Translations under genes and position numbers: made by a program
Origin: Acidobacterium capsulatum ATCC 51196
GTDB lineage: Bacteria; Acidobacteriota; Terriglobia; Terriglobales; Acidobacteriaceae
DNA length: 64,000 nucleotides
Assembly (NCBI RefSeq): GCF_000022565.1
Contig: NC_012483.1
Span: forward strand, 1,302,001 to 1,366,000
Reading direction: 5' to 3'
The notes under the pieces: model-generated
The model's input: only the letters and a program-made list of their open reading frames with translations
Told to the model about the DNA's origin: nothing
Databases searched by the model: none
Shown here: positions 1-64,000 of the stretch, in pieces
How positions within the stretch are numbered: the stretch's first letter is position 1
How the letters are laid out: the number at the start of each line of letters is the position of its first letter

Positions 1-415
1 CCCACGAGAGCAGAACGCCTGCGCCTGATGTCCAAAAGGGACGATTCGCATGCGGCGTCACGCTGCCCTGCGTACCTGTCAAGATATTGGGGCTCTGCGG
101 CAGCAGAACACCCAGCACACTTTCGCGGCTACCCCTATCCATCTGCCAGACGCCATCCATCTGCGGCAGATACTTCGTCTGCGCCAGCCCCACGCCTGCC
201 TGGGCTGCGTTGTACTGCTCCAGCGCTGCGCGCACTGCAGGGTAGTTTGCCAACGCATAATCCACTGCCTGCTGCACGGTAAACTGCCGCACCTGCGGCG
301 GCGGCACCGAAGCAACCACGGGCTGCTGCGCCCCGGCCTGCGAGCCGGCGATCAAGAGCGCACTCACGCAAAGTCCACCGCACCACTTCCACAACCTGCT
401 CATTTGCTTGTCCAT
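1..415 (-). CDS. TolC-family outer-membrane efflux protein, N-terminal part (runs off the left edge)
   Basis: Reading the minus strand from the ATG at 415 gives an N-terminal signal peptide (basic start, hydrophobic stretch ending near SQAGAQQ) followed by TVQQAVDYALANYPAVRAA and then QAGVGLAQTKYLPQ. This is the usual beginning of an outer-membrane efflux (OEP/TolC) protein: a helix with A-x-x-N-P and a G-x-A-x-x-x-x-x-P-Q hairpin. Such proteins form the trimeric outer-membrane duct of RND, MFS or type I exporters. About 138 residues are visible and the rest lies outside the window. A second in-frame ATG at 403 is an alternative start, and no convincing ribosome binding site chooses between them. 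It follows the fibre operon on the same strand after a gap of about 200 bases, so co-transcription is possible but unproven. Confidence 0.8.
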   Translation of the reverse strand, partial: MDKQMSRLWKWCGGLCVSALLIAGSQAGAQQPVVASVPPPQVRQFTVQQAVDYALANYPAVRAALEQYNAAQAGVGLAQTKYLPQMDGVWQMDRGSRESVLGVLLPQSPNILTGTQGSVTPHANRPFWTSGAGVLLSW

Positions 416-622
416 TGGCTGAGTTATTGCAATTTCCTCTTTTGCGGTTTCGTCCGCATACACGTTGGCCTGCCGCGCACGATGAGCCTCATCTGCGTGC
501 ACAGCCAAGGTGAAACTTCACGCATTTCTCAGCAGAACTCTTTGTTCTGCGGATACACGCCTGCCTGCAACTGAAAAGCAGACGGTGTCTGCTCACAGGC
601 AGCAAAGCAACTTAAAGGGAAA

Positions 623-1039
623 TTACAGAACGGGAGGATCGCGCCCGGAAGAGGCAAAGATGGCGGCGGAAGAGTACTGCTCCTGCAGGCCTGACAGGCG
701 TGCAACCGTCAACGGCAACACATCACCACGCAGGCTATTCGCTTCCAGACCAAAACGGCGGTGCTGGTGCTGCGCGACCGCGCCGTCTTCGTCATCGCCC
801 AGCCGGTGCAGATTAAACCGGATGCGCTGCTTCTTCAGCAGCGAACTGTGCGGGTGCCGGACTCTCTGATGAAGGACATGCAGGATGGAAACACTTTGCT
901 CCGCAACCAGTTCGGGCTGCTCATCCGCAAGCATGGAAGCGGGCTCGGAACACGACTTACCCGCCGCAGCCGAAAGCTGCGAAGGATTGGCGGCCGCAGC
1001 CCAGCCCTGCATGCAGAGCAACAGCACGGGCAGGCACAT
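623..1039 (-). CDS. Small secreted hypothetical protein
   Basis: A 138-residue reading frame begins with MCLPVLLLCMQGWAAAA, a plausible signal peptide. A TTG nine bases upstream would add three residues. The mature part is hydrophilic, with a His/Arg/Asp-rich middle (LHRLGDDEDGAVAQHQHRR) and no family I recognise. It lies on the same strand as the fibre operon upstream and the TolC-like gene downstream. Frames on the opposite strand here are Arg-rich and look like shadows. No clear ribosome binding site was found, so the call rests on the signal peptide and the context. It could be a minor component of the exported-fibre locus or an unrelated gene. Confidence 0.45.
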   Translation of the reverse strand: MCLPVLLLCMQGWAAAANPSQLSAAAGKSCSEPASMLADEQPELVAEQSVSILHVLHQRVRHPHSSLLKKQRIRFNLHRLGDDEDGAVAQHQHRRFGLEANSLRGDVLPLTVARLSGLQEQYSSAAIFASSGRDPPVL

Positions 1040-1191
1040 CCACCACAAAAGTCGGGTTCGAATCCGCAGAGGGTTACCCCGAGATAAAGTGACCTTACTT
1101 TATCGCAAATCCCGCCCTGTTGCTGAATTATTTCCGCCGGCTGGCTTACGTCTTTCGTGGGAAGATCTAAATTTTGACCGCGCCACATTTC

Positions 1192-3963
1192 TTACTGCAT
1201 CTTCAAACGGCGCTCTCTGCGCTGAGATCTTAAGTGATAACGATTCGCCCGCGGACGATAGCGCCGATGAAGCTGATTGCCCGGTATGGCCGGACTGGTT
1301 TCCGCCGGGGCGGGAGCAGACGGGGGAGCCAGCTTCGGGAAGGTATGCGGAATCAGGAAGCTGAGGCCGCTTTCAATATCCGGCCCAGATTCAAGAAGAA
1401 CTCGCTGTTTGAATAACTTGCCATCATATCGAACAATGACGGACTGATTTCCGGCGGGGAGACTCCGGAACAGAAATCGTCCCTGAGAGTCCGTATGCAC
1501 GGTCCGGTGAAGACCGGGAATGCTCACTTCTGCCCCCGCCAGCGGCGCCTTCTTGCCTGTGCTGCCATCAAAAAACTCCACCTGCCCAGAAGCGCTCCGC
1601 TCTGCCGGAAGCCGGAAAACGACGTGCCCCGGATTGCGAGCAGTCACGTGTACCTTTTGATCCTGCAGGCTGCTCAGCGGATAGCCCGGGGGGAAGGTCG
1701 ACGCCTCCGGATGAATAGTGTAGACACCGTCCGGAAGTCCATCCACCGTGAATGTGCCATCGCCTGCCGTATCGATTTGTCTGGAGATATGCGCACCCGT
1801 GATTCGCAACGTGACCTCCAGGCCTTGTCCGGCATCATTGATCACCTTGCCAAAGATGCGCCCCTGAGCAATATCCACGCCGAAATCCGCGGTTCCTCCC
1901 GTCATGACTGACCGGGGATTGCTGCTGGTATAGAAAAATACCTGCTTGTTGCGGTAATCCACCTCAACGCGGTGCATACCATAGGGCACCCCGCGAAACA
2001 TATAATGACCGGCCGCATTGGTATGAGTCGAACGATGCCCGTCCAGATAGACCAGCACTCCCTCCAACGGCTGATCTCCCGTCGAGAAGCTCTGCTCATA
2101 CGCTGCATCTTCAAAGACGTATCCCTGAATCACTCCATGACGCACGGGGAGAATCCATCGCGGAATGGCATAAAGCTGATGCTGCAGTGAGAACTGAATG
2201 ACAGGCTGAGTCGAAGCCTGTCCACCCGCAACGGTGTGAAACATCGAGAAGCCAGCATTCAGCACGTTGTTCGGCCCCATCTTTCGAGTCCACGTGACGC
2301 CGCCATCCAGCAGGCGCATCGCCGCGATATTGCCGCCACTACTCGTGTTGATCAGCGCATTGAACGAGAAACGGCCCGCTTTCCGGCTCGTCCAGTTCAA
2401 CATTCCGCCATATTGTTTGCGGTTGGTCGCCAGACCAAAAGTGACCGGCTGGGTATAACCCTGCGAGGTAAGTGACGAGTTTTCCCGCATAAATTGCGCC
2501 AACTGCGCGGGACTCATCGCCGTGACGCTCTCATGCTGCAGCATTTGTTGCAGAGAACTGTTCCCGCTCTGCACCGGAGCCAGCACAGGCGTCTCTGTCT
2601 GAACATCGAAATACACAGAACCGCTCACAGCCGCCATGCCTGCCTGCAAGGTCGTCGAATAGTTATGGCTATCGGGCGTGGTGCCACCGTTCTTCAGCAA
2701 CTCGTATTGAAAAGATCCGCCGACATGCTTCCACTGCAGTTGCGGACCAAAGAGAAATCCTTTGCTGATGATGGTCGGCGAGTAGGGCAGCGTCTCAATG
2801 AATCGCGACGCCGTAATACCACCCGTCACACCAAAGTGCCGCTGCAGATTCACAACTTCCTGCAGGCTGGCGGTATCGACTTGCTGACGCTCGAGCGCCA
2901 GATTGATTTTGGTGTCGCTGCCTGAAGCCTGCATTTGAGCCTTCTTCCCGAACTTGCCTGTCCAGTTGAAGCTGGCCGTGCGCCCATGCAGCAGCGTCAT
3001 GCCCAAAGACGCGATTTGCGGAGACAAGTAGTGAATATTCAGGTTGTAGCGCTGCGTTGCAGTTCCACCTTCAATCTTTCCTGAAAATGCCCCGCCGTTC
3101 CCCATCCCAACTTCTGCCGAGGCCTGCAGGGTATGCCCCAGTGTAAGGTCATACTGCACCGTACCAATGCCGCCGGTCTGTGCGCCATAATTGACCGTAG
3201 TATTCGTGTCGAAGTAATAAAAGTTCCATTTCAGACTTGAGTGCTTGCTCAGGCGGAAACTGCGGGAGAGCCCTGCGACCTCATACCGATTGCCCGGCAA
3301 AAGAAAATCCTGAAATTGCGTCATCGAGGTGATGCCGGCATGAAACTCCCATGCACCGGTGGTGTAGTGAATGCCCCTCAAGAGGACGCCATTCAAAGTG
3401 AGGTCACTGTTATCGACCATCTCGTCGACCAACGTCAGGGTCCTCTTTGGATAGGAGACCTGATACGACAACAAGGGAAAGCCAATCGGAGTCTGTCCGT
3501 TCGCCTGAAACAGATCGGCATTGGTGATCTGGATGTGGATCGTCCGCACGCCCTCAATCTCGGTGAGGTTTTCTACATTCGTGATCTCGTCAGGATTGTT
3601 GTTATAGAGAAACTGATATTGCCCATACTGCACCGTCTGTCCCGGCACCGAAGGCAGGCCCGATGTCTGGCGCCGGCGCGAAACCGGGGCCGGCACGGTT
3701 ACCAGCAGCGTATGCACACCGGTGATGGTGACCACCACCACATTCGCCTGGCCCGGGGCGCGCCCCACAATTTCATACCCGCCCGGCACCGCCTGGGCGT
3801 CTGCCACATCGGTATTCAGAGAATAGACTGCCGTCACCCCGGGCTCAGTGAACGAGCGGGTGTGCCGGTACTGCACCAGTATTGCGTCCCTTGCCTGCAC
3901 CTGGGCCCACATGGGCGGCGCAAGCAGGCAGCCCAGCAGCACAAGCAACAGAAACCGGATCAC
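1192..3963 (-). CDS. Usher-like outer-membrane protein with pilus-type N-terminal domain and carboxypeptidase-regulatory repeats
   Basis: This protein of 923 residues begins with a hydrophobic signal (FLLLVLLGCLLAPPMWAQ). Residues ~25-95 resemble the N-terminal domain of pilus/secretin proteins (PF13629-like; strands ending GYEIVGRAPGQANVVVV). The middle ~450 residues alternate polar and hydrophobic residues, as expected of a beta-barrel. From ~600 on there are about three carboxypeptidase-regulatory/Cna-B-like modules (GVIQGYVFED, GRIFGKVINDAGQG, ASGQVEFFDG) with the G-x-F-x-F-x-x-L/V-P-x-G pattern. No FimD/PapC signature is obvious. By position after a chaperone-like gene and subunit genes it is the best usher candidate. 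The GTG start at 3963 overlaps the chaperone stop as GTGA, which suggests coupling. An ATG at 4020 would overlap that gene by 61 bases and add a poor N-terminus. Its role as a secretion pore is inferred. Confidence 0.7.
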   Translation of the reverse strand: MIRFLLLVLLGCLLAPPMWAQVQARDAILVQYRHTRSFTEPGVTAVYSLNTDVADAQAVPGGYEIVGRAPGQANVVVVTITGVHTLLVTVPAPVSRRRQTSGLPSVPGQTVQYGQYQFLYNNNPDEITNVENLTEIEGVRTIHIQITNADLFQANGQTPIGFPLLSYQVSYPKRTLTLVDEMVDNSDLTLNGVLLRGIHYTTGAWEFHAGITSMTQFQDFLLPGNRYEVAGLSRSFRLSKHSSLKWNFYYFDTNTTVNYGAQTGGIGTVQYDLTLGHTLQASAEVGMGNGGAFSGKIEGGTATQRYNLNIHYLSPQIASLGMTLLHGRTASFNWTGKFGKKAQMQASGSDTKINLALERQQVDTASLQEVVNLQRHFGVTGGITASRFIETLPYSPTIISKGFLFGPQLQWKHVGGSFQYELLKNGGTTPDSHNYSTTLQAGMAAVSGSVYFDVQTETPVLAPVQSGNSSLQQMLQHESVTAMSPAQLAQFMRENSSLTSQGYTQPVTFGLATNRKQYGGMLNWTSRKAGRFSFNALINTSSGGNIAAMRLLDGGVTWTRKMGPNNVLNAGFSMFHTVAGGQASTQPVIQFSLQHQLYAIPRWILPVRHGVIQGYVFEDAAYEQSFSTGDQPLEGVLVYLDGHRSTHTNAAGHYMFRGVPYGMHRVEVDYRNKQVFFYTSSNPRSVMTGGTADFGVDIAQGRIFGKVINDAGQGLEVTLRITGAHISRQIDTAGDGTFTVDGLPDGVYTIHPEASTFPPGYPLSSLQDQKVHVTARNPGHVVFRLPAERSASGQVEFFDGSTGKKAPLAGAEVSIPGLHRTVHTDSQGRFLFRSLPAGNQSVIVRYDGKLFKQRVLLESGPDIESGLSFLIPHTFPKLAPPSAPAPAETSPAIPGNQLHRRYRPRANRYHLRSQRRERRLKMQ

Positions 3964-4772
3964 TGAATGGTGAAGCCGGATTGAACGCTCTGTGTCTTGT
4001 CCCCGAAAACGAAAGTGCATAGTGCCCGATAACTGCCCGCAGGCAGCGTGCCCGGATACTCAGCATGGAAATTGAGTTTCTCGCCCGGCAACAGGCGCTT
4101 GATGGTGAAAGGAGCCTTCCCCACCAGATGTCCGCGGCTATTCAGAATGGCCGCCGTCCCCTTGGGAAGCGCCGGTTCCGTGCCGGTGTTCGTCAGCCCG
4201 GTATCCATGCTCAGGTTAGTGGTGTCAGTCGGGGGATGGATTTGCAGAGGCCCAATGCTCACAGCTACATCATTCGTGAGATTGAAAGTGACCAGCGTCC
4301 CAATCGAAGCCGTCAAGCCCACGCCCTTTTGATCGGTAGTGATCACTCGCTTCGTATGAAAGACCGCAACCATGGCCCGCAGAGGAGTCTTCAGAGGAAG
4401 CGTCACCGTCATGAGTACAGTTGCACTCGTGTGAGGGGGAGCCACAATTTCCTTGGGCGAAAACACCGCGCTCGCGGCGATGCTGTCCGGCGATTCCCCC
4501 GCGGGTTCAAAGACACGCTTGCCGTTCTTCACCACCACATCCTCTGCGACCATATCGAAGCGAAAGGTCGCCGGAGTGTTGTTATTGATCGTCAACCGCT
4601 GCGTCAAGCTTTGCCCAAATGTCCCTTTGGCCATAATCACGGCCGGGGTAAGAGAGAGAGAAGAAGACTGTGCCGAGGCAGAAGAAACCGCAATCCATCC
4701 GCTGAAGCAGGCAACTGCAAACACCGCCGGCAATGCGGACACAAGGGTGGTTCGGAGATAACGGAAGATCAT
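3960..4772 (-). CDS. Periplasmic chaperone-like protein (pilus assembly type)
   Basis: This 270-residue protein starts with a signal peptide ending at ASAQ. The body reads as two Ig-like domains. The first has SLSLTPAVIMAKGTFGQSLTQRLTI and the APPHTSATVLMTV strand typical of chaperone-type proteins. The second carries LTNTGTEPALPKGTAAI and a terminal strand pair. PapD-like chaperones bind fibre subunits in the periplasm and donate a strand. Similar architecture also occurs in DUF916-type cell-surface binding proteins, so the chaperone role is inferred from the neighbours: four small secreted proteins upstream and the usher-like gene downstream, overlapping by four bases. The diagnostic Arg/Lys pair of classical PapD chaperones could not be placed by eye. 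Confidence 0.65.
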   Translation of the reverse strand: MIFRYLRTTLVSALPAVFAVACFSGWIAVSSASAQSSSLSLTPAVIMAKGTFGQSLTQRLTINNNTPATFRFDMVAEDVVVKNGKRVFEPAGESPDSIAASAVFSPKEIVAPPHTSATVLMTVTLPLKTPLRAMVAVFHTKRVITTDQKGVGLTASIGTLVTFNLTNDVAVSIGPLQIHPPTDTTNLSMDTGLTNTGTEPALPKGTAAILNSRGHLVGKAPFTIKRLLPGEKLNFHAEYPGTLPAGSYRALCTFVFGDKTQSVQSGFTIQ

Positions 4773-4810
4773 GGCGAAAAAGAAGCTCCGGGGTTGAGGG
4801 GATAGATTTG

Positions 4811-5368
4811 CTAGTTTTCAGTGATTTCAAAGCCAATCGTCGCTTTGAAATCGGCATTGGTTCCATTCGCACTACGTGGAATCACAATCTTCAACGCATG
4901 GCTGGTGATACCCATAGAAGCTGCGCTATCGATGGATTTTGGCTGCAGGGTTAATGGCACATTGTCGAGATAAACCTGAAAAGGCGTTACAGGCAACGAT
5001 AGCCAGGCCTTCAGCGAAGCTGTTCCCTGCGAACTGCTCGTATTTCCAATCTTGACTCCAAGCGGAGCGATGATCGAAAACTCTTCGTCTCCGCGCTCGA
5101 CCTGGATGCCTTGATTGGAAGCGCCCCCAAAATAAGATACCGAGCCAATATTCAGCACTCCGCCGCCCATCGCGCTCATGACTTTGGGCCCTCGCGAGAG
5201 CGGCACAAAGTCAAACGACAAGGTCTGCCCGGCAATCACCTGCATGGGCGCTGCATTCCGCAGATGCACCCCCACGCGCACGGCACGAACCGGATGGACA
5301 TCGGTTGCGCCGCGCGCGACGGAGAGGAGCACCAGGAATACAGCAGGCAGAATACAAAAGCGTTTCAT
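4811..5368 (-). CDS. Secreted fibre subunit-like protein (divergent, last of four)
   Basis: This 185-residue protein has a signal peptide (ILPAVFLVLLSVARGA) and an all-beta-looking mature domain. It ends in ADFKATIGFEITEN, a divergent version of the (I)xFxATAN ending shared by the three proteins upstream. It differs from them by a less Ser/Thr-rich sequence and by a segment with NIGSVSYFGG, so it may be a tip or adaptor subunit rather than a bulk subunit. It lies 38 bases before the chaperone-like gene and 27 bases after the preceding subunit on the same strand. Adhesin, minor pilin or assembly factor are all possible; the assignment is from context and secretion signal. Confidence 0.6.
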   Translation of the reverse strand: MKRFCILPAVFLVLLSVARGATDVHPVRAVRVGVHLRNAAPMQVIAGQTLSFDFVPLSRGPKVMSAMGGGVLNIGSVSYFGGASNQGIQVERGDEEFSIIAPLGVKIGNTSSSQGTASLKAWLSLPVTPFQVYLDNVPLTLQPKSIDSAASMGITSHALKIVIPRSANGTNADFKATIGFEITEN

Positions 5369-5395
5369 AGGCAGTGGCCCCGCCTTACCTCAGGC

Positions 5396-6001
5396 TTAGT
5401 TTGCGGTTGCGATGAAGGAAATCGAGTTATTCGGCTGTGCGGTCACGGTGCTTCCATTGGCAACACCTAAGAACACATACACGGTGTTCCCGCCGGTGCC
5501 ATAAGTTCCAGTGGTGGAAGACGTGTACAGAGAAGCCGGCGTGCTGTTGGATAAAGGAGCCGAGGGAGTGGTGGTGGATGTAGCAACACCCCAGTAATAG
5601 CTGTCCGTCGTACCCAATTCAGCAGTGAGCGAAAAACCATTCGCCGTTGTCACATCTGAGCCGCTCACAACAATGTTGACCGGGGCATACACCACAAAGC
5701 AGCTGGAGCAAAGACCTGCTGTGGAGCCGCTATCCAGCGTGACGCCGCTGGGCTCGCTGCCGTAGGCAGAAATATTGCCGAAGTTAAGCGTTGCTGCATT
5801 CGTACCCGGGTTTGTGAGTGCGGGTCCACTCGTGGCCGAGCTGAATGTCAGGCTGATAGACGGATTCACAGTCGCAGTCACTGTCAGAGTGCCGGTCGAT
5901 GTGGGGTTCGCACCGGCAAAGGCCGCCGGTGCGGCCATCAACAAAATTCCAGCAGATACCGCAAACAGCCGCCGAAGAAATACTCCATATTGCACTTGCA
6001 T
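5396..6001 (-). CDS. Secreted fibre subunit-like protein (DUF4402/spore-coat-U-like)
   Basis: This 201-residue protein has a signal peptide ending AAFAGA. Its mature region is rich in Ser, Thr, Gly and Ala, and begins with a strand like its paralogs (TGTLTVTATVNPSISLTF). A block with TNPGTNAATLNFGNISAYG is shared with the 6029-6589 protein, and a CSSC pair sits mid-protein. It closes with NSISFIATAN. This pattern recalls the DUF4402 and CsuA/SCPU types of subunit. Subunits of that kind are exported through an usher and polymerise by strand exchange. Co-directional spacing of 27 bases on each side supports one operon. Confidence 0.7.
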   Translation of the reverse strand: MQVQYGVFLRRLFAVSAGILLMAAPAAFAGANPTSTGTLTVTATVNPSISLTFSSATSGPALTNPGTNAATLNFGNISAYGSEPSGVTLDSGSTAGLCSSCFVVYAPVNIVVSGSDVTTANGFSLTAELGTTDSYYWGVATSTTTPSAPLSNSTPASLYTSSTTGTYGTGGNTVYVFLGVANGSTVTAQPNNSISFIATAN

Positions 6002-6028
6002 TGTAGATACCCTCTCTTGTCGGCCGGA

Positions 6029-6589
6029 TCAGTTGGCCGTAGCGGTAAAGTTGATCGTGGAAGTCAACTGCGTTCCGGTGGTGGGCCCCCCAGCTCCAGA
6101 AGCAGACGTAGAAACGACGGCGCTCAAGGTATGCGCAATATTGCCGCCGTAAGAGCTTGTGGTGGAAACGGTCTGGCTAGTGGTACTCAGAGTGACTGAA
6201 TCCACCTCAATCGTGATACCCGTTGGCGCGGTGGCGCTCAAAGCCGCAGCGAGGCTGTAGGTTGAGCTGGTTGTACCGCTTTCCTCGACATTGACATCAA
6301 ATGGCGTAGAAACCGTGAAGCTGGATGTTCCGATCGTCCGCGTGACGCCGGTCCCCAACGACCCATATTCTGAAACCGTTCCGAATGCGAGCGTCGCTGC
6401 TGACGTTCCCGGATTCCCGAGTGTGACGCCCGAGGCATCGGAATTAAAAACCATGATTAGGCCCGAACCATTCTCTAGCTCGACATTCAGAGTTCCGGTA
6501 GTGGACTGCGCAACTGCACCCACCGTCGCAACTGTCACCAGCAGCAGCAACTGAATTAGCCTGGTTCTAAAACATGAAAGATAAGTCAT
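6029..6589 (-). CDS. Secreted fibre subunit-like protein
   Basis: This 186-residue protein has a signal peptide (LIQLLLLVTVATVGAVAQ), then TTGTLNVELENGSGLIMVF and GNPGTSAATLAFGTVSEYGS. These are the same segments seen in the 201-residue neighbour, so the two are paralogs. The C-terminus is TSTINFTATAN. It lacks cysteines in the mature part. The ATG at 6589 shares one base with the stop of the upstream subunit gene (TGATG), so translation is probably coupled. The likely role is a structural subunit of a surface fibre assembled by the chaperone- and usher-like proteins encoded downstream. Confidence 0.7.
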   Translation of the reverse strand: MTYLSCFRTRLIQLLLLVTVATVGAVAQSTTGTLNVELENGSGLIMVFNSDASGVTLGNPGTSAATLAFGTVSEYGSLGTGVTRTIGTSSFTVSTPFDVNVEESGTTSSTYSLAAALSATAPTGITIEVDSVTLSTTSQTVSTTSSYGGNIAHTLSAVVSTSASGAGGPTTGTQLTSTINFTATAN

Positions 6590-7173
6590 CAGTTTGCCGT
6601 CGCCGTGAAGTCAATTGCTTGTGACAAGTTACTTGTCGTTACTGTAGAGGCAACTGTAACCGTCAAGGTGAAATACTGCGAAGCGTTGTATGGTCCATTT
6701 GCCGTTATAGAGATGGCAGAGGAACTGAGAGAAGTTGAGTTCAGCTTCCACGTCACGCCTGTAACGGGCGTCGATGGCAGTCCAGCGGTCAACGAAAAAC
6801 TTCCGCTCGAAGTATTCGCTTCCGTCACCTTGTAATAGACAAGATCCTGCAGCGTGTAAGAGCCAGTCGAGCCGCCTGTCGAGGTGAATTGAACACAACT
6901 CTCGTTGTCGCTGGCCATAGTCGCTATTCCAAGGTTCAGAGCCGCACTGCTGCTGTTCGCTCCAGATAGCGCGCAGTTGTCCTGGGTGCCCACCTGAGGA
7001 CTCTGCACAAATATAAGACTGATACTGGACTGCACCGTCATGCTGACCGTAAGGCTCCCAGTAGTGGACGTGCTCTGCGCCGCCCACGCGCTACCCTGCA
7101 GGCAAAAACAGACGGCAAAGCAACACAGGCCGAACAGCCACGACTTGACTGCCCTGTTCCGTACTACAACCAA
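6589..7173 (-). CDS. Secreted fibre subunit-like protein (first of four)
   Basis: This 194-residue protein starts at a TTG at 7173, 13 bases after the stop of the ATPase gene and preceded by a weak AAGG. The signal peptide is long (SWLFGLCCFAVCFCLQGSAWAA). The mature domain opens with TGSLTVSMTVQSSISLIF, has two separated cysteines (DNCALSG and NESCVQF) that could form a disulfide, and ends AIDFTATAN. The pattern matches its two downstream paralogs. The role as a fibre subunit is inferred from the secretion signal, the beta-rich composition, the conserved C-terminal strand and the operon. Confidence 0.65.
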   Translation of the reverse strand: MVVVRNRAVKSWLFGLCCFAVCFCLQGSAWAAQSTSTTGSLTVSMTVQSSISLIFVQSPQVGTQDNCALSGANSSSAALNLGIATMASDNESCVQFTSTGGSTGSYTLQDLVYYKVTEANTSSGSFSLTAGLPSTPVTGVTWKLNSTSLSSSAISITANGPYNASQYFTLTVTVASTVTTSNLSQAIDFTATAN

Positions 7174-7186
7174 CGCTGTAACAACC

Positions 7187-8011
7187 TTAAAGATCGGCCA
7201 CCTCGCGTGCAGGACCTTCCAGCAGCCTCTGCATCCATAGAGATAGGCGCCGATAATCCTGCACCAGCGGACTCGCGGGATAGCGCTCCATCCAATTGCG
7301 CTCCTGCGGCAAGGAGCAACTCATTCGCGCATCCCGGCTGAGCGTCACAGGAATCAACCGGCTTCCCAAGTGCGCTTTTGCCTCTGCCTCCACTCGCCGA
7401 TGAAACGCGATCTCCGAATCAAATTGATTCAATACCGCATAGTAGGATGGCCGGTCCATTCCAGGAGTCGAGAAACCATCCAGACAATCTTCAATGCATG
7501 GAATGCTCAAAAGCGTACTCATATCCGGCATCAGCGGGATCAACACGTATTGGCTCAATTGCAGTATCTGTCGCGTCAGCCACAAAGGTGCCGTGTTGAT
7601 ATCAATCAAAACGTATTCGGACGGATCCGTTTCCTGCAGAATCACCTTTTTCATCCACATATGATCGGCAGAATGCGAATAAGCGCTGGCAATATCCAGG
7701 TTCATTGCGCGCAAAGTACCAGAACCAGCTTCTGATAAATCGCACAGCTGCCCTGGGCCGGTTTCCGCAGCTCCCAGGTGAAACGGCAAGAGTCCGTGCG
7801 GCGCCGTATCAATCAAAAATGCTCGCCGCTCCTGCTGCGCCAGAGTGCGCCCAAGGTTGACCACCAGGCTTGTCTTGCCTGCTCCTCCGGTCATGGACAT
7901 CACGGAAATCACATTGCGCTCGAGATTGCACCTGCCATTGGCGCCATTTGTCGAACGCGTACGAGATTTCCCCAATCCATACGGGGATTTCATTTCAATC
8001 AACTTGGCCAT
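7187..8011 (-). CDS. MinD/ParA-superfamily P-loop ATPase, BcsQ/YhjQ-like
   Basis: This 274-residue protein has a P-loop at residues ~37-47, VMSMTGGAGKTSLVVNL. The position that holds the signature lysine of deviant Walker A motifs in ParA/MinD is Thr here. The next motif, AFLIDTAPHGLLPFHLGA, resembles the BcsQ/YhjQ form (ID.DP..LLR.H.G) rather than plasmid ParA. The switch region YVLIDINTAP is intact. BcsQ acts in polar localisation of cellulose secretion, but no bcs genes are present here. The gene starts the minus-strand operon and lies 13 bases before the first subunit gene, so the context suggests a role in placing or timing the surface-fibre machinery. That role is inferred. Confidence 0.75.
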   Translation of the reverse strand: MAKLIEMKSPYGLGKSRTRSTNGANGRCNLERNVISVMSMTGGAGKTSLVVNLGRTLAQQERRAFLIDTAPHGLLPFHLGAAETGPGQLCDLSEAGSGTLRAMNLDIASAYSHSADHMWMKKVILQETDPSEYVLIDINTAPLWLTRQILQLSQYVLIPLMPDMSTLLSIPCIEDCLDGFSTPGMDRPSYYAVLNQFDSEIAFHRRVEAEAKAHLGSRLIPVTLSRDARMSCSLPQERNWMERYPASPLVQDYRRLSLWMQRLLEGPAREVADL

Positions 8012-8963
8012 AGTGTCTTTTCGTACTCATCTTGAAGAATCCCGGCTGGCAAGCAATGCATGGACTTGCTACTTCCTCTCTGCTCCATGAATTCACCAGG
8101 AGAAGAATGTTTCGGAAGGCCCACACTGCGTACTCTGCAGCCTGTCTTCATCCTCTTCGTTGGTACAGCAGGCAAGGTGCCGCCAGACATCTGCCTGCTG
8201 GAGATATTTCCCTGAACTTGCGGGAGCCCGGTCGTGCCCGTCGCCAATCGATCCGCGCTGACACGAATAAGAAATATTGCTAAACGCCCGGCAATCACGA
8301 TGACGGATTTCAGACGCGGCCGAATCGTTCAACGATCCAGGCACTTAAAAAACACTAATGGATGAACGTGTGAAGATTAGCAGCATATCTGGCAACATGA
8401 GAAGAAAATTCATAACTATTTGTAGCCTTGAAGATGAAATTGCAGAGTAACAGTATCTACCGTAATCATCCTATCCCGGCACGGGTAACAGGATGATGGT
8501 TACCCGCGTTGAAAAGCAGTAATCGTTTGCGTCGTCCGAGCCTTGAAGGGAATGCGAGCACGCGCCGTATCCCCATAAAAATACAGATCATAGCGGGTAT
8601 ACATCGATTGGGAAAACCTGCGGTCCGGCCAAATCTTATCGGCGCGCTTGGGGCGCCCGGCCCTAAACGTTTCACCAAATCAACAAAGTCTCCAGGACGC
8701 CAATGGCACAAAAAAATAAAGCAAGCTATTCATTGTGCATAACATTATCGATCACTCAGTAGGTCGTAGTGATATCCGGTGAGGATTTTATGGCACATTC
8801 CATTAATGCAGAGGTGTACTTATCGCCCCTCAATGGAAAAGTTCGCAAAAGTCGCAAAGGCTTCCGAAATGTGCAGGCATGAGAGCAATCACCGCGTGAC
8901 GAGCCCTACATACAGAGGTGCATTTATGGCCGATGAAGCCGTTAGCGAGCGGTCCAGCCCCAA
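8012..8963. other. Long stretch without a supported gene
   Basis: No frame in these ~950 bases has convincing protein character. The open frames are short, Arg/Pro-rich and lack ribosome binding sites. The stretch presumably holds the leader and promoter of the minus-strand ATPase-fibre operon. It contains a pair of overlapping inverted repeats (8465-8506) and AT-richer segments around 8340-8460 and 8700-8830. Apart from the terminator at its right end I see nothing definable. Confidence 0.5.
8465..8506. repeat. Two overlapping inverted repeats
   Basis: ATCATCCT at 8465-8472 pairs perfectly with AGGATGAT at 8490-8497. CGGGTAAC at 8482-8489 pairs perfectly with GTTACCCG at 8499-8506. The two 8-bp stems interleave, so they would compete in RNA. 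As DNA each could be an operator. They lie about 450 bases upstream of the ATPase start on the minus strand. No U-tract follows in either direction. Confidence 0.5.
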
Positions 8964-8995
8964 CAAAAAGCCCTCCGGCATCAATGCCGGAGGGC
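8964..8995 (-). terminator. Rho-independent terminator of the esterase/GH51 operon
   Basis: A perfect 11-bp stem (8970-8980 with 8985-8995, GC-rich) has a four-base loop. On the minus strand a run of five U (8965-8969), then G and UU follows. It begins about 57 bases beyond the esterase stop codon. Confidence 0.85.
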
Positions 8996-9051
8996 GAAAG
9001 CGTGAAAGAACAATCAGCCGCGAAGGCTGTGAACGCCGTGCCGCGTTCAGG

Positions 9052-10164
9052 TCATTTGCAGTTCTTTTTGAAGCAGAGATTGTGGCTGAAGAAAGGCATC
9101 ACATGATTTTGGAATCGATCTGCGACGGCACTGGTATGGGTGCCGTAATAGATCGTGAAACTATTCTGTATGCCATAGCTATCCAGAATCTGGTGGACCT
9201 TGCGCATGTCAAAGCGCAGCCCATCATGATCTCCTACATCCAGCGAAATGGCGCGATACTTTTTCAGGTTATCGATGTATTGATCAATAAAGGCAAGCGG
9301 TGCATTGGCGGTCCATTTGGCCACCACATCAGGCTGCAGAACCCCATTCTTGACTGGCAAATCCAAATAGAGGGGCGGATTCTTCGGGTCAGGCGACCAT
9401 GCAGCAGCAGTTGCCAGCTGCGCCTTCCAAAAGAAGGGAAAATTCGCAGCACCAGCCGGAGACTTCAGCTTCGCCACAGCCTCGTCGAAGGCCTTCTCCT
9501 GCGGGGAATTTGGATCTGGCGCGGGACGCGCGGACAGGCAGCAGCCGCTCATTACATACAAAGCGCCAAAGACCTGCGGATACTTCATCCCGATCCGCAA
9601 CGCGCCGTAGCCGCCCATCGAGTGCCCCACCAGCCCACGGCTTTGCCGATCCGGAATCGTCCTGTAGTGCGCGTCAATATATTTCACAACATCGTGCGCA
9701 ATGAACTCCTCAAAATCTCCAGTCGTTTCGGAGCGCGAATACATCGAGCCGCCATACACTGTCTTCGAGTCTGGAAGAACCACAATCATCGGTTTCGCGC
9801 CCTGGGCAAACGCCCCCTCAATGGTCTGGGGAACATGAATCTCATGCGTCCACTGCTCTGCCCCGATGGAATAGCCATGCAGCGCATACACCACGGGATA
9901 GTGACGATGCTTGTGCTTGAAGTATCCCGGCGGCAGAAAAACGATCACGTCGCGATCCACGGCTTCGCCTTCCAGGTTGCCTTCAAGCGAAGTGCCGTGG
10001 ATTTTGATATGCTGCACCGTCACCGGCTTCGCGCCGGGAATCACCGGCGGCACGATTGTTTTAACCTGCGCACGGCTTGAAGACACGCCGCCAACCATCA
10101 GGAGAGCCAGGGCCGTCACAGCAGCCATGGCGAACTGTCGAATTACTCTCTTCTGAGCGCTCAT
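9052..10164 (-). CDS. Secreted alpha/beta-hydrolase, esterase D family
   Basis: This 370-residue secreted enzyme has a signal peptide (AAVTALALLMVGGVSSSRAQ). It shows the fold of the putative-esterase family (PF00756): YPVVYALHGYSIGAEQW, the oxyanion-type turn and the nucleophile elbow GHSMGGYGA with Ser182. A GDHDGLRFDM acid-loop candidate and a late His (YYGTHTS) complete a likely triad. Members include feruloyl and acetylxylan esterases and S-formylglutathione hydrolases. Export and coupling to a GH51 arabinofuranosidase (ATG overlaps its stop as ATGA at 10161-10164) point to removal of acyl or feruloyl groups from arabinoxylan side chains. The exact ester is not readable from sequence. 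A strong terminator follows the gene. Confidence 0.85.
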   Translation of the reverse strand: MSAQKRVIRQFAMAAVTALALLMVGGVSSSRAQVKTIVPPVIPGAKPVTVQHIKIHGTSLEGNLEGEAVDRDVIVFLPPGYFKHKHRHYPVVYALHGYSIGAEQWTHEIHVPQTIEGAFAQGAKPMIVVLPDSKTVYGGSMYSRSETTGDFEEFIAHDVVKYIDAHYRTIPDRQSRGLVGHSMGGYGALRIGMKYPQVFGALYVMSGCCLSARPAPDPNSPQEKAFDEAVAKLKSPAGAANFPFFWKAQLATAAAWSPDPKNPPLYLDLPVKNGVLQPDVVAKWTANAPLAFIDQYIDNLKKYRAISLDVGDHDGLRFDMRKVHQILDSYGIQNSFTIYYGTHTSAVADRFQNHVMPFFSHNLCFKKNCK

Positions 10165-12359
10165 TGCGCCTCCTCCACCGGAAAGTGATAGATGTTGATG
10201 CTGATGGGGGCCACGGAAACCGCACTCCCCACGTTGCCCAGACTCACCTGCTGAATGCTGACCTCGGGAGCCTTTCCGAGATCGTTGGCTGCGGTGAGAT
10301 TACGGCCGGTCATTCGCCACACAGTCGCGGCACCATACACGTGCATGCCCGCGAGGTTCATCTCAAAGTTCTGATCCTTGTCCGTTGCATTCACCACGGC
10401 AACATTCAGATACTTGTGATCCGGGCTCAATGCGGCCACCATGTCGAGCGGATAAGTTGGGCTGCCGGCATTCGTCTTTGGCAAATCGCCCACCATATGC
10501 TGCGTGGGCAGCGGTTGAGGAGAATTGCCCGCCAGTTTCACCGGAATCATGCCTGCGCCCATGTGCTCTCCATACAGCTTGAAGAGTAGCCCCGTCGTAT
10601 TCATTGAGGCGGCGGTGGGCGTGATATTCAAGGTCGAAACGCCCATCGTGAATGCCGACATGCGAATGAAATCGGTGTGCCGCAACATTTCGTTGAAGAC
10701 CATCGCGTAGGCCATCGCCGTCTTCAGGTTGGGCGGAGCACCCGTATAGGCGTACTCGTCGATCGACATGAAAATATGTTTCTTCGCCATATCCGGGAAG
10801 AGTTTTTCATAGGCCTTCCACTCTTCGGCCTTGATGTGTACGCGATTCGAGGGGTCCCGCACCCATTGCAGCACGGAGTAATGCGCAGGCACATAGCCGG
10901 CCTCCAGGCGGGGCAGCTTGAATCCAGAGTCCGCCTTTGCCATGTCAAAGCGATAGCCGGCCCGCGCATACCAGTGTTCGGTAATCCCGGAGAAATTGCC
11001 CCACGAGTGCTTCAGGAAGCCGCAGGTCCAGTCCACCTTGGAGCAAAGCGTCGCGTCAGTGTCCTTCACATGATCGGCCTGGGCCACGCCTTCGATGATC
11101 ATTTCGTCTGGAGTCGCCGCCGAGGCCAGCAACGTGATGGAAGGATCGGCCTTGCGCATGGCGGCGGCAAACTCATTGTGCTTGAGCACGTAGTATTTCA
11201 AGTCAGTGCGGCCTAGTTGCCATTGGCCATACGGCTCATTACCGATGTCCCAGAACTTCACCCCGTACGGCGCGGGATGCCCGTTGCGCGCACGCCATGC
11301 GCCCATCGGCGTATTCACCGAGCCGTTCAGATACTGCACCTCCTGCGCGGCCGAGTGCGCGCCGCCAAAGCCTGCATTCACCGTGACATAAGGAGTAGTG
11401 CCAATCAGCTTGCACAGCGTCATGAACTCGTCCATGCCCACGTCATTTGGCTGCATCGCATTCCAGGCATAGTCAAACGTGGGTGGCCGCTTGTCACGCG
11501 GACCCGCGCCGTTGTACCAGCTCCAGTCAGAGAGGAAGTTTCCGCCCGGCAGACGCCAGAAACCAGAATGCAGTTGCCGCAGCAGCGCAATCGTATCGGG
11601 GCGGAACCCATCGATGTTGTCCGCTGGCATCAGCGAGACGGTGCCGACGTGAAAGCTCCCCTTCCCTGTGCCCGTAATCGAAAAGCTGGCATCGCTGCTT
11701 GCAGCACCGGCCGTAAAGTGAAACGGAAACTTTCTGTAAGTCGCACCAAGCGGCGGCAGGCTCACCACCTGGCGATCACCCACACCGGGGCCCCAGCTCA
11801 GGGTCACCTTCGTCTTTGTTCCCGGTGTGCCGCGCAGATAGATGTAGCCCTCATACTGCTTGCCCTTCACCAGAGAAAGACCAGACTGCTCAATGCCGCC
11901 GGGCGTGGTCCCCCGCAAGGCAATGCGCGGACTGTGCGCCCCCACAAAGGGGTCGTTTGTATCAAGCGTGACGGCATCCTGCGCACCAATCGGGTGCCAG
12001 TGGCGCGGCATCATATTACGAAACGGCCCCGGCAGCGGCGCGCCGGTCTTCTTCGCAGCGGCCGTGATGGGGAAATAGAACTTACGGTCATCCAGCATCT
12101 CTGACCACAAGGTGCGATACACCAGAGCGCCGATATGCTCAATGAACATGCCGTACTCATACCTTGAGACCGGCTCGGCCATCTGCTGCGTCTCAATCGT
12201 CACCTGCAATGGCGACGGAGGGGCCGGACTCGCCTGCTGCGCTCTTCCTGTCCTTGTCCCTGCCCATGCAAGGCAACACAGCACTGCCATGCTCCATCCG
12301 CCGTAACGCTTGGCGACTTTTACTGCCCGCCGTAATTGCATTTCACTGATCCACCGCAT
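10161..12359 (-). CDS. Alpha-L-arabinofuranosidase, GH51 family, secreted
   Basis: This 732-residue protein starts at the ATG at 12359 behind an AGGAG site and carries an N-terminal signal segment ending GRAQQ. A carbohydrate-binding-like domain (~100-240, beginning HSPRIALRG) precedes the (beta/alpha)8 barrel. The barrel has DYAWNAMQPNDVGMDEF, the acid/base motif WDIGNEPYG (Glu375), and the nucleophile segment SIDEYAYTG (Glu535). The C-terminal beta domain ends NIYHFPVEEAQ. GH51 enzymes release terminal arabinofuranose from arabinoxylan or arabinan. Secretion fits extracellular or periplasmic hemicellulose use, with the coupled esterase downstream. The length is close to that of bacterial GH51 enzymes with an extra N-terminal module. 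Confidence 0.9.
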   Translation of the reverse strand: MRWISEMQLRRAVKVAKRYGGWSMAVLCCLAWAGTRTGRAQQASPAPPSPLQVTIETQQMAEPVSRYEYGMFIEHIGALVYRTLWSEMLDDRKFYFPITAAAKKTGAPLPGPFRNMMPRHWHPIGAQDAVTLDTNDPFVGAHSPRIALRGTTPGGIEQSGLSLVKGKQYEGYIYLRGTPGTKTKVTLSWGPGVGDRQVVSLPPLGATYRKFPFHFTAGAASSDASFSITGTGKGSFHVGTVSLMPADNIDGFRPDTIALLRQLHSGFWRLPGGNFLSDWSWYNGAGPRDKRPPTFDYAWNAMQPNDVGMDEFMTLCKLIGTTPYVTVNAGFGGAHSAAQEVQYLNGSVNTPMGAWRARNGHPAPYGVKFWDIGNEPYGQWQLGRTDLKYYVLKHNEFAAAMRKADPSITLLASAATPDEMIIEGVAQADHVKDTDATLCSKVDWTCGFLKHSWGNFSGITEHWYARAGYRFDMAKADSGFKLPRLEAGYVPAHYSVLQWVRDPSNRVHIKAEEWKAYEKLFPDMAKKHIFMSIDEYAYTGAPPNLKTAMAYAMVFNEMLRHTDFIRMSAFTMGVSTLNITPTAASMNTTGLLFKLYGEHMGAGMIPVKLAGNSPQPLPTQHMVGDLPKTNAGSPTYPLDMVAALSPDHKYLNVAVVNATDKDQNFEMNLAGMHVYGAATVWRMTGRNLTAANDLGKAPEVSIQQVSLGNVGSAVSVAPISINIYHFPVEEAQ

Positions 12360-12748
12360 TCCAACTCTCCTGTTTCAGCCCATGTTTTTCCGCAGCAGGT
12401 ACCGTCATTCCAGCAGCAACCGGAGTGTACGGACTCTCTCGCAAAGAGAAATCGTTTACCAATTAAATCGATTTTCTAAACTTTCGCGACAAAGCCCCTG
12501 CCCATTCAGGAACCACAGCATCCTACCCTTGCGAAATATGGAATGAAAAGCGGTAATTTTGTGCCGAACCCATCGCACGCATCACACCGAATCCCGCCTC
12601 ATCTGGAAGGCGGCTTTCCCGGTGCACTGCATCGCTCTACCGGCGCGACACGCACAGCGAAATTCCTCCTCTGCGGCAGAAAGCCCGGTGCGAACGACCA
12701 GAAGAAACGATCTGACAGCTGCACAAACCACCATGAAATCCCACTCGC
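12360..12748. other. Intergenic leader of the GH51 operon
   Basis: About 390 bases separate the GH95-like gene from GH51, which are co-oriented. No frame here looks protein-coding. The AT-rich part around 12448-12480 contains GGTAAACG on the minus strand (12453-12460), which resembles half of a LacI-family operator. The other half is imperfect, so this is only a suggestion. No terminator hairpin with a U-run was found for the GH95-like gene. Confidence 0.35.
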
Positions 12749-15700
12749 TTATCGGGAATGCTCGGTGAGCATAAGTTGCTCCCCGATATGCGTCGAAATA
12801 TCAAGCTCCGCCCCATGCAGCAGTTGGGTCTTTTCGCCAGCAATCTTCAACTCAACCTCGGCCTCCGCACCCCATGGATTGGCCAGCCTGCAAAGACCGC
12901 CGCGCTCGCTGGTGATGCGCACGTAGGCGACACGTCCGCCCTTGAGTTGGCTGGAGACGAGGAAGTCCCCGACCGCCAGCAGATCGCCGAAAGACGCATC
13001 CTCGGTCGATGGCCAATCCGGGAAGACGTGAATGTCTTTCTGATAGCTCTGCAGCAACATGGCGGCGATGGTTGTGGGAACCGTTGCCTCGTTTTCGATG
13101 CCGCCGGCCGGCATGTCATAAGCAAAGCTGGGGTAGCCGATGTGGGTCACCAGCACGTGCAGGTGCTTGAGAATCGCTTCCGGATCGTAGCCCGCGCCCA
13201 CCGCTGCCGGATAGAAGCTCGACGTGTCGTTGTTGTCGTACCAGAGACGCGTGTAATGGACCGTATACCACGCGGCGCTGCGCAACGCAGCCGGGCTTTC
13301 GAGACCGATGTTCCAACCGGGGAAGACTACCTGCAGAGAGTTCATACCCGCTGACGAGCCCGTGGGCCTGACCGGCGGCTCCGGCCCTTGCGCGCCGCCC
13401 CACGGCAGATTGACCCATTGCATGCCGTGCTGGCTTTGCAAAATCACCATCTGATCTGGCGGAATCGGCTTGCCCACGGCCTTCTGAATGGCAGCGACGC
13501 TATTGGCGGGCGCGATCGGCAGATCACTCAGATGAGCAGAAATATTGCTCCATGTGGCCCGTTGGCTTTCATCCGCGTGCAACTGTTCGCTCATCTCGAT
13601 CAGCGCCGGATACAGCATCTTCAAAAAGCCAATCGTCGTGGCCGGATTGACGCCGCTTGATGGTCCCCACAGGTGTTCGTCGGCCGCATCGTTGAAATCC
13701 ACATACCGGCCATTCACCAGCTTCAGGTCGTGATCCCAATATTCGGCGACGCCGGTCAGAAAGGGCCAGACCTTGCGCGCGTACGCCGCGTCGTGAGTGT
13801 AGCGCCAGCGCTGAATGCAGTTCACGGCTGCGAACAGCGCATCACTCTTTTGATCGAGCGCGCGAAAGTTGTCCGCACTCCAGCCAGGCGACGGAGCCAG
13901 ATGGGTGTAATACACCAGGCCCTGACTGTGCAGTTTGGCGGCGAGTGCTTCTCCGCGCTGCATCCACGCCAGCAGCGGAGCATCATAAGGGTCGGCGAGG
14001 CTCACGTGGTTCGTCGGGTAGGCGGCCCAGAAAGGGGCCTGATAGTTGTAGTCCAGCGTGTAGTCGCCCTGCCAGGCCATGTGCGTCGACGTGATCCAGT
14101 TGCCCCACAGGCCGGGGGCCACATTGCCCGGCTCACTGCATGAGGCCAGCACATAGAGCGACCCGTACCACCAGGATTGGATGGTCTTGTCTGGAATCTC
14201 CACATACGACTTCGACCAGAAGTTGCGCCACCAGGCCACGTGCCGCGACCAGCTCGCCGCCACATCGGGCAGGCTCGCCTGCTCCAGATCAGTGAGCGCG
14301 GTCTGAAAGTAAGTGGACGTGTCGCGGTTGTCCATCGCCGCCACCAGCATCACAACGTGCTCTCCGGCGGGAATGGTGAAGTGCATCTTGCCGTTCGCCA
14401 GCGTGGCATCACTACCTACGATACGCATGGCCAGCACGCCCTCTGGTCCGATGCCTTCATAGGGAACATTTGCATCTCCGGGATGCGCGGCAGCCCATTG
14501 CCATTCAGGCCCCATCACCTGGGCCGCCGTGGGAAAGCTGGTGGTTTCACCTATTTGCCTGCCGTCGGCCAGCAGCACCAGCTTCTGGCCGTCATAAGCA
14601 ACCGTAACGGTTACCCATTGCCGCGTGGGCAGCGTTTGCGTCGAGGTAATCACGGTGCCATTGAGGTTGGCGACGAGCCGTCCGTGCGAGAGATAGACGG
14701 CCAGCCCCGCAGCGGCTCCCTGTGCCCGAGGCAGATTGCGTCCGCGCTGGTTGCCCAGCGGATCGGTGGGGTCGATCTGCTGCTTCATCCACTGCTGCCC
14801 CACCATCGCGGTGAAGATCGCGCCAGAGCCATCGGCACCGTCCACGTTGACGGCAGCGCGCATGGTGAAGTGACGCAACGGGAGAATGACGCGGCCACAG
14901 GAAAACCGCTCCGGCCCATTGCCACCCGCCAGCACCGTAGACGACGACCAGTCATAGCGCGGCTTCTGTGCGGAATTGCCCGCATAGACCCGCACCGAAC
15001 GGATGCGCAGATTCGACGCCGCCACTACGCCGCGGCGCGACCCGCCGATGGTGGCCTCGACCGTCTCTGGAGAGACGCGCAGCCACTGCACATTCCCCGA
15101 GGCTCCGCTAAGCGTCTGAGCCTCGCCGCTGCCAAAGCCGTCGAGCAACGCGGCGCGCACATGCAGCGGCTGGCTGCCGGAGTTTCGTAGTTCCACCGCA
15201 AACACATTGCGGCCGTTCGCGACCCAGGTGCGCGACTGCAGCGCGTCGCTGCCCTGCACGAAGTGAGCCGTAACATCGGCAGGACCGATATTTTCGCTCA
15301 CCTGCGCCGAAGCGCCCTGCAACGCAGCCACGGTCAGCTCGAGCCGCCCCATGGGCATGATGCGCCCGCGCAGCACGCTCCAGAAATCGTTGCGGCCTAT
15401 GTAGAACTCCTGCCGGTCAGGGCTTCCGCCCATCGCCACGCCGACGCTGCCATTGCCCACGAGCGCGCCGGGCGTCATGAGTCCCGTGGCAATGCTGCCC
15501 GGCTTGCGAGACCACGGCATGGGAGGGCCAAATCTCTGGAAGCGAGGCGTCTCTGCTCCGGGCATGGCATTCCAGGTGCCGTGCACCGTATTCGCAAGCG
15601 CGATGCCCCGGGCCGCGACGGTCTGCGCGGGCACGGATTCCAATACGGCGGCCTTCGTCTTCACTGCCGCATGAGCTGGCGTCGCGCAGCCAGCAATGGT

Positions 15701-15757
15701 CAACATCGCCCCTGCAATCACCGCGCCCGCAATCCCTCGTTTGCCCTGAGTCTTCAA
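12749..15757 (-). CDS. GH95-like six-hairpin glycosidase, lipoprotein, with inserted LamG-like domain
   Basis: About 1002 residues from a TTG at 15757. That start is preceded at good spacing by GGAAGGGGG and leads straight into a lipoprotein signal with lipobox TIAGC, whereas longer starts put ~39 hydrophilic residues in front. After an N-terminal beta-sandwich, residues ~290-430 form a LamG/concanavalin-like insert (RAAVNVDGADGSGAIFTAM, then WVTVTVAYDGQKLVLLADG). The catalytic (alpha/alpha)6 part follows, with AWQGDYTLDYNYQAPFWAAY, DFNDAADEHLWGPSSG and the C-terminal GGRVAYVRITSERGG. This arrangement matches GH95 (alpha-L-fucosidase/galactosidase) or a related six-hairpin family. Catalytic residues were not assigned by eye, so the sugar is uncertain. 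The neighbours suggest hemicellulose side chains. Confidence 0.7.
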   Translation of the reverse strand: MKTQGKRGIAGAVIAGAMLTIAGCATPAHAAVKTKAAVLESVPAQTVAARGIALANTVHGTWNAMPGAETPRFQRFGPPMPWSRKPGSIATGLMTPGALVGNGSVGVAMGGSPDRQEFYIGRNDFWSVLRGRIMPMGRLELTVAALQGASAQVSENIGPADVTAHFVQGSDALQSRTWVANGRNVFAVELRNSGSQPLHVRAALLDGFGSGEAQTLSGASGNVQWLRVSPETVEATIGGSRRGVVAASNLRIRSVRVYAGNSAQKPRYDWSSSTVLAGGNGPERFSCGRVILPLRHFTMRAAVNVDGADGSGAIFTAMVGQQWMKQQIDPTDPLGNQRGRNLPRAQGAAAGLAVYLSHGRLVANLNGTVITSTQTLPTRQWVTVTVAYDGQKLVLLADGRQIGETTSFPTAAQVMGPEWQWAAAHPGDANVPYEGIGPEGVLAMRIVGSDATLANGKMHFTIPAGEHVVMLVAAMDNRDTSTYFQTALTDLEQASLPDVAASWSRHVAWWRNFWSKSYVEIPDKTIQSWWYGSLYVLASCSEPGNVAPGLWGNWITSTHMAWQGDYTLDYNYQAPFWAAYPTNHVSLADPYDAPLLAWMQRGEALAAKLHSQGLVYYTHLAPSPGWSADNFRALDQKSDALFAAVNCIQRWRYTHDAAYARKVWPFLTGVAEYWDHDLKLVNGRYVDFNDAADEHLWGPSSGVNPATTIGFLKMLYPALIEMSEQLHADESQRATWSNISAHLSDLPIAPANSVAAIQKAVGKPIPPDQMVILQSQHGMQWVNLPWGGAQGPEPPVRPTGSSAGMNSLQVVFPGWNIGLESPAALRSAAWYTVHYTRLWYDNNDTSSFYPAAVGAGYDPEAILKHLHVLVTHIGYPSFAYDMPAGGIENEATVPTTIAAMLLQSYQKDIHVFPDWPSTEDASFGDLLAVGDFLVSSQLKGGRVAYVRITSERGGLCRLANPWGAEAEVELKIAGEKTQLLHGAELDISTHIGEQLMLTEHSR

Positions 15758-15761
15758 GCCG

Positions 15762-15770
15762 CCCCCTTCC
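15762..15770 (-). promoter_or_regulatory. Ribosome binding site deciding the TTG start at 15757
   Basis: GGAAGGGGG on the minus strand ends four bases before TTG and favours the lipoprotein start over the upstream in-frame starts. Confidence 0.55.
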
Positions 15771-16052
15771 AGACCGGACTGCTCCGCTGAGTCGAGCAGA
15801 TGCTCGGGGGAAGACTGCTGAGAGCGAGATCCTCCTGGCGGATTCGTATGTCCTGTTGCGTGGATAGGCGGCACTATAGTGACGGCCAGCAGGTGGTGTC
15901 AAACGATACAGTTAACGTGCATGAAAGAAGATGGGCGTCGCGATTGGGGGGTTATGCCTGAAGGCGCGCAGAGCTTTTGCGAGAACAGCAGGAGCCGCTG
16001 ATTACAAAGACGGCAACACCGAGCCACATAAGCCCCGCTTGACAGTAGCGCC

Positions 16053-16319
16053 TCAGACTTCCTGTATCTGGCATCGGGAGACCAGATCGCGAATCTTTGC
16101 ATGGATCATGCCGCAGGTGACATAGAACGGAGCGCCCAGGCACTGAATGGTGAGTGAACTGCTGGTCGCGACATAGGACCAGGCGATGGTGATACCACTC
16201 TGCGTCGTCTGACCTTCGGTCCCATCAATCTCGATTCCCTGGCTCTTTGCAGCCGCCATCAGGGATGCAAATTGTGCTGGAGAAATATTGCCGAATCGCT
16301 GAGCTGTACATTGAGCCAA
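16053..16319 (-). CDS. Small protein of unknown function, 88 residues
   Basis: The TTG start at 16319 follows GGAGG (16325-16329 on the minus strand) by five bases. The protein opens with FGNISPAQFASLMAAAKSQGIEI, an amphipathic helix. It continues with short alternating strands (GITIAWSYVATSSSLTIQCL) and ends in another helix (GMIHAKIRDLVSRC). It has no signal peptide and four cysteines. I have the impression of similar small proteins recurring in acidobacterial genomes but cannot name a family. It stands alone between the GH95-like gene and the glycosyltransferase on the same strand. Function unknown. Confidence 0.6.
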   Translation of the reverse strand: MAQCTAQRFGNISPAQFASLMAAAKSQGIEIDGTEGQTTQSGITIAWSYVATSSSLTIQCLGAPFYVTCGMIHAKIRDLVSRCQIQEV

Positions 16320-16608
16320 GAAAACCTCCGATGCAAACGAATTCCAGCGTTGCCCATAGCTCCAGACCGGAATCGTTGTCAGCCAAATGCGCTCCCTCCA
16401 TCTATCGCGCCGCCAGAATATTTGGGCGCAACGAAGCGTTCATCTCTAGACGATGCCTACACCCCGGCAGCGATAGAGCAGAGTGGGCTGACACATTTGG
16501 CGAGTGATTTCAGGATAACGGCGAAATGATCTTCTGTCTGCGGCACCGCGGGACAAGGGATTGCGGTGTCCCGTTCTTTGAGAAGAGGAGCCAACAACGC
16601 TTTGTGCT
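16320..16608. other. Gap between glycosyltransferase and 88-residue gene
   Basis: No coding frame is supported. A 7-bp perfect inverted repeat, CGGGACA (16549-16555) with TGTCCCG (16567-16573), overlaps a second possible stem CACCGC/GCGGTG (16544-16549 with 16563-16568). No U-run follows on the minus strand, so it is not a clear terminator for the glycosyltransferase gene. Confidence 0.35.
16325..16329 (-). promoter_or_regulatory. Ribosome binding site GGAGG for the 88-residue protein
   Basis: GGAGG lies five bases before the TTG at 16319 and supports that non-ATG start. Confidence 0.6.
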
Positions 16609-18225
16609 TCAGGCAAGAGACCCCAATCTCAGATGGTCATACTTGATCAGCCACAGAAGATGATTGCGGAAAACATCCGGAGTCACCCCCAGCGCCGACG
16701 CTGTCGACGCCTCTAACTCACCCACCGTCGCAGTGTCGGCTGCGCACCGCATGACACAGTGCAGAACATCCTTGGCGAGAAATCCTTCCACCTCAGGATA
16801 GAGAGAAAACTCGCGAGACGGACCAAGATAGACCTTTGCCGCGAGCGACAGCATTTGCGTGGGGTAGTGCTGAAAGGTCTTGCCATAGTCAGGCCGGAAC
16901 CAGGATTTTCCCATGGGGGATTGTTGGGCCGACGCAGCCTGCTGATGAAGCGTTTGCCAGAGATCGATGTGCTGCTCGATGACACGCCGCCAGTCAAAGA
17001 GAGCCTGAGCGCGGCGGCGTCCGTTCGCTCCCCAGGTGCGGCGCAGCCCTTCATCACCGATGAGCCTGGTCATCGCAGCGGCCATCGCCGGAACGTCGAT
17101 GGCAACCGATTGTGCATTCAGGAAATGATTGGCGAGCCAGTCTGAGACGCCGGAGTAATCTGCTACCCTGCTATCGCACTCCATCCAGTAGGAGGGCACG
17201 CGATAGCCCGTATCTTCCTGCACGACCAACTCCTTGTATCCATCCCAGTCTGAACAAATCACAGGCAGTCCGGAGGACATGGCTTCCACAATCGATTGGC
17301 CGAAGGTCTCCTGCAGATTGTCGCTGGGAGAGACGAAGAGATCGGCAGCCGCATAGTAGGCCGTCACGTCCGCTTCCGGTATATCGGTGCGAAGAATCAC
17401 TCTGTCCGCAATTCCGATCTGGGCGGCAAACTGCCGCACTCTCTCCGAGTATTTGTGAAAGCTCTCCGAACCAGCCAACACCAGCGAAGTCTTTTGACCA
17501 CAGCCATCCAGCACCATCTTGAATGCAAGCAGCAGCGGGAAGAGGTCCATTTTGTCGTAGTGGGAGAATCGTCCGAAATACAAGGCCAGCACTTCGTCCG
17601 CAGGCAGATTCAGACGGCTGCGCAGTTCTGCCTTGTTGCCGGGCCGAAAGACGTCGGTGTCGAGTCCCAAGGGAATGACATCGAGTCGCCCATCAAAGGT
17701 GAGTTGGATCTGCCGCTCTTCCAGAAACGATGCCTGCAAATGCTCGATCCACCGCCGCATTACGACGCGGGCCGATTCCGTGGTGCAAAGAATCGAGTCC
17801 CAGGGCCGAATGCCGAGCAGCATGGTTCCCAGCACGCGCGGCAGAAACGACTGATAACTGATCGTATGTGTGAGCCCGGTAACGGGGAAGCTGACCGCGC
17901 TCAACCGGTTGCGAAGATCGGTCCATGGACCGATGTCGGGCGACCACAAGTTATGAAACGCATGATAAGTATGGCGGGATGTCTGGCTCTCGAACTGGCT
18001 GACTGGAATGAGAGAGATACGAGGATCGGAAAATAACAGGCCGCCTTGATCGAGCCGCGGTGCAGCGCCGCTGTAAAAGAAGTGAAATTCATCGAAATCT
18101 CCGAAGCGCAGCAATGCATCTACAAAGCGCCTCAGAAAAATGGTCATTCCATAAATCCCCTCAGAGGGAAAAGCAGAAAAGCCAGATAACTCCATCGGGC
18201 CAGCAAGCGTTCCGAAATATTTCAT
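16609..18225 (-). CDS. Glycosyltransferase, GT4-like (GT-B fold), with C-terminal extension
   Basis: This 538-residue cytoplasmic protein has a GT-B fold. The N-terminal domain begins with a glycine-rich loop (FPSEGIYGMTIFLRRFVDALLRFG). The C-terminal nucleotide-sugar domain has LALYFGRFSHYDKMDLFPLLLAF and the E-x7-E region QETFGQSIVEAMSSGLPVICSDWDG typical of GT4. About 110 residues after the GT core (from ~430) form an extra domain ending LLWLIKYDHLRLGSLA that I do not recognise. It is transcribed away from the lipopeptide locus across a 119-base divergent region. It might glycosylate the lipopeptide or act on a surface glycan; the sequence does not decide. Confidence 0.8.
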   Translation of the reverse strand: MKYFGTLAGPMELSGFSAFPSEGIYGMTIFLRRFVDALLRFGDFDEFHFFYSGAAPRLDQGGLLFSDPRISLIPVSQFESQTSRHTYHAFHNLWSPDIGPWTDLRNRLSAVSFPVTGLTHTISYQSFLPRVLGTMLLGIRPWDSILCTTESARVVMRRWIEHLQASFLEERQIQLTFDGRLDVIPLGLDTDVFRPGNKAELRSRLNLPADEVLALYFGRFSHYDKMDLFPLLLAFKMVLDGCGQKTSLVLAGSESFHKYSERVRQFAAQIGIADRVILRTDIPEADVTAYYAAADLFVSPSDNLQETFGQSIVEAMSSGLPVICSDWDGYKELVVQEDTGYRVPSYWMECDSRVADYSGVSDWLANHFLNAQSVAIDVPAMAAAMTRLIGDEGLRRTWGANGRRRAQALFDWRRVIEQHIDLWQTLHQQAASAQQSPMGKSWFRPDYGKTFQHYPTQMLSLAAKVYLGPSREFSLYPEVEGFLAKDVLHCVMRCAADTATVGELEASTASALGVTPDVFRNHLLWLIKYDHLRLGSLA

Positions 18226-18333
18226 ACCTCTCCCTGAAACTTCTTAACCGGCTCAGGCTACCATGTAATTCATCATTCCCTGCTACGGGGATCGTATCTT
18301 ATCGAGCAGATCTCATCCGCTTGTCAAGAAAGC

Positions 18334-18339
18334 AGGAGG
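18334..18339 (+). promoter_or_regulatory. Ribosome binding site AGGAGG for the sulfotransferase
   Basis: AGGAGG is five bases before TTG 18345. It places the start there rather than at upstream in-frame codons that would reach antisense into the glycosyltransferase gene. Confidence 0.8.
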
Positions 18340-18344
18340 ATACT

Positions 18345-19178
18345 TTGAAGATATTCGGCACGGGATTATTTCGGACAGGCACCACGACCATGCAGGAGAT
18401 GTTCGCCAGATCCTTTGCTTCCGATCATGAATTTCAACTGCAGGACCAGCTCAGCATCTTCGAGCGGCGGCTTATGGGTACCATCACCGACGAGGAGATT
18501 CGCACATTCATTCATCAGAGGAATGCCGCCAAGCCCCTCGACATGGATTCATGCGGAGCACACTTCTGCATTGTGGACTTTTTGGTTGAAGAGTTTCCGG
18601 ATGCGAAATTTGTGCTCACTCTTCGGGATGTTTACTCGTGGATGAATTCCTGCGTGGGGAAGCTGTTTGGTGATTTCACTGCCGGATGGGGCAGCCGCGC
18701 CGGCGCTCTGATGAACTGCCTCGATGTGTTACCCGATGGCAGCTTTCGGTTAATGAATCAACCCAACATGAAGGTGCGTCTAGAGCAGATGACGAAGATC
18801 TGGACAGGGGTCAACCAGCGAGTCATCTCTGCGGTGCCCAAGGAACGGTTGCTAATCGTGCATACCGATGAACTGGTGGCGCGTAATGGGGAAATCGCCG
18901 CATTTTGCGGCATCGACCCCGGTCTGCTCGATCCGATCCATGCAAATGCAGGCCAGAATATGAATTTTCTCCGCTGCTTTGACTCCGAACAATTAGAGGA
19001 GTTGGTGCATCTGCATTGCCGCACGTTGATGGAAGAGCATTATCCGGGCCTGACGCTGGCCAGTTATGCGACCGCTCGCAAGGATGTATCCTGCCCGGAC
19101 TGCCAGGATCTGACTCGCTATTTTAGTCTGCGGGAAGTGACGCCCACCGAATTTGTCCAGACAAAGTTTCCCGCATGA
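18345..19178 (+). CDS. Sulfotransferase-family protein
   Basis: 277 residues from the TTG. Residues 3-16 read IFGTGLFRTGTTTMQ, the 5'-phosphosulfate-binding loop of PAPS-dependent sulfotransferases. FPDAKFVLTLRDVYSWMNS matches the 3'-phosphate-binding segment (R-D..-S-W..S). KERLLIVHTDELV and AAFCGIDP follow the family pattern near the C-terminus. Such enzymes transfer sulfate from PAPS to hydroxyl or amino groups. The gene is first on the plus strand and its stop overlaps the start of the thioesterase gene (ATGA at 19175-19178), so it is probably co-translated with an NRPS accessory gene. O-sulfation of the lipopeptide is the natural guess, perhaps at a ketide hydroxyl or a beta-hydroxyl made by the CmlA-type enzymes. 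Confidence 0.8.
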   Translation: MKIFGTGLFRTGTTTMQEMFARSFASDHEFQLQDQLSIFERRLMGTITDEEIRTFIHQRNAAKPLDMDSCGAHFCIVDFLVEEFPDAKFVLTLRDVYSWMNSCVGKLFGDFTAGWGSRAGALMNCLDVLPDGSFRLMNQPNMKVRLEQMTKIWTGVNQRVISAVPKERLLIVHTDELVARNGEIAAFCGIDPGLLDPIHANAGQNMNFLRCFDSEQLEELVHLHCRTLMEEHYPGLTLASYATARKDVSCPDCQDLTRYFSLREVTPTEFVQTKFPA

Positions 19179-19981
19179 GAGCATCTGCCTGGGTCCGCAT
19201 CCCAGTACCGAGACCGGCGGCCTCGGCACGACTCTTCTGCCTGCCATTTGCGGGCGGAAGTGCGTCCTTCTACCGGCCCTGGTGCCATCATCTGAAGGAA
19301 TCCATTGAGGTGTGCCTTATCCAGCCTCCGGGGCGCGAAGACCGGCACACCGAACCAGCCTACACGCATAGCCAAACGATAGTGGAGGCACTGATCACTC
19401 AGATCGGGCCCTTCCTCGACAGGCCCTTCGCCTTGTATGGGCACAGTCTGGGAGCGTTGCTGGCCTTTGAGACCGCCCGCGCCTTACGCGCGGCGGATCT
19501 GCCCGAGCCCTCGGTGCTCTTTTTGGGTGCCCACCGAGCGCCGCATCTGCCGATGATGCGGCGCGTTTTTTACAACCTGCCCGATGACGAACTGCTCGCC
19601 GAAATAAAGCATCTGAACGGAACACCATCGGCGATTCTCGAAGATTCTGAAATGCTGCGCTACTGGCTCCCTATCATGCGGGCTGACCTGCAGATATGCG
19701 ACACCTATGAGTTTGCCGAGGCCCTCCCACTGCGTTGCACTATCATCGCGAATGCTGGCTCCGGCGACCAGGCTGCATCACCGGAATGCATGCAGGACTG
19801 GCGGGAGCATACGACGGGCGCATTTGCGCTACACATATTTCCCGGAGGGCATTTCTTTCTACGCACGGCACAGGACTCACTCTTCGGCATCCTGGAACGG
19901 TATATGGGCGAATTGCCCTCACATCCCCTACGCCCTCCAGAGGCGCGAGGCGCTGCCGGCAGGCTACACTCCGGCGAATGA
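19175..19981 (+). CDS. Type II (editing) thioesterase
   Basis: 268 residues with the alpha/beta-hydrolase pattern of external NRPS/PKS thioesterases: ARLFCLPFAGGSASFYRPW, QPPGREDRHTEP, the nucleophile elbow GHSLGALLAFE (Ser91), and the catalytic His in FPGGHFF (His226). The lid segment is short and there is no carrier domain. Type II thioesterases remove wrongly primed or stalled acyl groups from carrier proteins. Here that would serve the many ACP and PCP domains encoded downstream. The gene is coupled to the sulfotransferase by a four-base overlap. The last ~20 residues (RPPEARGAAGRLHSGE) are low complexity. Confidence 0.9.
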   Translation: MRASAWVRIPVPRPAASARLFCLPFAGGSASFYRPWCHHLKESIEVCLIQPPGREDRHTEPAYTHSQTIVEALITQIGPFLDRPFALYGHSLGALLAFETARALRAADLPEPSVLFLGAHRAPHLPMMRRVFYNLPDDELLAEIKHLNGTPSAILEDSEMLRYWLPIMRADLQICDTYEFAEALPLRCTIIANAGSGDQAASPECMQDWREHTTGAFALHIFPGGHFFLRTAQDSLFGILERYMGELPSHPLRPPEARGAAGRLHSGE

Positions 19982-20133
19982 TTTCCACCCCGGCGTGCCA
20001 GCCTCCACCAAGTACGGGTGCAAATGGACCCCCGGAAAGCCCGCATAACTTTCTGAATCTGTCAGTTACTGCATAAAGCGGAAAGTTATCTTCCTTGTTT
20101 TGCTGTTGTTATCTTTTTCAGGTGGAATGAGTT

Positions 20134-20163
20134 TTAATCGTGTTTGTGTAGTTCTGCTATACT
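20134..20163 (+). promoter_or_regulatory. Candidate promoter before the small-protein genes
   Basis: TATACT at 20158-20163 is a near-perfect -10 box. The -35 region at 20134-20139 (TTAATC) is weak at 18-bp spacing. It lies 36 bases before the ATG at 20199 and inside a 217-base gap after the thioesterase gene, so it may start a second transcript that enters the biosynthetic genes. Confidence 0.4.
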
Positions 20164-20198
20164 CCACGTGCAGTAGAAATACACAGGAGGAAGGTTCC

Positions 20199-20492
20199 AT
20201 GAAAGTGGACAGCACTCAAGCCATGAAGACCGGGATACAGTTTGCAGGCGAAGTCATCCTCCCCGGTGGCAGCAATCTGGTCAGCGGCGACTACAAAGCG
20301 GGCGGTATTTATGCGGCACTCGGGCTGGCGGCCAAGGCCGTCTTCGGGGTTCCGGGCCTGCTGGTAGTTTCGGCAAGTTCGTTTGCCAACGCGGTCACGG
20401 GTAAAAACCTGATCGACTTCGTCAAATCCGTTCCGCCGCTTGAACTCGGCGCCCCCATGAGCAAGCCTGTTTCCGAAGAGCCTGCCAGCTAA
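20199..20492 (+). CDS. Small glycine-rich membrane-associated protein (DUF6072-like), copy 1
   Basis: 97 residues from an ATG eight bases after AGGAGG (20185-20190). The core GEVILPGGSNLVSGDYKAGGIYAALGLAAKAVFGVPGLLVV combines a VPGGS/LPGGSN motif, a DYKAGG turn and a hydrophobic alanine-rich helix that could enter a membrane or coat a lipid surface. It resembles, from memory, the DUF6072 type of small protein. A paralog follows 97 bases downstream. Function is unknown. The setting between a type II thioesterase and the diaminopropionate gene suggests it is expressed with the lipopeptide locus. Confidence 0.75.
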   Translation: MKVDSTQAMKTGIQFAGEVILPGGSNLVSGDYKAGGIYAALGLAAKAVFGVPGLLVVSASSFANAVTGKNLIDFVKSVPPLELGAPMSKPVSEEPAS

Positions 20493-20588
20493 CCTTTTTT
20501 CACTTCTCTCTCCAGATAGGCATGCTGACTGCTGCGAGGATGCATCGTTTCCTCGCTGCGGGTGACTTTATTTTTTAAGCGAGCCCCC

Positions 20589-21026
20589 ATGCCTCAAGAA
20601 TTTCCTGAAGACCCCACAAAAGACAAGCCGCTGCGGGCCGGGCTTGCCTTTTGTGGAGAATATCTTGTTCCCGGCGGCAGCCACCTGGTTCAGGGAGACC
20701 TGAAGGGCGCGGCGGTCCACGGAGTGCTGGGCCTTACGGCCGGCATGCTTTTTGGATTTCCCGCGCGCCTGCTCTTCTCTTCCAACTCGTTGCGCACGGC
20801 CCTGCGCCGTCCTGCCACCGGGCCCACAGCCCAGGCGGCGGAGACTCCTGCGGCAGCCGCCCAGACGGCGGAAACCGTCCCCCAGCCATCCCCAAGGCGC
20901 GCGCCGCGCAAATCTTCCACGCGTCAGGCGCCCGCCAAGACCCAGGCCAAAGCCTCCGCTGCAAAACCAACGCCGGCGGCCGTTAAAAAACCAGCGGGCA
21001 GCCGTTCCCGAAAATCCACCTCATAA
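20589..21026 (+). CDS. DUF6072-like protein, copy 2, with Ala/Pro/Lys-rich tail
   Basis: 145 residues. The first ~75 match copy 1 (GEYLVPGGSHLVQGDLKGAAVHGVLGLTAGMLFGFPARLLF). The last ~65 form a low-complexity basic tail of Ala, Pro, Lys, Thr and Ser (for example KTQAKASAAKPTPAAVKKP), similar in composition to histone-H1-like or phasin tails that bind nucleic acid or granules. The ATG at 20589 gives a natural N-terminus; a GTG at 20562 would add nine residues. Neither has a strong ribosome binding site. The tail marks the clearest difference from copy 1. Role unknown; a granule or envelope association is speculation. Confidence 0.7.
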   Translation: MPQEFPEDPTKDKPLRAGLAFCGEYLVPGGSHLVQGDLKGAAVHGVLGLTAGMLFGFPARLLFSSNSLRTALRRPATGPTAQAAETPAAAAQTAETVPQPSPRRAPRKSSTRQAPAKTQAKASAAKPTPAAVKKPAGSRSRKSTS

Positions 21027-21070
21027 AACTCACGGCAGAAATACCACAAAAAAAGGAAGACTACTCCGCC

Positions 21071-21280
21071 ATGAAGAAGAGCAGTTACCTACTCGGCCTT
21101 GCCTCCGGCGTTGTTGCAGCCGCTTACTGGAGAACCATCCTCAAAGAAGGAATCAAGGGCGGAGTCCGGGCCGGACGGGTCGTGCAGCGTGTCTCCGCCC
21201 AGGCCATCGAAGAGATGCAGGATGCCAGCGCAGAGGCATGGAGCGAGATCGAACAGCAGGATCACAAGGCATCCAAGTGA
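21071..21280 (+). CDS. Small DUF5132-like protein with one N-terminal membrane helix
   Basis: 69 residues. A short membrane-type segment (SYLLGLASGVVAAAYW) is followed by LKEGIKGGVRAGRVV and an acidic amphipathic helix rich in Glu, Ala and Gln (AIEEMQDASAEAWSEIEQQ). This order is like that of DUF5132 proteins, small membrane proteins of unknown role. It lies 44 bases after the second DUF6072-like gene on the same strand. The three small genes form a group between the thioesterase and the SbnA-SbnB fusion. The shortness makes homology calls uncertain, but the sequence has clear protein character. Confidence 0.65.
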   Translation: MKKSSYLLGLASGVVAAAYWRTILKEGIKGGVRAGRVVQRVSAQAIEEMQDASAEAWSEIEQQDHKASK

Positions 21281-21430
21281 ACACCGCAAGAAAAAACAAA
21301 AACGCCCAGCAACCGATCCTCATACTCCGATCCGCTATCCCAGGAAGACAACGATGGGACGTCATAACCATCAAAGGAAATCAAAAAAAAGCAAAAGCTC
21401 TGAAATTCGCGCATTCCTGGGGTGAGTGAG

Positions 21431-23506
21431 ATGAGAGATACGGCTTTCCCGCTCTACAGTGGAATTCTATCCACCATCGGAAACACGCCTCTGGTTCCGC
21501 TGAAACGCCTGTTTTCGGGCATTAGTTTCGAGCTTTACGCCAAGCTGGAGATGCTGAATCCAAGCGGCAGCAGTAAGGATCGCACTGCACTCTCGCTGCT
21601 GCGCGAAGCGTGGGATGCGGGGCGCATTACAGCCGCGAGCACAATTGTCGAATCGAGTTCGGGCAACCTCGGCATCGGCATCGCACAATTCTGCGCCTAC
21701 ATGGGTCTGCGTTTTATCTGCGTCGTGGACAGCCGCACCACTCCCGTAAATCTGAAGATACTTGAAGCGTATGGCGTGGAGATCAGTCTGGTGGACGTTT
21801 GTGACGCGCCAAATGGCGACCTGCTGCGTGCGCGCATTGCACGTGTCCAGCGACTCTGCAGAGAGATTCCCGATAGTTTCTGGCCGAACCAGTATGCCAA
21901 TACGGCCAACGCGCGAGCGCACCACACCACCATGCGGGAAATTTACGAGAGCCTGCACGGCCAGGTGGATTATCTTTTCGTAGCCACCAGCACCTGCGGC
22001 ACACTGCGCGGCTGTGCGGAGTTCCTGCGGAACGCCGGCGCCTCGACCAAAATTATTGCCGTCGATGCAGAGGGCAGTGTGATCTTTGGTGGGCATCCGG
22101 GACGCCGCCTTATTCCAGGGCACGGAGCCTCGCGCGTACCGGAGCTCTACCAGCCCGGCCTAGAGAGTGCTCATGTTAAAGTTTCCGATCTCGACTGCGT
22201 GACCGGCTGCTACCAGCTTCTTCACCGGGAGGCGATCTTCGCCGGCGGCTCATCCGGCGGCATAGTCTCCGCCGCTGCCCGGCTAAAGGATGAGATTCCG
22301 GCGGGCAGCACCTGTGTCATGATTCTTTGCGATCGTGGCGAGCGTTATCTCGATACGATCTACTCCCGCCAATGGGTGCAAGAGTCCCTGGGCCAGGGAG
22401 CGGTCGAGCGGCCACCGGCAATCATCTCCCGGGCGTCCGGCAATGGCGTGGCTGCTCACGAGTCTGCGCTCCCATCCAAGAGCAAGACTGGCATGCTGAT
22501 GCTGCGCGGCGAGGAGATCATCCAACTACTGGAACATCGCGAGCACGAGATCATCCAAAGCATCCGGGATGCCTACATCACACGCGAAAGCGGAGGTTAC
22601 AGCCTTCCCAACTGCGAATACTTGCGCTTTCCGGGCAATACCGTCGATCGCATTATCCCCAAGCCCGCCTATCTGGGAGGGCCGTTTCAAGCTGCCGGCA
22701 TTAAGTGGGTTGCATCCTTCCCGGGAAATCTGCAGGTGCGGCTGGAACGCGCCTCCGCGACTCTGATCCTCAACTCTGTAAAGACCGGCTTTGCCGAAGT
22801 AATGATGGAAGGCTCGGTCATCAGTTCATACCGAACGGCTGCCAGCGCGGCCTTGGCCGCAGATGTGCTGCATGCAGGAAAAAGCACCAGCACGCTGGGA
22901 TTGATAGGTTGTGGCCCGATCAACTTTCAAGTATTGCGCTTCCTGCTCTATACCCGTCCCGAAGTGAGGGATATTCTCCTTTACGACTCCGACCCGTGCC
23001 GGACCAGCCAGTTTGAGGCTTGCTGCCGCAGCTTGTGCGATGGCCGTACAGTCACTCGGGCGACACGTGGGCAGCATGTTCTGGAACAGGCGAGCATTGT
23101 CTCCATCGCAACGAACGCGGTCACGCCCCATATCGATAACTTTGCCGGCCGCGGAAACGATTTGACCTTGCTGCACATTTCTCTGCGCGATCTGACTCCG
23201 CAAGCAATCGGCCAGGCAGACAATATCGTCGATGACATCGACCATGTCTGCTCCAATGACACATCTCTGGACCTGGCGGCGCGTTCTCTCGGCCATCGCC
23301 ACTTCATACGCGCCACGCTCGGGGAGGTCCTCGTGGGCAAGCAACTGCCCCGCAGCGGCGTGGGTCCACTGGTATTTAGCCCGTTCGGACTTGGAATCCT
23401 CGATATCGCCATTGGCTGTCTGGTGCGCGACCTGGCAGCCGCCGCTCACGCGGGCACCGCCATCGAAGACTTTCAACCTGTGCCCTGGGCACAACGCACC
23501 TATTAA
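21431..23506 (+). CDS. SbnA-SbnB fusion, L-2,3-diaminopropionate biosynthesis
   Basis: About 691 residues. Residues ~5-325 are a cysteine-synthase-fold PLP enzyme: IGNTPLVPLKRL, PSGSSKDRTA with the PLP lysine Lys49, SSGNLGIGIAQ, STCGTLRG and SGGIVSAAARL, as in SbnA. Residues ~355-690 are an ornithine-cyclodeaminase-like protein: MLMLRGEEIIQLL, GIKWVASFPGN, the Rossmann motif GLIGCGPIN and SLRDLTP, as in SbnB. In staphyloferrin B biosynthesis SbnA joins O-phosphoserine and glutamate and SbnB oxidatively cleaves the product to L-2,3-diaminopropionate, 2-oxoglutarate and ammonia. One polypeptide here would do both steps. The ATG at 21431 follows GGGGTGAG; a GTG at 21422 is an alternative. The product is probably a building block for an adenylation domain downstream. 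Confidence 0.9.
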   Translation: MRDTAFPLYSGILSTIGNTPLVPLKRLFSGISFELYAKLEMLNPSGSSKDRTALSLLREAWDAGRITAASTIVESSSGNLGIGIAQFCAYMGLRFICVVDSRTTPVNLKILEAYGVEISLVDVCDAPNGDLLRARIARVQRLCREIPDSFWPNQYANTANARAHHTTMREIYESLHGQVDYLFVATSTCGTLRGCAEFLRNAGASTKIIAVDAEGSVIFGGHPGRRLIPGHGASRVPELYQPGLESAHVKVSDLDCVTGCYQLLHREAIFAGGSSGGIVSAAARLKDEIPAGSTCVMILCDRGERYLDTIYSRQWVQESLGQGAVERPPAIISRASGNGVAAHESALPSKSKTGMLMLRGEEIIQLLEHREHEIIQSIRDAYITRESGGYSLPNCEYLRFPGNTVDRIIPKPAYLGGPFQAAGIKWVASFPGNLQVRLERASATLILNSVKTGFAEVMMEGSVISSYRTAASAALAADVLHAGKSTSTLGLIGCGPINFQVLRFLLYTRPEVRDILLYDSDPCRTSQFEACCRSLCDGRTVTRATRGQHVLEQASIVSIATNAVTPHIDNFAGRGNDLTLLHISLRDLTPQAIGQADNIVDDIDHVCSNDTSLDLAARSLGHRHFIRATLGEVLVGKQLPRSGVGPLVFSPFGLGILDIAIGCLVRDLAAAAHAGTAIEDFQPVPWAQRTY

Positions 23507-23520
23507 GTTCCGAGACAACC

Positions 23521-26500
23521 ATGAACCCAAGGATCAAGGAAGAAACTGGACCGGCAACCGTGACGGAAGCACTCCGCTTGCATGCTGAGCGGACTCCTGA
23601 TCGCACGCTCTATCTCTATCTTGAAGATGGCGAGCAGGAGTCCGTACGCCTCAGCTATGGCCAACTCTACGCAAGGGCACTTCAAATCGCGGCAAAGCTC
23701 AGAACCCTGACCGAAGCTGGGGACCGGGCGCTGCTGATGTACCCCCCAGGTCTTGAGTTCATCAGCGCGTGGATGGGATGCCTTTATGCCGGTGTCGTTG
23801 CAGTGCCAGCCTATCCGCCGAAGAAACACCGTTCTTCACTGCAGCGCCTGCAGTCGATATTAAAGGACTGCGAGCCGGCGCTTACGATGTTGGATTCCAG
23901 TACCTTCCAGACCCTTGAAAAGCGGTCCGGCGGATACTCGGCCACGCTGGCGTTGGAGTATCTGATCACCGACGAAGAGTTTGCGACGCCCTCAGACGGA
24001 AGACCCACCCCTACGATTACCCCTGAAATGCTGGCGATGCTCCAGTACACGTCCGGTTCGACTGGGACGCCGAAGGGGGTCATGATTCACCATGGCAACA
24101 TCATGGCCAACATGGCCGCGCTAAAGGCTGCCGGACGAGAAGATGAAAGCGCCGTTTATGCTGGATGGCTTCCCCTCTTTCACGATATGGGGCTGTTCGG
24201 CCACATCGTGCACCCGATGGTGCTGGGAGCGACGTCTATTCTGATGGCTCCCGCCGCCTTCGTACAGAAGCCGGAGCGCTGGCTTCGAGCGATTACCACT
24301 TATCGCGGTACGGCGGCAGCAGCACCGGATTCCGCCTATCTTCTCTGCGCCCGCGCCGTTTCCGAAGCCGCCAAGAAGAACCTCGATCTCAGCAGTTGGA
24401 AGCTCGCTTACAACGGAGCTGAACCTATCCGCGCCGAGACCATCGAACGATTCACCACCGCATTTGCCTCGTGCGGATTCAACCCGAAAGTCATGTATCC
24501 GGTCTATGGACTTGCCGAGGCGACACTCTTCGTCACAGCCAATCCCGCAGGAGAACCTGTTGCGCTCAAGAACCTGAGCGTAACCAATCTTGACCGAGGG
24601 ATCGCCTCCGCACCTGCTCCCGAGGCGAAGACGCGCACGCTGGTCTCCTGTGGGCGCACATGGACAGAGCATGAGATACGCATCGTCGATCCGGATACGC
24701 TGCAACCCTGCAGTACCGATCACTGCGGCGAAATATGGATCACTGGGCCTTCAATTGGCGCTGGCTACTGGAATCGTGCGGAGGAATCGGAACGGACCTT
24801 CCGGGCTCGCATTCCTGGCGATGACCGGTCCTATATGCGCACAGGCGACCTCGGTTTTTTTGACGGAACTGATCTTGTGATCACTGGACGCCGCAAAGAC
24901 CTCATCATTGTGGCGGGCCGCAACCTCTATCCTCAGGACATTGAGGCCACTGCAGAAAAGAGCCATCCCGCGCTCGTCATCAACGCCTCAGCGGCCTTTT
25001 CCATCGATTCCGACGAAGGAGAGTCCGTCGTTATTGCTTGCGAGGTGCGAAGGGAAGCACTCCGCAACCTGGACCCAGCAGCCGTATTCCAAGCGATTCG
25101 ACAAGCCGTGGCGGAAGAGCATGAGATCCCGCTGCACGCGGTATTGCTGCTGAAGACCGCGACCATCTCCCGGACATCCAGCGGAAAGATTCAGCGCAGC
25201 GCCTGCAAAGCAGCTTTCCTGGCAGATGAGGGGCTTGACGTCGTGGGCAATTGGCGCAACCTCAGCGCGCAGATGGACACAGCTTCTGCCCCAGTAGACA
25301 TTTCGGCATGGCTTGCAAAGTGGATCTCGCAGCGCACCGGGCAGCCCGCCTCCAGCATCGATATTCACGCTCCGTTCAGCGCATTCGGCCTGGGCTCGCT
25401 CGATGCCGTTGAGATGTCTGGCCAACTGCAGCAGAGACTCGGACGCAACGTCTCGCCCACAATCGTTTATGACTTCCCCAGCATTCATTCTCTGGCCAGC
25501 CACCTTGAGCCAGACGGCTTGCTACCGGCATCTGCGCACCCGCAGCGGACCCCGTCGCACGACACAGCCATCGCCGTTGTCGGTATGGGATGCCGCTTTC
25601 CTCATGCACAAAACCCCTACGAGTTCTGGAAGCTGCTGGTGGAGAAACAGGATGACTGTGACGGAAGAGAGCCAGCGAGTCTGCAGAATGTAGACAAGTT
25701 TGACGCGGATTTTTTTGGAATCAATGCTCGCGAAGCCGAAGCCATGGACCCGCAGCAGCGGATTCTGCTGGAAGTGGCATGGGAGACACTGGAGAATGCC
25801 TGCATCGCGCCCTCTGCCCTGGCAGGAACACGCACCGCAGTCGTCGTGGGCATCAGTAACGCCGAGTATGCCCGCCTGGCTACCGGCGAGGAGGCGACCG
25901 GCCCCTACATCGCCACGGGAAATGCTTTGAGTGTCGCGGCCAACCGGATATCTCATATTCTTGATCTTCGTGGACCAAGCTGGGCCGTGGATACGGCCTG
26001 TTCCTCGTCCTTGTTCGCAGTGCATCAGGCTTGCGGCATCCTTCTCCGGGATGAGTGCGATGCGGCACTTGTGGGAGGAGCCAACCTGATTCTCACTTCC
26101 CAACTCAGCGAGGCGTTCACTCGCGCTGGCATGCTCTCGCCCGACCGCCAGTGCCGCACTTTCGATGAGGCCGCCAACGGATATGCACGTGGCGAAGGCG
26201 TTGGCATGGTCCTGCTCAAACGCCTGCAGGATGCCGTGAATGCGGGCGATCCCATCCTGGCCGTCGTTCATGGCTCGGCGGCGAATCAGGATGGCCGCAG
26301 TCATGGCCTCACCGCTCCCAACGGCCCTGCACAACAGGCAGTGGTCCGCGCGGCGCTTGCTGCGGCGGGAACCGCACCCGGCGAGATCGGTTACATCGAA
26401 GCTCACGGAACGGGAACGCCACTGGGCGACCCAATTGAGGTAAACGCCCTCGCAGCTGTTCTCAAGGAGGGCCGTACGGCGGAGAACCCCTGCTGGATCG

Positions 26501-27525
26501 GTTCGGTGAAGACCAATATCGGCCACCTGGAAGCGGCTGCCGGCATCGCTGCCTTCCTCAAAACCGTACTGGCGCTGCATCATCGCCGTATCCCAGCCCA
26601 CCGGAACTACAGTAAAATCAACCCTCATATCGCTCTCGACAGCTCGATCTTCCACATTCCCACTCAAACGATCGAGTGGCCGCAGGCAAGCGGCCGGCGG
26701 CGCGCAGGGGTCAGTTCCTTCGGATTTGGCGGGACCAATGTTCATGTTGTGCTTGGCTCCGCACCGCCGCCCGTCGATGCAGAGCGACCGCTGCACGAAG
26801 GACCTTTCACCTTCACTATTTCTGCCAGAACACAGCAGGCCCTTCGGATGCTTGCCGGGCAATACTCCGCTTACATCGACGCCCATCCAGAGACGCGCCT
26901 GGACGACTTGGCCTTCTCGATAGCGCATGGACGAACACTCTTTGAGCAGCAGGCGACGGTAACGGTTTCAACCCTGGAGGAGCTTCGCGCTGCATGGTCC
27001 GACGTGCAACAGGGAGCCTCACTCCACCCACTCGTTTCCGGGCGGGAAGGGGCCACCCCATCCACCGGACGCAAGCTTGCGTTGCCGACCTATCCCTTTG
27101 AAAGAAAGTCTTACTGGTTCCAAAGGCAAATTGCCACGCATCCATTGCTCGGCCGGCAAACGGAGCATCTGGCCGCCGCAGGCACCTGGACCTGGCACTC
27201 CGCATTCGACGGGCAGGAATCCGCATTCCTGATTGGACACAGACTGATGGACGCAATGGTCCTGCCCTACTCCGCCTATGTAGAGATGGCCCTCAGTGCG
27301 GCTTCGCAGGCTGTGGGTGAGGGAGCGTTCACCATTGCCCGCTTGCACCTCCATAGCCCTCTGATCCTGCGCGAGCGAGAACCACGGAGTGTGCGCACCA
27401 CTCTCAGCCGGCGATCGGATACGGACCTGAGCTTTGAAGTCTACAGCCAAACGGGCACGGCTGCCTCGGCCTGGCATCTATGCGCAAGCGCCACCGTTCT
27501 GAAGCAGGGAGGGCCATGGCAATGA
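23521..27525 (+). CDS. Loading PKS: FAAL-ACP-KS-DH(N-terminal half), no AT
   Basis: 1334 residues. A fatty acyl-AMP ligase (~10-585) has YTSGSTGTPKGVM near 176, GWLPLFHDMGLFG and the FAAL-type GAEPIRAET. An ACP has GLGSLDAVE (Ser626). The KS (~682-1115) has its triad in DTACSSS (Cys827), EAHGTGT (His962) and NIGHLEA (His1002). The usual AT is absent: the KS-side linker (SIAHGRTLFEQQA) runs directly into LPTYPFERKSYWF, as in trans-AT modules. The protein ends with only the N-terminal hotdog of a dehydratase (HPLLG, then GHRLMDAMVLP with His1240). The conserved Gly of HxxxGxxxxP is Asp1244. FAALs load fatty acids onto the ACP in iturin- and mycosubtilin-type assembly. The stop overlaps the next gene, which carries the matching C-terminal half. 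Confidence 0.9.
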   Translation: MNPRIKEETGPATVTEALRLHAERTPDRTLYLYLEDGEQESVRLSYGQLYARALQIAAKLRTLTEAGDRALLMYPPGLEFISAWMGCLYAGVVAVPAYPPKKHRSSLQRLQSILKDCEPALTMLDSSTFQTLEKRSGGYSATLALEYLITDEEFATPSDGRPTPTITPEMLAMLQYTSGSTGTPKGVMIHHGNIMANMAALKAAGREDESAVYAGWLPLFHDMGLFGHIVHPMVLGATSILMAPAAFVQKPERWLRAITTYRGTAAAAPDSAYLLCARAVSEAAKKNLDLSSWKLAYNGAEPIRAETIERFTTAFASCGFNPKVMYPVYGLAEATLFVTANPAGEPVALKNLSVTNLDRGIASAPAPEAKTRTLVSCGRTWTEHEIRIVDPDTLQPCSTDHCGEIWITGPSIGAGYWNRAEESERTFRARIPGDDRSYMRTGDLGFFDGTDLVITGRRKDLIIVAGRNLYPQDIEATAEKSHPALVINASAAFSIDSDEGESVVIACEVRREALRNLDPAAVFQAIRQAVAEEHEIPLHAVLLLKTATISRTSSGKIQRSACKAAFLADEGLDVVGNWRNLSAQMDTASAPVDISAWLAKWISQRTGQPASSIDIHAPFSAFGLGSLDAVEMSGQLQQRLGRNVSPTIVYDFPSIHSLASHLEPDGLLPASAHPQRTPSHDTAIAVVGMGCRFPHAQNPYEFWKLLVEKQDDCDGREPASLQNVDKFDADFFGINAREAEAMDPQQRILLEVAWETLENACIAPSALAGTRTAVVVGISNAEYARLATGEEATGPYIATGNALSVAANRISHILDLRGPSWAVDTACSSSLFAVHQACGILLRDECDAALVGGANLILTSQLSEAFTRAGMLSPDRQCRTFDEAANGYARGEGVGMVLLKRLQDAVNAGDPILAVVHGSAANQDGRSHGLTAPNGPAQQAVVRAALAAAGTAPGEIGYIEAHGTGTPLGDPIEVNALAAVLKEGRTAENPCWIGSVKTNIGHLEAAAGIAAFLKTVLALHHRRIPAHRNYSKINPHIALDSSIFHIPTQTIEWPQASGRRRAGVSSFGFGGTNVHVVLGSAPPPVDAERPLHEGPFTFTISARTQQALRMLAGQYSAYIDAHPETRLDDLAFSIAHGRTLFEQQATVTVSTLEELRAAWSDVQQGASLHPLVSGREGATPSTGRKLALPTYPFERKSYWFQRQIATHPLLGRQTEHLAAAGTWTWHSAFDGQESAFLIGHRLMDAMVLPYSAYVEMALSAASQAVGEGAFTIARLHLHSPLILREREPRSVRTTLSRRSDTDLSFEVYSQTGTAASAWHLCASATVLKQGGPWQ

Positions 27526-30500
27526 AGTTCAGTCTCATGTTTTTTGCCAGCAGCGAAGAGGCGCTCTCCAGCAACAAGTATCGCCTCGTGATGGAGAGCG
27601 CCCGCTTCGCTGACCAGAACGGCTTCCACGGCATCTGGCTGCCGGAGCGGCACTTTACGGACTTCGGCTCCTTGTATCCCAATCCCGCAGTCCTGCACGC
27701 GGCACTGGCGACCTCTACCCATCATGTGCGGTTGATGGCGGGCAGCGTTGTCGTACCACTGCATCATCCCATCCGCATCGCCGAAGAGTGGTCGGTTGTT
27801 GACAATCTTTCCCGCGGCCGCGTGGGCATCTCCTTTGCCCCCGGATGGAATCCCGGCGACTTCGCGCTCGCTCCGGAGAAGTATGACAACCGTGTCGAAG
27901 AGATGCTCTCCGGCATACGCACGGTGCAGCGCCTGTGGCGCGGGGAGAGCATCGATGCAATCGACGGAAAGGGCGAGCCGGTCCGGATCAAAACCTACCC
28001 GACGCCGCAGCAACCAGAGCTGCCGACGTGGCTGACAGCTGCGGGCAATCCAAAAACATTTGCGAAGGCGGGAGAGATCGGCGCAAACCTGCTGACGCAT
28101 CTTCTTGACCAGGACGAGGAACAGCTTGCCGTCAAGATCGCCCTCTACCGCGAGGCGCGCGCCAACAGCGGCCATGACCCGTCCACCGGCATCGTGACCG
28201 TCATGCTCCACACCTTTGTCGGGGAGAATCAGGACCTGGTGCGCGAACAGGCGCGCGCTCCGTTCTGCAACTACATCTCCAGCAACATCGGACTCCTGAA
28301 TGGCCTTGCGCAGAGCCGCGGGCACCAGGTCGATGTGCGCTCCATGCCGGCGCAAGAACTTGATGCCTTTGTGCAGTTTCTCTACGAGCGCTTCGCGGAG
28401 TCGCGCGGCCTCATCGGCACCCCCGAAAGCTGCGTTGGCCTGGTGGAACGGTTACAGGACGCCGGGGTTAATGAGATTGCCTGCCTGCTCGACTTCGGAC
28501 CTCCTGTCGATCTGCTGCTCCAAAACCTCACGCACCTACAGCGCCTGAAGACTCTTTATCTCTCCGGGACTACTTGGGAAGAAAGCTCCCGCTTCGATCT
28601 GGCAGTCATTCAGGCGCGATGCCACGAAGAGATCTCGGCCTCCAACTTCCAGCAGATGCTCGAGTCGATGGGACTCCATATTGCGGGAGAGTTCGACGCC
28701 ATAGAAAGAATCTGGCGCTGCCCGGGCGAAGCGCTAGGGCGCATCTTGGCACCGGAAACCATGCCCTCGGCCGGCTTCCATATCCATCCGGCATTTCTGG
28801 ACGCGTGCAGCCGCGTGCTGGCAGCGGCCATGGAGACGGACAGCTCTGCAGCGAATGCACTATATCTCCCCGCCGGCCTTGAACTCTTCCGCATTCACGC
28901 AGATATTTCGTCCCTCCAGCAGGTCTGGAGCCATGCGATCCTCCGTTCCGCCAAGGAAGGCATCGAAGGGGATATCCGTGTTTACGATCTCTCGGGCGGC
29001 CTTGTCCTTGAGATTGAGGGCTTCCGGCTGCATCGCATGGAGACGGAAGCAAAGACGGTCGATTTTGCTCCTTTGCTCTATCGCCGCAGTTGGATCGAGG
29101 CTGCCGCCCCGGACTCGCTCCCCGCAGACCGAACCGGTACATGGCTTGTCCTCGCCCATCATAGCGATCTCGCCGATGGGCTCTCCTCTTTTCTGCAGGG
29201 CGTGGGGGATACCTGCAAGATCATCCAGCCGGAAGAAGGCCAGCTCCACCTGACAGGCCCTAGTTTTGCGTGGAGGGGAGTGATCTGTCTTCTTCCCGAT
29301 ATCAACACGGCACTCACGGCAGCTCAGGCCCTGACCGGCACCAATATTCCTCTCTGGTTAGTGACACAGGGCGCGATGCCGCTGCCCGACAGCGCTCCTT
29401 GCTCCATGAAGGACGCAGCGGTCTGGGGAGTGGGGCGGGCACTCGCCGTCGAACAGCCGGCAAACCTGGGCGGGCTCATCGACCTCGACCCCGCAGGCTC
29501 CAGCGGTTACGATCTCGGCCAAGTCCTCCGTTCGAACGGGGGCGAAGACATGATCGCACTCCGCGGCGGAACGCGGTATGTTGCACGGATCACGCGCGAC
29601 GACTCGATCCCTGCCAAGCCCGCGAAGCGGCTTCGCTTCAGAAAGGATGCCACCTACCTGGTTACGGGGGGGGCGGGCGGACTGGGGCAGCAGGTCATTC
29701 AGTGGCTGCAGTCCAAGGGCGCCGAAAATATCGCCGTACTCAGCCGCAGAATGGAAGCTTCCCTGCGCGACGGCATCACAACCTTCCGATGCGATGTCAC
29801 CCAGCATAACGAAGTGGCCGCCGTGCTGGATCAAATTCGGCAGTCCATGCCTCCCTTGCGGGGAGTCTTTCACCTGGCAGGCATGTTGGACGACGCCCGT
29901 CTGGCGGACCTGAATATGGATCGCCTCCAGCTCGCGGGAGCTGCTAAAAGCGGCGGGGCATGGAATCTGCACGAGCTTCTCGCGGACACCGATCTCGATC
30001 ACTTCGTACTGTTCTCCTCAATGGCTTCGCTGGTCACCATGCCGGGCCAAGGCAGCTATGCCGCAGCAAATGCATCGCTTGATGCGCTGGCGCACACACG
30101 TCGCGCAGTGGGCAAAACCGCGCTCAGCATCAACTGGGGCCCATGGTCTGGCGCGGGCCATGCATCCACTGCCTACGGAAAACGGGCGCATGAGGCGCTG
30201 GCCGCGCTCGGCATCGCTCCCCTTGCCCCGGAGCTGGCCCTGGCCGCGCTCAACTTCCTGATGGAACGCGACGTGACCCAGGCCGGCGTTGCGCAAGTGG
30301 ACTGGCAGCGGTTATTCAAAAATGATCCCCAGGCCGCAAAGTCTCCCCTACTCTCGAACTTCTTGCCCGCCAGACAGCAAAAAGCAGCGACAGAGACAGC
30401 CCTCGTGCAGGAGCTTGGCACTTGCGCGCCCGGCACTCGCGCAACATTGCTGATCGATCACCTGACCGTGATTCTTGTCGATATACTGCGCCTTCCGCGC

Positions 30501-30752
30501 GATCTGCCAGTCGATTCCACGCAGTCGTTCTTCCATCTGGGTCTCGATTCGATCCTCGCACTTGAATTCACCGCCCGTATCTCAGCCGGGATTGGCAGAC
30601 CGTTACCGGCGACCACGTTCTTCACTCACTCCACGCTAGACGCTCTGGCTGCCCATATCCTCAATTCCCTGGCACTCCCGGACAAGGAGGCAGAGAAGAT
30701 GAGCGAAGACGAGTTGGCGGAACTGATTGCCCAGGAGATCGACCGGCTATGA
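27516..30752 (+). CDS. PKS: luciferase-like monooxygenase-DH(C-terminal half)-KR-ACP
   Basis: 1078 residues. Residues 3-345 are a bacterial-luciferase-like flavin monooxygenase of the type embedded in NRPS/PKS proteins (MKFSLMFFASSEE, GIWLPERHFTDFGSLYPNP, SFAPGWNPGDF). Residues ~360-515 are the C-terminal hotdog of a PKS dehydratase (HPAFLDAC with Asp429, ALYLPAGLELFRI), but the usual Gln/His four residues after Asp is Arg433. The KR (~540-925) has TGGAGGLG (717-724), an LDD motif (B-type) and Tyr848 in GSYAAAN. The ACP has GLDSILA (Ser1012). A tail KMSEDELAELIAQEIDRL looks like a docking helix. There is no AT. Start: ATG 27516 sits behind AGGGAGGG; a second ATG at 27522 overlaps the upstream stop as ATGA. 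An 8-G run lies in the KR nucleotide motif. Confidence 0.9.
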   Translation: MAMKFSLMFFASSEEALSSNKYRLVMESARFADQNGFHGIWLPERHFTDFGSLYPNPAVLHAALATSTHHVRLMAGSVVVPLHHPIRIAEEWSVVDNLSRGRVGISFAPGWNPGDFALAPEKYDNRVEEMLSGIRTVQRLWRGESIDAIDGKGEPVRIKTYPTPQQPELPTWLTAAGNPKTFAKAGEIGANLLTHLLDQDEEQLAVKIALYREARANSGHDPSTGIVTVMLHTFVGENQDLVREQARAPFCNYISSNIGLLNGLAQSRGHQVDVRSMPAQELDAFVQFLYERFAESRGLIGTPESCVGLVERLQDAGVNEIACLLDFGPPVDLLLQNLTHLQRLKTLYLSGTTWEESSRFDLAVIQARCHEEISASNFQQMLESMGLHIAGEFDAIERIWRCPGEALGRILAPETMPSAGFHIHPAFLDACSRVLAAAMETDSSAANALYLPAGLELFRIHADISSLQQVWSHAILRSAKEGIEGDIRVYDLSGGLVLEIEGFRLHRMETEAKTVDFAPLLYRRSWIEAAAPDSLPADRTGTWLVLAHHSDLADGLSSFLQGVGDTCKIIQPEEGQLHLTGPSFAWRGVICLLPDINTALTAAQALTGTNIPLWLVTQGAMPLPDSAPCSMKDAAVWGVGRALAVEQPANLGGLIDLDPAGSSGYDLGQVLRSNGGEDMIALRGGTRYVARITRDDSIPAKPAKRLRFRKDATYLVTGGAGGLGQQVIQWLQSKGAENIAVLSRRMEASLRDGITTFRCDVTQHNEVAAVLDQIRQSMPPLRGVFHLAGMLDDARLADLNMDRLQLAGAAKSGGAWNLHELLADTDLDHFVLFSSMASLVTMPGQGSYAAANASLDALAHTRRAVGKTALSINWGPWSGAGHASTAYGKRAHEALAALGIAPLAPELALAALNFLMERDVTQAGVAQVDWQRLFKNDPQAAKSPLLSNFLPARQQKAATETALVQELGTCAPGTRATLLIDHLTVILVDILRLPRDLPVDSTQSFFHLGLDSILALEFTARISAGIGRPLPATTFFTHSTLDALAAHILNSLALPDKEAEKMSEDELAELIAQEIDRL

Positions 30753-33700
30753 ATCCGAGGAGCACAGAAGCACTGGCGGCTGCGCTCGCAGAACTTCGCC
30801 AACGACGCGCGGAGATTGAGGTGCTGCGGGCAGCTCGGTATGAGCCCATCGCCATTGTCGGCATGGCGTGCCGCTTTCCCGGAGACAGCGATACTCCGCA
30901 AAAGTTCTGGCAGCTTCTTCAAGCGGGCCGCGATGCGATCGTCGAAATTCCTCGCGACCGCTGGGAGATTGATCAGTATTATGATCCCGACCCGTCGACC
31001 CCGGGCAAGATGTCCGTGCGCTCCGGCGGATTCCTCTCGCATGTCCACGACTTCGATGCGGCTTTCTTCAATATCTCTCCGCGCGAGGCTACTTATCTTG
31101 ATCCACAGCAGAGATTGCTACTCGAGGTCGCATGGGAGGCAATTGAGAACGCCAACATCGCCAGCCACCGGCTCAGGGAATCTTCCACCGGCGTCTATGT
31201 AGGGATTACCTGCTTCGACCATGCGATTGAGGTTGCCTCAGATGGAGGACGCTCCAGCAGCTATCTCGGCACCGGAAGCGCGCTCAACATGGCCGCGGGA
31301 AGGTTGTCGTTCGCACTGGGTTTAACCGGCCCCAGTATGGCCATCGACACTGCCTGCTCCTCGTCGCTGGTCTGCCTCCATCTGGCTTGCGAGAGCCTGC
31401 GCTCGGGCGAAAGCCGTATGGCACTGGCCGGGGGAGTGAACCTGATGCTTTCTCCGGAAGTCATGGTCAGCTTCTCGCAGGCTCGCATGCTCGCCCCCGA
31501 TGGCCGATGCAAAACCTTCGATGCAGACGCCGACGGCTATGTTCGGGGAGAGGGCTGCGGCATGGTGCTGCTCAAACGGCTTTCGGAGGCCATGGCCGAG
31601 GGAGACCGCATTCTGGGGGTCATTCGCGGAACCGCAGTCGATCACGGAGGAGCGAGCGGCGGCCTGACCATCCCCAGCCGCAACTCGCAGGTAAGGGTCA
31701 TTCGCCGCGCGCTTCAGCAGGCAGGCATTTCGCCTTCCGAGGTGAGCTATGTAGAGGCGCACGGCACCGGCACCTCGCTGGGAGACCCGATTGAAATGGA
31801 GGCTCTGGCCGAGGTCTTTGGCGCACGGGAGCACTGGCTCATGACCGGATCGGTCAAGACGAATATCGGCCATCTCGAGTCGGCCTCCGGCATCGCAGGT
31901 CTCATCAAGGTTCTGCTTGCCTTCCAGCATGAGCAGGTTCCCGCGCACTTGAATTTCCAGCGGCCGAATCCGCACATTCCATGGAACGATATACCTGTCC
32001 GCGTGACGGCGGAACCCTTCGATTGGCCGCGCGGAGCCGTCCGGCGCATCGCGGGCATCAGCGCCTTCGGCTTCAGCGGAACAAACGCGCATGTTGTCGT
32101 GGAAGATCCGCCAGCAGGCACACCATCTGCCGGAACAGTCCGCACAGTTCTGCCTGTTTCCGCCCGCTCGTCTGCGGCACTCCAAGCGCTCGAGCATGCG
32201 TACGAGGCCATCGTGCGCGAGACCGGTGAGCATGAAATTCCGGCCCTTTGCAGGGCAGCGGCAGCAGGCCGCAATCACTATGCCCATCGCCTGGCCCATG
32301 TTCTTCCGCACGGCCCGGTCTACCGCTCTGCGGCACAAGCCACCTCGCCGAGGACGGCATTCGTGCTCGCGGGTGCGCCGGAAGCGTGGGTAAAGGAACT
32401 TCACACCGCAGAGCCAGCCTTCCGCCAGGCCTTCGACCGCTATGCCCAGACCGAAGCCTTTGCCGCATGGTATGCCTGGGTGGAGCTATGGAAGTCCTGG
32501 GGCGTCCGCGCCTCGGCATTCCTGGGCACTGGAGCAGGAGCCTATGTTGCGGCGTGCCAGGCGCAGGCCATCCCAGTGGAGGATGCTCTGCTGCTCTTCC
32601 AAACTGGCCCTGATCCATCCGAACTGCGTGACATCCTCCCGCGCATTCGGATCTCGCCAGCTTCTGCAGCGCTGATGCCAGGAGCCGCGCTGACCGATCC
32701 CGAGTACTGGCTCCAACAGAAGACCACTGCTGCTTCCTGCAAAGAAATCCAGGAAGTACTGCGAGCGCTCCCCGCCGCGACCCTGATCCCGTCTCCGCGC
32801 GCGGGCAAGGCGCTCGAGCGCAGCGTTGCATGGCTCTATGCACAAGGGCAAGACCTGGATTGGCCTGCCTTTTTCGGCACTGGGCCGCAACCGGCCAGCA
32901 CACTTCCAAACTATCCTTTCCAGCGCCAGCGTTTTCAGCTCCCCACCCGCTCCCACCAAAGAAACTCCTCCTCGGGAGATCTCTATTATCAGGTGCAATG
33001 GGAGGCTGCGCCGACACATCCCGCTACTCCTCGGGCGCGCGCCGACGAAGACACGTGGCTCTTGATTCCAGGGGAGGCAAATAACGGAGAAAGTTTTGCC
33101 GCGCTTCTGCAATCCCTCGGCTGTTCCGTTCAGGTTCTTGCGGGCTTTGCGTCTTTCCCTGTGCTCGAACCGCGCACCCGGGTTATCTTCTTCGGCGATA
33201 CATGTGAGTTACTGCTACGTGTGGCGCAGCAGATGCTTCGCGCCCCGGACGCCAAAGGATCGAAGCTTTGGTGCATCACCCGGGATGCCGTTGACGCAGG
33301 AGACGTTCCCGCGCTCACCGGTCTTGCCCAATCACCACTGTGGGGTATGGCGAAGGGAATCTCCATCGAGCATCCGGAGATCTTCGGTGCAGCCATCGAC
33401 CTTGATCGGGAAGCCTCCTCCGGCGAAGACGAAATGCTTCTCACCGAAATTCTGAGTGGCAGCCGGGAAGATCAGGTGGCACTCCGCGACGGGCGCCTCT
33501 TCGTGCCTCGGCTTGTGCGAACTCACGGACAAGCGGCCTCGCCGCTGCGCGTTGACGCCGACAGCCTTTACCTGATCACGGGCGGTCTGGGCCAGCTTGG
33601 CTCCCAGACAGCCAACTGGCTCATCGGGCGCGGGGCTCGCACTCTTCTGCTGACCGGACGAAGGCCGCCTGAGGAGTCGATTCTGGCGAGCCTTCGCCGC

Positions 33701-34708
33701 CATGGAGCCGAGGTTCGTTACGAGCAGATCGACGTGACGGATGCAAGCGCGGTTTCCGATCTTTTCCGAAGGATCCGTGAGGAATATCCACCCCTGAAGG
33801 GCATTGTTCACGCCGCCGGCATTCTGGGCTATGAGCCGCTGGAGTTTATGGAGCCATCGACGTTAGCCGCAGTTCTGCGCCCTAAAGTGGAGGGCGCGTG
33901 GCTGCTTCATCGCGAGAGCCAATCCCTGAACTTGGATTTTTTTCTTCTGTATTCGTCGATTGCCTCGGCATGGGGATCGAATGAACAGGCACACTATAAC
34001 GCAGCCAACCGCTATCTCGATTCGCTCGCTCATTACCGGCATGCTCGCGGCCTGCCCGCAATGAGCATCAATTGGGGTCCCTGGACGGGTGGCGGCATGA
34101 CATCGCCGGAAGCGGCCACCCTGCTCTCCCGAATCGGCGTGAGATGCCTGACTCCGGAATGCGCTCTGGAAGCACTGCATTTCTTACCTACGGTCTCGCA
34201 ACTGGCCATCGCTGATATCGACTGGCATCAATTTCAACGCTCCTACGAGGCTCGCGGGTTCAAGGCCTTCCTCGATCACATTCGTGCGGAAATTTCTCAG
34301 CCCAGAGAGCCTGAGTCCCCGGAAAGAGCAGAAAACGAGAGCTTCACCGGAGACCGGAAATCGCTCGTGGAGGCCCTGGAAAAAGAGGCCGCTCACGTAT
34401 TGGGTTTCGACTCTGGGCGACTTGACCGCGACCTGGGGTTCTTCGAGATGGGCATGGACTCGCTGCTGGCGCTGGAATTCCGGAGCCGAATTGAGAAATC
34501 ACTGGGTTTGTCCGTGCCGGCGACTCTGCTCTTCGACAGCCCTTCGATTCATACACTGGCCGACTCACTTCTCAACGGGAAGTCAGCATCGGTGTCTGCA
34601 CAGGAAGATATAAGGGTTCCCGAAGATAACTTAAAAGTAAAAATTGAACTTCTGTCGGAGGAAGAAGCCGAAGTTATGCTGGTAGAAAAACTTAAGTTTC
34701 TTAACTGA
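30749..34708 (+). CDS. PKS module: KS-degenerate AT-KR-ACP
   Basis: 1319 residues. A short N-terminal coiled-coil docking helix (ALAELRQRRAEIEVLRAA) precedes the KS (~30-460), with Cys203, His338 and His375 in canonical motifs. Residues ~500-720 are a shrunken AT: RTAFVLAGAPEAWVKEL and LWKSWGVRASAFLGTGAGAYVAA align with an AT, but GHSxG reads G593-T-G-A-G597, so the nucleophile Ser and its His neighbour are lost. The C-terminal AT lobe is also shortened before LPNYPFQRQRF. The KR (TGGLGQLG at 944) has Tyr1083 in AHYNAAN, no LDD, and a Trp eight residues before the Tyr, suggesting A-type. The ACP has GMDSLLALE (Ser1238). It is coupled to the previous gene by ATGA (30749-30752). Its malonyl group must come from elsewhere. 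The A-type KR would leave a beta-hydroxyl. Confidence 0.9.
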   Translation: MNPRSTEALAAALAELRQRRAEIEVLRAARYEPIAIVGMACRFPGDSDTPQKFWQLLQAGRDAIVEIPRDRWEIDQYYDPDPSTPGKMSVRSGGFLSHVHDFDAAFFNISPREATYLDPQQRLLLEVAWEAIENANIASHRLRESSTGVYVGITCFDHAIEVASDGGRSSSYLGTGSALNMAAGRLSFALGLTGPSMAIDTACSSSLVCLHLACESLRSGESRMALAGGVNLMLSPEVMVSFSQARMLAPDGRCKTFDADADGYVRGEGCGMVLLKRLSEAMAEGDRILGVIRGTAVDHGGASGGLTIPSRNSQVRVIRRALQQAGISPSEVSYVEAHGTGTSLGDPIEMEALAEVFGAREHWLMTGSVKTNIGHLESASGIAGLIKVLLAFQHEQVPAHLNFQRPNPHIPWNDIPVRVTAEPFDWPRGAVRRIAGISAFGFSGTNAHVVVEDPPAGTPSAGTVRTVLPVSARSSAALQALEHAYEAIVRETGEHEIPALCRAAAAGRNHYAHRLAHVLPHGPVYRSAAQATSPRTAFVLAGAPEAWVKELHTAEPAFRQAFDRYAQTEAFAAWYAWVELWKSWGVRASAFLGTGAGAYVAACQAQAIPVEDALLLFQTGPDPSELRDILPRIRISPASAALMPGAALTDPEYWLQQKTTAASCKEIQEVLRALPAATLIPSPRAGKALERSVAWLYAQGQDLDWPAFFGTGPQPASTLPNYPFQRQRFQLPTRSHQRNSSSGDLYYQVQWEAAPTHPATPRARADEDTWLLIPGEANNGESFAALLQSLGCSVQVLAGFASFPVLEPRTRVIFFGDTCELLLRVAQQMLRAPDAKGSKLWCITRDAVDAGDVPALTGLAQSPLWGMAKGISIEHPEIFGAAIDLDREASSGEDEMLLTEILSGSREDQVALRDGRLFVPRLVRTHGQAASPLRVDADSLYLITGGLGQLGSQTANWLIGRGARTLLLTGRRPPEESILASLRRHGAEVRYEQIDVTDASAVSDLFRRIREEYPPLKGIVHAAGILGYEPLEFMEPSTLAAVLRPKVEGAWLLHRESQSLNLDFFLLYSSIASAWGSNEQAHYNAANRYLDSLAHYRHARGLPAMSINWGPWTGGGMTSPEAATLLSRIGVRCLTPECALEALHFLPTVSQLAIADIDWHQFQRSYEARGFKAFLDHIRAEISQPREPESPERAENESFTGDRKSLVEALEKEAAHVLGFDSGRLDRDLGFFEMGMDSLLALEFRSRIEKSLGLSVPATLLFDSPSIHTLADSLLNGKSASVSAQEDIRVPEDNLKVKIELLSEEEAEVMLVEKLKFLN

Positions 34709-35003
34709 AGCAAATTATCTTATACTCCTCTTACATTTTTTCTAAAGGTACAGGCGGATTATCACCTCCTGGCCGTCCACCCATTTCTCCCCCTCCATCC
34801 ATAGCACTATCTCTCACGGATCTGCACTGTTAGCCACGCGAAAGAGAACCCGGACTAGTCCGAAGCTCTTTCCATGGACAAGTAACGACGGCAGCAAGAT
34901 GACCGGCAGGCAGCATCGATTCCGCATGACCTTGCGCAACAGGATCAAGGGCTGCGGATAGCGCCGGTTTTTTGCAGCATGGGCAGTCAAGCAGGAGTTT
35001 TCT
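34709..35003. promoter_or_regulatory. Only sizeable gap inside the assembly line, with a 12-bp palindrome
   Basis: Between the third PKS gene and the KS-AT-aminotransferase gene are 295 bases without a supported reading frame, in a locus where all other assembly-line junctions overlap or nearly touch. CGGACTAGTCCG at 34851-34862 is a perfect palindrome and could be an operator. AT-rich sequence around 34714-34748 could hold a promoter. AGGAG at 34993-34997 is the ribosome binding site for ATG 35004. A separate transcript for the NRPS half is possible. Confidence 0.4.
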
Positions 35004-38000
35004 ATGGATACCGGAAAGCCGCCTTCAATGCCTGCGCCTGCCAGAGGCACTGAGATGTCTCTGGTGAAGCGGACACTGCTCCATCTGGAGCAGCTTCAGG
35101 CCAGGCTCGACGCAGTGGAGCGCGCAAGGTCGGAGCCAATCGCCATTGTCGGCATGAGCTGCCGCTTCCCTGGCGGGGCCAACCATCCGGAAGGCTTCTG
35201 GAAGCTGCTACACGGCGGAACTGACGCGATCACAGAAATCCCGGCCAGCCGGTGGAAGATAGACGAGTACTATAACCCGGACCCCTCTGCCGCCGGCACC
35301 ATGTACTGCCGTCACGGCGGCTTTCTCTCAGACGTCGCGGGTTTTGACCCATCTTTCTTCCATATCAGCCCCCGCGAAGCCGCCTCCATGGACCCGCAGC
35401 AGCGCCTGTTTCTTGAAGCCTGCTACGAAGCACTGGAATTTGCCGCGATCCCTCCCTCTTCGTTGAAAGGAACCAGCACGGGAGTATTCGCCGGGATTAC
35501 CACCAGCGACTATGCCAGTCTGCAACGCGCGGCGGGCCATGTGGACGGTTACTTCCTCACCGGCAATCCATTGAACACTGTAGCCGGACGCGTCTCCTAC
35601 ACGCTGGCCCTCCAAGGTCCGAGCATGGCCATCGACACGGCCTGCTCCTCGTCGCTGGTCTCTCTGCACGCCGCCTGTCAGAGCCTCCGCCTTGGAGAGT
35701 CCAATCTGGCGCTTGCCGGAGGCGTCAACCTGATTCTGTCCCCCGATAACACCCTCGCTGTCTGCCGCGCGCGGGCGCTCTCGCCAAGTGGGCGCTGCAA
35801 GACCTTTGACGCCTCGGCCGATGGTTTTGTGCGCAGCGAAGGATGCGGTGTCCTGGTCCTCAAGCGGCTGTCCGATGCAGTCGCTGAGGGCAATCGTGTG
35901 CTCGCGGTCATCCGCTCCTCTGCCGTCAATCATGACGGAGCTTCCTCTGGTTTTACCGCTCCAAACGGAGTGGCGCAGGAGGCGGTTCTGCGTAAGGCGC
36001 TGGGGCCAATGGATCCAGCAACTATCGACTATGTGGAGGCGCACGGTACGGGCACTGCGTTGGGAGATCCGATCGAGGTCAGGGCGATCGCCGAGGTCTA
36101 CGGCCAAGGACGCACGCCCGGCCATCCCCTGAAGATTGGCTCCGTCAAGACCAATATCGGTCACGCCGAATCAGCATCGGGCATTGCCGGCGTCATGAAG
36201 GTCGTACTCGCGCTGCAACATGAAGAGATTCCACCCCACTTGCACTTCCACACACCCAGCCCGCTCATCCCCTGGTCCGAATTTCCGGTTGAGGTCGCAA
36301 CCGGGGTCTCATCATGGGCTCGTGGTGCGAAGATTCGCCGGGCGGCCGTCAGTGCCTTTGGGGCCAGCGGCACCAATGCCCACATCGTGCTCGAAGAGGC
36401 TCCAGTGACCGGCGCTGCTGCCCACGCTTGCCAGCATGATTGCCATCCTCTGCTTCTCTCCGCCAAATCGGAACCGGCTCTCCGGGAGACCGTGCAAGCC
36501 TACCGGCTATGGCTGGAGACGCATCCGGAGGCCAGCATGGCTTCGGCCGGTTGGTCTTCCAGTGCGGGACGCGACCACTTCACGCACCGGATCGGTCTAC
36601 GGGTAGCCTCACGTCAAGACGCGATTGATAAACTTCGCACCTGTACAGTTCCCGGTGCTGCAGCCTCGCAACCTCCGCGCGTCGCGTTCCTTTATACCGG
36701 GCAGGGATCGCAGTACACCGGCATGGGGCGTGAGCTGTATCGCACGCAGCCGGTCTTTCGCGATGCCATTAATCGGTGCTGCGGCCTCGCCGAACCCCTT
36801 CCACTGCGAGCGATCCTCTTCGAGGAGAATGCAGGCATCGAGCAGACGGGCAACTGCCAACCTGCTCTGTTCGCGCTGCAATACGCTCTCACCGAACTGC
36901 TGAAAAGCTTCGGCATCACACCGGGCGCGGTCATGGGTCACAGTGTCGGGGAGTATGCCGCGGCGTGCGCCGCCGGAGTCTTTCCACTCGAGGACGCTAT
37001 ACGCTTGATCCGCGAGCGAGGGCAGCTCATGCAGGCCTTGCCTCAGGACGGCTGCATGGCGGCTGTGCTGGCTGACCTCGCAACCGTGGAGCAGGCCATC
37101 TGCCCTCACGCCGCCGAGGTCTCGATTGCTGCCATCAATGGGCCGCGCAACGTTGTGATCTCCGGAGCGCGCAGCAGCGTCGCCGCCATCACCAAACACC
37201 TGGAAGAGCGCGATGTGCATTCGGTTGCGCTCAATACATCGCATGCTTTCCACTCGCCGCTCCTTGAGCCGATGCTGGAACGCTTTGAGACTGCGGCTCG
37301 ATGCATCACAATGCAAGCGCCTCAGGTACCGCTGATCTCAAACCTTACCGGGGCGCTGCAGGATCAAGCTCCATCGGCCCGATACTGGCGCGATCACTGC
37401 CGCCAGGCCGTTCGCTTTGCCGATGGGGTTCAAACATTAGCCGCCACCGGCTTTGACACATTGTTGGAAATTGGTCCCAGTCCCATCCTGACCGGTATGG
37501 CCAAAGCATGCCTGCCAGCCGACGCCGGGGTCCATCTGGTTCCGCTGCTGCGGCCCGGCTCCACGCAGGAAACCTTCCTTGATGCGTTGCTACATCTCTA
37601 CCGCCATGGAACCAGCATCCGCTGGTCTGCCTATGAAGAGAACGCGCCGGAACCGGCACCGCTGCCCACCTACGCCTTTCAGCGCAGCCCCATCTGGCTG
37701 CAGGAGACACCCCGCACGGAAATACCTAAGACGGAACAGCCAACCCCTATGATCCCAGCAGAACAGAAAAAACAGAGTAGTCTTGAATGGCTATGCACGC
37801 AGGTCGCAGAACTGATCCAGGCGGACCCAGCCAGCGTGAGCGTGGAGGTTCCCTTCCTCGAGTTGGGCGCTGACTCCATCGTCCTGATCGAGGCGATCCG
37901 CCTGATCGAAAAGCAATATGGCATCAAGATGGCCATGCGCCGCTTCTTCGAGGACCTCTCTACCATTGCAGCCCTGGCTGCCTTCATCGACCAGAACAGC

Positions 38001-41000
38001 GCAGAGCCCGAGCCTGCCACACCGGCAGTGACGAGCATAGCTGCTCCCGCCTCTCAAGAGAGCAATAGCTCACTTGAGAGGATGATTGCCGGCCAGAACA
38101 AGATGCTCGCCGAGGTGATGACGCAACAGATGGAGCTGATGCGCGCCTCGCTGGGGATCACATCACCGGATGCTGCTTCAGCAGGCACCGCAGCCGCCGC
38201 AACGGTTAGACCGGCGCGCGTTCAGCCCAAGGCTGCGCCTGCGGCAGAGGCTCCGAAACCGATGATGCCCTGGGGAAATCCGGTGGAGCAGCGCGCTCGC
38301 GGCCTGACGCCGGTCCAGCAGCAGCATCTGGAAGATCTGATCGGTCGCTTCACCGCAAAGACCAGGCGTTCAAAGGAATCCGTACAGGCATCCCGCTCGG
38401 TCGTTGCGGACAGCCGCGCGTCGGTCGGATTTCGCTTCTCGACGAAAGAGATGCTCTACCCCATCGTCGGCGAACGCACCTCCGGCTCGAAGCTCTGGGA
38501 CATCGACGGCAACGAATATATCGACTTCACCATGGGCTTCGGCGTGCATCTCTTCGGGCACGCACCGGATTTCCTGCAGACCGCCATCGATCGCGAGCTA
38601 CGGCAAAACCTGGAACTCGGAGCAAGGTCGCCGCTGGTAGGCGAGGTGGCTGAGCGCTTTGCCCGCATGACCGGCCTGGACCGGGTCGCGTTCTCCAACA
38701 CCGGCACAGAAGCCGTGATGACCGCCATGCGCCTGGCGCGCGCCGTCACCGGCCGCGACGCGATTGTCATGTTCACACACTCGTATCACGGCCACTCGGA
38801 CGGAACCCTGGCGGCAGCCAATCCCGAGGGCGGGACTACCGCGATCGCCCCGGGAGTCCCTGCTGGCTCGGTCGAAAACATCCTTGTGCTCGACTACGGC
38901 AGCGACGCGGCTCTTGAAAGCATCCGCGCCCTGGGCCCGTCGCTGGCCGCGGTGATCGTCGAACCAGTGCAAAGCCGTAATCCTTCCCTGCAGCCCGTTG
39001 CGTTTCTCAAGGAACTCCGGAGCATCACGGAGCAAAGCGGCACGGCACTAATTTTTGATGAGATGATCACAGGCTTCCGCGTGCACCCTGCCGGGGCACA
39101 AGGGCTTTTTGGAGTGCGCGCCGACATTGCGACCTATGGAAAGATCATCGGCGGCGGCCTTCCGCTGGGCGTTATTGCGGGCACTGCGCGCTTCATGGAC
39201 GGCATCGATGGCGGCATGTGGAGCTATGGCGATACCTCTTTTCCCGCGACCGACCGTACCGCGTTCGGAGGAACGTTCTGTCAGCACCCGCTCTCGATGG
39301 CTGCAGCCCTTGCCGTGCTGAAGGAACTGGAGCGCGAGGGCGGCGCATTGCAGGCGCGCCTGAATGATCGCACTGCCACACTGGCCGAAACACTCAACAA
39401 GCTCTTCGCTGAAGAGCAGGCGCCCATCCATGTCACCAGCTTCGGCTCACTCTTTCGCTTTGAGTTCACTGCGAACTTAGACCTTTTCTTCTATCACCTG
39501 CTCGAAAAGGGAATTTATATCTGGGAGTGGCGAACCTGCTTCCTTTCCACTGCTCACACCGAAGACGACCTGCAGCGTTTCGTGAAAGCTGTGCGTGAAA
39601 GCGTGGTGGAGTTGAAACGCGGCGGCTACATCCAGACGCCGGCCAGCAAAGAAACCACGACAGCGGTGCCTCTCAGCGAAGCCCAGCACCAGCTATGGCT
39701 CGCCTCTCAGATGGGGCCGGAAGGCTCGCTCGCATACAACATCAACACCACGCTGGCGCTGCGAGGCGAAATCGACACGGAAGCACTCCGGAAAGCGATT
39801 CAGGGCCTCGTCGACCGTCACGAGGCACTGCGAACCACATTCTCACCCGATGGCACAAGCCAAACCATCCGGCCGAGCTTCCCACTCGAGATTCCTGTCG
39901 TTGAAGGGGACATCGAAGCCTGGCGCATGCAGGAGAGTAAAACGCCCTTCGACCTGACCACCGGTCCGCTCTTTCGCGCAGCCCTGCTCCGTGTGGACGG
40001 CGAGCATTCCCTCCTTTCGCTCACCGCACACCACATCGTCTGCGACGGGTCCACTTTCGGTATTCTTCTGGATGAAATTGCTACCGCTTATAACGGAAGC
40101 GTTCCGGCTGCGCCGCCGCTGCAATTCCGCGGCTATCTGCGCGCGTTGGAAGCGCAACTCGCTTCTGCGGAGATGCAAGCCCATCGTGCGTATTGGCTTG
40201 ATGAGTGCCACGAGCCGGTTTCCGCACTGCGTCTTCCCGTCGACCGCCCCTATCCCGCCATCCGGAGCTTCCGCGGACAACGTGTCTCGACCCTCATCGA
40301 TGCGCCCTTGGCCAACGCTTTGCGGGCTGCATCCCGGCACGCAGGATGCACGCTGTACATGACCCTGCTGGCCGGATTTCAGATTTTCCTGCATCGCATC
40401 ACCGGCCAGGAGGAGATCCTCACCGGCATCCCGGTAACTGGCCGTTCCGTGCCTGACAGTGAGCGAGTCGCGGGATACTGCACGCACCTGCTGCCCATCC
40501 GGTCTTATCAAGAAGCAGACCTCACGGTCTCCGGGTTCATGGCCGCAACACGACGGCGCATGCTCGACGCCCTCGAGCACCAGGACTTTCCTTTTGCAGA
40601 GCTGCTGCGCGAGATCGGCTCTCAACGTAATCTCCATGCAACGCAGTTGGTCTCGACCGTCTTCAACCTGGAACCAGTCTCCGAGCTGCCCGCGCTTCAC
40701 GGTCTCGAAGCAACGCTGGCTCCTCCGTTGGTTCTCTACACTGCCTTCGACCTGAGCCTGAACACGATCGACACAGGCACCGAACTGCTTCTCGAATGCC
40801 TCTACGATAGCGATCTCTTCGAGGAGAGCACCGTTCAACGTTTTCTTGCCGTCTATCGCCAGATTCTCTCCGCCATAACCCAGGACGCCGATCTTCCGGT
40901 GACACGCATCGCGATACTTCCGCCTGAAGATCGCGCGCTCATCGAACAATGGAATGACACTGCGGCCCCGTTCCTGAGGGGCCACGGAGTACACCATCTC

Positions 41001-44000
41001 TTTGAGGAGCAGGCCGCCAGAACGCCCGATGCAACCGCCTTGATTCACCTGCAGCGCCGCATCTCCTATGCGGAACTCAATCAGCGGGCGGAAGAGATCG
41101 CCGCGCAATTGCGCACCGCAGGAGTCAAACCTGGAGCATTGGCCGGTGTATTTCTCCGGCGCGACCCCGACCTCATCGCGGCCCTGCTCGGGGTACTGAA
41201 AACCGGAGCCGCGTATGTACCCATGGACCCCGTCTGGCCATCGGCGCGCGTGGCGCTGGTGCTGGAAGACGCCTCACTTGCTGCGATTGTGACCAACCGG
41301 GAACTCGCCGATTTCCTGCCCCCCACTTGCCACACTCTCATGGTTGAAGAACGGCCCAAGGAGCCACTGGCACCAGTCAGCTCTGCGGCGGTTTCCGAAG
41401 AAAGCCTCGCCTGGGTCCTCTACACATCGGGCTCTACTGGCCGCCCGAAAGGCGTCATGATTCGCCACAGTAGCGCTGCGGCGTTCCTTGCCTGGACACA
41501 TTCCTACTTCACGGCCGCGCAGACCAGCTGCGTGCTGGCATCGACCTCCATCTGCTTTGACCTTTCCATCTTCGAAATCTTCACTCCGCTCAGCCGGGGA
41601 GGAAGCCTGGTGCTCGCTGAAAATGTTCTGGAACTCGGCAGCCTGCCGTCGAAGGAAGAGATCACCCTGATCAATACCGTACCTTCGGCAATGTCTGCGC
41701 TGCTGCAAGTCCAGGCTCTGCCCACAAGCGTCACGACCGTGAATCTTGCAGGAGAAGCGCTGCGCCGCCCACTCGTCCGATCTATCTATCAGGCAGCACC
41801 CCAGGTCACGGTCTACAACCTCTATGGGCCCAGTGAAGACACGACTTACTCCACCGCCACCCGCATCGACCGTGACAGTCCGCTCGAACCATCTATCGGC
41901 CGCCCCATTTCCAACACACAGGCCTACATCCTCGACCGTCATTTGGAGCCTCTGCCCATCGGGGCCATCGGCGAACTCTATCTGGGAGGGGCAGGACTCG
42001 CCGCCGGCTATCTGAACCGCCCCGATCTGACTGCGGAACGCTTCGTCTCTGCTTCGTTTGCACCGGCAGCACGCCTCTATCGTACAGGCGACATCGTACG
42101 CTATCGTTCCAGCGGAGAGATTGAGTACCTAGGACGTTCCGACAACCAGGTAAAGCTGCGAGGTTTCCGCATCGAACTTGGCGAGGTTGAAGCTGCTATC
42201 ACAGCGCACACCGGCGTGGAGGCCGCAGTCGTCGCGCTGCAGGGATCGGGAGAACGCGCGCGCCTCGTCGCATGGGTGATGTCACAGGAACCGGATACCC
42301 TGCTGATTGCGTCGCTGCGAGTGCGTCTGCGCGAACAGTTGCCGGAGTACATGGTCCCGTCCGTCTTCCTCATCGTCACCGAGTTCCCGCTTTTGCCCAA
42401 CGGAAAGATCGACCGCAATCGCCTTCCCGTTCCAGAAGAGGAGATTGCCCCAGCTCCGGTGGAAAACGAGGTCGAGGGAAAACTCGCTTCCATCTGGCAA
42501 AATGCTCTCGGCCTACCATCCATGCATACAGATGCCAACTTCTTCGAAGCAGGAGGCAACTCGCTGACGGCCATGCAGGTGGTTACACAGACGCGCCGGG
42601 ATCTCGGTTGTCAGATCGAGTTGAAGACGCTCTTCTCATATCCAACCATTGCCAGCCTTGCACGCCACATTGCAAACGCAACGGTGATCAAGTACGAACC
42701 CATCCAACCACAGCCTTCGCAGGAGCATTACGCACTCTCCCCGGCGCAACTGCGCTTCTGGGTACAGGAGCGCCTCTGGGAGGACGCTCGCAGCGGTCCC
42801 ATGCCGGCGCAGTTCCAGATGGAAGGCCCTCTCGATGTCGCCGCTCTGCAGCGAGCCTTCGAACTGCTAGTTGCGCGGCATGAGATTCTCCGCACGATCT
42901 TCGTCGAAACCGGTGGCCAGCCCCGGCAGAAAATCCTTGCACCTGAGGAGTTCGCAGCCTTCTTTGAACAGATCGATCTCAGTCATGCGGAAGACTCGGC
43001 GACCCAGCTTCACACACTCACGATGCGCGAGCGCCTGGCCCCGATGGACCTGGGCACCGGCCCGCTCTTTCGCGTCAAGCTGGTGCGGCTGCATGCCACG
43101 CGGCACATATGCGTTTGCGCCATGCACCACATCATCAGCGATGGCATCACAAACGAGGTTCTGCTCGACGACCTGCAGCAACTCTACAGCGCCGCAGCCC
43201 AGCAGGAGGAGCCGCTATTGCCAGCCCTTGCTGTGCAATACAAGGATTACGCCGCGTGGCTGAACGACCTGCTAGACAGCCCCGAGGGCGAACGAATGAA
43301 GGAGTACTGGCTCACCAAACTCTCCGGGTTCACGCCATTCTCCATGCCGGGAGACGCCCCCCCCGGCGGGATGATCCCGGGCGAGCGCTGGAAAACAGCT
43401 AGCCTCTCGCTGGATGCAGCCTGTACGGCAGGCTTGCAGAGGATGGCAGACCAACACCAGGCCACACTCTTCATGGTCCTGGTCGCTGCGGTGAAGAGCT
43501 TGCTCTATCGCAAATCGGGGCAAGAGGACATCATTGTTGGCACACCTGTGGCTGGACGTGTCTTGCCCGAGTTGGAGCAGCAGGCGGGCCCTTACCTTAA
43601 CGTGCTGGCGCTGCGAGACCACATCTTCGGCAGCGAACGCTTCGACGCGCTGCTGCACCGCATTCGCGAGACTATCCTTGAAGCTTTCTCGAACCAGCTC
43701 TATCCATTGGACCGCCTCTTCGAACCCCTGCGGATCGTTCGCGACCCAGAGCGGAACCCGGTCTTCGATATCGGCTTCACCCTGCAGAACCAGCGCCGCG
43801 GTCCGCGCCAGGCTGGCCCGCTGCATATCTCCGAGATGGAGATTCTACCGAAGGAATCTCGGCACTCTGAAGCCAAGACCGCTCTCTGGTTCCTCATAAG
43901 CCCAGGCGAAGCAATGCTTGAGATCGACATTCTCTATGACCAGCACCGCATGAGCGAGGCATACGTACAAGCGCTTTCGCAGGATCTTCAATCCATCCTC

Positions 44001-44108
44001 AACGAAGTGACGGAGCAGCCTGGAGTCCGCCTGCAGGATCTCCGGCTGGGACGCAGCACTCCTCCACAAATCCCCGTGAAACACAGCGTAAAGATGGGAG
44101 CCTTTTAG
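35004..44108 (+). CDS. Hybrid PKS-NRPS: KS-AT-ACP-aminotransferase-C-A-PCP-C (mycosubtilin-like)
   Basis: 3034 residues. After a docking coiled coil come the KS (Cys214, His347), a complete AT (GHSVGE with Ser647; HAFHS at 747-751, the malonyl-type signature), and an ACP (GADSIVL, Ser958). A class III GSA-type aminotransferase follows (~1085-1535; PLP Lys1380 in TYGKIIGGG), then C (HHIVCDG), A (~1995-2510), PCP (GGNSLTA, Ser2520) and C (HHIISDG). KS-AT-ACP-AMT followed by C-A-PCP is the iturin/mycosubtilin arrangement, which turns a beta-ketoacyl thioester into a beta-amino fatty acid. The adenylation pocket, read by hand, is DLFNNALTYK, which I recall as an alanine code. The final C domain has no partner A in this protein; its acceptor module begins two genes later. 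This AT is the only intact one in the window. Confidence 0.93.
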   Translation: MDTGKPPSMPAPARGTEMSLVKRTLLHLEQLQARLDAVERARSEPIAIVGMSCRFPGGANHPEGFWKLLHGGTDAITEIPASRWKIDEYYNPDPSAAGTMYCRHGGFLSDVAGFDPSFFHISPREAASMDPQQRLFLEACYEALEFAAIPPSSLKGTSTGVFAGITTSDYASLQRAAGHVDGYFLTGNPLNTVAGRVSYTLALQGPSMAIDTACSSSLVSLHAACQSLRLGESNLALAGGVNLILSPDNTLAVCRARALSPSGRCKTFDASADGFVRSEGCGVLVLKRLSDAVAEGNRVLAVIRSSAVNHDGASSGFTAPNGVAQEAVLRKALGPMDPATIDYVEAHGTGTALGDPIEVRAIAEVYGQGRTPGHPLKIGSVKTNIGHAESASGIAGVMKVVLALQHEEIPPHLHFHTPSPLIPWSEFPVEVATGVSSWARGAKIRRAAVSAFGASGTNAHIVLEEAPVTGAAAHACQHDCHPLLLSAKSEPALRETVQAYRLWLETHPEASMASAGWSSSAGRDHFTHRIGLRVASRQDAIDKLRTCTVPGAAASQPPRVAFLYTGQGSQYTGMGRELYRTQPVFRDAINRCCGLAEPLPLRAILFEENAGIEQTGNCQPALFALQYALTELLKSFGITPGAVMGHSVGEYAAACAAGVFPLEDAIRLIRERGQLMQALPQDGCMAAVLADLATVEQAICPHAAEVSIAAINGPRNVVISGARSSVAAITKHLEERDVHSVALNTSHAFHSPLLEPMLERFETAARCITMQAPQVPLISNLTGALQDQAPSARYWRDHCRQAVRFADGVQTLAATGFDTLLEIGPSPILTGMAKACLPADAGVHLVPLLRPGSTQETFLDALLHLYRHGTSIRWSAYEENAPEPAPLPTYAFQRSPIWLQETPRTEIPKTEQPTPMIPAEQKKQSSLEWLCTQVAELIQADPASVSVEVPFLELGADSIVLIEAIRLIEKQYGIKMAMRRFFEDLSTIAALAAFIDQNSAEPEPATPAVTSIAAPASQESNSSLERMIAGQNKMLAEVMTQQMELMRASLGITSPDAASAGTAAAATVRPARVQPKAAPAAEAPKPMMPWGNPVEQRARGLTPVQQQHLEDLIGRFTAKTRRSKESVQASRSVVADSRASVGFRFSTKEMLYPIVGERTSGSKLWDIDGNEYIDFTMGFGVHLFGHAPDFLQTAIDRELRQNLELGARSPLVGEVAERFARMTGLDRVAFSNTGTEAVMTAMRLARAVTGRDAIVMFTHSYHGHSDGTLAAANPEGGTTAIAPGVPAGSVENILVLDYGSDAALESIRALGPSLAAVIVEPVQSRNPSLQPVAFLKELRSITEQSGTALIFDEMITGFRVHPAGAQGLFGVRADIATYGKIIGGGLPLGVIAGTARFMDGIDGGMWSYGDTSFPATDRTAFGGTFCQHPLSMAAALAVLKELEREGGALQARLNDRTATLAETLNKLFAEEQAPIHVTSFGSLFRFEFTANLDLFFYHLLEKGIYIWEWRTCFLSTAHTEDDLQRFVKAVRESVVELKRGGYIQTPASKETTTAVPLSEAQHQLWLASQMGPEGSLAYNINTTLALRGEIDTEALRKAIQGLVDRHEALRTTFSPDGTSQTIRPSFPLEIPVVEGDIEAWRMQESKTPFDLTTGPLFRAALLRVDGEHSLLSLTAHHIVCDGSTFGILLDEIATAYNGSVPAAPPLQFRGYLRALEAQLASAEMQAHRAYWLDECHEPVSALRLPVDRPYPAIRSFRGQRVSTLIDAPLANALRAASRHAGCTLYMTLLAGFQIFLHRITGQEEILTGIPVTGRSVPDSERVAGYCTHLLPIRSYQEADLTVSGFMAATRRRMLDALEHQDFPFAELLREIGSQRNLHATQLVSTVFNLEPVSELPALHGLEATLAPPLVLYTAFDLSLNTIDTGTELLLECLYDSDLFEESTVQRFLAVYRQILSAITQDADLPVTRIAILPPEDRALIEQWNDTAAPFLRGHGVHHLFEEQAARTPDATALIHLQRRISYAELNQRAEEIAAQLRTAGVKPGALAGVFLRRDPDLIAALLGVLKTGAAYVPMDPVWPSARVALVLEDASLAAIVTNRELADFLPPTCHTLMVEERPKEPLAPVSSAAVSEESLAWVLYTSGSTGRPKGVMIRHSSAAAFLAWTHSYFTAAQTSCVLASTSICFDLSIFEIFTPLSRGGSLVLAENVLELGSLPSKEEITLINTVPSAMSALLQVQALPTSVTTVNLAGEALRRPLVRSIYQAAPQVTVYNLYGPSEDTTYSTATRIDRDSPLEPSIGRPISNTQAYILDRHLEPLPIGAIGELYLGGAGLAAGYLNRPDLTAERFVSASFAPAARLYRTGDIVRYRSSGEIEYLGRSDNQVKLRGFRIELGEVEAAITAHTGVEAAVVALQGSGERARLVAWVMSQEPDTLLIASLRVRLREQLPEYMVPSVFLIVTEFPLLPNGKIDRNRLPVPEEEIAPAPVENEVEGKLASIWQNALGLPSMHTDANFFEAGGNSLTAMQVVTQTRRDLGCQIELKTLFSYPTIASLARHIANATVIKYEPIQPQPSQEHYALSPAQLRFWVQERLWEDARSGPMPAQFQMEGPLDVAALQRAFELLVARHEILRTIFVETGGQPRQKILAPEEFAAFFEQIDLSHAEDSATQLHTLTMRERLAPMDLGTGPLFRVKLVRLHATRHICVCAMHHIISDGITNEVLLDDLQQLYSAAAQQEEPLLPALAVQYKDYAAWLNDLLDSPEGERMKEYWLTKLSGFTPFSMPGDAPPGGMIPGERWKTASLSLDAACTAGLQRMADQHQATLFMVLVAAVKSLLYRKSGQEDIIVGTPVAGRVLPELEQQAGPYLNVLALRDHIFGSERFDALLHRIRETILEAFSNQLYPLDRLFEPLRIVRDPERNPVFDIGFTLQNQRRGPRQAGPLHISEMEILPKESRHSEAKTALWFLISPGEAMLEIDILYDQHRMSEAYVQALSQDLQSILNEVTEQPGVRLQDLRLGRSTPPQIPVKHSVKMGAF

Positions 44109-44110
44109 CA

Positions 44111-45724
44111 ATGCCCTTCGGAAACAATGTCTATCTGAAGCCGAACGTTCAGTTTGAGCCGCTCTTCAATCAGTGGTATGCCTGGTTTCTTTCAGTACCG
44201 CCCGTGACCGCGTCGCTGAATATCGCGGAGCGTTACCTACCGATCATGAAGTCCTACGTGGCATCCCCGATGATGCATGCCACGGCCTGTAAGAACCCGG
44301 CGATGAAGGGCGGTCCTTTCATTGACCTCGACGGCAAGCGGGTAGACGAGATCCGGGACCTGATCACGGTGACCATGGAGCATTCTGCCAAACTGATCGA
44401 GTTCGCGAAGGGCTTCAAACAGCTTTCGAGCCTGATCGCGAAAGAGGCGCATGGTCTCGCTATGGACCCCATTTATCCGCAGATTCCCGATGCGCTGAAG
44501 GGATATGTGGAGCTCTATTACGACCTGAACCACAACCCGTCATTCCGTGTATTCGAGTCGATGCTCTACAACAGCCCAAGCTACGAGCCAGCAGTCCAGA
44601 GCATCGCGCTTTCAGCCATCGATGCGAACACCCGCAGGCCATTCATCCTGAGTACACCACGCCTCAAAGACGAGAGCACCATCTTCTGCCAGATGCCGTT
44701 TGCTTCGCCCGAGATCGACACACTCTTCCACATGCGCGACGCTGCCGGCAGCTACAAGGAAATTGCGGAGAAGTTCGGAATCACCGGCGATATCGAGCCC
44801 CTCTTCCGCACCTTCTTTACAGAAGATGCTCCAGAGCAGAAAGACGACCGCGACTACGATGGCGATGGATTCCGCATTCGTTACTACGGCCATGCCTGCA
44901 TCCTGATTCAGGCACCTGGCGTCAATATCATGCTCGACCCTGCGGTCAGCTACAGTTACCCGACAGACCTTCCCCGCTATACCTTCGCCGACTTACCTGA
45001 GCGAATCGATTACGCTCTCATCACGCACAGCCATCACGACCACATCATTCTCGAGACCCTGCTGCAGCTCCGCCACCGGATCGGAACCATCGTCGTTGGC
45101 AGAAATTGCGATGGGTTTCCGCAAGACCCCTCGCTGCAGCTTGCCCTGCGTAAAATCGGCTTCCCGAGCGTTATAGAAGTCCGCGACAACGAATCCATTC
45201 CTGTTCCGGGCGGATGCATCACGGCCATCCCTTTCATGGGCGAGCACAATGATCTCGCCATCCAGAGCAAGAATGCGTACTCGGTTCGCATCGGCTCTCA
45301 CTCGGTGCTTGCTATCGCGGACTCGTGCAACCTCGACCCCACTGTCTACGATCACATCTTCCGCCAAACCGGCGAACCGGACATCCTCTTCCTCGGCATG
45401 GAGTGCGAAGGCGCACCGCCCTCTTGGGTCTTCGGTCCGCTCTTCCCAAAGCCGCTGCCCCGCGACATCGACAACTCCCGCCGCGCCCGCGGCTGCAACA
45501 TTCACGAAGCTATGGCACTCGTTGATCGCTTCCGCTTCCGGCAGGTCTACATCTATGCCATGGGCCAGGAGCCTTGGCTCAACCACATTCTCGATAATGA
45601 GTTCTCTGAAGACTCGCCCAGCCTTATTCAGTCACGCTCCTTTGTGAACTACTGCCGTTCCAAAGGAATAGAGTCCGAGAGTCTCTACGCCCAAAAGGAG
45701 ATCTTCGTTGCCAGCGCTCACTGA
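44111..45724 (+). CDS. CmlA-type di-iron beta-hydroxylase of PCP-bound amino acid (first copy)
   Basis: 537 residues: an N-terminal ~270-residue helical domain and a C-terminal metallo-beta-lactamase fold. Metal ligands fall almost on the numbering of CmlA (known ligands from memory H305, H307, D309, H310, E377, D403): THSHHDH gives His306, His308, Asp310, His311; FMGEHND gives Glu378; IADSCNLDP gives Asp404. CmlA uses a di-iron centre and O2 to beta-hydroxylate an aminoacyl-S-PCP. Length and two-domain layout agree, so this is not an ordinary MBL hydrolase. It starts three bases after the upstream NRPS stop and its end overlaps the next NRPS start by 17 bases. The substrate is probably the amino acid loaded by the adjacent 45708-49577 protein. 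The final C-terminal iron ligand could not be placed with certainty (His465 is a candidate). Confidence 0.87.
   Translation: MPFGNNVYLKPNVQFEPLFNQWYAWFLSVPPVTASLNIAERYLPIMKSYVASPMMHATACKNPAMKGGPFIDLDGKRVDEIRDLITVTMEHSAKLIEFAKGFKQLSSLIAKEAHGLAMDPIYPQIPDALKGYVELYYDLNHNPSFRVFESMLYNSPSYEPAVQSIALSAIDANTRRPFILSTPRLKDESTIFCQMPFASPEIDTLFHMRDAAGSYKEIAEKFGITGDIEPLFRTFFTEDAPEQKDDRDYDGDGFRIRYYGHACILIQAPGVNIMLDPAVSYSYPTDLPRYTFADLPERIDYALITHSHHDHIILETLLQLRHRIGTIVVGRNCDGFPQDPSLQLALRKIGFPSVIEVRDNESIPVPGGCITAIPFMGEHNDLAIQSKNAYSVRIGSHSVLAIADSCNLDPTVYDHIFRQTGEPDILFLGMECEGAPPSWVFGPLFPKPLPRDIDNSRRARGCNIHEAMALVDRFRFRQVYIYAMGQEPWLNHILDNEFSEDSPSLIQSRSFVNYCRSKGIESESLYAQKEIFVASAH
45695..45700 (+). promoter_or_regulatory. 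Ribosome binding site AAGGAG inside the first CmlA-type gene
   Basis: AAGGAG lies seven bases before TTG 45708 and supports a TTG start overlapping the end of the hydroxylase gene. Confidence 0.65.
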
Positions 45725-48700
45725 ATTCAATGCTCTCGTTACCAGCGGTCCGTATGCCGAGCACCGCGAGTTCTGGATCAATGCCTACGCGCGCATTCCG
45801 GACGACTTCCGCTTCACTCAGAATGCACAGTCCTACGCGCTACCGAATGGCCCTGAACCCGTCCATCGCTTCGAGATTGGCGGTGCGGCGTCGGAGTTTC
45901 TCCGCAGTGCCGCCCAGCAAGGCGAGACAGGAAGTTTTATCATTCTGCTCGCCGCGCTGTTCCGGGTTCTGAGGCAATACAGCGGCGCGAAAGGGTGCTT
46001 TGTCGATGCGCCGCACCTGCTGGCCGAGCCCCGTACAAAGTTCAGCGGCGAGATCCCGCTGATCGCCGAATCGTACGCCGGGCCGACTGTACGTGAATAC
46101 CTCAACCAAGTCCGCACCATAGTGCAGGAAACCTATGCTTACCAGGACTTCCCAGTCAGCGACTTCGCCGCTACTCTGCTCCCGCGCCATCCGCAGACCA
46201 ACGTCCTTGTCCAATGGGAAGGACTGCATGAGCCTGCGGCCGGAAGTCATGACCTCATCATCTCCGCTCATCGCGGCTCGACGCCTGCCCTCACCCTCAC
46301 CGGCAACCCCAACCTGTTCACTCTGCACTTCCTGCAGAACTTTGCCAGGCACCTCACGCATGCCATCGCGGGCTTGGCGGAACTCGACAGTCCACTGGAA
46401 TCAATCTCTCTTCTCGACGAAACAGAGAGGCTGCGTCTCACCGCCCGTGCGGCGGCGACGCCCGTTCGCGGAACATTCCTCGACCACTTTGCCGAACGCG
46501 TGAAGGCGACGCCGGACAGCATTGCCATTCTGACCGAAGACAGTCAGGTGACCTACGCGGAACTGGACGAGCAATCTTCACGGCTGGCCCACTTCCTCAG
46601 TACCGGCTATTCCATCCAGCGCGGCGACACGGTCGGCATACTTTCGGACCGCTCGGAACGCTGGGTGATCGGCCTGCTCGGCGTGCTGAAGGCGGGTGGC
46701 GTCTATCTCCCGCTCGACCCCGAGCTTCCGCCTGACCGGCTCCGCTTCATGATCGAGGATGCCAATGTTCGCGCGCTGCTCCTGCACTCCGAACATCTGC
46801 CTCTCCTCACGGACATGTGGATGATTCCCATGGTTGCAATGGACTTCCAACTCACGGAGCTGGAGCCGGCTCCCGAACCGGCCGCAGGCAACGTTCTTCC
46901 GGAAGACGCCGCATACATCATCTACACCTCCGGTTCCACAGGAACGCCCAAGGGAGTGGTTCTCTCGCACCGCGGGCTCTTGAACATGGCACAACATCAC
47001 GTCACTGCCTTCGGCTTTGACGAGACGGACCGGCTGATCCAGTTCTACTCCGCCAGCTTTGACGGCTCCATGATGGAGGTGTGCGTCTCCCTGCTGGCAG
47101 GTGCGCGTCTCGTTCTGGCTCGGCCAGAGATCGTCAAGGACCCTCAACAGTTCTCCGCTTACATGGCGAAGCATCAGGTGACCACTGTCAATGCGTTGCC
47201 CGTGTATCTCAACGCGCTGGACTGGTCCATCCTCGACTCCGTGAAGCGAGTCATCAGCGCCGGCGACAGCGCCCGCGTAGACGAAGCGGTGCGCCTGGCC
47301 CAGACACGCACAGTCCATAACTCCTACGGCCCCACCGAAGCGACCGTCTGCGTCACAGATTATGTCGTAGATCCCGGCGCGCACTATGGCTCCCGCCTGC
47401 CCGTCGGCAAGCCCATTCAGAATGTGCATATCTATCTGCTGGATGAAAACCATCAACTGGTGCCGGAAGGCTGCTTCGGAGAAATCTGCATTGCCGGCGT
47501 GGCGCTCGCGCATGGTTATCTTAACCGTGACGAGCTCACTGCGGCAGGCTTTATCGCCAATCCCTTTGAGCCTGGCGAACGCATCTATCGCACCGGTGAT
47601 TTGGGAGTATGGCTGCCCGATGGCAACCTTGAGATTGCCGGCCGCAAGGACTCCCAGGTAAAGGTACGCGGCTATCGCATCGAACTCGGCGAGTTGGAAG
47701 CTGCTCTCCGCGAGCAGAAGGGCGTCGTCGATGCAGTGGCTCTGCTCAAAGACGACGTAACCCGAGGCAAGCATCTCGTGGCATGGGTCACTCCCGAAAC
47801 GGTGGACCCCGCCAGGCTTCGCGAAGCACTGAAAAGCAAGCTGCCAACCTACATGGTTCCGGCCTCCATCCACAAGCTCGCCAAGATGCCGCTTACCTCC
47901 AGCGGGAAAATCGACCGCCGCACGCTCGCCACCATGGCAACCGACGCAGATACCACTTTCAGTTCCGGCGATCATGCGACGCCTGCGAACATGATCGAGC
48001 AGACCCTGCTCTCCATATGGACACATCTGTTGGGCCGTGAAGGGATCGGACGCAACGACAACTTCTTTGATCTCGGAGGAGACTCCATTCTGGTCCTCCA
48101 GGTCATCTCACGAGCGCATCAGGCGGGCATCAAACTCACAGCCAAGCAGCACTTTGAGCATCCGACTGTCGCTGCTCTCGCCAAGGTGGCCGTTGCGGTA
48201 TCGAACACGCAGCCTTCCCAGGAGTCCGCCACCGGCGTTGTGCCGCTCACACCTGCGCAGCACTGGTTCTATGCCCAGCAGGTCAAAGACCGGCATCACT
48301 TCAACCAATCCATTTTGCTTGAAGTGCCGCAGTACCTGGGACAGCAGACACTCGAACGGGCGCTGAACGAACTCGTCCAGCACCACGATGCACTTCGACT
48401 TACCTTCGTGGAAGACGACGGCGTCTGGCAACAGGTCTACTCTAACCAGACACCGCACGTAGAGGTGACCACCTCCAGTCCCTCCAGTGAGAGCGAGAGA
48501 CTCGCCACCGCAACAAAGTTGCAGCAGGACTTCAACCTGCAAAAGCCGCCGCTCCTGAGAGCACACCTCTTTCATCCAGCAGCCTCGGGCCCTGCCCATC
48601 TCCTGCTCATTGCCCATCACCTCATCGTGGATGGTGTTTCATGGCGCATTCTGCTCGAAGATCTGCACGCTGCCTGCCGGCAGATTCAGGAAGAAGATAG

Positions 48701-49577
48701 CGTCACCCTGCCGCTCAAAACCTCCTCAATCGGCGAGTGGACCCGGATGCTGAGAAGCCTAGACATCTCCGAATTGCCTGCCTCAGGGGATCGGCCGTCC
48801 GGGCCGAGCGAAGCAGCAAACTTTTTTGAAGGCATGTCTCCTGGAACCATGACCTCTGCGAGGACGCACACACTGGAACTGGCCCCGCCGCAGACAGATG
48901 CTCTACTCCACCATGCCACGCACGCGCTTTCCGCGGATATTCACGAGCTATTGCTCACCGCACTTCTGATGGCCTTCCGGCAATGGACTGGAGCAGGCAG
49001 CCTGCTCGTGGACATGGAAGGCCACGGCCGGGAGACATTCTCAAGCGACCTCGACCTCTCGCGCACCGTCGGGTGGTTCACCGCACTTTATCCTGTTCTT
49101 TTACAGACGCCGGAGTCCACGACACCAGTGGCGATTCTGCGCGCAATCCAGGCGCAACTGCGCGCCATCCCCCACCACGGCGCAGGTTATGGCATCGCAC
49201 GCTATCTGCGCCAGGAGCCGGCGCTCCAAATGGACGCCGCAGCTCCTGTCCTCTTCAACTACATAGGGCAGATTGACCGCCTCCTGCCGGGCGGCTCCGG
49301 ATGGAAGCCGGTGCTGCGCTCCAATGGGCCGGAGCGGAGTTCGCAGTCCGAGCGAATTCACCTCTTTGAGCTGGAAAGTATGGTGCTGGATGGCTGCTTC
49401 CGGTTGAGTTGGACCTACAACCAGGATGCCTACGCTGCTCACGAGATCGCGGAGCTGGCCCAGAGCTATGCCGACCACCTGCTCTCACTTACCTCGCCTT
49501 CCATTGCTTCTCCTTCTCAGTCCTCAAGCGCAGGCAACGAGAGCGAAAGCGCGTTCGCCACACGGGCTACGTCATGA
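45708..49577 (+). CDS. NRPS: half-condensation domain-A-PCP-epimerase
   Basis: 1289 residues. Residues ~10-240 look like only the C-terminal lobe of a condensation domain (AEHREFWINAYARIP, SFIILLAALFRVLRQYSG, FLQNFARHLTHAIAGL) with no HHxxxDG, so it cannot catalyse condensation by itself. A follows (YTSGSTGTPKGVVLSH; YRTGDLG), then PCP (GGDSILV, Ser793) and an epimerase domain (HHLIVDG with His971; EGHGRE; TVGWFTALYP). The catalytic C for this module is at the end of the 35004-44108 protein. The pocket read by hand is DGMNIASVCK, which I cannot assign. The E domain predicts a D-residue. The half-C sits directly after the CmlA-type gene, and the same arrangement recurs at 60147, so it may serve as a docking platform. 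Confidence 0.88.
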   Translation: MPALTEFNALVTSGPYAEHREFWINAYARIPDDFRFTQNAQSYALPNGPEPVHRFEIGGAASEFLRSAAQQGETGSFIILLAALFRVLRQYSGAKGCFVDAPHLLAEPRTKFSGEIPLIAESYAGPTVREYLNQVRTIVQETYAYQDFPVSDFAATLLPRHPQTNVLVQWEGLHEPAAGSHDLIISAHRGSTPALTLTGNPNLFTLHFLQNFARHLTHAIAGLAELDSPLESISLLDETERLRLTARAAATPVRGTFLDHFAERVKATPDSIAILTEDSQVTYAELDEQSSRLAHFLSTGYSIQRGDTVGILSDRSERWVIGLLGVLKAGGVYLPLDPELPPDRLRFMIEDANVRALLLHSEHLPLLTDMWMIPMVAMDFQLTELEPAPEPAAGNVLPEDAAYIIYTSGSTGTPKGVVLSHRGLLNMAQHHVTAFGFDETDRLIQFYSASFDGSMMEVCVSLLAGARLVLARPEIVKDPQQFSAYMAKHQVTTVNALPVYLNALDWSILDSVKRVISAGDSARVDEAVRLAQTRTVHNSYGPTEATVCVTDYVVDPGAHYGSRLPVGKPIQNVHIYLLDENHQLVPEGCFGEICIAGVALAHGYLNRDELTAAGFIANPFEPGERIYRTGDLGVWLPDGNLEIAGRKDSQVKVRGYRIELGELEAALREQKGVVDAVALLKDDVTRGKHLVAWVTPETVDPARLREALKSKLPTYMVPASIHKLAKMPLTSSGKIDRRTLATMATDADTTFSSGDHATPANMIEQTLLSIWTHLLGREGIGRNDNFFDLGGDSILVLQVISRAHQAGIKLTAKQHFEHPTVAALAKVAVAVSNTQPSQESATGVVPLTPAQHWFYAQQVKDRHHFNQSILLEVPQYLGQQTLERALNELVQHHDALRLTFVEDDGVWQQVYSNQTPHVEVTTSSPSSESERLATATKLQQDFNLQKPPLLRAHLFHPAASGPAHLLLIAHHLIVDGVSWRILLEDLHAACRQIQEEDSVTLPLKTSSIGEWTRMLRSLDISELPASGDRPSGPSEAANFFEGMSPGTMTSARTHTLELAPPQTDALLHHATHALSADIHELLLTALLMAFRQWTGAGSLLVDMEGHGRETFSSDLDLSRTVGWFTALYPVLLQTPESTTPVAILRAIQAQLRAIPHHGAGYGIARYLRQEPALQMDAAAPVLFNYIGQIDRLLPGGSGWKPVLRSNGPERSSQSERIHLFELESMVLDGCFRLSWTYNQDAYAAHEIAELAQSYADHLLSLTSPSIASPSQSSSAGNESESAFATRATS

Positions 49578-52500
49578 CGACTACCCATATCGCAGAAGAC
49601 GTATATGAGCTATCGCCCATGCAGCGGGCGATGCTATTCCATGCCTTGCATCATCCCGGGCGTACCACCAGTTTCAATCAGTTCAGCGGCCGCATGACGG
49701 GCGGCCTCGACGCACAAAGCTTCCGGCAGGCCTGGCAGAATCTACTGAACCGTCATGCCATTCTGCGCACCTCTTTTCGGTGGGAGCTGCTCGACAAGCC
49801 CATGCAAGCCGTCCATCCCGCGCCAGTCGATCTGCCCTGGACCGACCTTGACTGGCGCGGCATGCCGGAAGCGGAGCAGTTGGAACGTTTTCAGCAATTC
49901 CTGCAAGAAGACCGCACCAACGGGTTTGCGCTCGACCAGATTCCGCTGATGCGCTGCGCGCTGATCCGCATTGACGACGACCAATACCTCTTCCACTGGA
50001 GCCACCATCATCTTCTGAGCGACGGCTGGTGCCTTTCTCTTGTGATGGAGGAGGTGTTCGCCCACTATGCTCATCTCACCCACGGCGCTCCGCTCACTCT
50101 GCGTACCGCTCCTCCTTATCGCGATTACATCGATTGGCTGGGCCGTCAGGATATCGACGGCGCCCGGCAGTTCTGGACCCGCTACCTCGAAGGGTTCGAC
50201 TCACCCACGCGCATCCTCGCCGCAAGGCCTGCAGCATCTGACTTTGGCGCGGCAACCGAGCAGCTTCACTCAAATCTCTCGCAAGAGCTCAGCACACGCC
50301 TGAAAGAGTTCTGCAGAGAGCATCGCCTCACTCCCAACACAATCGTGCAAGGTGCATGGGCAATCCTGCTCGCGCGCTACGCGGGGGAGACCGATGTGGT
50401 TTTCGGCACAACCGTTGCTGGGCGTCCCTCTGAGCTACCCGATGTGGAGACGATGCTCGGACTCTTCATCAATACGGTGCCAGTCCGGGTACGAGTCGAT
50501 CCCCGCCAGCTCTTGGTTCCCTGGCTCCGGATGATCCAGGCCCGGCAGGCAGCTCGCAGCCAGTTTGAATATGCCCCACTGTCGGATATCCAGCGTTGGA
50601 GCGAAGTGCCTCCAGCCACTCCGTTGTTTGAGAGCAACGTTATCTTCATGAATTACCCCCTAGACCACTCCCTGGTTGAGGGCGCTCACGGCATTCACAT
50701 CGACCAGGTGCAGATCTACGACCGCGCCGATGTTTCCCTAGAGCTTCAGGTCACCGCGAAGTCACAATGGGAGGCCGATCTTGCCTACGATCCTGAGCGC
50801 TTTGAGCGCGAAACCATGCAGCGCATGCTCGGTCACTTCGGCGCTCTGCTGGAACAGTTTGTCAGCGAGCCCTCGAAAACCATCGGGCGATTTTCACTGC
50901 TGACTGCACCGGAGCGCGAACAAGTGCTGCAAAATGCTCGCGGCAAGGACGCTCCTTTCGATGCTTCCCGCACACTCGTTCATCGCCTCGAAGAGAATGC
51001 TGCCGCGCATCCCAAGAGGCCCGCAGTTGCATGCGATGGCAGAGTCCTATCCATCGGTGAGTGGAACGCGCGCGCCAACCGCCGGGCGCGCCAACTCTTG
51101 ACGACCACTCCTCTTCAGCCGGACGACCTCGTCGCCATTCTCGCGCCGCGATCCGAACGCATGATGGAGGCCATCCTCGCGATATGGAAGTGCGGAGCAG
51201 CCTATGTCCCCATCGATCCGGAGTACCCGGCCGAACGCATCCGCACCATCCTCGCGGATTCACAAGCAAAGCTGCTTCTCACCACCAGCGATTTTCTTGC
51301 CAGCGGCTTCCAGTCCATCGCTCCTGTCATCGATCTTGAGGATCGCGTCGAAGGCGATGAAAGCGACCTTCTGCGGCCCATCTCTTCCGAAAGCCTCGCT
51401 TATGTGATCTACACTTCAGGCTCTACGGGCATGCCCAAGGGAGCGATGGTCGAGCACGCCGGCATGCTGAATCACATGCTCGCCAAAGTGGACGACCTCT
51501 CGCTCGACTCCACCTCGGTCATTGCGCAGAACGCCTCTCACTGCTTCGACATTTCAGTCTGGCAATTCTTTGCTGCACCGCTGGCCGGCGGCTGCACGGT
51601 CATCCTCGGCAATGATTTTGTCCACGACATTCCAAACGTTCTCTCCTGCATCGAGTCCACCCGCGTCAACATCCTTGAGGTTGTCCCCTCCTACCTCGCG
51701 TTGCTGCTGGAACAGCTCTCATCCCGGCCTGACACGCTCAGACATCTTCGCTACATGCTCGTCACCGGAGAGATTGTCAGTCCGCTTCTGGTGGAGGCAT
51801 GGTTCCATCGCTTTCCTGAGATCCCACTCGTCAATGCCTACGGTCCGACAGAGGCATCGGACGACATCACGCACCACTTCATGACCCAAGCGGCGGAGGA
51901 GGCCTCCATCCCGCTGGGCCGGCCGATTCAGAATCTTCGCATCTACGTCGTCGACGAGCAGATGAATCTTTGCCCGCCCGGTGTTAACGGAGAGATCTGC
52001 GTCTCGGGTATCGGCGTTGGCCGTGGATATTTAGGCAACGAAGCGCAGACGAAGTCTGTATTTCGCGACGACCCGTTTCATGAGCATCGCGGCGTCCGCA
52101 TGTACCGCACCGGCGACATCGGGTGCATGCTGCCGAATGGCGTGCTTTCGCTCGCCGGACGCAAAGACCATCAGGTAAAGATTCGCGGCTACCGTATCGA
52201 GTTGGGGGAGATTGAGACCGAACTCCGCAAGCTGCGGCAGATTCGCGAGGCGGTGGTGGTAGCTCACCGTGGCAGAGATGGCCAGGCCATGCTTTGCGCC
52301 TATGTGGTCTTTCGTGAAGCGGCTCTGCCGGGCGAAGAAATCGCCGCCTTCCTGCGCCTGAGACTGCCGGAGTACATGGTGCCCGCCATCTACATCGTGC
52401 TGGAGCAACTGCCACTCACTCGCAACGGAAAAATCGACCGGCCAGCGCTACCTGCTCCCGGCGTAGCCCGGCTCATGGAAGAACAAGTCAGCTCACCGCC

Positions 52501-55500
52501 GCGGAATACTGTCGAAGCCGCCCTATGCGCGGCATGCGGAGAGGCACTCGGCATCGATCCGCCCGGCATCCACGACAACATCTTCGCGCTTGGAGGTGAT
52601 TCGATCCTCAGCATGCGCATCGTGGCGCTAGCCGCACGTGCCGGGCTCAAGATTACGACACGGCAAATCTTCCAGTATCCGACCGTCGCGGATCTGTCTG
52701 CAGTGGCAATTCCCCTGGAACCTCAGGCCGTTGAGCCTGTGGCTCCCACGGGTTCCATTCCTCTCGCTCCGATTCAAGAGAGGTTCTTCGCTCTACGCAA
52801 GTACGACCAGAACCAGTACAACCAGTCTGTGCTGCTGGAGGTGCCCGTCGATCTCGACATCGCACTCTTGCAAAATGCTCTGTACAGCACCGCACAACTC
52901 CACGATGCTTTCCGGCTACGCTTCCATAAGACCTCGGACGGATGGCGTCAGGAGATCGTCCCAGATGCGGATATTCCACTCGCCGTCCATGAAACAGCAA
53001 GCAGCGAACTCTCACGAGCTATAGACGAAGCGCATGCCAGCCTGGACATCACGCACGGTCCTCTGGCTCGGGCTGATTTCTTTCGCATCCCCGGCGATGC
53101 AACTGCTCGTCTTCTGTTGGTCGCGCATCATCTGGTTATCGATGGCGTCTCCTGGGGTATCTTTCTGGAAACTCTCTACAGCAACTACAAGCAGATGGCG
53201 AGTTCCCCACCAGCAGCAGCATGGGCTTCCTTTGCCAGAGGTCTGGAGAGGCTGACGAACTCCGGAGATGTTGAAGCTGACCGAGCGTACTGGAATTCGC
53301 TTGCAGAACTGCCTGTGCCGGAGCTGCCCATCGATCTTCAACCACCCGCTGGCCCCAATCTTGTCTCATCTGCGGAAGAAATCCGCACCACTCTGGACGA
53401 GCGGCTCACCACAGCGCTGCTTACGACCGCCCCTCAGGCGTATCGCGCACACATCAACGACCTCCTGCTGACGGCACTTTCGATTGCAATGCAAAACTGG
53501 ACGGGCGCTACGAACATTGCCGTCGATCTTGAAGCGCATGGGCGTAACGAACTGGTGCAGGGCCTGGACATCACCCGAACCATCGGATGGTTCACTTCAA
53601 TTTACCCCGTCATCTTTCCTCTACAGGAAAACAGCGGTCTGGCCAGCGTTCTCAAATCGGTGAAGGAAACACTGCGCCGCGTCCCCGACGGTGGCCTCAG
53701 CTACGGCCTGTTGCGCCACTCGCTTGGCACGACGATACCCACTCCGCACATCCTCTTCAACTACCTGGGACAAACTGACCAGCTCTTTCCGGCCTCGTTC
53801 GAGTGGAAGCTCGCTGCGGAGAGCAGCGGTAGAGGCCAAAACCCCAATCAACTTCGCGAGTATCCCCTTACACTCAATTGCTATGTCACCGGCAGCCGGC
53901 TCCAGATGGTCTGGGAGTTCAGCCGTCACCTGCATCACCAGGCCACCATTCGCACTCTCGCTCACAGCTATGCGTCTGTCCTGGCCGATCTGATTGAGCA
54001 CTGCTCCGCCGCACCCACGCTTGGCTTCACCCCCTCTGACTTCCCTCTGGCATCCCTCTCTCAGACATCGCTCGACACGCTCACCGCACGAGCACCCTCC
54101 GATGTCGAAGACATCTACACTCTCACTCCCACACAGCAGGGGATGCTCTTCCATAGCATCCATGAGCCGGATGCCGGAGCGTATATCAACAACTTCAGTT
54201 GCCTCATCGAAGGCAACCTCGACGTAGAGCGTTTCCAACAAGCATGGGCCGACGTGGTACGGCGTCACCAGGTTCTGCGCACTTCGTTCCACTTCGACGG
54301 CCTTGAGGTTCCCGTCCAGGTGGTGCATCGCCATGCCGGTATTCCCTGGCATCTCGAAGACCATAGCCACCTGCCAGAGGCCGAGGCTGCCGCAGCCTGG
54401 CAATGCCACCTCACGCAGGAACGCTCTCACCACTTTGACCTCACGCATGCACCGTTGCTGCGGTTGAGCCTTCACCGTGTGGGAGAAGCAGCCTGGCGCT
54501 TCAACTGGTGCCAGCATCACATCGTGCTCGATGGCTGGAGCACAGGACTGGTGATGCGCGACGTCATCGCGGCCTATGCCTATCTCGCCCATTCCACGCC
54601 GCCACCATTCCGTGACTACATCGCCTGGCTGCAGTCGCAGGATCTCCCCGCGGCAGAAGAGTTCTGGACCAACCGTCTCGCGAGCTTCACTCTCCCAACC
54701 CCTTTACCCCTTGGGCCTGCCGAGTTGACAGGGATCGCCGGAGCCGGCGTGTACGAAGAGGCAGAGATTCTGATCTCCGCTGCCGCGACTACACAGCTCA
54801 GAGACTTCGCGCAGGAGCAGGGCATCACTCTCAACACACTCGCCGCTGCGGCCTGGGCTCTTCTGCTTCATCGCTACAGTGGAGAGCCCGACGTCGTATT
54901 CGGCACCATCGTCTCCGGGCGCCCCGAGTCGCTTCATGAGGCAGACAGCATGGTGGGACTGTTCATCAATGCGCTGCCGGTTCGCTGTACTGTCACCGCG
55001 GAGCCGCTGCGTCCGTGGCTGCAGAAGCACCAATCGAACCTCTCCCAACAGAATGAGTTCTCGTACTACCCTCTTGCCGAAATCCAAAAGCGCAGCGGCG
55101 TACCCTCCACTTCTCCTCTTTTCGAGAGCCTGCTCATCTTCCAGAACTATCCCCTCGAAGACGCCATGGGGGAGTCACTCGCAGGCATCCGGATCCGCGA
55201 GACACAGGCATTTGATCCTAATAACTATCCGCTCTCGCTCGTGGTCACTCCAGGCGCACAACTCTCTCTGCGCGCCTTGTTTTACAACGCACGCTTTGAC
55301 CGCGAGACGGTGACCCGCATGCTTGGACACTTCGAGACACTTCTCGCCAGCTTTACGGCTTCGTCCGAGACTCCGATCACCACGCTACCGATTCTCACGG
55401 CTCACGAGGAGCAACAAATCCTCCATGAGTGGAACGACACGGCAGCGCCTGCCTTCCCGGACAAAACCCTTGTGGAACGCATCGAATCCATGGCACATCA

Positions 55501-58500
55501 GAACTCCGCGAGAACCGCCGTCCGCTGTGGCGAGGTCACCCGCAGCTATGGAGAACTGATACAGCACGCAGACCGTATCGCCAGTAAGCTGGCCAACCGT
55601 CACAGCATCCGGCCCGGCGACCGGATTGCTCTGCAGATGCCTCGCTCCGTGGCGATGATCGAAACCATTCTGGCAATCTGGAAATGCGGTGCGGCCTACG
55701 TGCCGGTCGATCCCGGTTACCCCGAGCATCGCATCCAGATGATTCTCTCCGCCGCAAAGCCTTCGCTGGTCGTAAAGGAGGACAGCGATCTCTTCGACAC
55801 AGCCGGCGAGGACGAAGCCTTTACCCCACTCTGCCGTCCCGAAGATGTCAGTTATGTGATCTTCACCTCCGGCTCCACTGGTCATCCGAAGGGGGCCATG
55901 GTCGAGCAGCGCGGCATGCTCAACCACATTCTCGCCATGACGCGCCGGCTGCAACTCGATTGCGATAGCGTCATTGCGCAAACGGCCTCTCACTGCTCCG
56001 ACATCTCCGTCTGGCAGTCCTTTGCATCTCTGGCCGTGGGAGGCCAGACCATCATTTATCCAGACGCGGTCGTTCTGGAGCCATCCTCGCTCATCGATTC
56101 CCTACGGCGTGATGACGTCACTGCTATGCAGTTCGTGCCCACCTATCTGGCCACATTTCTTGACGAGCTCAAGCAGCAAGCATGCACTACCTTCCCGACG
56201 CTACGATATCTCCTCGCAATCGGCGAAGTTCTGCAGCCCGCGCATGTCCACGCGTGGTTTGCCCTCAATCCTGGGGTGCCGCTGCTCAATACCTACGGGC
56301 CGACCGAGGCATCGGACTCAATTGCGCACTACGTCATGCAGAGCGCGCCGGCACTGCCCTCCATCCCTCTCGGCAAGCCGATACAAAACCTCCGGCTCTA
56401 CATTCTCGATGCGCATAAGAACCTCTGTCCGATTGGCGTGAAGGGAGAGATCTGCGTGGCAGGAGTCGGCGTGGGACGGGGATACCTCTTCGACGATGCA
56501 CGCACACGCGCCGTCTTCGAGGACGATCCAATCTCGCAAGAGCCGGGGGTCCGCATGTATCACACCGGAGATCTCGGGTGCTTTGCTCCGGACGGCAACA
56601 TCCTATTCTTTGGCCGCCGCGATTTCCAGGTTAAGATTCGGGGATATCGCATCGAGCTTGGCGAGATCGAATCCACCCTCACAAGCCTGGATGGCATATC
56701 GCAGGCGGTCGTCGTCGCGCACGGCGATACCGCAAAGTGCTTGCACGCATACGCCACAGGAAAGGGCTGGACGCCAGCGACCGTGCGCGCGGCATTGGCA
56801 GAACGGCTTCCCGCATACATGGTGCCGGACTTCGTCATGTTGCTGGACGAGATGCCGGTGACTCCGAATGGAAAGATCCACCGCGCTGCACTTCCTCGTC
56901 CGCAACACGCTGAGATTGTCCCGACCGCGACCTCTATACCGCGCACGCCGGCAGAAGCGGCGCTCGCACGCATCTTCGCCGAAACACTCCAACGCTCTGC
57001 TGTGGCTATGGAGGACAATTTTTTCGACATCGGCGGCCACAGCCTGAAGGCTATGCTGTTGGCCGGCCGCGTCCGCCGAGAGCTTGGATTCGAGATATCG
57101 ATTGCCGATATTTTCACCTCACCCACCCCTCGCACACTTGCGGAAAAGCTTTCCCACGCAGCCCCGGCACGCAGTCAGGAGATACCTGCGCTACCACTGC
57201 AGCCGTGGCATCCGGTCTCACGCGCGCAAAAGCGAATCTGGCTCGCCAGCCGCAACTCAGGCATCTCGACGTACAACATGTCCGCAGCATTGCAGATAGA
57301 AGGCGAAATCGATGCTACCCGGCTGGCTTCCGCACTCGAACAGCTCGTCGATCGGCACGAGAGTCTGCGCACCGTCTTCGGCCTCGTTCAGGGAGCGCTT
57401 CAACAAAGAATCCTCTCCCGCGTTGATATAGGTTTTCAGGTACGGCATCTCGTCCTCGATGGCAATCTGGACGAGTCGCTACAACGGGAAGCTCAACAGC
57501 CTTTCGATCTGACCCAGGGACCGCTCTTCCGCGCTGCAATCCTGAAGATCGGGTCATCCACTCATGTCCTGCTTCTCACCCTTCACCACATCATCGCCGA
57601 TGCCTGGTCAATGACGGTGCTCACGCGGGACCTCCGGGCACTGTATCGAGGACTTGTTCTCACCCCACTCCCTATTCAGTACCGCGATTACGCGGCGTGG
57701 CACAACGAGCAGATCCACACGATGCATCTCCACCGCGAGTTCTGGAGGAATCATCTTCAGGATGCTCCGCGTCTGCAACTGCCGCTCGACCACACACGGC
57801 CGTCGCGCCCCACCCATCATGGACGCAGTCTGACGCTCGACTTAGACGCGTCAAAAACCGCTGCGTTACGCGAACTCGCTCGCCGCCACCATACCTCCCT
57901 CTATCACGTCGTCCTCTGCTCCATCTGCATCCTTCTGTCTCAGGAAAGTGGAAGCCGCGATCTCGTGCTCGGAACCGTCTCTGCGGAGCGCGACCATCCG
58001 CAACTCGCGGGTCAGATTGGTGTCTTCGTCAACCCGGTCGTGCTGCGTGTGCAAATGCCAGCGGATGGCTCCATCGAGCAAGCCATCGGCACGGTCATTC
58101 TGGCCTCGACCCAGGCACAGCTACACGCTGCTTATCCTTTTGATCTCCTGCTCGAAGAATTGAAGCTACGCTCCACTCCGGGCCGAGCGCCGCTCTTTGA
58201 TGTTCAGGTGGACTACATTGCCGATCTCGAAGACAATCGCGATCTTACCGTTAGCGTGCTTGCGCAGGATGACACATCTTCCAAATTCGACCTCTCGTTC
58301 CATGCGGTGGAAGATGCGGACGAGCTTCACATCTCGCTCCAATACAACACCGGCATCTTTCGCGAAGAAACCATCCGCACGATGCGTGACCGGCTCATGG
58401 ACATTCAACAAGCATGCGTCGATACCCCGGATCTGCCAATTGATCGCATTCCGCTTCGCCCCAAGTCCTCTGTTCCACAGCAAAAGGTTCGCGTAGGGCT

Positions 58501-58546
58501 GCGCCTGAAGCCGGCCGCCACCGCGCCCACTCTCCTGGAGCCATAA
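49574..58546 (+). CDS. NRPS: C-A-PCP-E-C-A-PCP-C
   Basis: 2990 residues from the ATG at 49574, which overlaps the previous stop as ATGA. Order: C (HHLLSDG, His146; DCL-type expected after an E domain), A (~465-985), PCP (GGDSILS, Ser1010), E (HHLVIDG, His1186; TIGWFTSIYP), C (HHIVLDG, His1649), A (~1960-2470), PCP (GGHSLKA, Ser2490), C (HHIIADA, His2672; last Gly is Ala). Hand-read pockets are DIWELTADDK and DIWQLITDSK. The first is unusually acidic (Glu278, Asp330, Asp331), which could suit a cationic side chain such as diaminopropionate; this is inference. The two A domains are close relatives (both have MVE..GMLNH and VIAQ.ASHC.DISVWQ), suggesting duplication of a C-A unit. The second has Ser where the A4 core has Phe. 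The last C again lacks an A partner in the same protein. Confidence 0.92.
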   Translation: MTTTHIAEDVYELSPMQRAMLFHALHHPGRTTSFNQFSGRMTGGLDAQSFRQAWQNLLNRHAILRTSFRWELLDKPMQAVHPAPVDLPWTDLDWRGMPEAEQLERFQQFLQEDRTNGFALDQIPLMRCALIRIDDDQYLFHWSHHHLLSDGWCLSLVMEEVFAHYAHLTHGAPLTLRTAPPYRDYIDWLGRQDIDGARQFWTRYLEGFDSPTRILAARPAASDFGAATEQLHSNLSQELSTRLKEFCREHRLTPNTIVQGAWAILLARYAGETDVVFGTTVAGRPSELPDVETMLGLFINTVPVRVRVDPRQLLVPWLRMIQARQAARSQFEYAPLSDIQRWSEVPPATPLFESNVIFMNYPLDHSLVEGAHGIHIDQVQIYDRADVSLELQVTAKSQWEADLAYDPERFERETMQRMLGHFGALLEQFVSEPSKTIGRFSLLTAPEREQVLQNARGKDAPFDASRTLVHRLEENAAAHPKRPAVACDGRVLSIGEWNARANRRARQLLTTTPLQPDDLVAILAPRSERMMEAILAIWKCGAAYVPIDPEYPAERIRTILADSQAKLLLTTSDFLASGFQSIAPVIDLEDRVEGDESDLLRPISSESLAYVIYTSGSTGMPKGAMVEHAGMLNHMLAKVDDLSLDSTSVIAQNASHCFDISVWQFFAAPLAGGCTVILGNDFVHDIPNVLSCIESTRVNILEVVPSYLALLLEQLSSRPDTLRHLRYMLVTGEIVSPLLVEAWFHRFPEIPLVNAYGPTEASDDITHHFMTQAAEEASIPLGRPIQNLRIYVVDEQMNLCPPGVNGEICVSGIGVGRGYLGNEAQTKSVFRDDPFHEHRGVRMYRTGDIGCMLPNGVLSLAGRKDHQVKIRGYRIELGEIETELRKLRQIREAVVVAHRGRDGQAMLCAYVVFREAALPGEEIAAFLRLRLPEYMVPAIYIVLEQLPLTRNGKIDRPALPAPGVARLMEEQVSSPPRNTVEAALCAACGEALGIDPPGIHDNIFALGGDSILSMRIVALAARAGLKITTRQIFQYPTVADLSAVAIPLEPQAVEPVAPTGSIPLAPIQERFFALRKYDQNQYNQSVLLEVPVDLDIALLQNALYSTAQLHDAFRLRFHKTSDGWRQEIVPDADIPLAVHETASSELSRAIDEAHASLDITHGPLARADFFRIPGDATARLLLVAHHLVIDGVSWGIFLETLYSNYKQMASSPPAAAWASFARGLERLTNSGDVEADRAYWNSLAELPVPELPIDLQPPAGPNLVSSAEEIRTTLDERLTTALLTTAPQAYRAHINDLLLTALSIAMQNWTGATNIAVDLEAHGRNELVQGLDITRTIGWFTSIYPVIFPLQENSGLASVLKSVKETLRRVPDGGLSYGLLRHSLGTTIPTPHILFNYLGQTDQLFPASFEWKLAAESSGRGQNPNQLREYPLTLNCYVTGSRLQMVWEFSRHLHHQATIRTLAHSYASVLADLIEHCSAAPTLGFTPSDFPLASLSQTSLDTLTARAPSDVEDIYTLTPTQQGMLFHSIHEPDAGAYINNFSCLIEGNLDVERFQQAWADVVRRHQVLRTSFHFDGLEVPVQVVHRHAGIPWHLEDHSHLPEAEAAAAWQCHLTQERSHHFDLTHAPLLRLSLHRVGEAAWRFNWCQHHIVLDGWSTGLVMRDVIAAYAYLAHSTPPPFRDYIAWLQSQDLPAAEEFWTNRLASFTLPTPLPLGPAELTGIAGAGVYEEAEILISAAATTQLRDFAQEQGITLNTLAAAAWALLLHRYSGEPDVVFGTIVSGRPESLHEADSMVGLFINALPVRCTVTAEPLRPWLQKHQSNLSQQNEFSYYPLAEIQKRSGVPSTSPLFESLLIFQNYPLEDAMGESLAGIRIRETQAFDPNNYPLSLVVTPGAQLSLRALFYNARFDRETVTRMLGHFETLLASFTASSETPITTLPILTAHEEQQILHEWNDTAAPAFPDKTLVERIESMAHQNSARTAVRCGEVTRSYGELIQHADRIASKLANRHSIRPGDRIALQMPRSVAMIETILAIWKCGAAYVPVDPGYPEHRIQMILSAAKPSLVVKEDSDLFDTAGEDEAFTPLCRPEDVSYVIFTSGSTGHPKGAMVEQRGMLNHILAMTRRLQLDCDSVIAQTASHCSDISVWQSFASLAVGGQTIIYPDAVVLEPSSLIDSLRRDDVTAMQFVPTYLATFLDELKQQACTTFPTLRYLLAIGEVLQPAHVHAWFALNPGVPLLNTYGPTEASDSIAHYVMQSAPALPSIPLGKPIQNLRLYILDAHKNLCPIGVKGEICVAGVGVGRGYLFDDARTRAVFEDDPISQEPGVRMYHTGDLGCFAPDGNILFFGRRDFQVKIRGYRIELGEIESTLTSLDGISQAVVVAHGDTAKCLHAYATGKGWTPATVRAALAERLPAYMVPDFVMLLDEMPVTPNGKIHRAALPRPQHAEIVPTATSIPRTPAEAALARIFAETLQRSAVAMEDNFFDIGGHSLKAMLLAGRVRRELGFEISIADIFTSPTPRTLAEKLSHAAPARSQEIPALPLQPWHPVSRAQKRIWLASRNSGISTYNMSAALQIEGEIDATRLASALEQLVDRHESLRTVFGLVQGALQQRILSRVDIGFQVRHLVLDGNLDESLQREAQQPFDLTQGPLFRAAILKIGSSTHVLLLTLHHIIADAWSMTVLTRDLRALYRGLVLTPLPIQYRDYAAWHNEQIHTMHLHREFWRNHLQDAPRLQLPLDHTRPSRPTHHGRSLTLDLDASKTAALRELARRHHTSLYHVVLCSICILLSQESGSRDLVLGTVSAERDHPQLAGQIGVFVNPVVLRVQMPADGSIEQAIGTVILASTQAQLHAAYPFDLLLEELKLRSTPGRAPLFDVQVDYIADLEDNRDLTVSVLAQDDTSSKFDLSFHAVEDADELHISLQYNTGIFREETIRTMRDRLMDIQQACVDTPDLPIDRIPLRPKSSVPQQKVRVGLRLKPAATAPTLLEP

Positions 58547-60168
58547 TGATGGACGATCACCTTTATCTGCGCGGAGATATCGTCGCCGAACCACTCGTCT
58601 CCGGCTGGTATGCCTGGCCGCATCTGATCTCGCCCGCGACCTGTGCGATGAACATCGCAGGCCGCCACCTGAAGATCATGCAGTCTTATGTCCAGGCTCC
58701 CCACGTGCATGCCGCTGCTGTAAAAAACCCTCGCATGCTTGGAGGTCCCTTCGTCGATTACGACACGGATCGCAGCCCCGAGGTTCGGCAGCTCATCGAG
58801 CAAACCCGCAATGCACAGAGCCATATGCTCGAATTCGCCGCAGCTGTCCATGAGCTCAGCCAAATGCTTTCGGCAGAAGCCAGGGGAGCATCGCTCGATA
58901 GTCTGTACGCACGCATTCCTGCCCCTCTGCGCGGATATGTTGAGATCTATTACGACCTGCGAAACAACCCTGGATTCCGATTCTTCGAATCGCTGCTGTA
59001 TCGCAGCCGCTATTACGACCGCAGCGCGCAAAGCCTGCACATTCACGCAACGCAGAATGATAACCGGCCCTTTGTGCTCAGCACGCCACGTCTCGCAGAT
59101 GCCTCTTCTGTGATCGTCCGCATGCCGTTTGACTCGCCCGAACTCGACCGCCTGTTTCGCACGCGCTACGAACGCGGCCCGGTGCAAGAAATTGCCGAAA
59201 AACTCCGCATCCCCCCTGTGCAAAGAGAAACCTTTCGCAGCTTCTTCTCCGAGGAGCCGCCGCCGCAGCGGCAGCGGTTCGAGGGCGAAGGCGCCCGCAT
59301 CCGCTACTTCGGCCATGCCTGCCTGCTGCTGGAGACGCAAGGCATCAGCATCCTGTCTGATCCCGTGGTCAGCTTCCCATACCGTGGCGCCAACTCCCGC
59401 TACACCTATGAGGACCTGCCTCCTCACATCGACTACGTGGTGATCACCCACAATCATCAGGACCATGTGCTCATCGAGACCTTGCTGCAACTGCGTCATA
59501 TGATCGGCACCGTGATTGTGCCTCGCAACGGCACCGGGCAACTGCAGGATCCCAGCCTCAAGCTGACCTTGCAGGCGCTGGGATTTCCAAGCGTCCTTGA
59601 ACTCGAAGAGATGGAATCTCTGCCCCTGCACGGTGGCGGCGTGCTCACCGCGCTCCCGTTCCTCGGTGAGCATGCAGACCTGGATATCCGCACCAAACTC
59701 TGCCATCACATCGCAGTGGATGGCTGGTCCACAATCTTTGCCGCGGACTCCTGCGCGGTGGACATTGAGATTTACCGCCGCGTCCATGAGCAGACGGGCG
59801 ATATAGACGTTCTTTTCCTGGGCATGGAGTGTGACGGTGCTCCGCTCTCATGGCTCTATGGTCCGCTGCTCGATAAGCCTCTACCGCGCGACCAGGACCG
59901 CTCCCGCACGCTCTCCGGCAGCAACTTCGATCGCGCCCGCCAACTCGTCGATCTCTTTCACCCCAAAGAGGTCTATGTATACGCCATGGGTCAGGAACCA
60001 TGGCTGCACCACATCATGGCCATTCAGTACACCGCCGAATCACTGCCCATCACCGAATCCAACAAGCTGCTGGAGTACTGCGCCGAAAAGAACATCAAGG
60101 CCGAGCGGCTATTTTGCATGAAAGAGACACTTCACGGAGCCGATCTTTGCCATTCCATAGTCTCCTGA
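58546..60168 (+). CDS. CmlA-type di-iron beta-hydroxylase (second copy)
   Basis: 540 residues, a paralog of the 44111-45724 protein along its full length (shared LVSGWYAWPHLI-type start, YVEIYYDLRNNPGFR, GHACLLLE, YAMGQEPWLHHIM). Predicted ligands: THNHQDH gives His302, His304, Asp306, His307; LGEHADL gives Glu375; AADSCAVD gives Asp401. At the place where the first copy has His465 this one has Asp462, so the two sites may differ. The start shares one base with the NRPS stop (TAATG at 58544-58548), and the end overlaps the next NRPS by 22 bases. By position it should hydroxylate the residue bound by the next module, whose pocket reads as asparagine. Beta-hydroxyasparagine is the predicted product. 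Confidence is high for the family and moderate for the substrate. Confidence 0.86.
   Translation: MMDDHLYLRGDIVAEPLVSGWYAWPHLISPATCAMNIAGRHLKIMQSYVQAPHVHAAAVKNPRMLGGPFVDYDTDRSPEVRQLIEQTRNAQSHMLEFAAAVHELSQMLSAEARGASLDSLYARIPAPLRGYVEIYYDLRNNPGFRFFESLLYRSRYYDRSAQSLHIHATQNDNRPFVLSTPRLADASSVIVRMPFDSPELDRLFRTRYERGPVQEIAEKLRIPPVQRETFRSFFSEEPPPQRQRFEGEGARIRYFGHACLLLETQGISILSDPVVSFPYRGANSRYTYEDLPPHIDYVVITHNHQDHVLIETLLQLRHMIGTVIVPRNGTGQLQDPSLKLTLQALGFPSVLELEEMESLPLHGGGVLTALPFLGEHADLDIRTKLCHHIAVDGWSTIFAADSCAVDIEIYRRVHEQTGDIDVLFLGMECDGAPLSWLYGPLLDKPLPRDQDRSRTLSGSNFDRARQLVDLFHPKEVYVYAMGQEPWLHHIMAIQYTAESLPITESNKLLEYCAEKNIKAERLFCMKETLHGADLCHSIVS
60136..60139 (+). promoter_or_regulatory. Ribosome binding site GGAG inside the second CmlA-type gene
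   Basis: GGAG lies seven bases before TTG 60147, mirroring the overlap seen at 45708. Confidence 0.45.
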
Positions 60169-63100
60169 ACGCCGCCCCCAGCAGGCAGACGGATGCTCGC
60201 AGCGTCCATCTCTCTGCCGCGTCACGCTCCCTGCTCGGCCGCATCGCCGAAAACGAACTGGGAGAGCTTGCCCTGGTCACGGCAGCTCTTGCGCTCCTGA
60301 TCTGGAAGCACTTCCGCGCATCGGCGATTCTCTTCCAAATGCCGGCGCTCTCCGGTACTCCGGGTGCTTCCGGTGCTTCCGGTGCTTCCGGTGAATTTGT
60401 AACTCTTATGGTAGAAATTGACCCCGTCAAAGAGCTGGGAGAATTTCTTGAACACATCGGAGCCATGCTCGAAGAGGCGTATAACGCCCCCTCCATAGCC
60501 TGCGGCGAACAGCACGCCCACGCTCCATTTCTTGTTACCCTGCACGATAACCGGATTCATGACCCCTCGACCCCGGATACCTCCGCGTCTCTTCGCATCT
60601 GCACCGCGCTGGACCAGGGAGAGGTTGAGATCGCTTTTTCCGAACCGGTCGAAGCCTTCCTCGTCGAAGGTCTTGCAGACGGCCTGGCCGATATCCTGAC
60701 GCAATTGGAAGACTTCGAGCAACCGCTCAAGAACTTCAAGGCTCTGTCCGCCCGCGAGTGGCTGTCTCTCTCCAACTTCAGCGAAGGCCCAACTCTCACT
60801 CGAAGCTCAGAGACGGTCGTCGAGATGTTCGAAGCGCAAGCGGCTCGCACTCCCGATCAGCCGGCGCTTCTGCTGGAGGATCGCGTCATCACCTATGCCA
60901 AACTCAATGGCAAGGCGAACGCGCTGGCCCGCCGTCTCCGTGAAGAGTATGCCCTTGGCCCCGAGTCCATGGTTGGAGTCATGCTCGATCGCTCCGAGGC
61001 GATGATCGTCGCCGTCCTTGGCATTCTCAAGGCAGGCGCAGCTTTCGTGCCCATTGACAGTTCCTATCCGGTAAGCCGCATCCGCGACATCCTCAACGAT
61101 ACCGCGCTGCCGCTCCTGCTCACCCAGTCAGACAAGATGAACCGCTGGTTTGATTTCGCAGGCCAGATCCTCTTTCTCGACCAGACGCTCCCCGGCTGGC
61201 AGCCGGAACCTGACCACCCCCATCAGGCCATCGCATCCCATCATCTCGCATACGTCATTTACACCTCCGGTTCGACAGGAAAGCCCAAAGGAGTCCTGCT
61301 CGAACACCGCAATCTCTCTCACTACATACGGTGGGCGTGCGACTATTACTTCACAGACAAGCCGGAGACCGGCAGCTTCGGGCTCTACAGTTCTCTCAGT
61401 TTCGACTTCACGCTCACCAACCTCTTTTGCCCGCTGGTGCGCGGCAAATCTCTGCGCATTTATCCGCAGTCACAGAACATTCAGGCCATCCTTGAGCATG
61501 CGTTCGAGCCCGGCAGCGGTATCGATACCCTCAAGCTGACACCATCGCACGTGAGCCTGCTTGAGTTTATGGACGTGGCTCCGTCCACCATCCGCAAGAT
61601 TATTGTGGGCGGGGAAGAACTCACGCCCCATCACATCGCCGTGCTCCGCAGGATTGACCGGAGTATCGATATCTATAACGAATACGGTCCCACAGAAGCC
61701 ACGGTTGGCTGCATTGTCTGGCGTGTGGAAGATGATGTGCCAGCCGTTCTCATCGGGCGCCCCATCACCAACACGCGTGTGGCGATTCTCGATGAAGACA
61801 GCAAGCCTGTCCCCCTGGGAGTGCGAGGTGAAATCTACATCGCGGGCGATGGTCTCGCCCGCGGATATCACAACCGCCCCGACATTACAGCGGACAGATT
61901 CATCACGAGCCCTTTGCCTGGCGGGGATCGCCTCTATCGCACCGGAGATATCGGCCGCTGGCTTCCGGAGGGCCTGATCCAGTGCTTCGGCCGAACAGAT
62001 TCACAAGTAAAGATTCGGGGATACCGCGTCGAACTCGGAGAAATTGAAGGCATTCTCTCTAGCCATCCTCAGGTCTGCGCGGCCGCCGTTGTTTATCGCC
62101 GCGACTCGCATGGAACCGGCAAGCTCATTGCTTTCACCACGCTCCTTGCAGACTTCTCTGCGCAAATGCTCCGCGAATGGCTGGCCCAAAGTCTGCCCGA
62201 CTACATGGTGCCCTCTGAAGTCCATGTCCTCCAGACCCTTCCGCTCAACACCAATGGAAAGATCGATCGCACTGCGTTGCAGCACTTCCAGCCGGCAGCC
62301 GTGGAGAAATCCCCCACGCAAATAACGGCGACTCAGGAGAGTCTGCTCGGCATCTGGCGCGAGACATTCGATACACCCGACATCTCAATCGAAGACAAGT
62401 TCTTCGATCTCGGCGGCGACTCTCTGCTCTCCGTTCAGATCGTCTCGCGCATCTGGAGTGCATTCCGCTTTGAGATCTCCATTGATGACATCTTCGAACT
62501 GCAAACGATTGTTGCCATCTCCTGCCTGATTGACTCTGCGCAGCAGCCAGAGGTAGCCCCGGCAGCGCGCCTCATTCCTCCGGCGCCGCGAACCGCTCCT
62601 CTGCCGCTCTCGTTTTCGCAGCAGAGGCTTTGGTTTCTGTCACAGCTTGAAGAAACCTCGGCCTACCACCTCTCGAGTGCCCTCCGCATCGAAGGCGCGC
62701 TTGAGCATGAACGCATCGAGGCCGCGCTCTCCCAGGTGGTGCGGCGGCATGAGATTCTGCGCACTGCATTTCCAGAACTCAATGGTCTTCCATCGCAAGA
62801 GATCAAGCCATACATCCCGGTCAGCCTTCCCCTGCTTGAAGCGTCATCCGAGCAGGACGCGACGGTACACTTCCAAGCCTTCGCCGAACAGCCCTTCGAT
62901 CTCGCCCGCGGTCCACTTTTCCGTGCGGTGCTCTACCGGGTCCAGCCGGGCTTGCATATTCTCGGACTCGCGATGCACCACATAATTTCGGACGCATGGT
63001 CCTCCGGCATCCTTATTCGAGAAATCACCAGCTTCTATCAAGGAGTCCAACTCCCCGATCTCACTATTCAATACGCCGACTATGCGCGATGGGAACGCGA

Positions 63101-64000
63101 GCAGCTTCTATCACCGGCGATACAACAGCAGTTAGAGGCACAGACGGCAGCACTCCGGGGAGCACCAGGACAGATCGAACTCCCCCTCGATCATCCCCGG
63201 CCTCAAATCCAGACCTTTGCTGGCGACGCGGTCACCTTCCACCTCGATGCCGAAGTCATGCGGCCGCTGCGATCCCTCGCGCAGGCAAGTGGCGCAACAC
63301 CCTTCATGCTGCTGCTTTCGGCCTACGCGCTCCTGCTATCGCGCTACAGCAACCAGCAGGACATTGTGATCGGATCCCCGGTCGCGAATCGTACCGCGCC
63401 GGAGTCGGAACCGCTCATCGGATTCTTCGTCAATACCGTGGCATTCCGCATCGTTCTGGAGGCAAACGACACTTTCCGCGATCTTCTCGCAAAAGTGAAG
63501 CAGGTCGCGCTCGAAGGCTACGCCCGCCAGCAGGTTCCCTTCGAGCAAATTGTCGATGCACTTCAGCCGGAGCGCAACCTCAGCCGCACTCCTGTCTTTC
63601 AGGTCATGTTCGCCTATGAGACCGAACCGCCAACAGCCGCCATCATCCCCGGCCTCACAGTCTCTTCACTCCCTCTCGGCACACAGACCGCGAAATTCGA
63701 CTTGACCCTGTACATGCAGGACAGCGGCAGCGATATCGAAGGCACGCTTGAGTTCAACACCGCAATTTTCGAACGCTCCACCATCAAACGTATGGCGGCC
63801 CATCTCAGGACTCTGCTCGCCGGCATTGCCGCAGACCCGAATGCCCCCATCGACACCTTGCCGATGCTCTCGCCGGAAGAACGTATTTTGGTCACCCGTA
63901 GCTGGAACCAGACGCAAGCCGATTTCCCCAGTACTCCTGTTCACTCTCTCTTCGAGCAGCATGCGAAAGAACAGCCGAACGCCGTGGCAGTCACCCTTGA
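60147..64000 (+). CDS. NRPS: half-C-A(Asn)-PCP-C-(A...), continues past the right edge
   Basis: The frame from TTG 60147 is open to the window end (about 1284 residues). It begins LPFHSLLNAAPS, parallel to the start at 45708. Residues ~10-220 again resemble just the distal lobe of a condensation domain (LVTAALALLIWKHF, LVEGLADGLADILTQL) without HHxxxDG. A is at ~230-755 (YTSGSTGKPKGVL, YGPTEATVG, YRTGDIG), PCP has GGDSLLS (Ser759), C has HHIISDA (His945), and the last residues (VHSLFEQHAKEQPNAVAV) start another A domain. The pocket read by hand is DFTKIGEVGK, close to the known asparagine code DLTKLGEVGK. The catalytic C for this module is at the end of the 49574-58546 protein. Start choice is supported by a modest GGAG and by the matching layout of the first CmlA/NRPS pair. 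Confidence 0.88.
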   Translation, partial: MPFHSLLNAAPSRQTDARSVHLSAASRSLLGRIAENELGELALVTAALALLIWKHFRASAILFQMPALSGTPGASGASGASGEFVTLMVEIDPVKELGEFLEHIGAMLEEAYNAPSIACGEQHAHAPFLVTLHDNRIHDPSTPDTSASLRICTALDQGEVEIAFSEPVEAFLVEGLADGLADILTQLEDFEQPLKNFKALSAREWLSLSNFSEGPTLTRSSETVVEMFEAQAARTPDQPALLLEDRVITYAKLNGKANALARRLREEYALGPESMVGVMLDRSEAMIVAVLGILKAGAAFVPIDSSYPVSRIRDILNDTALPLLLTQSDKMNRWFDFAGQILFLDQTLPGWQPEPDHPHQAIASHHLAYVIYTSGSTGKPKGVLLEHRNLSHYIRWACDYYFTDKPETGSFGLYSSLSFDFTLTNLFCPLVRGKSLRIYPQSQNIQAILEHAFEPGSGIDTLKLTPSHVSLLEFMDVAPSTIRKIIVGGEELTPHHIAVLRRIDRSIDIYNEYGPTEATVGCIVWRVEDDVPAVLIGRPITNTRVAILDEDSKPVPLGVRGEIYIAGDGLARGYHNRPDITADRFITSPLPGGDRLYRTGDIGRWLPEGLIQCFGRTDSQVKIRGYRVELGEIEGILSSHPQVCAAAVVYRRDSHGTGKLIAFTTLLADFSAQMLREWLAQSLPDYMVPSEVHVLQTLPLNTNGKIDRTALQHFQPAAVEKSPTQITATQESLLGIWRETFDTPDISIEDKFFDLGGDSLLSVQIVSRIWSAFRFEISIDDIFELQTIVAISCLIDSAQQPEVAPAARLIPPAPRTAPLPLSFSQQRLWFLSQLEETSAYHLSSALRIEGALEHERIEAALSQVVRRHEILRTAFPELNGLPSQEIKPYIPVSLPLLEASSEQDATVHFQAFAEQPFDLARGPLFRAVLYRVQPGLHILGLAMHHIISDAWSSGILIREITSFYQGVQLPDLTIQYADYARWEREQLLSPAIQQQLEAQTAALRGAPGQIELPLDHPRPQIQTFAGDAVTFHLDAEVMRPLRSLAQASGATPFMLLLSAYALLLSRYSNQQDIVIGSPVANRTAPESEPLIGFFVNTVAFRIVLEANDTFRDLLAKVKQVALEGYARQQVPFEQIVDALQPERNLSRTPVFQVMFAYETEPPTAAIIPGLTVSSLPLGTQTAKFDLTLYMQDSGSDIEGTLEFNTAIFERSTIKRMAAHLRTLLAGIAADPNAPIDTLPMLSPEERILVTRSWNQTQADFPSTPVHSLFEQHAKEQPNAVAVTL
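60363..60389 (+). repeat. Three tandem copies of a 9-base unit
   Basis: GGTGCTTCC is repeated three times without change inside the half-C domain of the last NRPS, encoding Gly-Ala-Ser three times (GASGASGASG). It keeps the frame, so copy-number change would only lengthen or shorten a flexible loop. Confidence 0.8.

Follow-up and report, generated by a model that had tools for sequence, protein, structure and literature searches.

A divergent chaperone-usher-like operon in Acidobacterium capsulatum and its relatives in Acidobacteriota and Deinococcota

Chaperone-usher pili are known mainly from Proteobacteria and are identified via the usher domain. Does an operon of Acidobacterium capsulatum ATCC 51196, whose largest product carries no such domain, belong to the same pathway? 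The operon lies in a stretch of 64,000 nucleotides (positions 1,302,001 to 1,366,000 of NC_012483.1, hereafter the window) of a genome of 4,127,356 bases represented by a single contig. Ushers have been listed in Proteobacteria, Spirochaetes, Cyanobacteria, and Deinococcus-Thermus, with Acidobacteria not among them (PMC4827864). Alternative systems were described from beta- and gamma-proteobacteria only, and archaic systems also from Cyanobacteria and Deinococcus-Thermus (PMC4654587). Our literature search for an acidobacterial usher, or for such a system in Acidobacteria, found no paper.

Operon layout and distribution of relatives

Six open reading frames, all co-directional, were confirmed at 7173-1192 on the minus strand of the window. 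Their products are four secreted beta proteins (SU1-SU4), a protein with two Ig domains, and a large outer-membrane-type protein. The order of subunits, chaperone, and usher reported in the earlier note was thus confirmed; ecpABC has the same order. From SU1 to the usher-like gene, the intergenic gaps were -1, 27, 27, 38, and -4 bp, assuming a GTG start for the last gene. The usher-like gene (1192..4020, minus strand) could begin at ATG 4020, yielding 942 aa and overlapping the chaperone gene, or at GTG 3963, yielding 923 aa; the latter start is likelier because it fits the orthologues. The chaperone gene is present in one copy in the genome, as is the usher-like gene, besides two weak matches to its CnaB part only. 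Single-sequence searches of Pfam, NCBIfam, and PDB with the six proteins found little except CnaB-type repeats.

A gene for a BcsQ/ParA-like ATPase (7187..8011, minus strand; TIGR03371 105 bits, cut-off 157.85) is located 13 bp upstream of SU1 and is probably co-transcribed with the operon. A strong terminator-like stem at 8995-8970 follows the upstream esterase gene, so transcription of the operon region probably starts below 8970 and takes in the ATPase gene. This gene was missing from every other locus examined and has a second copy elsewhere in the genome. It was therefore rejected as a core component of the system.

The usher-like protein had seven full-length orthologues (27-33% identity) among 399 genomes of the class. 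All seven of these loci, designated type A, encode an orthologous chaperone and orthologous subunits beside it, arranged as pilin(s)-SU4-chaperone-usher. A search profile built from a closer subset of the usher-like alignment yielded five loci, and the chaperone profile, used as a query, led to further families across the phylum; at every locus of the latter search, a nearby gene on the same strand encoded a large protein that matched the usher profile. The type B relatives (L011, L049-L053, L057) have an N-terminal domain in common with type A, and most of their loci encode a ~210-aa subunit and a 380-aa protein ahead of the chaperone. Type C relatives (L013, L055, L056) are without this N-terminal domain.

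Three Deinococcus loci, with genes annotated as hypothetical or carboxypeptidase-like, were found in a plasmid search. Their chaperones matched the Acidobacteriota chaperone profile with hhalign E-values no higher than 1e-25, and the usher-like proteins of these loci matched type A with an E-value of 1.6e-16, the barrel-only comparison being not significant. When loci were counted that had both genes on one strand and within ~1.5 kb, the combination of a chaperone and an usher-like barrel with a CnaB tail was present at ~37 distinct loci in Acidobacteriota and Deinococcota, with the gene order reversed in L107 only. As some chaperones had joined the profile as neighbours, only L012, L013, L054-L056, L098-L109, and L118-L120 count as independent. 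This recurrence indicates that the operon arrangement is not due to chance.

The chaperone-like protein and the subunits

The chaperone-like protein (3960..4772, minus strand, 270 aa) has Ig domains at approximately residues 39-165 and 171-269. It contains a donor-strand-like segment, GVGLTASIGTLVTFNL, and an invariant RLLPGE region in domain 2. The AlphaFold (AF2) model based on a seven-sequence alignment had a mean pLDDT of 82.8 and consisted of two beta-sandwich domains, a two-Ig fold in common with the chaperones of the classical and archaic systems FimCD, PapCD, and CsuCD. In a Foldseek search, WxLIP, the two-Ig partner in WxL-WxLIP clusters of Gram-positive bacteria, ranked first by E-value (7.8e-12), and CfaA, RbmA, CsuC, CupB2, FimC, and EcpB were also matched. 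By TM-score by target, EcpB was best at 0.60, with WxLIP at 0.41.

The window copy alone had no Pfam match. Profile comparison of the family (16 sequences) to alternative chaperones resulted in an hhalign probability of 91.5% and an E-value of 8.6e-7; for the wider family (32 sequences) the E-value was 5e-8, and the overall span was 8.6e-7 to 1.6e-8. The wider profile matched classical chaperones with an E-value of 1.8e-4 and the BtuB control with 0.63. The alignments to alternative chaperones extended over ~155-210 columns, nearly the full length, and covered the LxPG motif of domain 2 as well as the donor-strand segment (GLTASIGTLVTFNL in the window protein, ASARIGTILVV in EcpB). Of the relatives, the linked L106 scored above the Pfam PapD_N cut-off (E 7e-6, 26.5 bits versus 23) and L101 above that of WxLIP_PGBD (27.6 versus 27.3 bits). 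On the evidence of these profiles, the chaperone-like protein was shown to be a remote homologue within the PapD-like superfamily, with the chaperones of the alternative systems ECP (EcpABCDE) and CFA/I (CfaABCE) among its remote relatives. We regard EcpB and the other alternative (class 5/alpha) chaperones as the nearest described pilus-chaperone group. Arg226 of domain 2 is invariant, and a clear equivalent of PapD Lys112 was not seen; CsuC and CfaA have their anchors in domain 2, and by analogy Arg226 could be the anchor of the subunit carboxylate.

All four small proteins possess a signal-like segment at the N-terminus. SU1 (6589..7173, 194 aa), SU2 (6029..6589, 186 aa), and SU3 (5396..6001, 201 aa), encoded on the minus strand, are pilin-like secreted subunits that end in ...IDFTATAN, ...INFTATAN, and ...ISFIATAN, respectively. 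The N-terminal beta segment of SU1 is TGSLTVSMTVQSSISLIF and the corresponding segment of SU3 is TGTLTVTATVNPSISLTF. Their orthologues have in common a post-signal N-terminal segment with alternating hydrophobics, SGTLTVTxTVxxSIxLxF, and a fixed C-terminal strand. A C-terminal Asn was present in 15 of the 16 type A pilins, 14 of which ended in AT[AGS]N; the C-terminus was mostly FTLTV[QN] in type B and mostly [FWY]TISA[ST] in type C subunits. In the established mechanism, anchoring of the pilin carboxylate by the chaperone requires a last strand without any residue beyond it, and a strand that ends at the C-terminus, as in these subunits, is what such anchoring needs.

SU4 (4811..5368, minus strand, 185 aa) belongs to a second subunit class; in type A loci, its gene lies beside that of the chaperone. 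It is a distant relative of the pilins, as the pilin and SU4 profiles cross-match, and may be a special subunit: a candidate tip, anchor, or terminator. Profile and Pfam searches with the subunits did not match known pilin families, and comparison of the subunit and pilin profiles to the EcpA/CS1 profile yielded nothing convincing, setting the window subunits apart from EcpA and CS1. Weak PDB matches of the pilin profile were judged to be chance.

The usher-like protein

Near its N-terminus, the usher-like protein carries a T2SS-T3SS_pil_N secretin-type domain (residues 47-110; 3691..3882, minus strand), which is a confident part of the model. PF13629 was matched in five of 15 members of the family, at best with an E-value of 9e-5, the window copy alone being unmatched, in agreement with the pilus/secretin-type domain proposed in the earlier note. 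Types A and B have homologous N-domains (E 7e-10), and across lineages the domain is swapped, being pil_N, copper-amine-oxidase-N, Ig-like, or none; that of L103 is Cu_amine_oxidN1-like (E 1e-7) and that of L102 weakly so. The pil_N domain is common to this family and the secretins of T2SS and Tad pili, but the usher-like protein has no secretin domain and the N-domain of its relatives can be absent or replaced. At the C-terminal end (residues 628-893; 1342..2139, minus strand), both Pfam and the model indicated three CnaB/CarboxypepD_reg-like domains. Pfam assigned these stretches to CarboxypepD_reg/SdrD_B/SpaA, the same fold class as the Cna-B-like repeats described before.

Pfam detected no Usher, PapC_N, PapC_C, TcfC, plug, or POTRA domain in the window protein. 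Usher (PF00577) was also absent from its genome and, among the matches listed, from 14 relatives, so the reported lack of standard usher signatures held. Likewise, no TonB-receptor, POTRA, plug, or LptD domain was detected by Pfam, and a search of the class for CooC_C gave scattered weak matches, with zero in the window genome. In contrast to classical and archaic ushers, the places of PapC_N and PapC_C are taken by PF13629-type and CarboxypepD-type domains. The protein also differs from alternative (alpha) ushers: it has no TcfC or CooC_C match, its barrel is unrecognisable by sequence, and it combines the secretin-type N-domain with three C-terminal repeats.

The predicted beta-barrel region spans residues 147-614 (2179..3582, minus strand). 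The AlphaFold model, based on six sequences, was of low confidence (pLDDT 63.6, pTM 0.35) and showed ~24-25 strands in this region, with beta domains reaching residue 890. Of the 24-strand barrel with a plug that the earlier note had suggested looking for, this low-confidence model gave approximately the strand number; it showed no insert of plug size where ushers normally carry a plug, between early barrel strands, but residues 112-245 were poorly modelled and largely below pLDDT 50. A conserved helical insert between late barrel strands (residues 483-530; 2431..2574, minus strand) may be a gate. Foldseek matched the model to FimD and PapC chains with E-values of 3e-12 to 2e-8 (one PapC chain at 1e-5) over ~800-960 columns. 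The next outer-membrane barrels were LptD (3e-5) and porins and TonB receptors (6e-5 or weaker), and the matches to BtuB, FemA, and LptD were all weaker than those to FimD/PapC, which would thus be the nearest outer-membrane barrels by predicted fold. TM-scores were low (~0.2), as expected for a poor global model.

With E-values of 1e-6 to 7e-10, the barrel-only profiles of the Acidobacteriota types (A, B, and C) were homologous to one another. Compared to alpha and classical usher barrels, the barrel-only profile had no similarity above the LptD/BtuB controls, and barrel homology to EcpC/FimD, considered with both whole and barrel-only profiles, was rejected for the same reason. A weak long match between type C and alpha ushers (E 3e-4) was lost once the C-terminal domains were removed and was therefore discounted. 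In type C relatives, the usher domain at the C-terminus resembles that of EcpC (E 4e-4), and the single EcpC sequence matched the usher-like proteins of types A and B with an E-value of 0.0014. As no barrel match exceeded the controls, the assignment as an usher rests on predicted fold resemblance and gene context rather than on sequence.

Proposed pathway and competing readings

We estimate a probability of roughly three in four that the operon encodes a divergent chaperone-usher-like pathway that assembles surface fibres by donor-strand exchange, with the usual usher domains replaced by pil_N and CnaB domains. SU1-SU4 would reach the periplasm through Sec. Each would have an incomplete Ig-like fold; its N-terminal beta extension would be free, and its final strand would run right up to the carboxyl terminus. 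Judging by homology, the two-Ig protein would capture them by donor-strand complementation. The anatomy of the barrel protein (4020-1192) suggests that it may receive the chaperone-subunit complexes and thread the growing fibre to the surface via donor-strand exchange. In FimD, the usher NTD recruits chaperone-subunit complexes; here the pil_N domain and the C-terminal CnaB domains would stand in for the usher NTD and CTDs. The best reading is of a system that acts like chaperone-usher, with a chaperone in that superfamily and an usher that cannot be placed in the known usher family, since the defining features tested were not found in it. The suggestion of a non-canonical operon, possibly from a separate branch, is supported by the chaperone's homology to alternative chaperones, the conserved gene order, the lack of the standard usher family in both genome and protein, and FimD/PapC as the closest outer-membrane barrels by fold.

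The main rival is secretion or surface display without polymerisation. In this case, the Ig protein would escort the beta proteins and the barrel would export them as monomers or a coat, possibly bound by the CnaB tail. CnaB/SdrD_B repeats are a common feature of surface display proteins, the subunits have no recognisable pilin domains, and no plug was resolved in the model. However, the subunits have beta segments that are free at the N-terminus and C-termini that are exact and conserved. These features, the several related subunits in each operon, and the kinship of the chaperone to pilus chaperones all argue against display without polymerisation, which we consider unlikely.

The large protein might also be a TonB-dependent receptor, an LptD-like protein, or a two-partner-secretion pore that lies beside the small genes by coincidence. 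CarboxypepD_reg domains are found in SusC-type receptors too, and the barrel has no sequence match to ushers. In SusC-type receptors, however, these domains are N-terminal, whereas they are C-terminal here. A barrel was predicted, at low model confidence, and the clear TonB-receptor homology that the earlier note had weighed against its proposal was not found; nor did Pfam detect a plug, POTRA, or LptD domain. Together with the weaker fold matches of LptD, BtuB, and FemA and the chaperone linkage repeated in two phyla, this makes a coincidental neighbour very improbable. A WxL/WxLIP-like complex, with the 270-aa protein as a stable extracellular partner rather than a chaperone and the barrel as an unrelated adhesin or porin, would explain the top fold match by E-value and the relative above the WxLIP_PGBD cut-off. 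We nevertheless hold it to be improbable: the nearly full-length profile homology is to EcpB-type chaperones, EcpB also has the higher TM-score by target, and another relative passes the PapD_N cut-off. Moreover, peptidoglycan binding is described for WxL proteins (PMC10599100), and WxL-WxLIP clusters have no outer membrane or barrel, while here a barrel-type protein is linked at every locus.

The chaperone-usher-like reading has consequences beyond this genome. As the same gene set occurs in Acidobacteriota and Deinococcus, it may be a branch, so far little known, of a major pathway for fibre assembly. The odds appear about even that this is a further major chaperone-usher branch beside the classical, alternative, and archaic ones, with ushers that exchange their N-domain while keeping a barrel and CnaB tail and with chaperones that link the alternative ones to WxLIP-like proteins. 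The system escapes the family libraries tried (Pfam, NCBIfam) and is hypothetical in Deinococcus annotation. It recurs in soil Acidobacteriota, a group with poorly known surface fibres. If fibres are indeed assembled, the usher NTD would be replaceable by unrelated domains, and the system would provide an outgroup for tracing how the pathway arose.

Usher-like proteins in related loci

In two Acidobacteriota loci (L102 and L103), the homologous ushers carried a Cu_amine_oxidN1-like N-terminal domain in place of the secretin-type one, and the L102 usher additionally possessed a SPOR domain at its C-terminus. Usher orthologues extending past the C-terminal CnaB domains were encoded at L044 (9294-12413) and L047 (310-3498); the extensions had the look of TPR repeats. 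TPR models were matched by two members of the usher family. The usher-like proteins of the Deinococcus plasmid loci (L118-L120) also weakly matched the chaperone profile (E-values from 1e-6 to 3e-5) and displayed Ig-like domains near residues 140-200. This pattern resembles a fusion of an Ig domain with the usher.

Other genes of the window

A BcsQ/ParA-like ATPase gene (window 7187-8011, minus strand) lies immediately upstream of the pilus genes. Its product has an unusual Walker A motif, TGGAGKTS, and is diverged from a second copy encoded elsewhere in the genome. By analogy with ParA-like proteins that position other machines, the window copy could direct polar placement of the fibres. The window also includes a hybrid NRPS-PKS cluster (about 19175-58546, plus strand) with a thioesterase, a fusion of a PLP enzyme with an ornithine-cyclodeaminase-like domain, AMP-binding/KS modules, and a module starting with a luciferase-like monooxygenase; these assignments come from ORFs other than those of 3034 and 3045 aa.

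Chaperone variants

At L047, chaperone and pilin genes were duplicated within a single operon (3470-6951), possibly reflecting two chaperones that serve different subunits. A chaperone relative at L101 (6754-8211) carried a C-terminal AMIN domain and was the only one to pass the WxLIP_PGBD cut-off, which hints at shared ancestry of pilus chaperones and WxLIP, the two-Ig partner of WxL proteins in Gram-positives.
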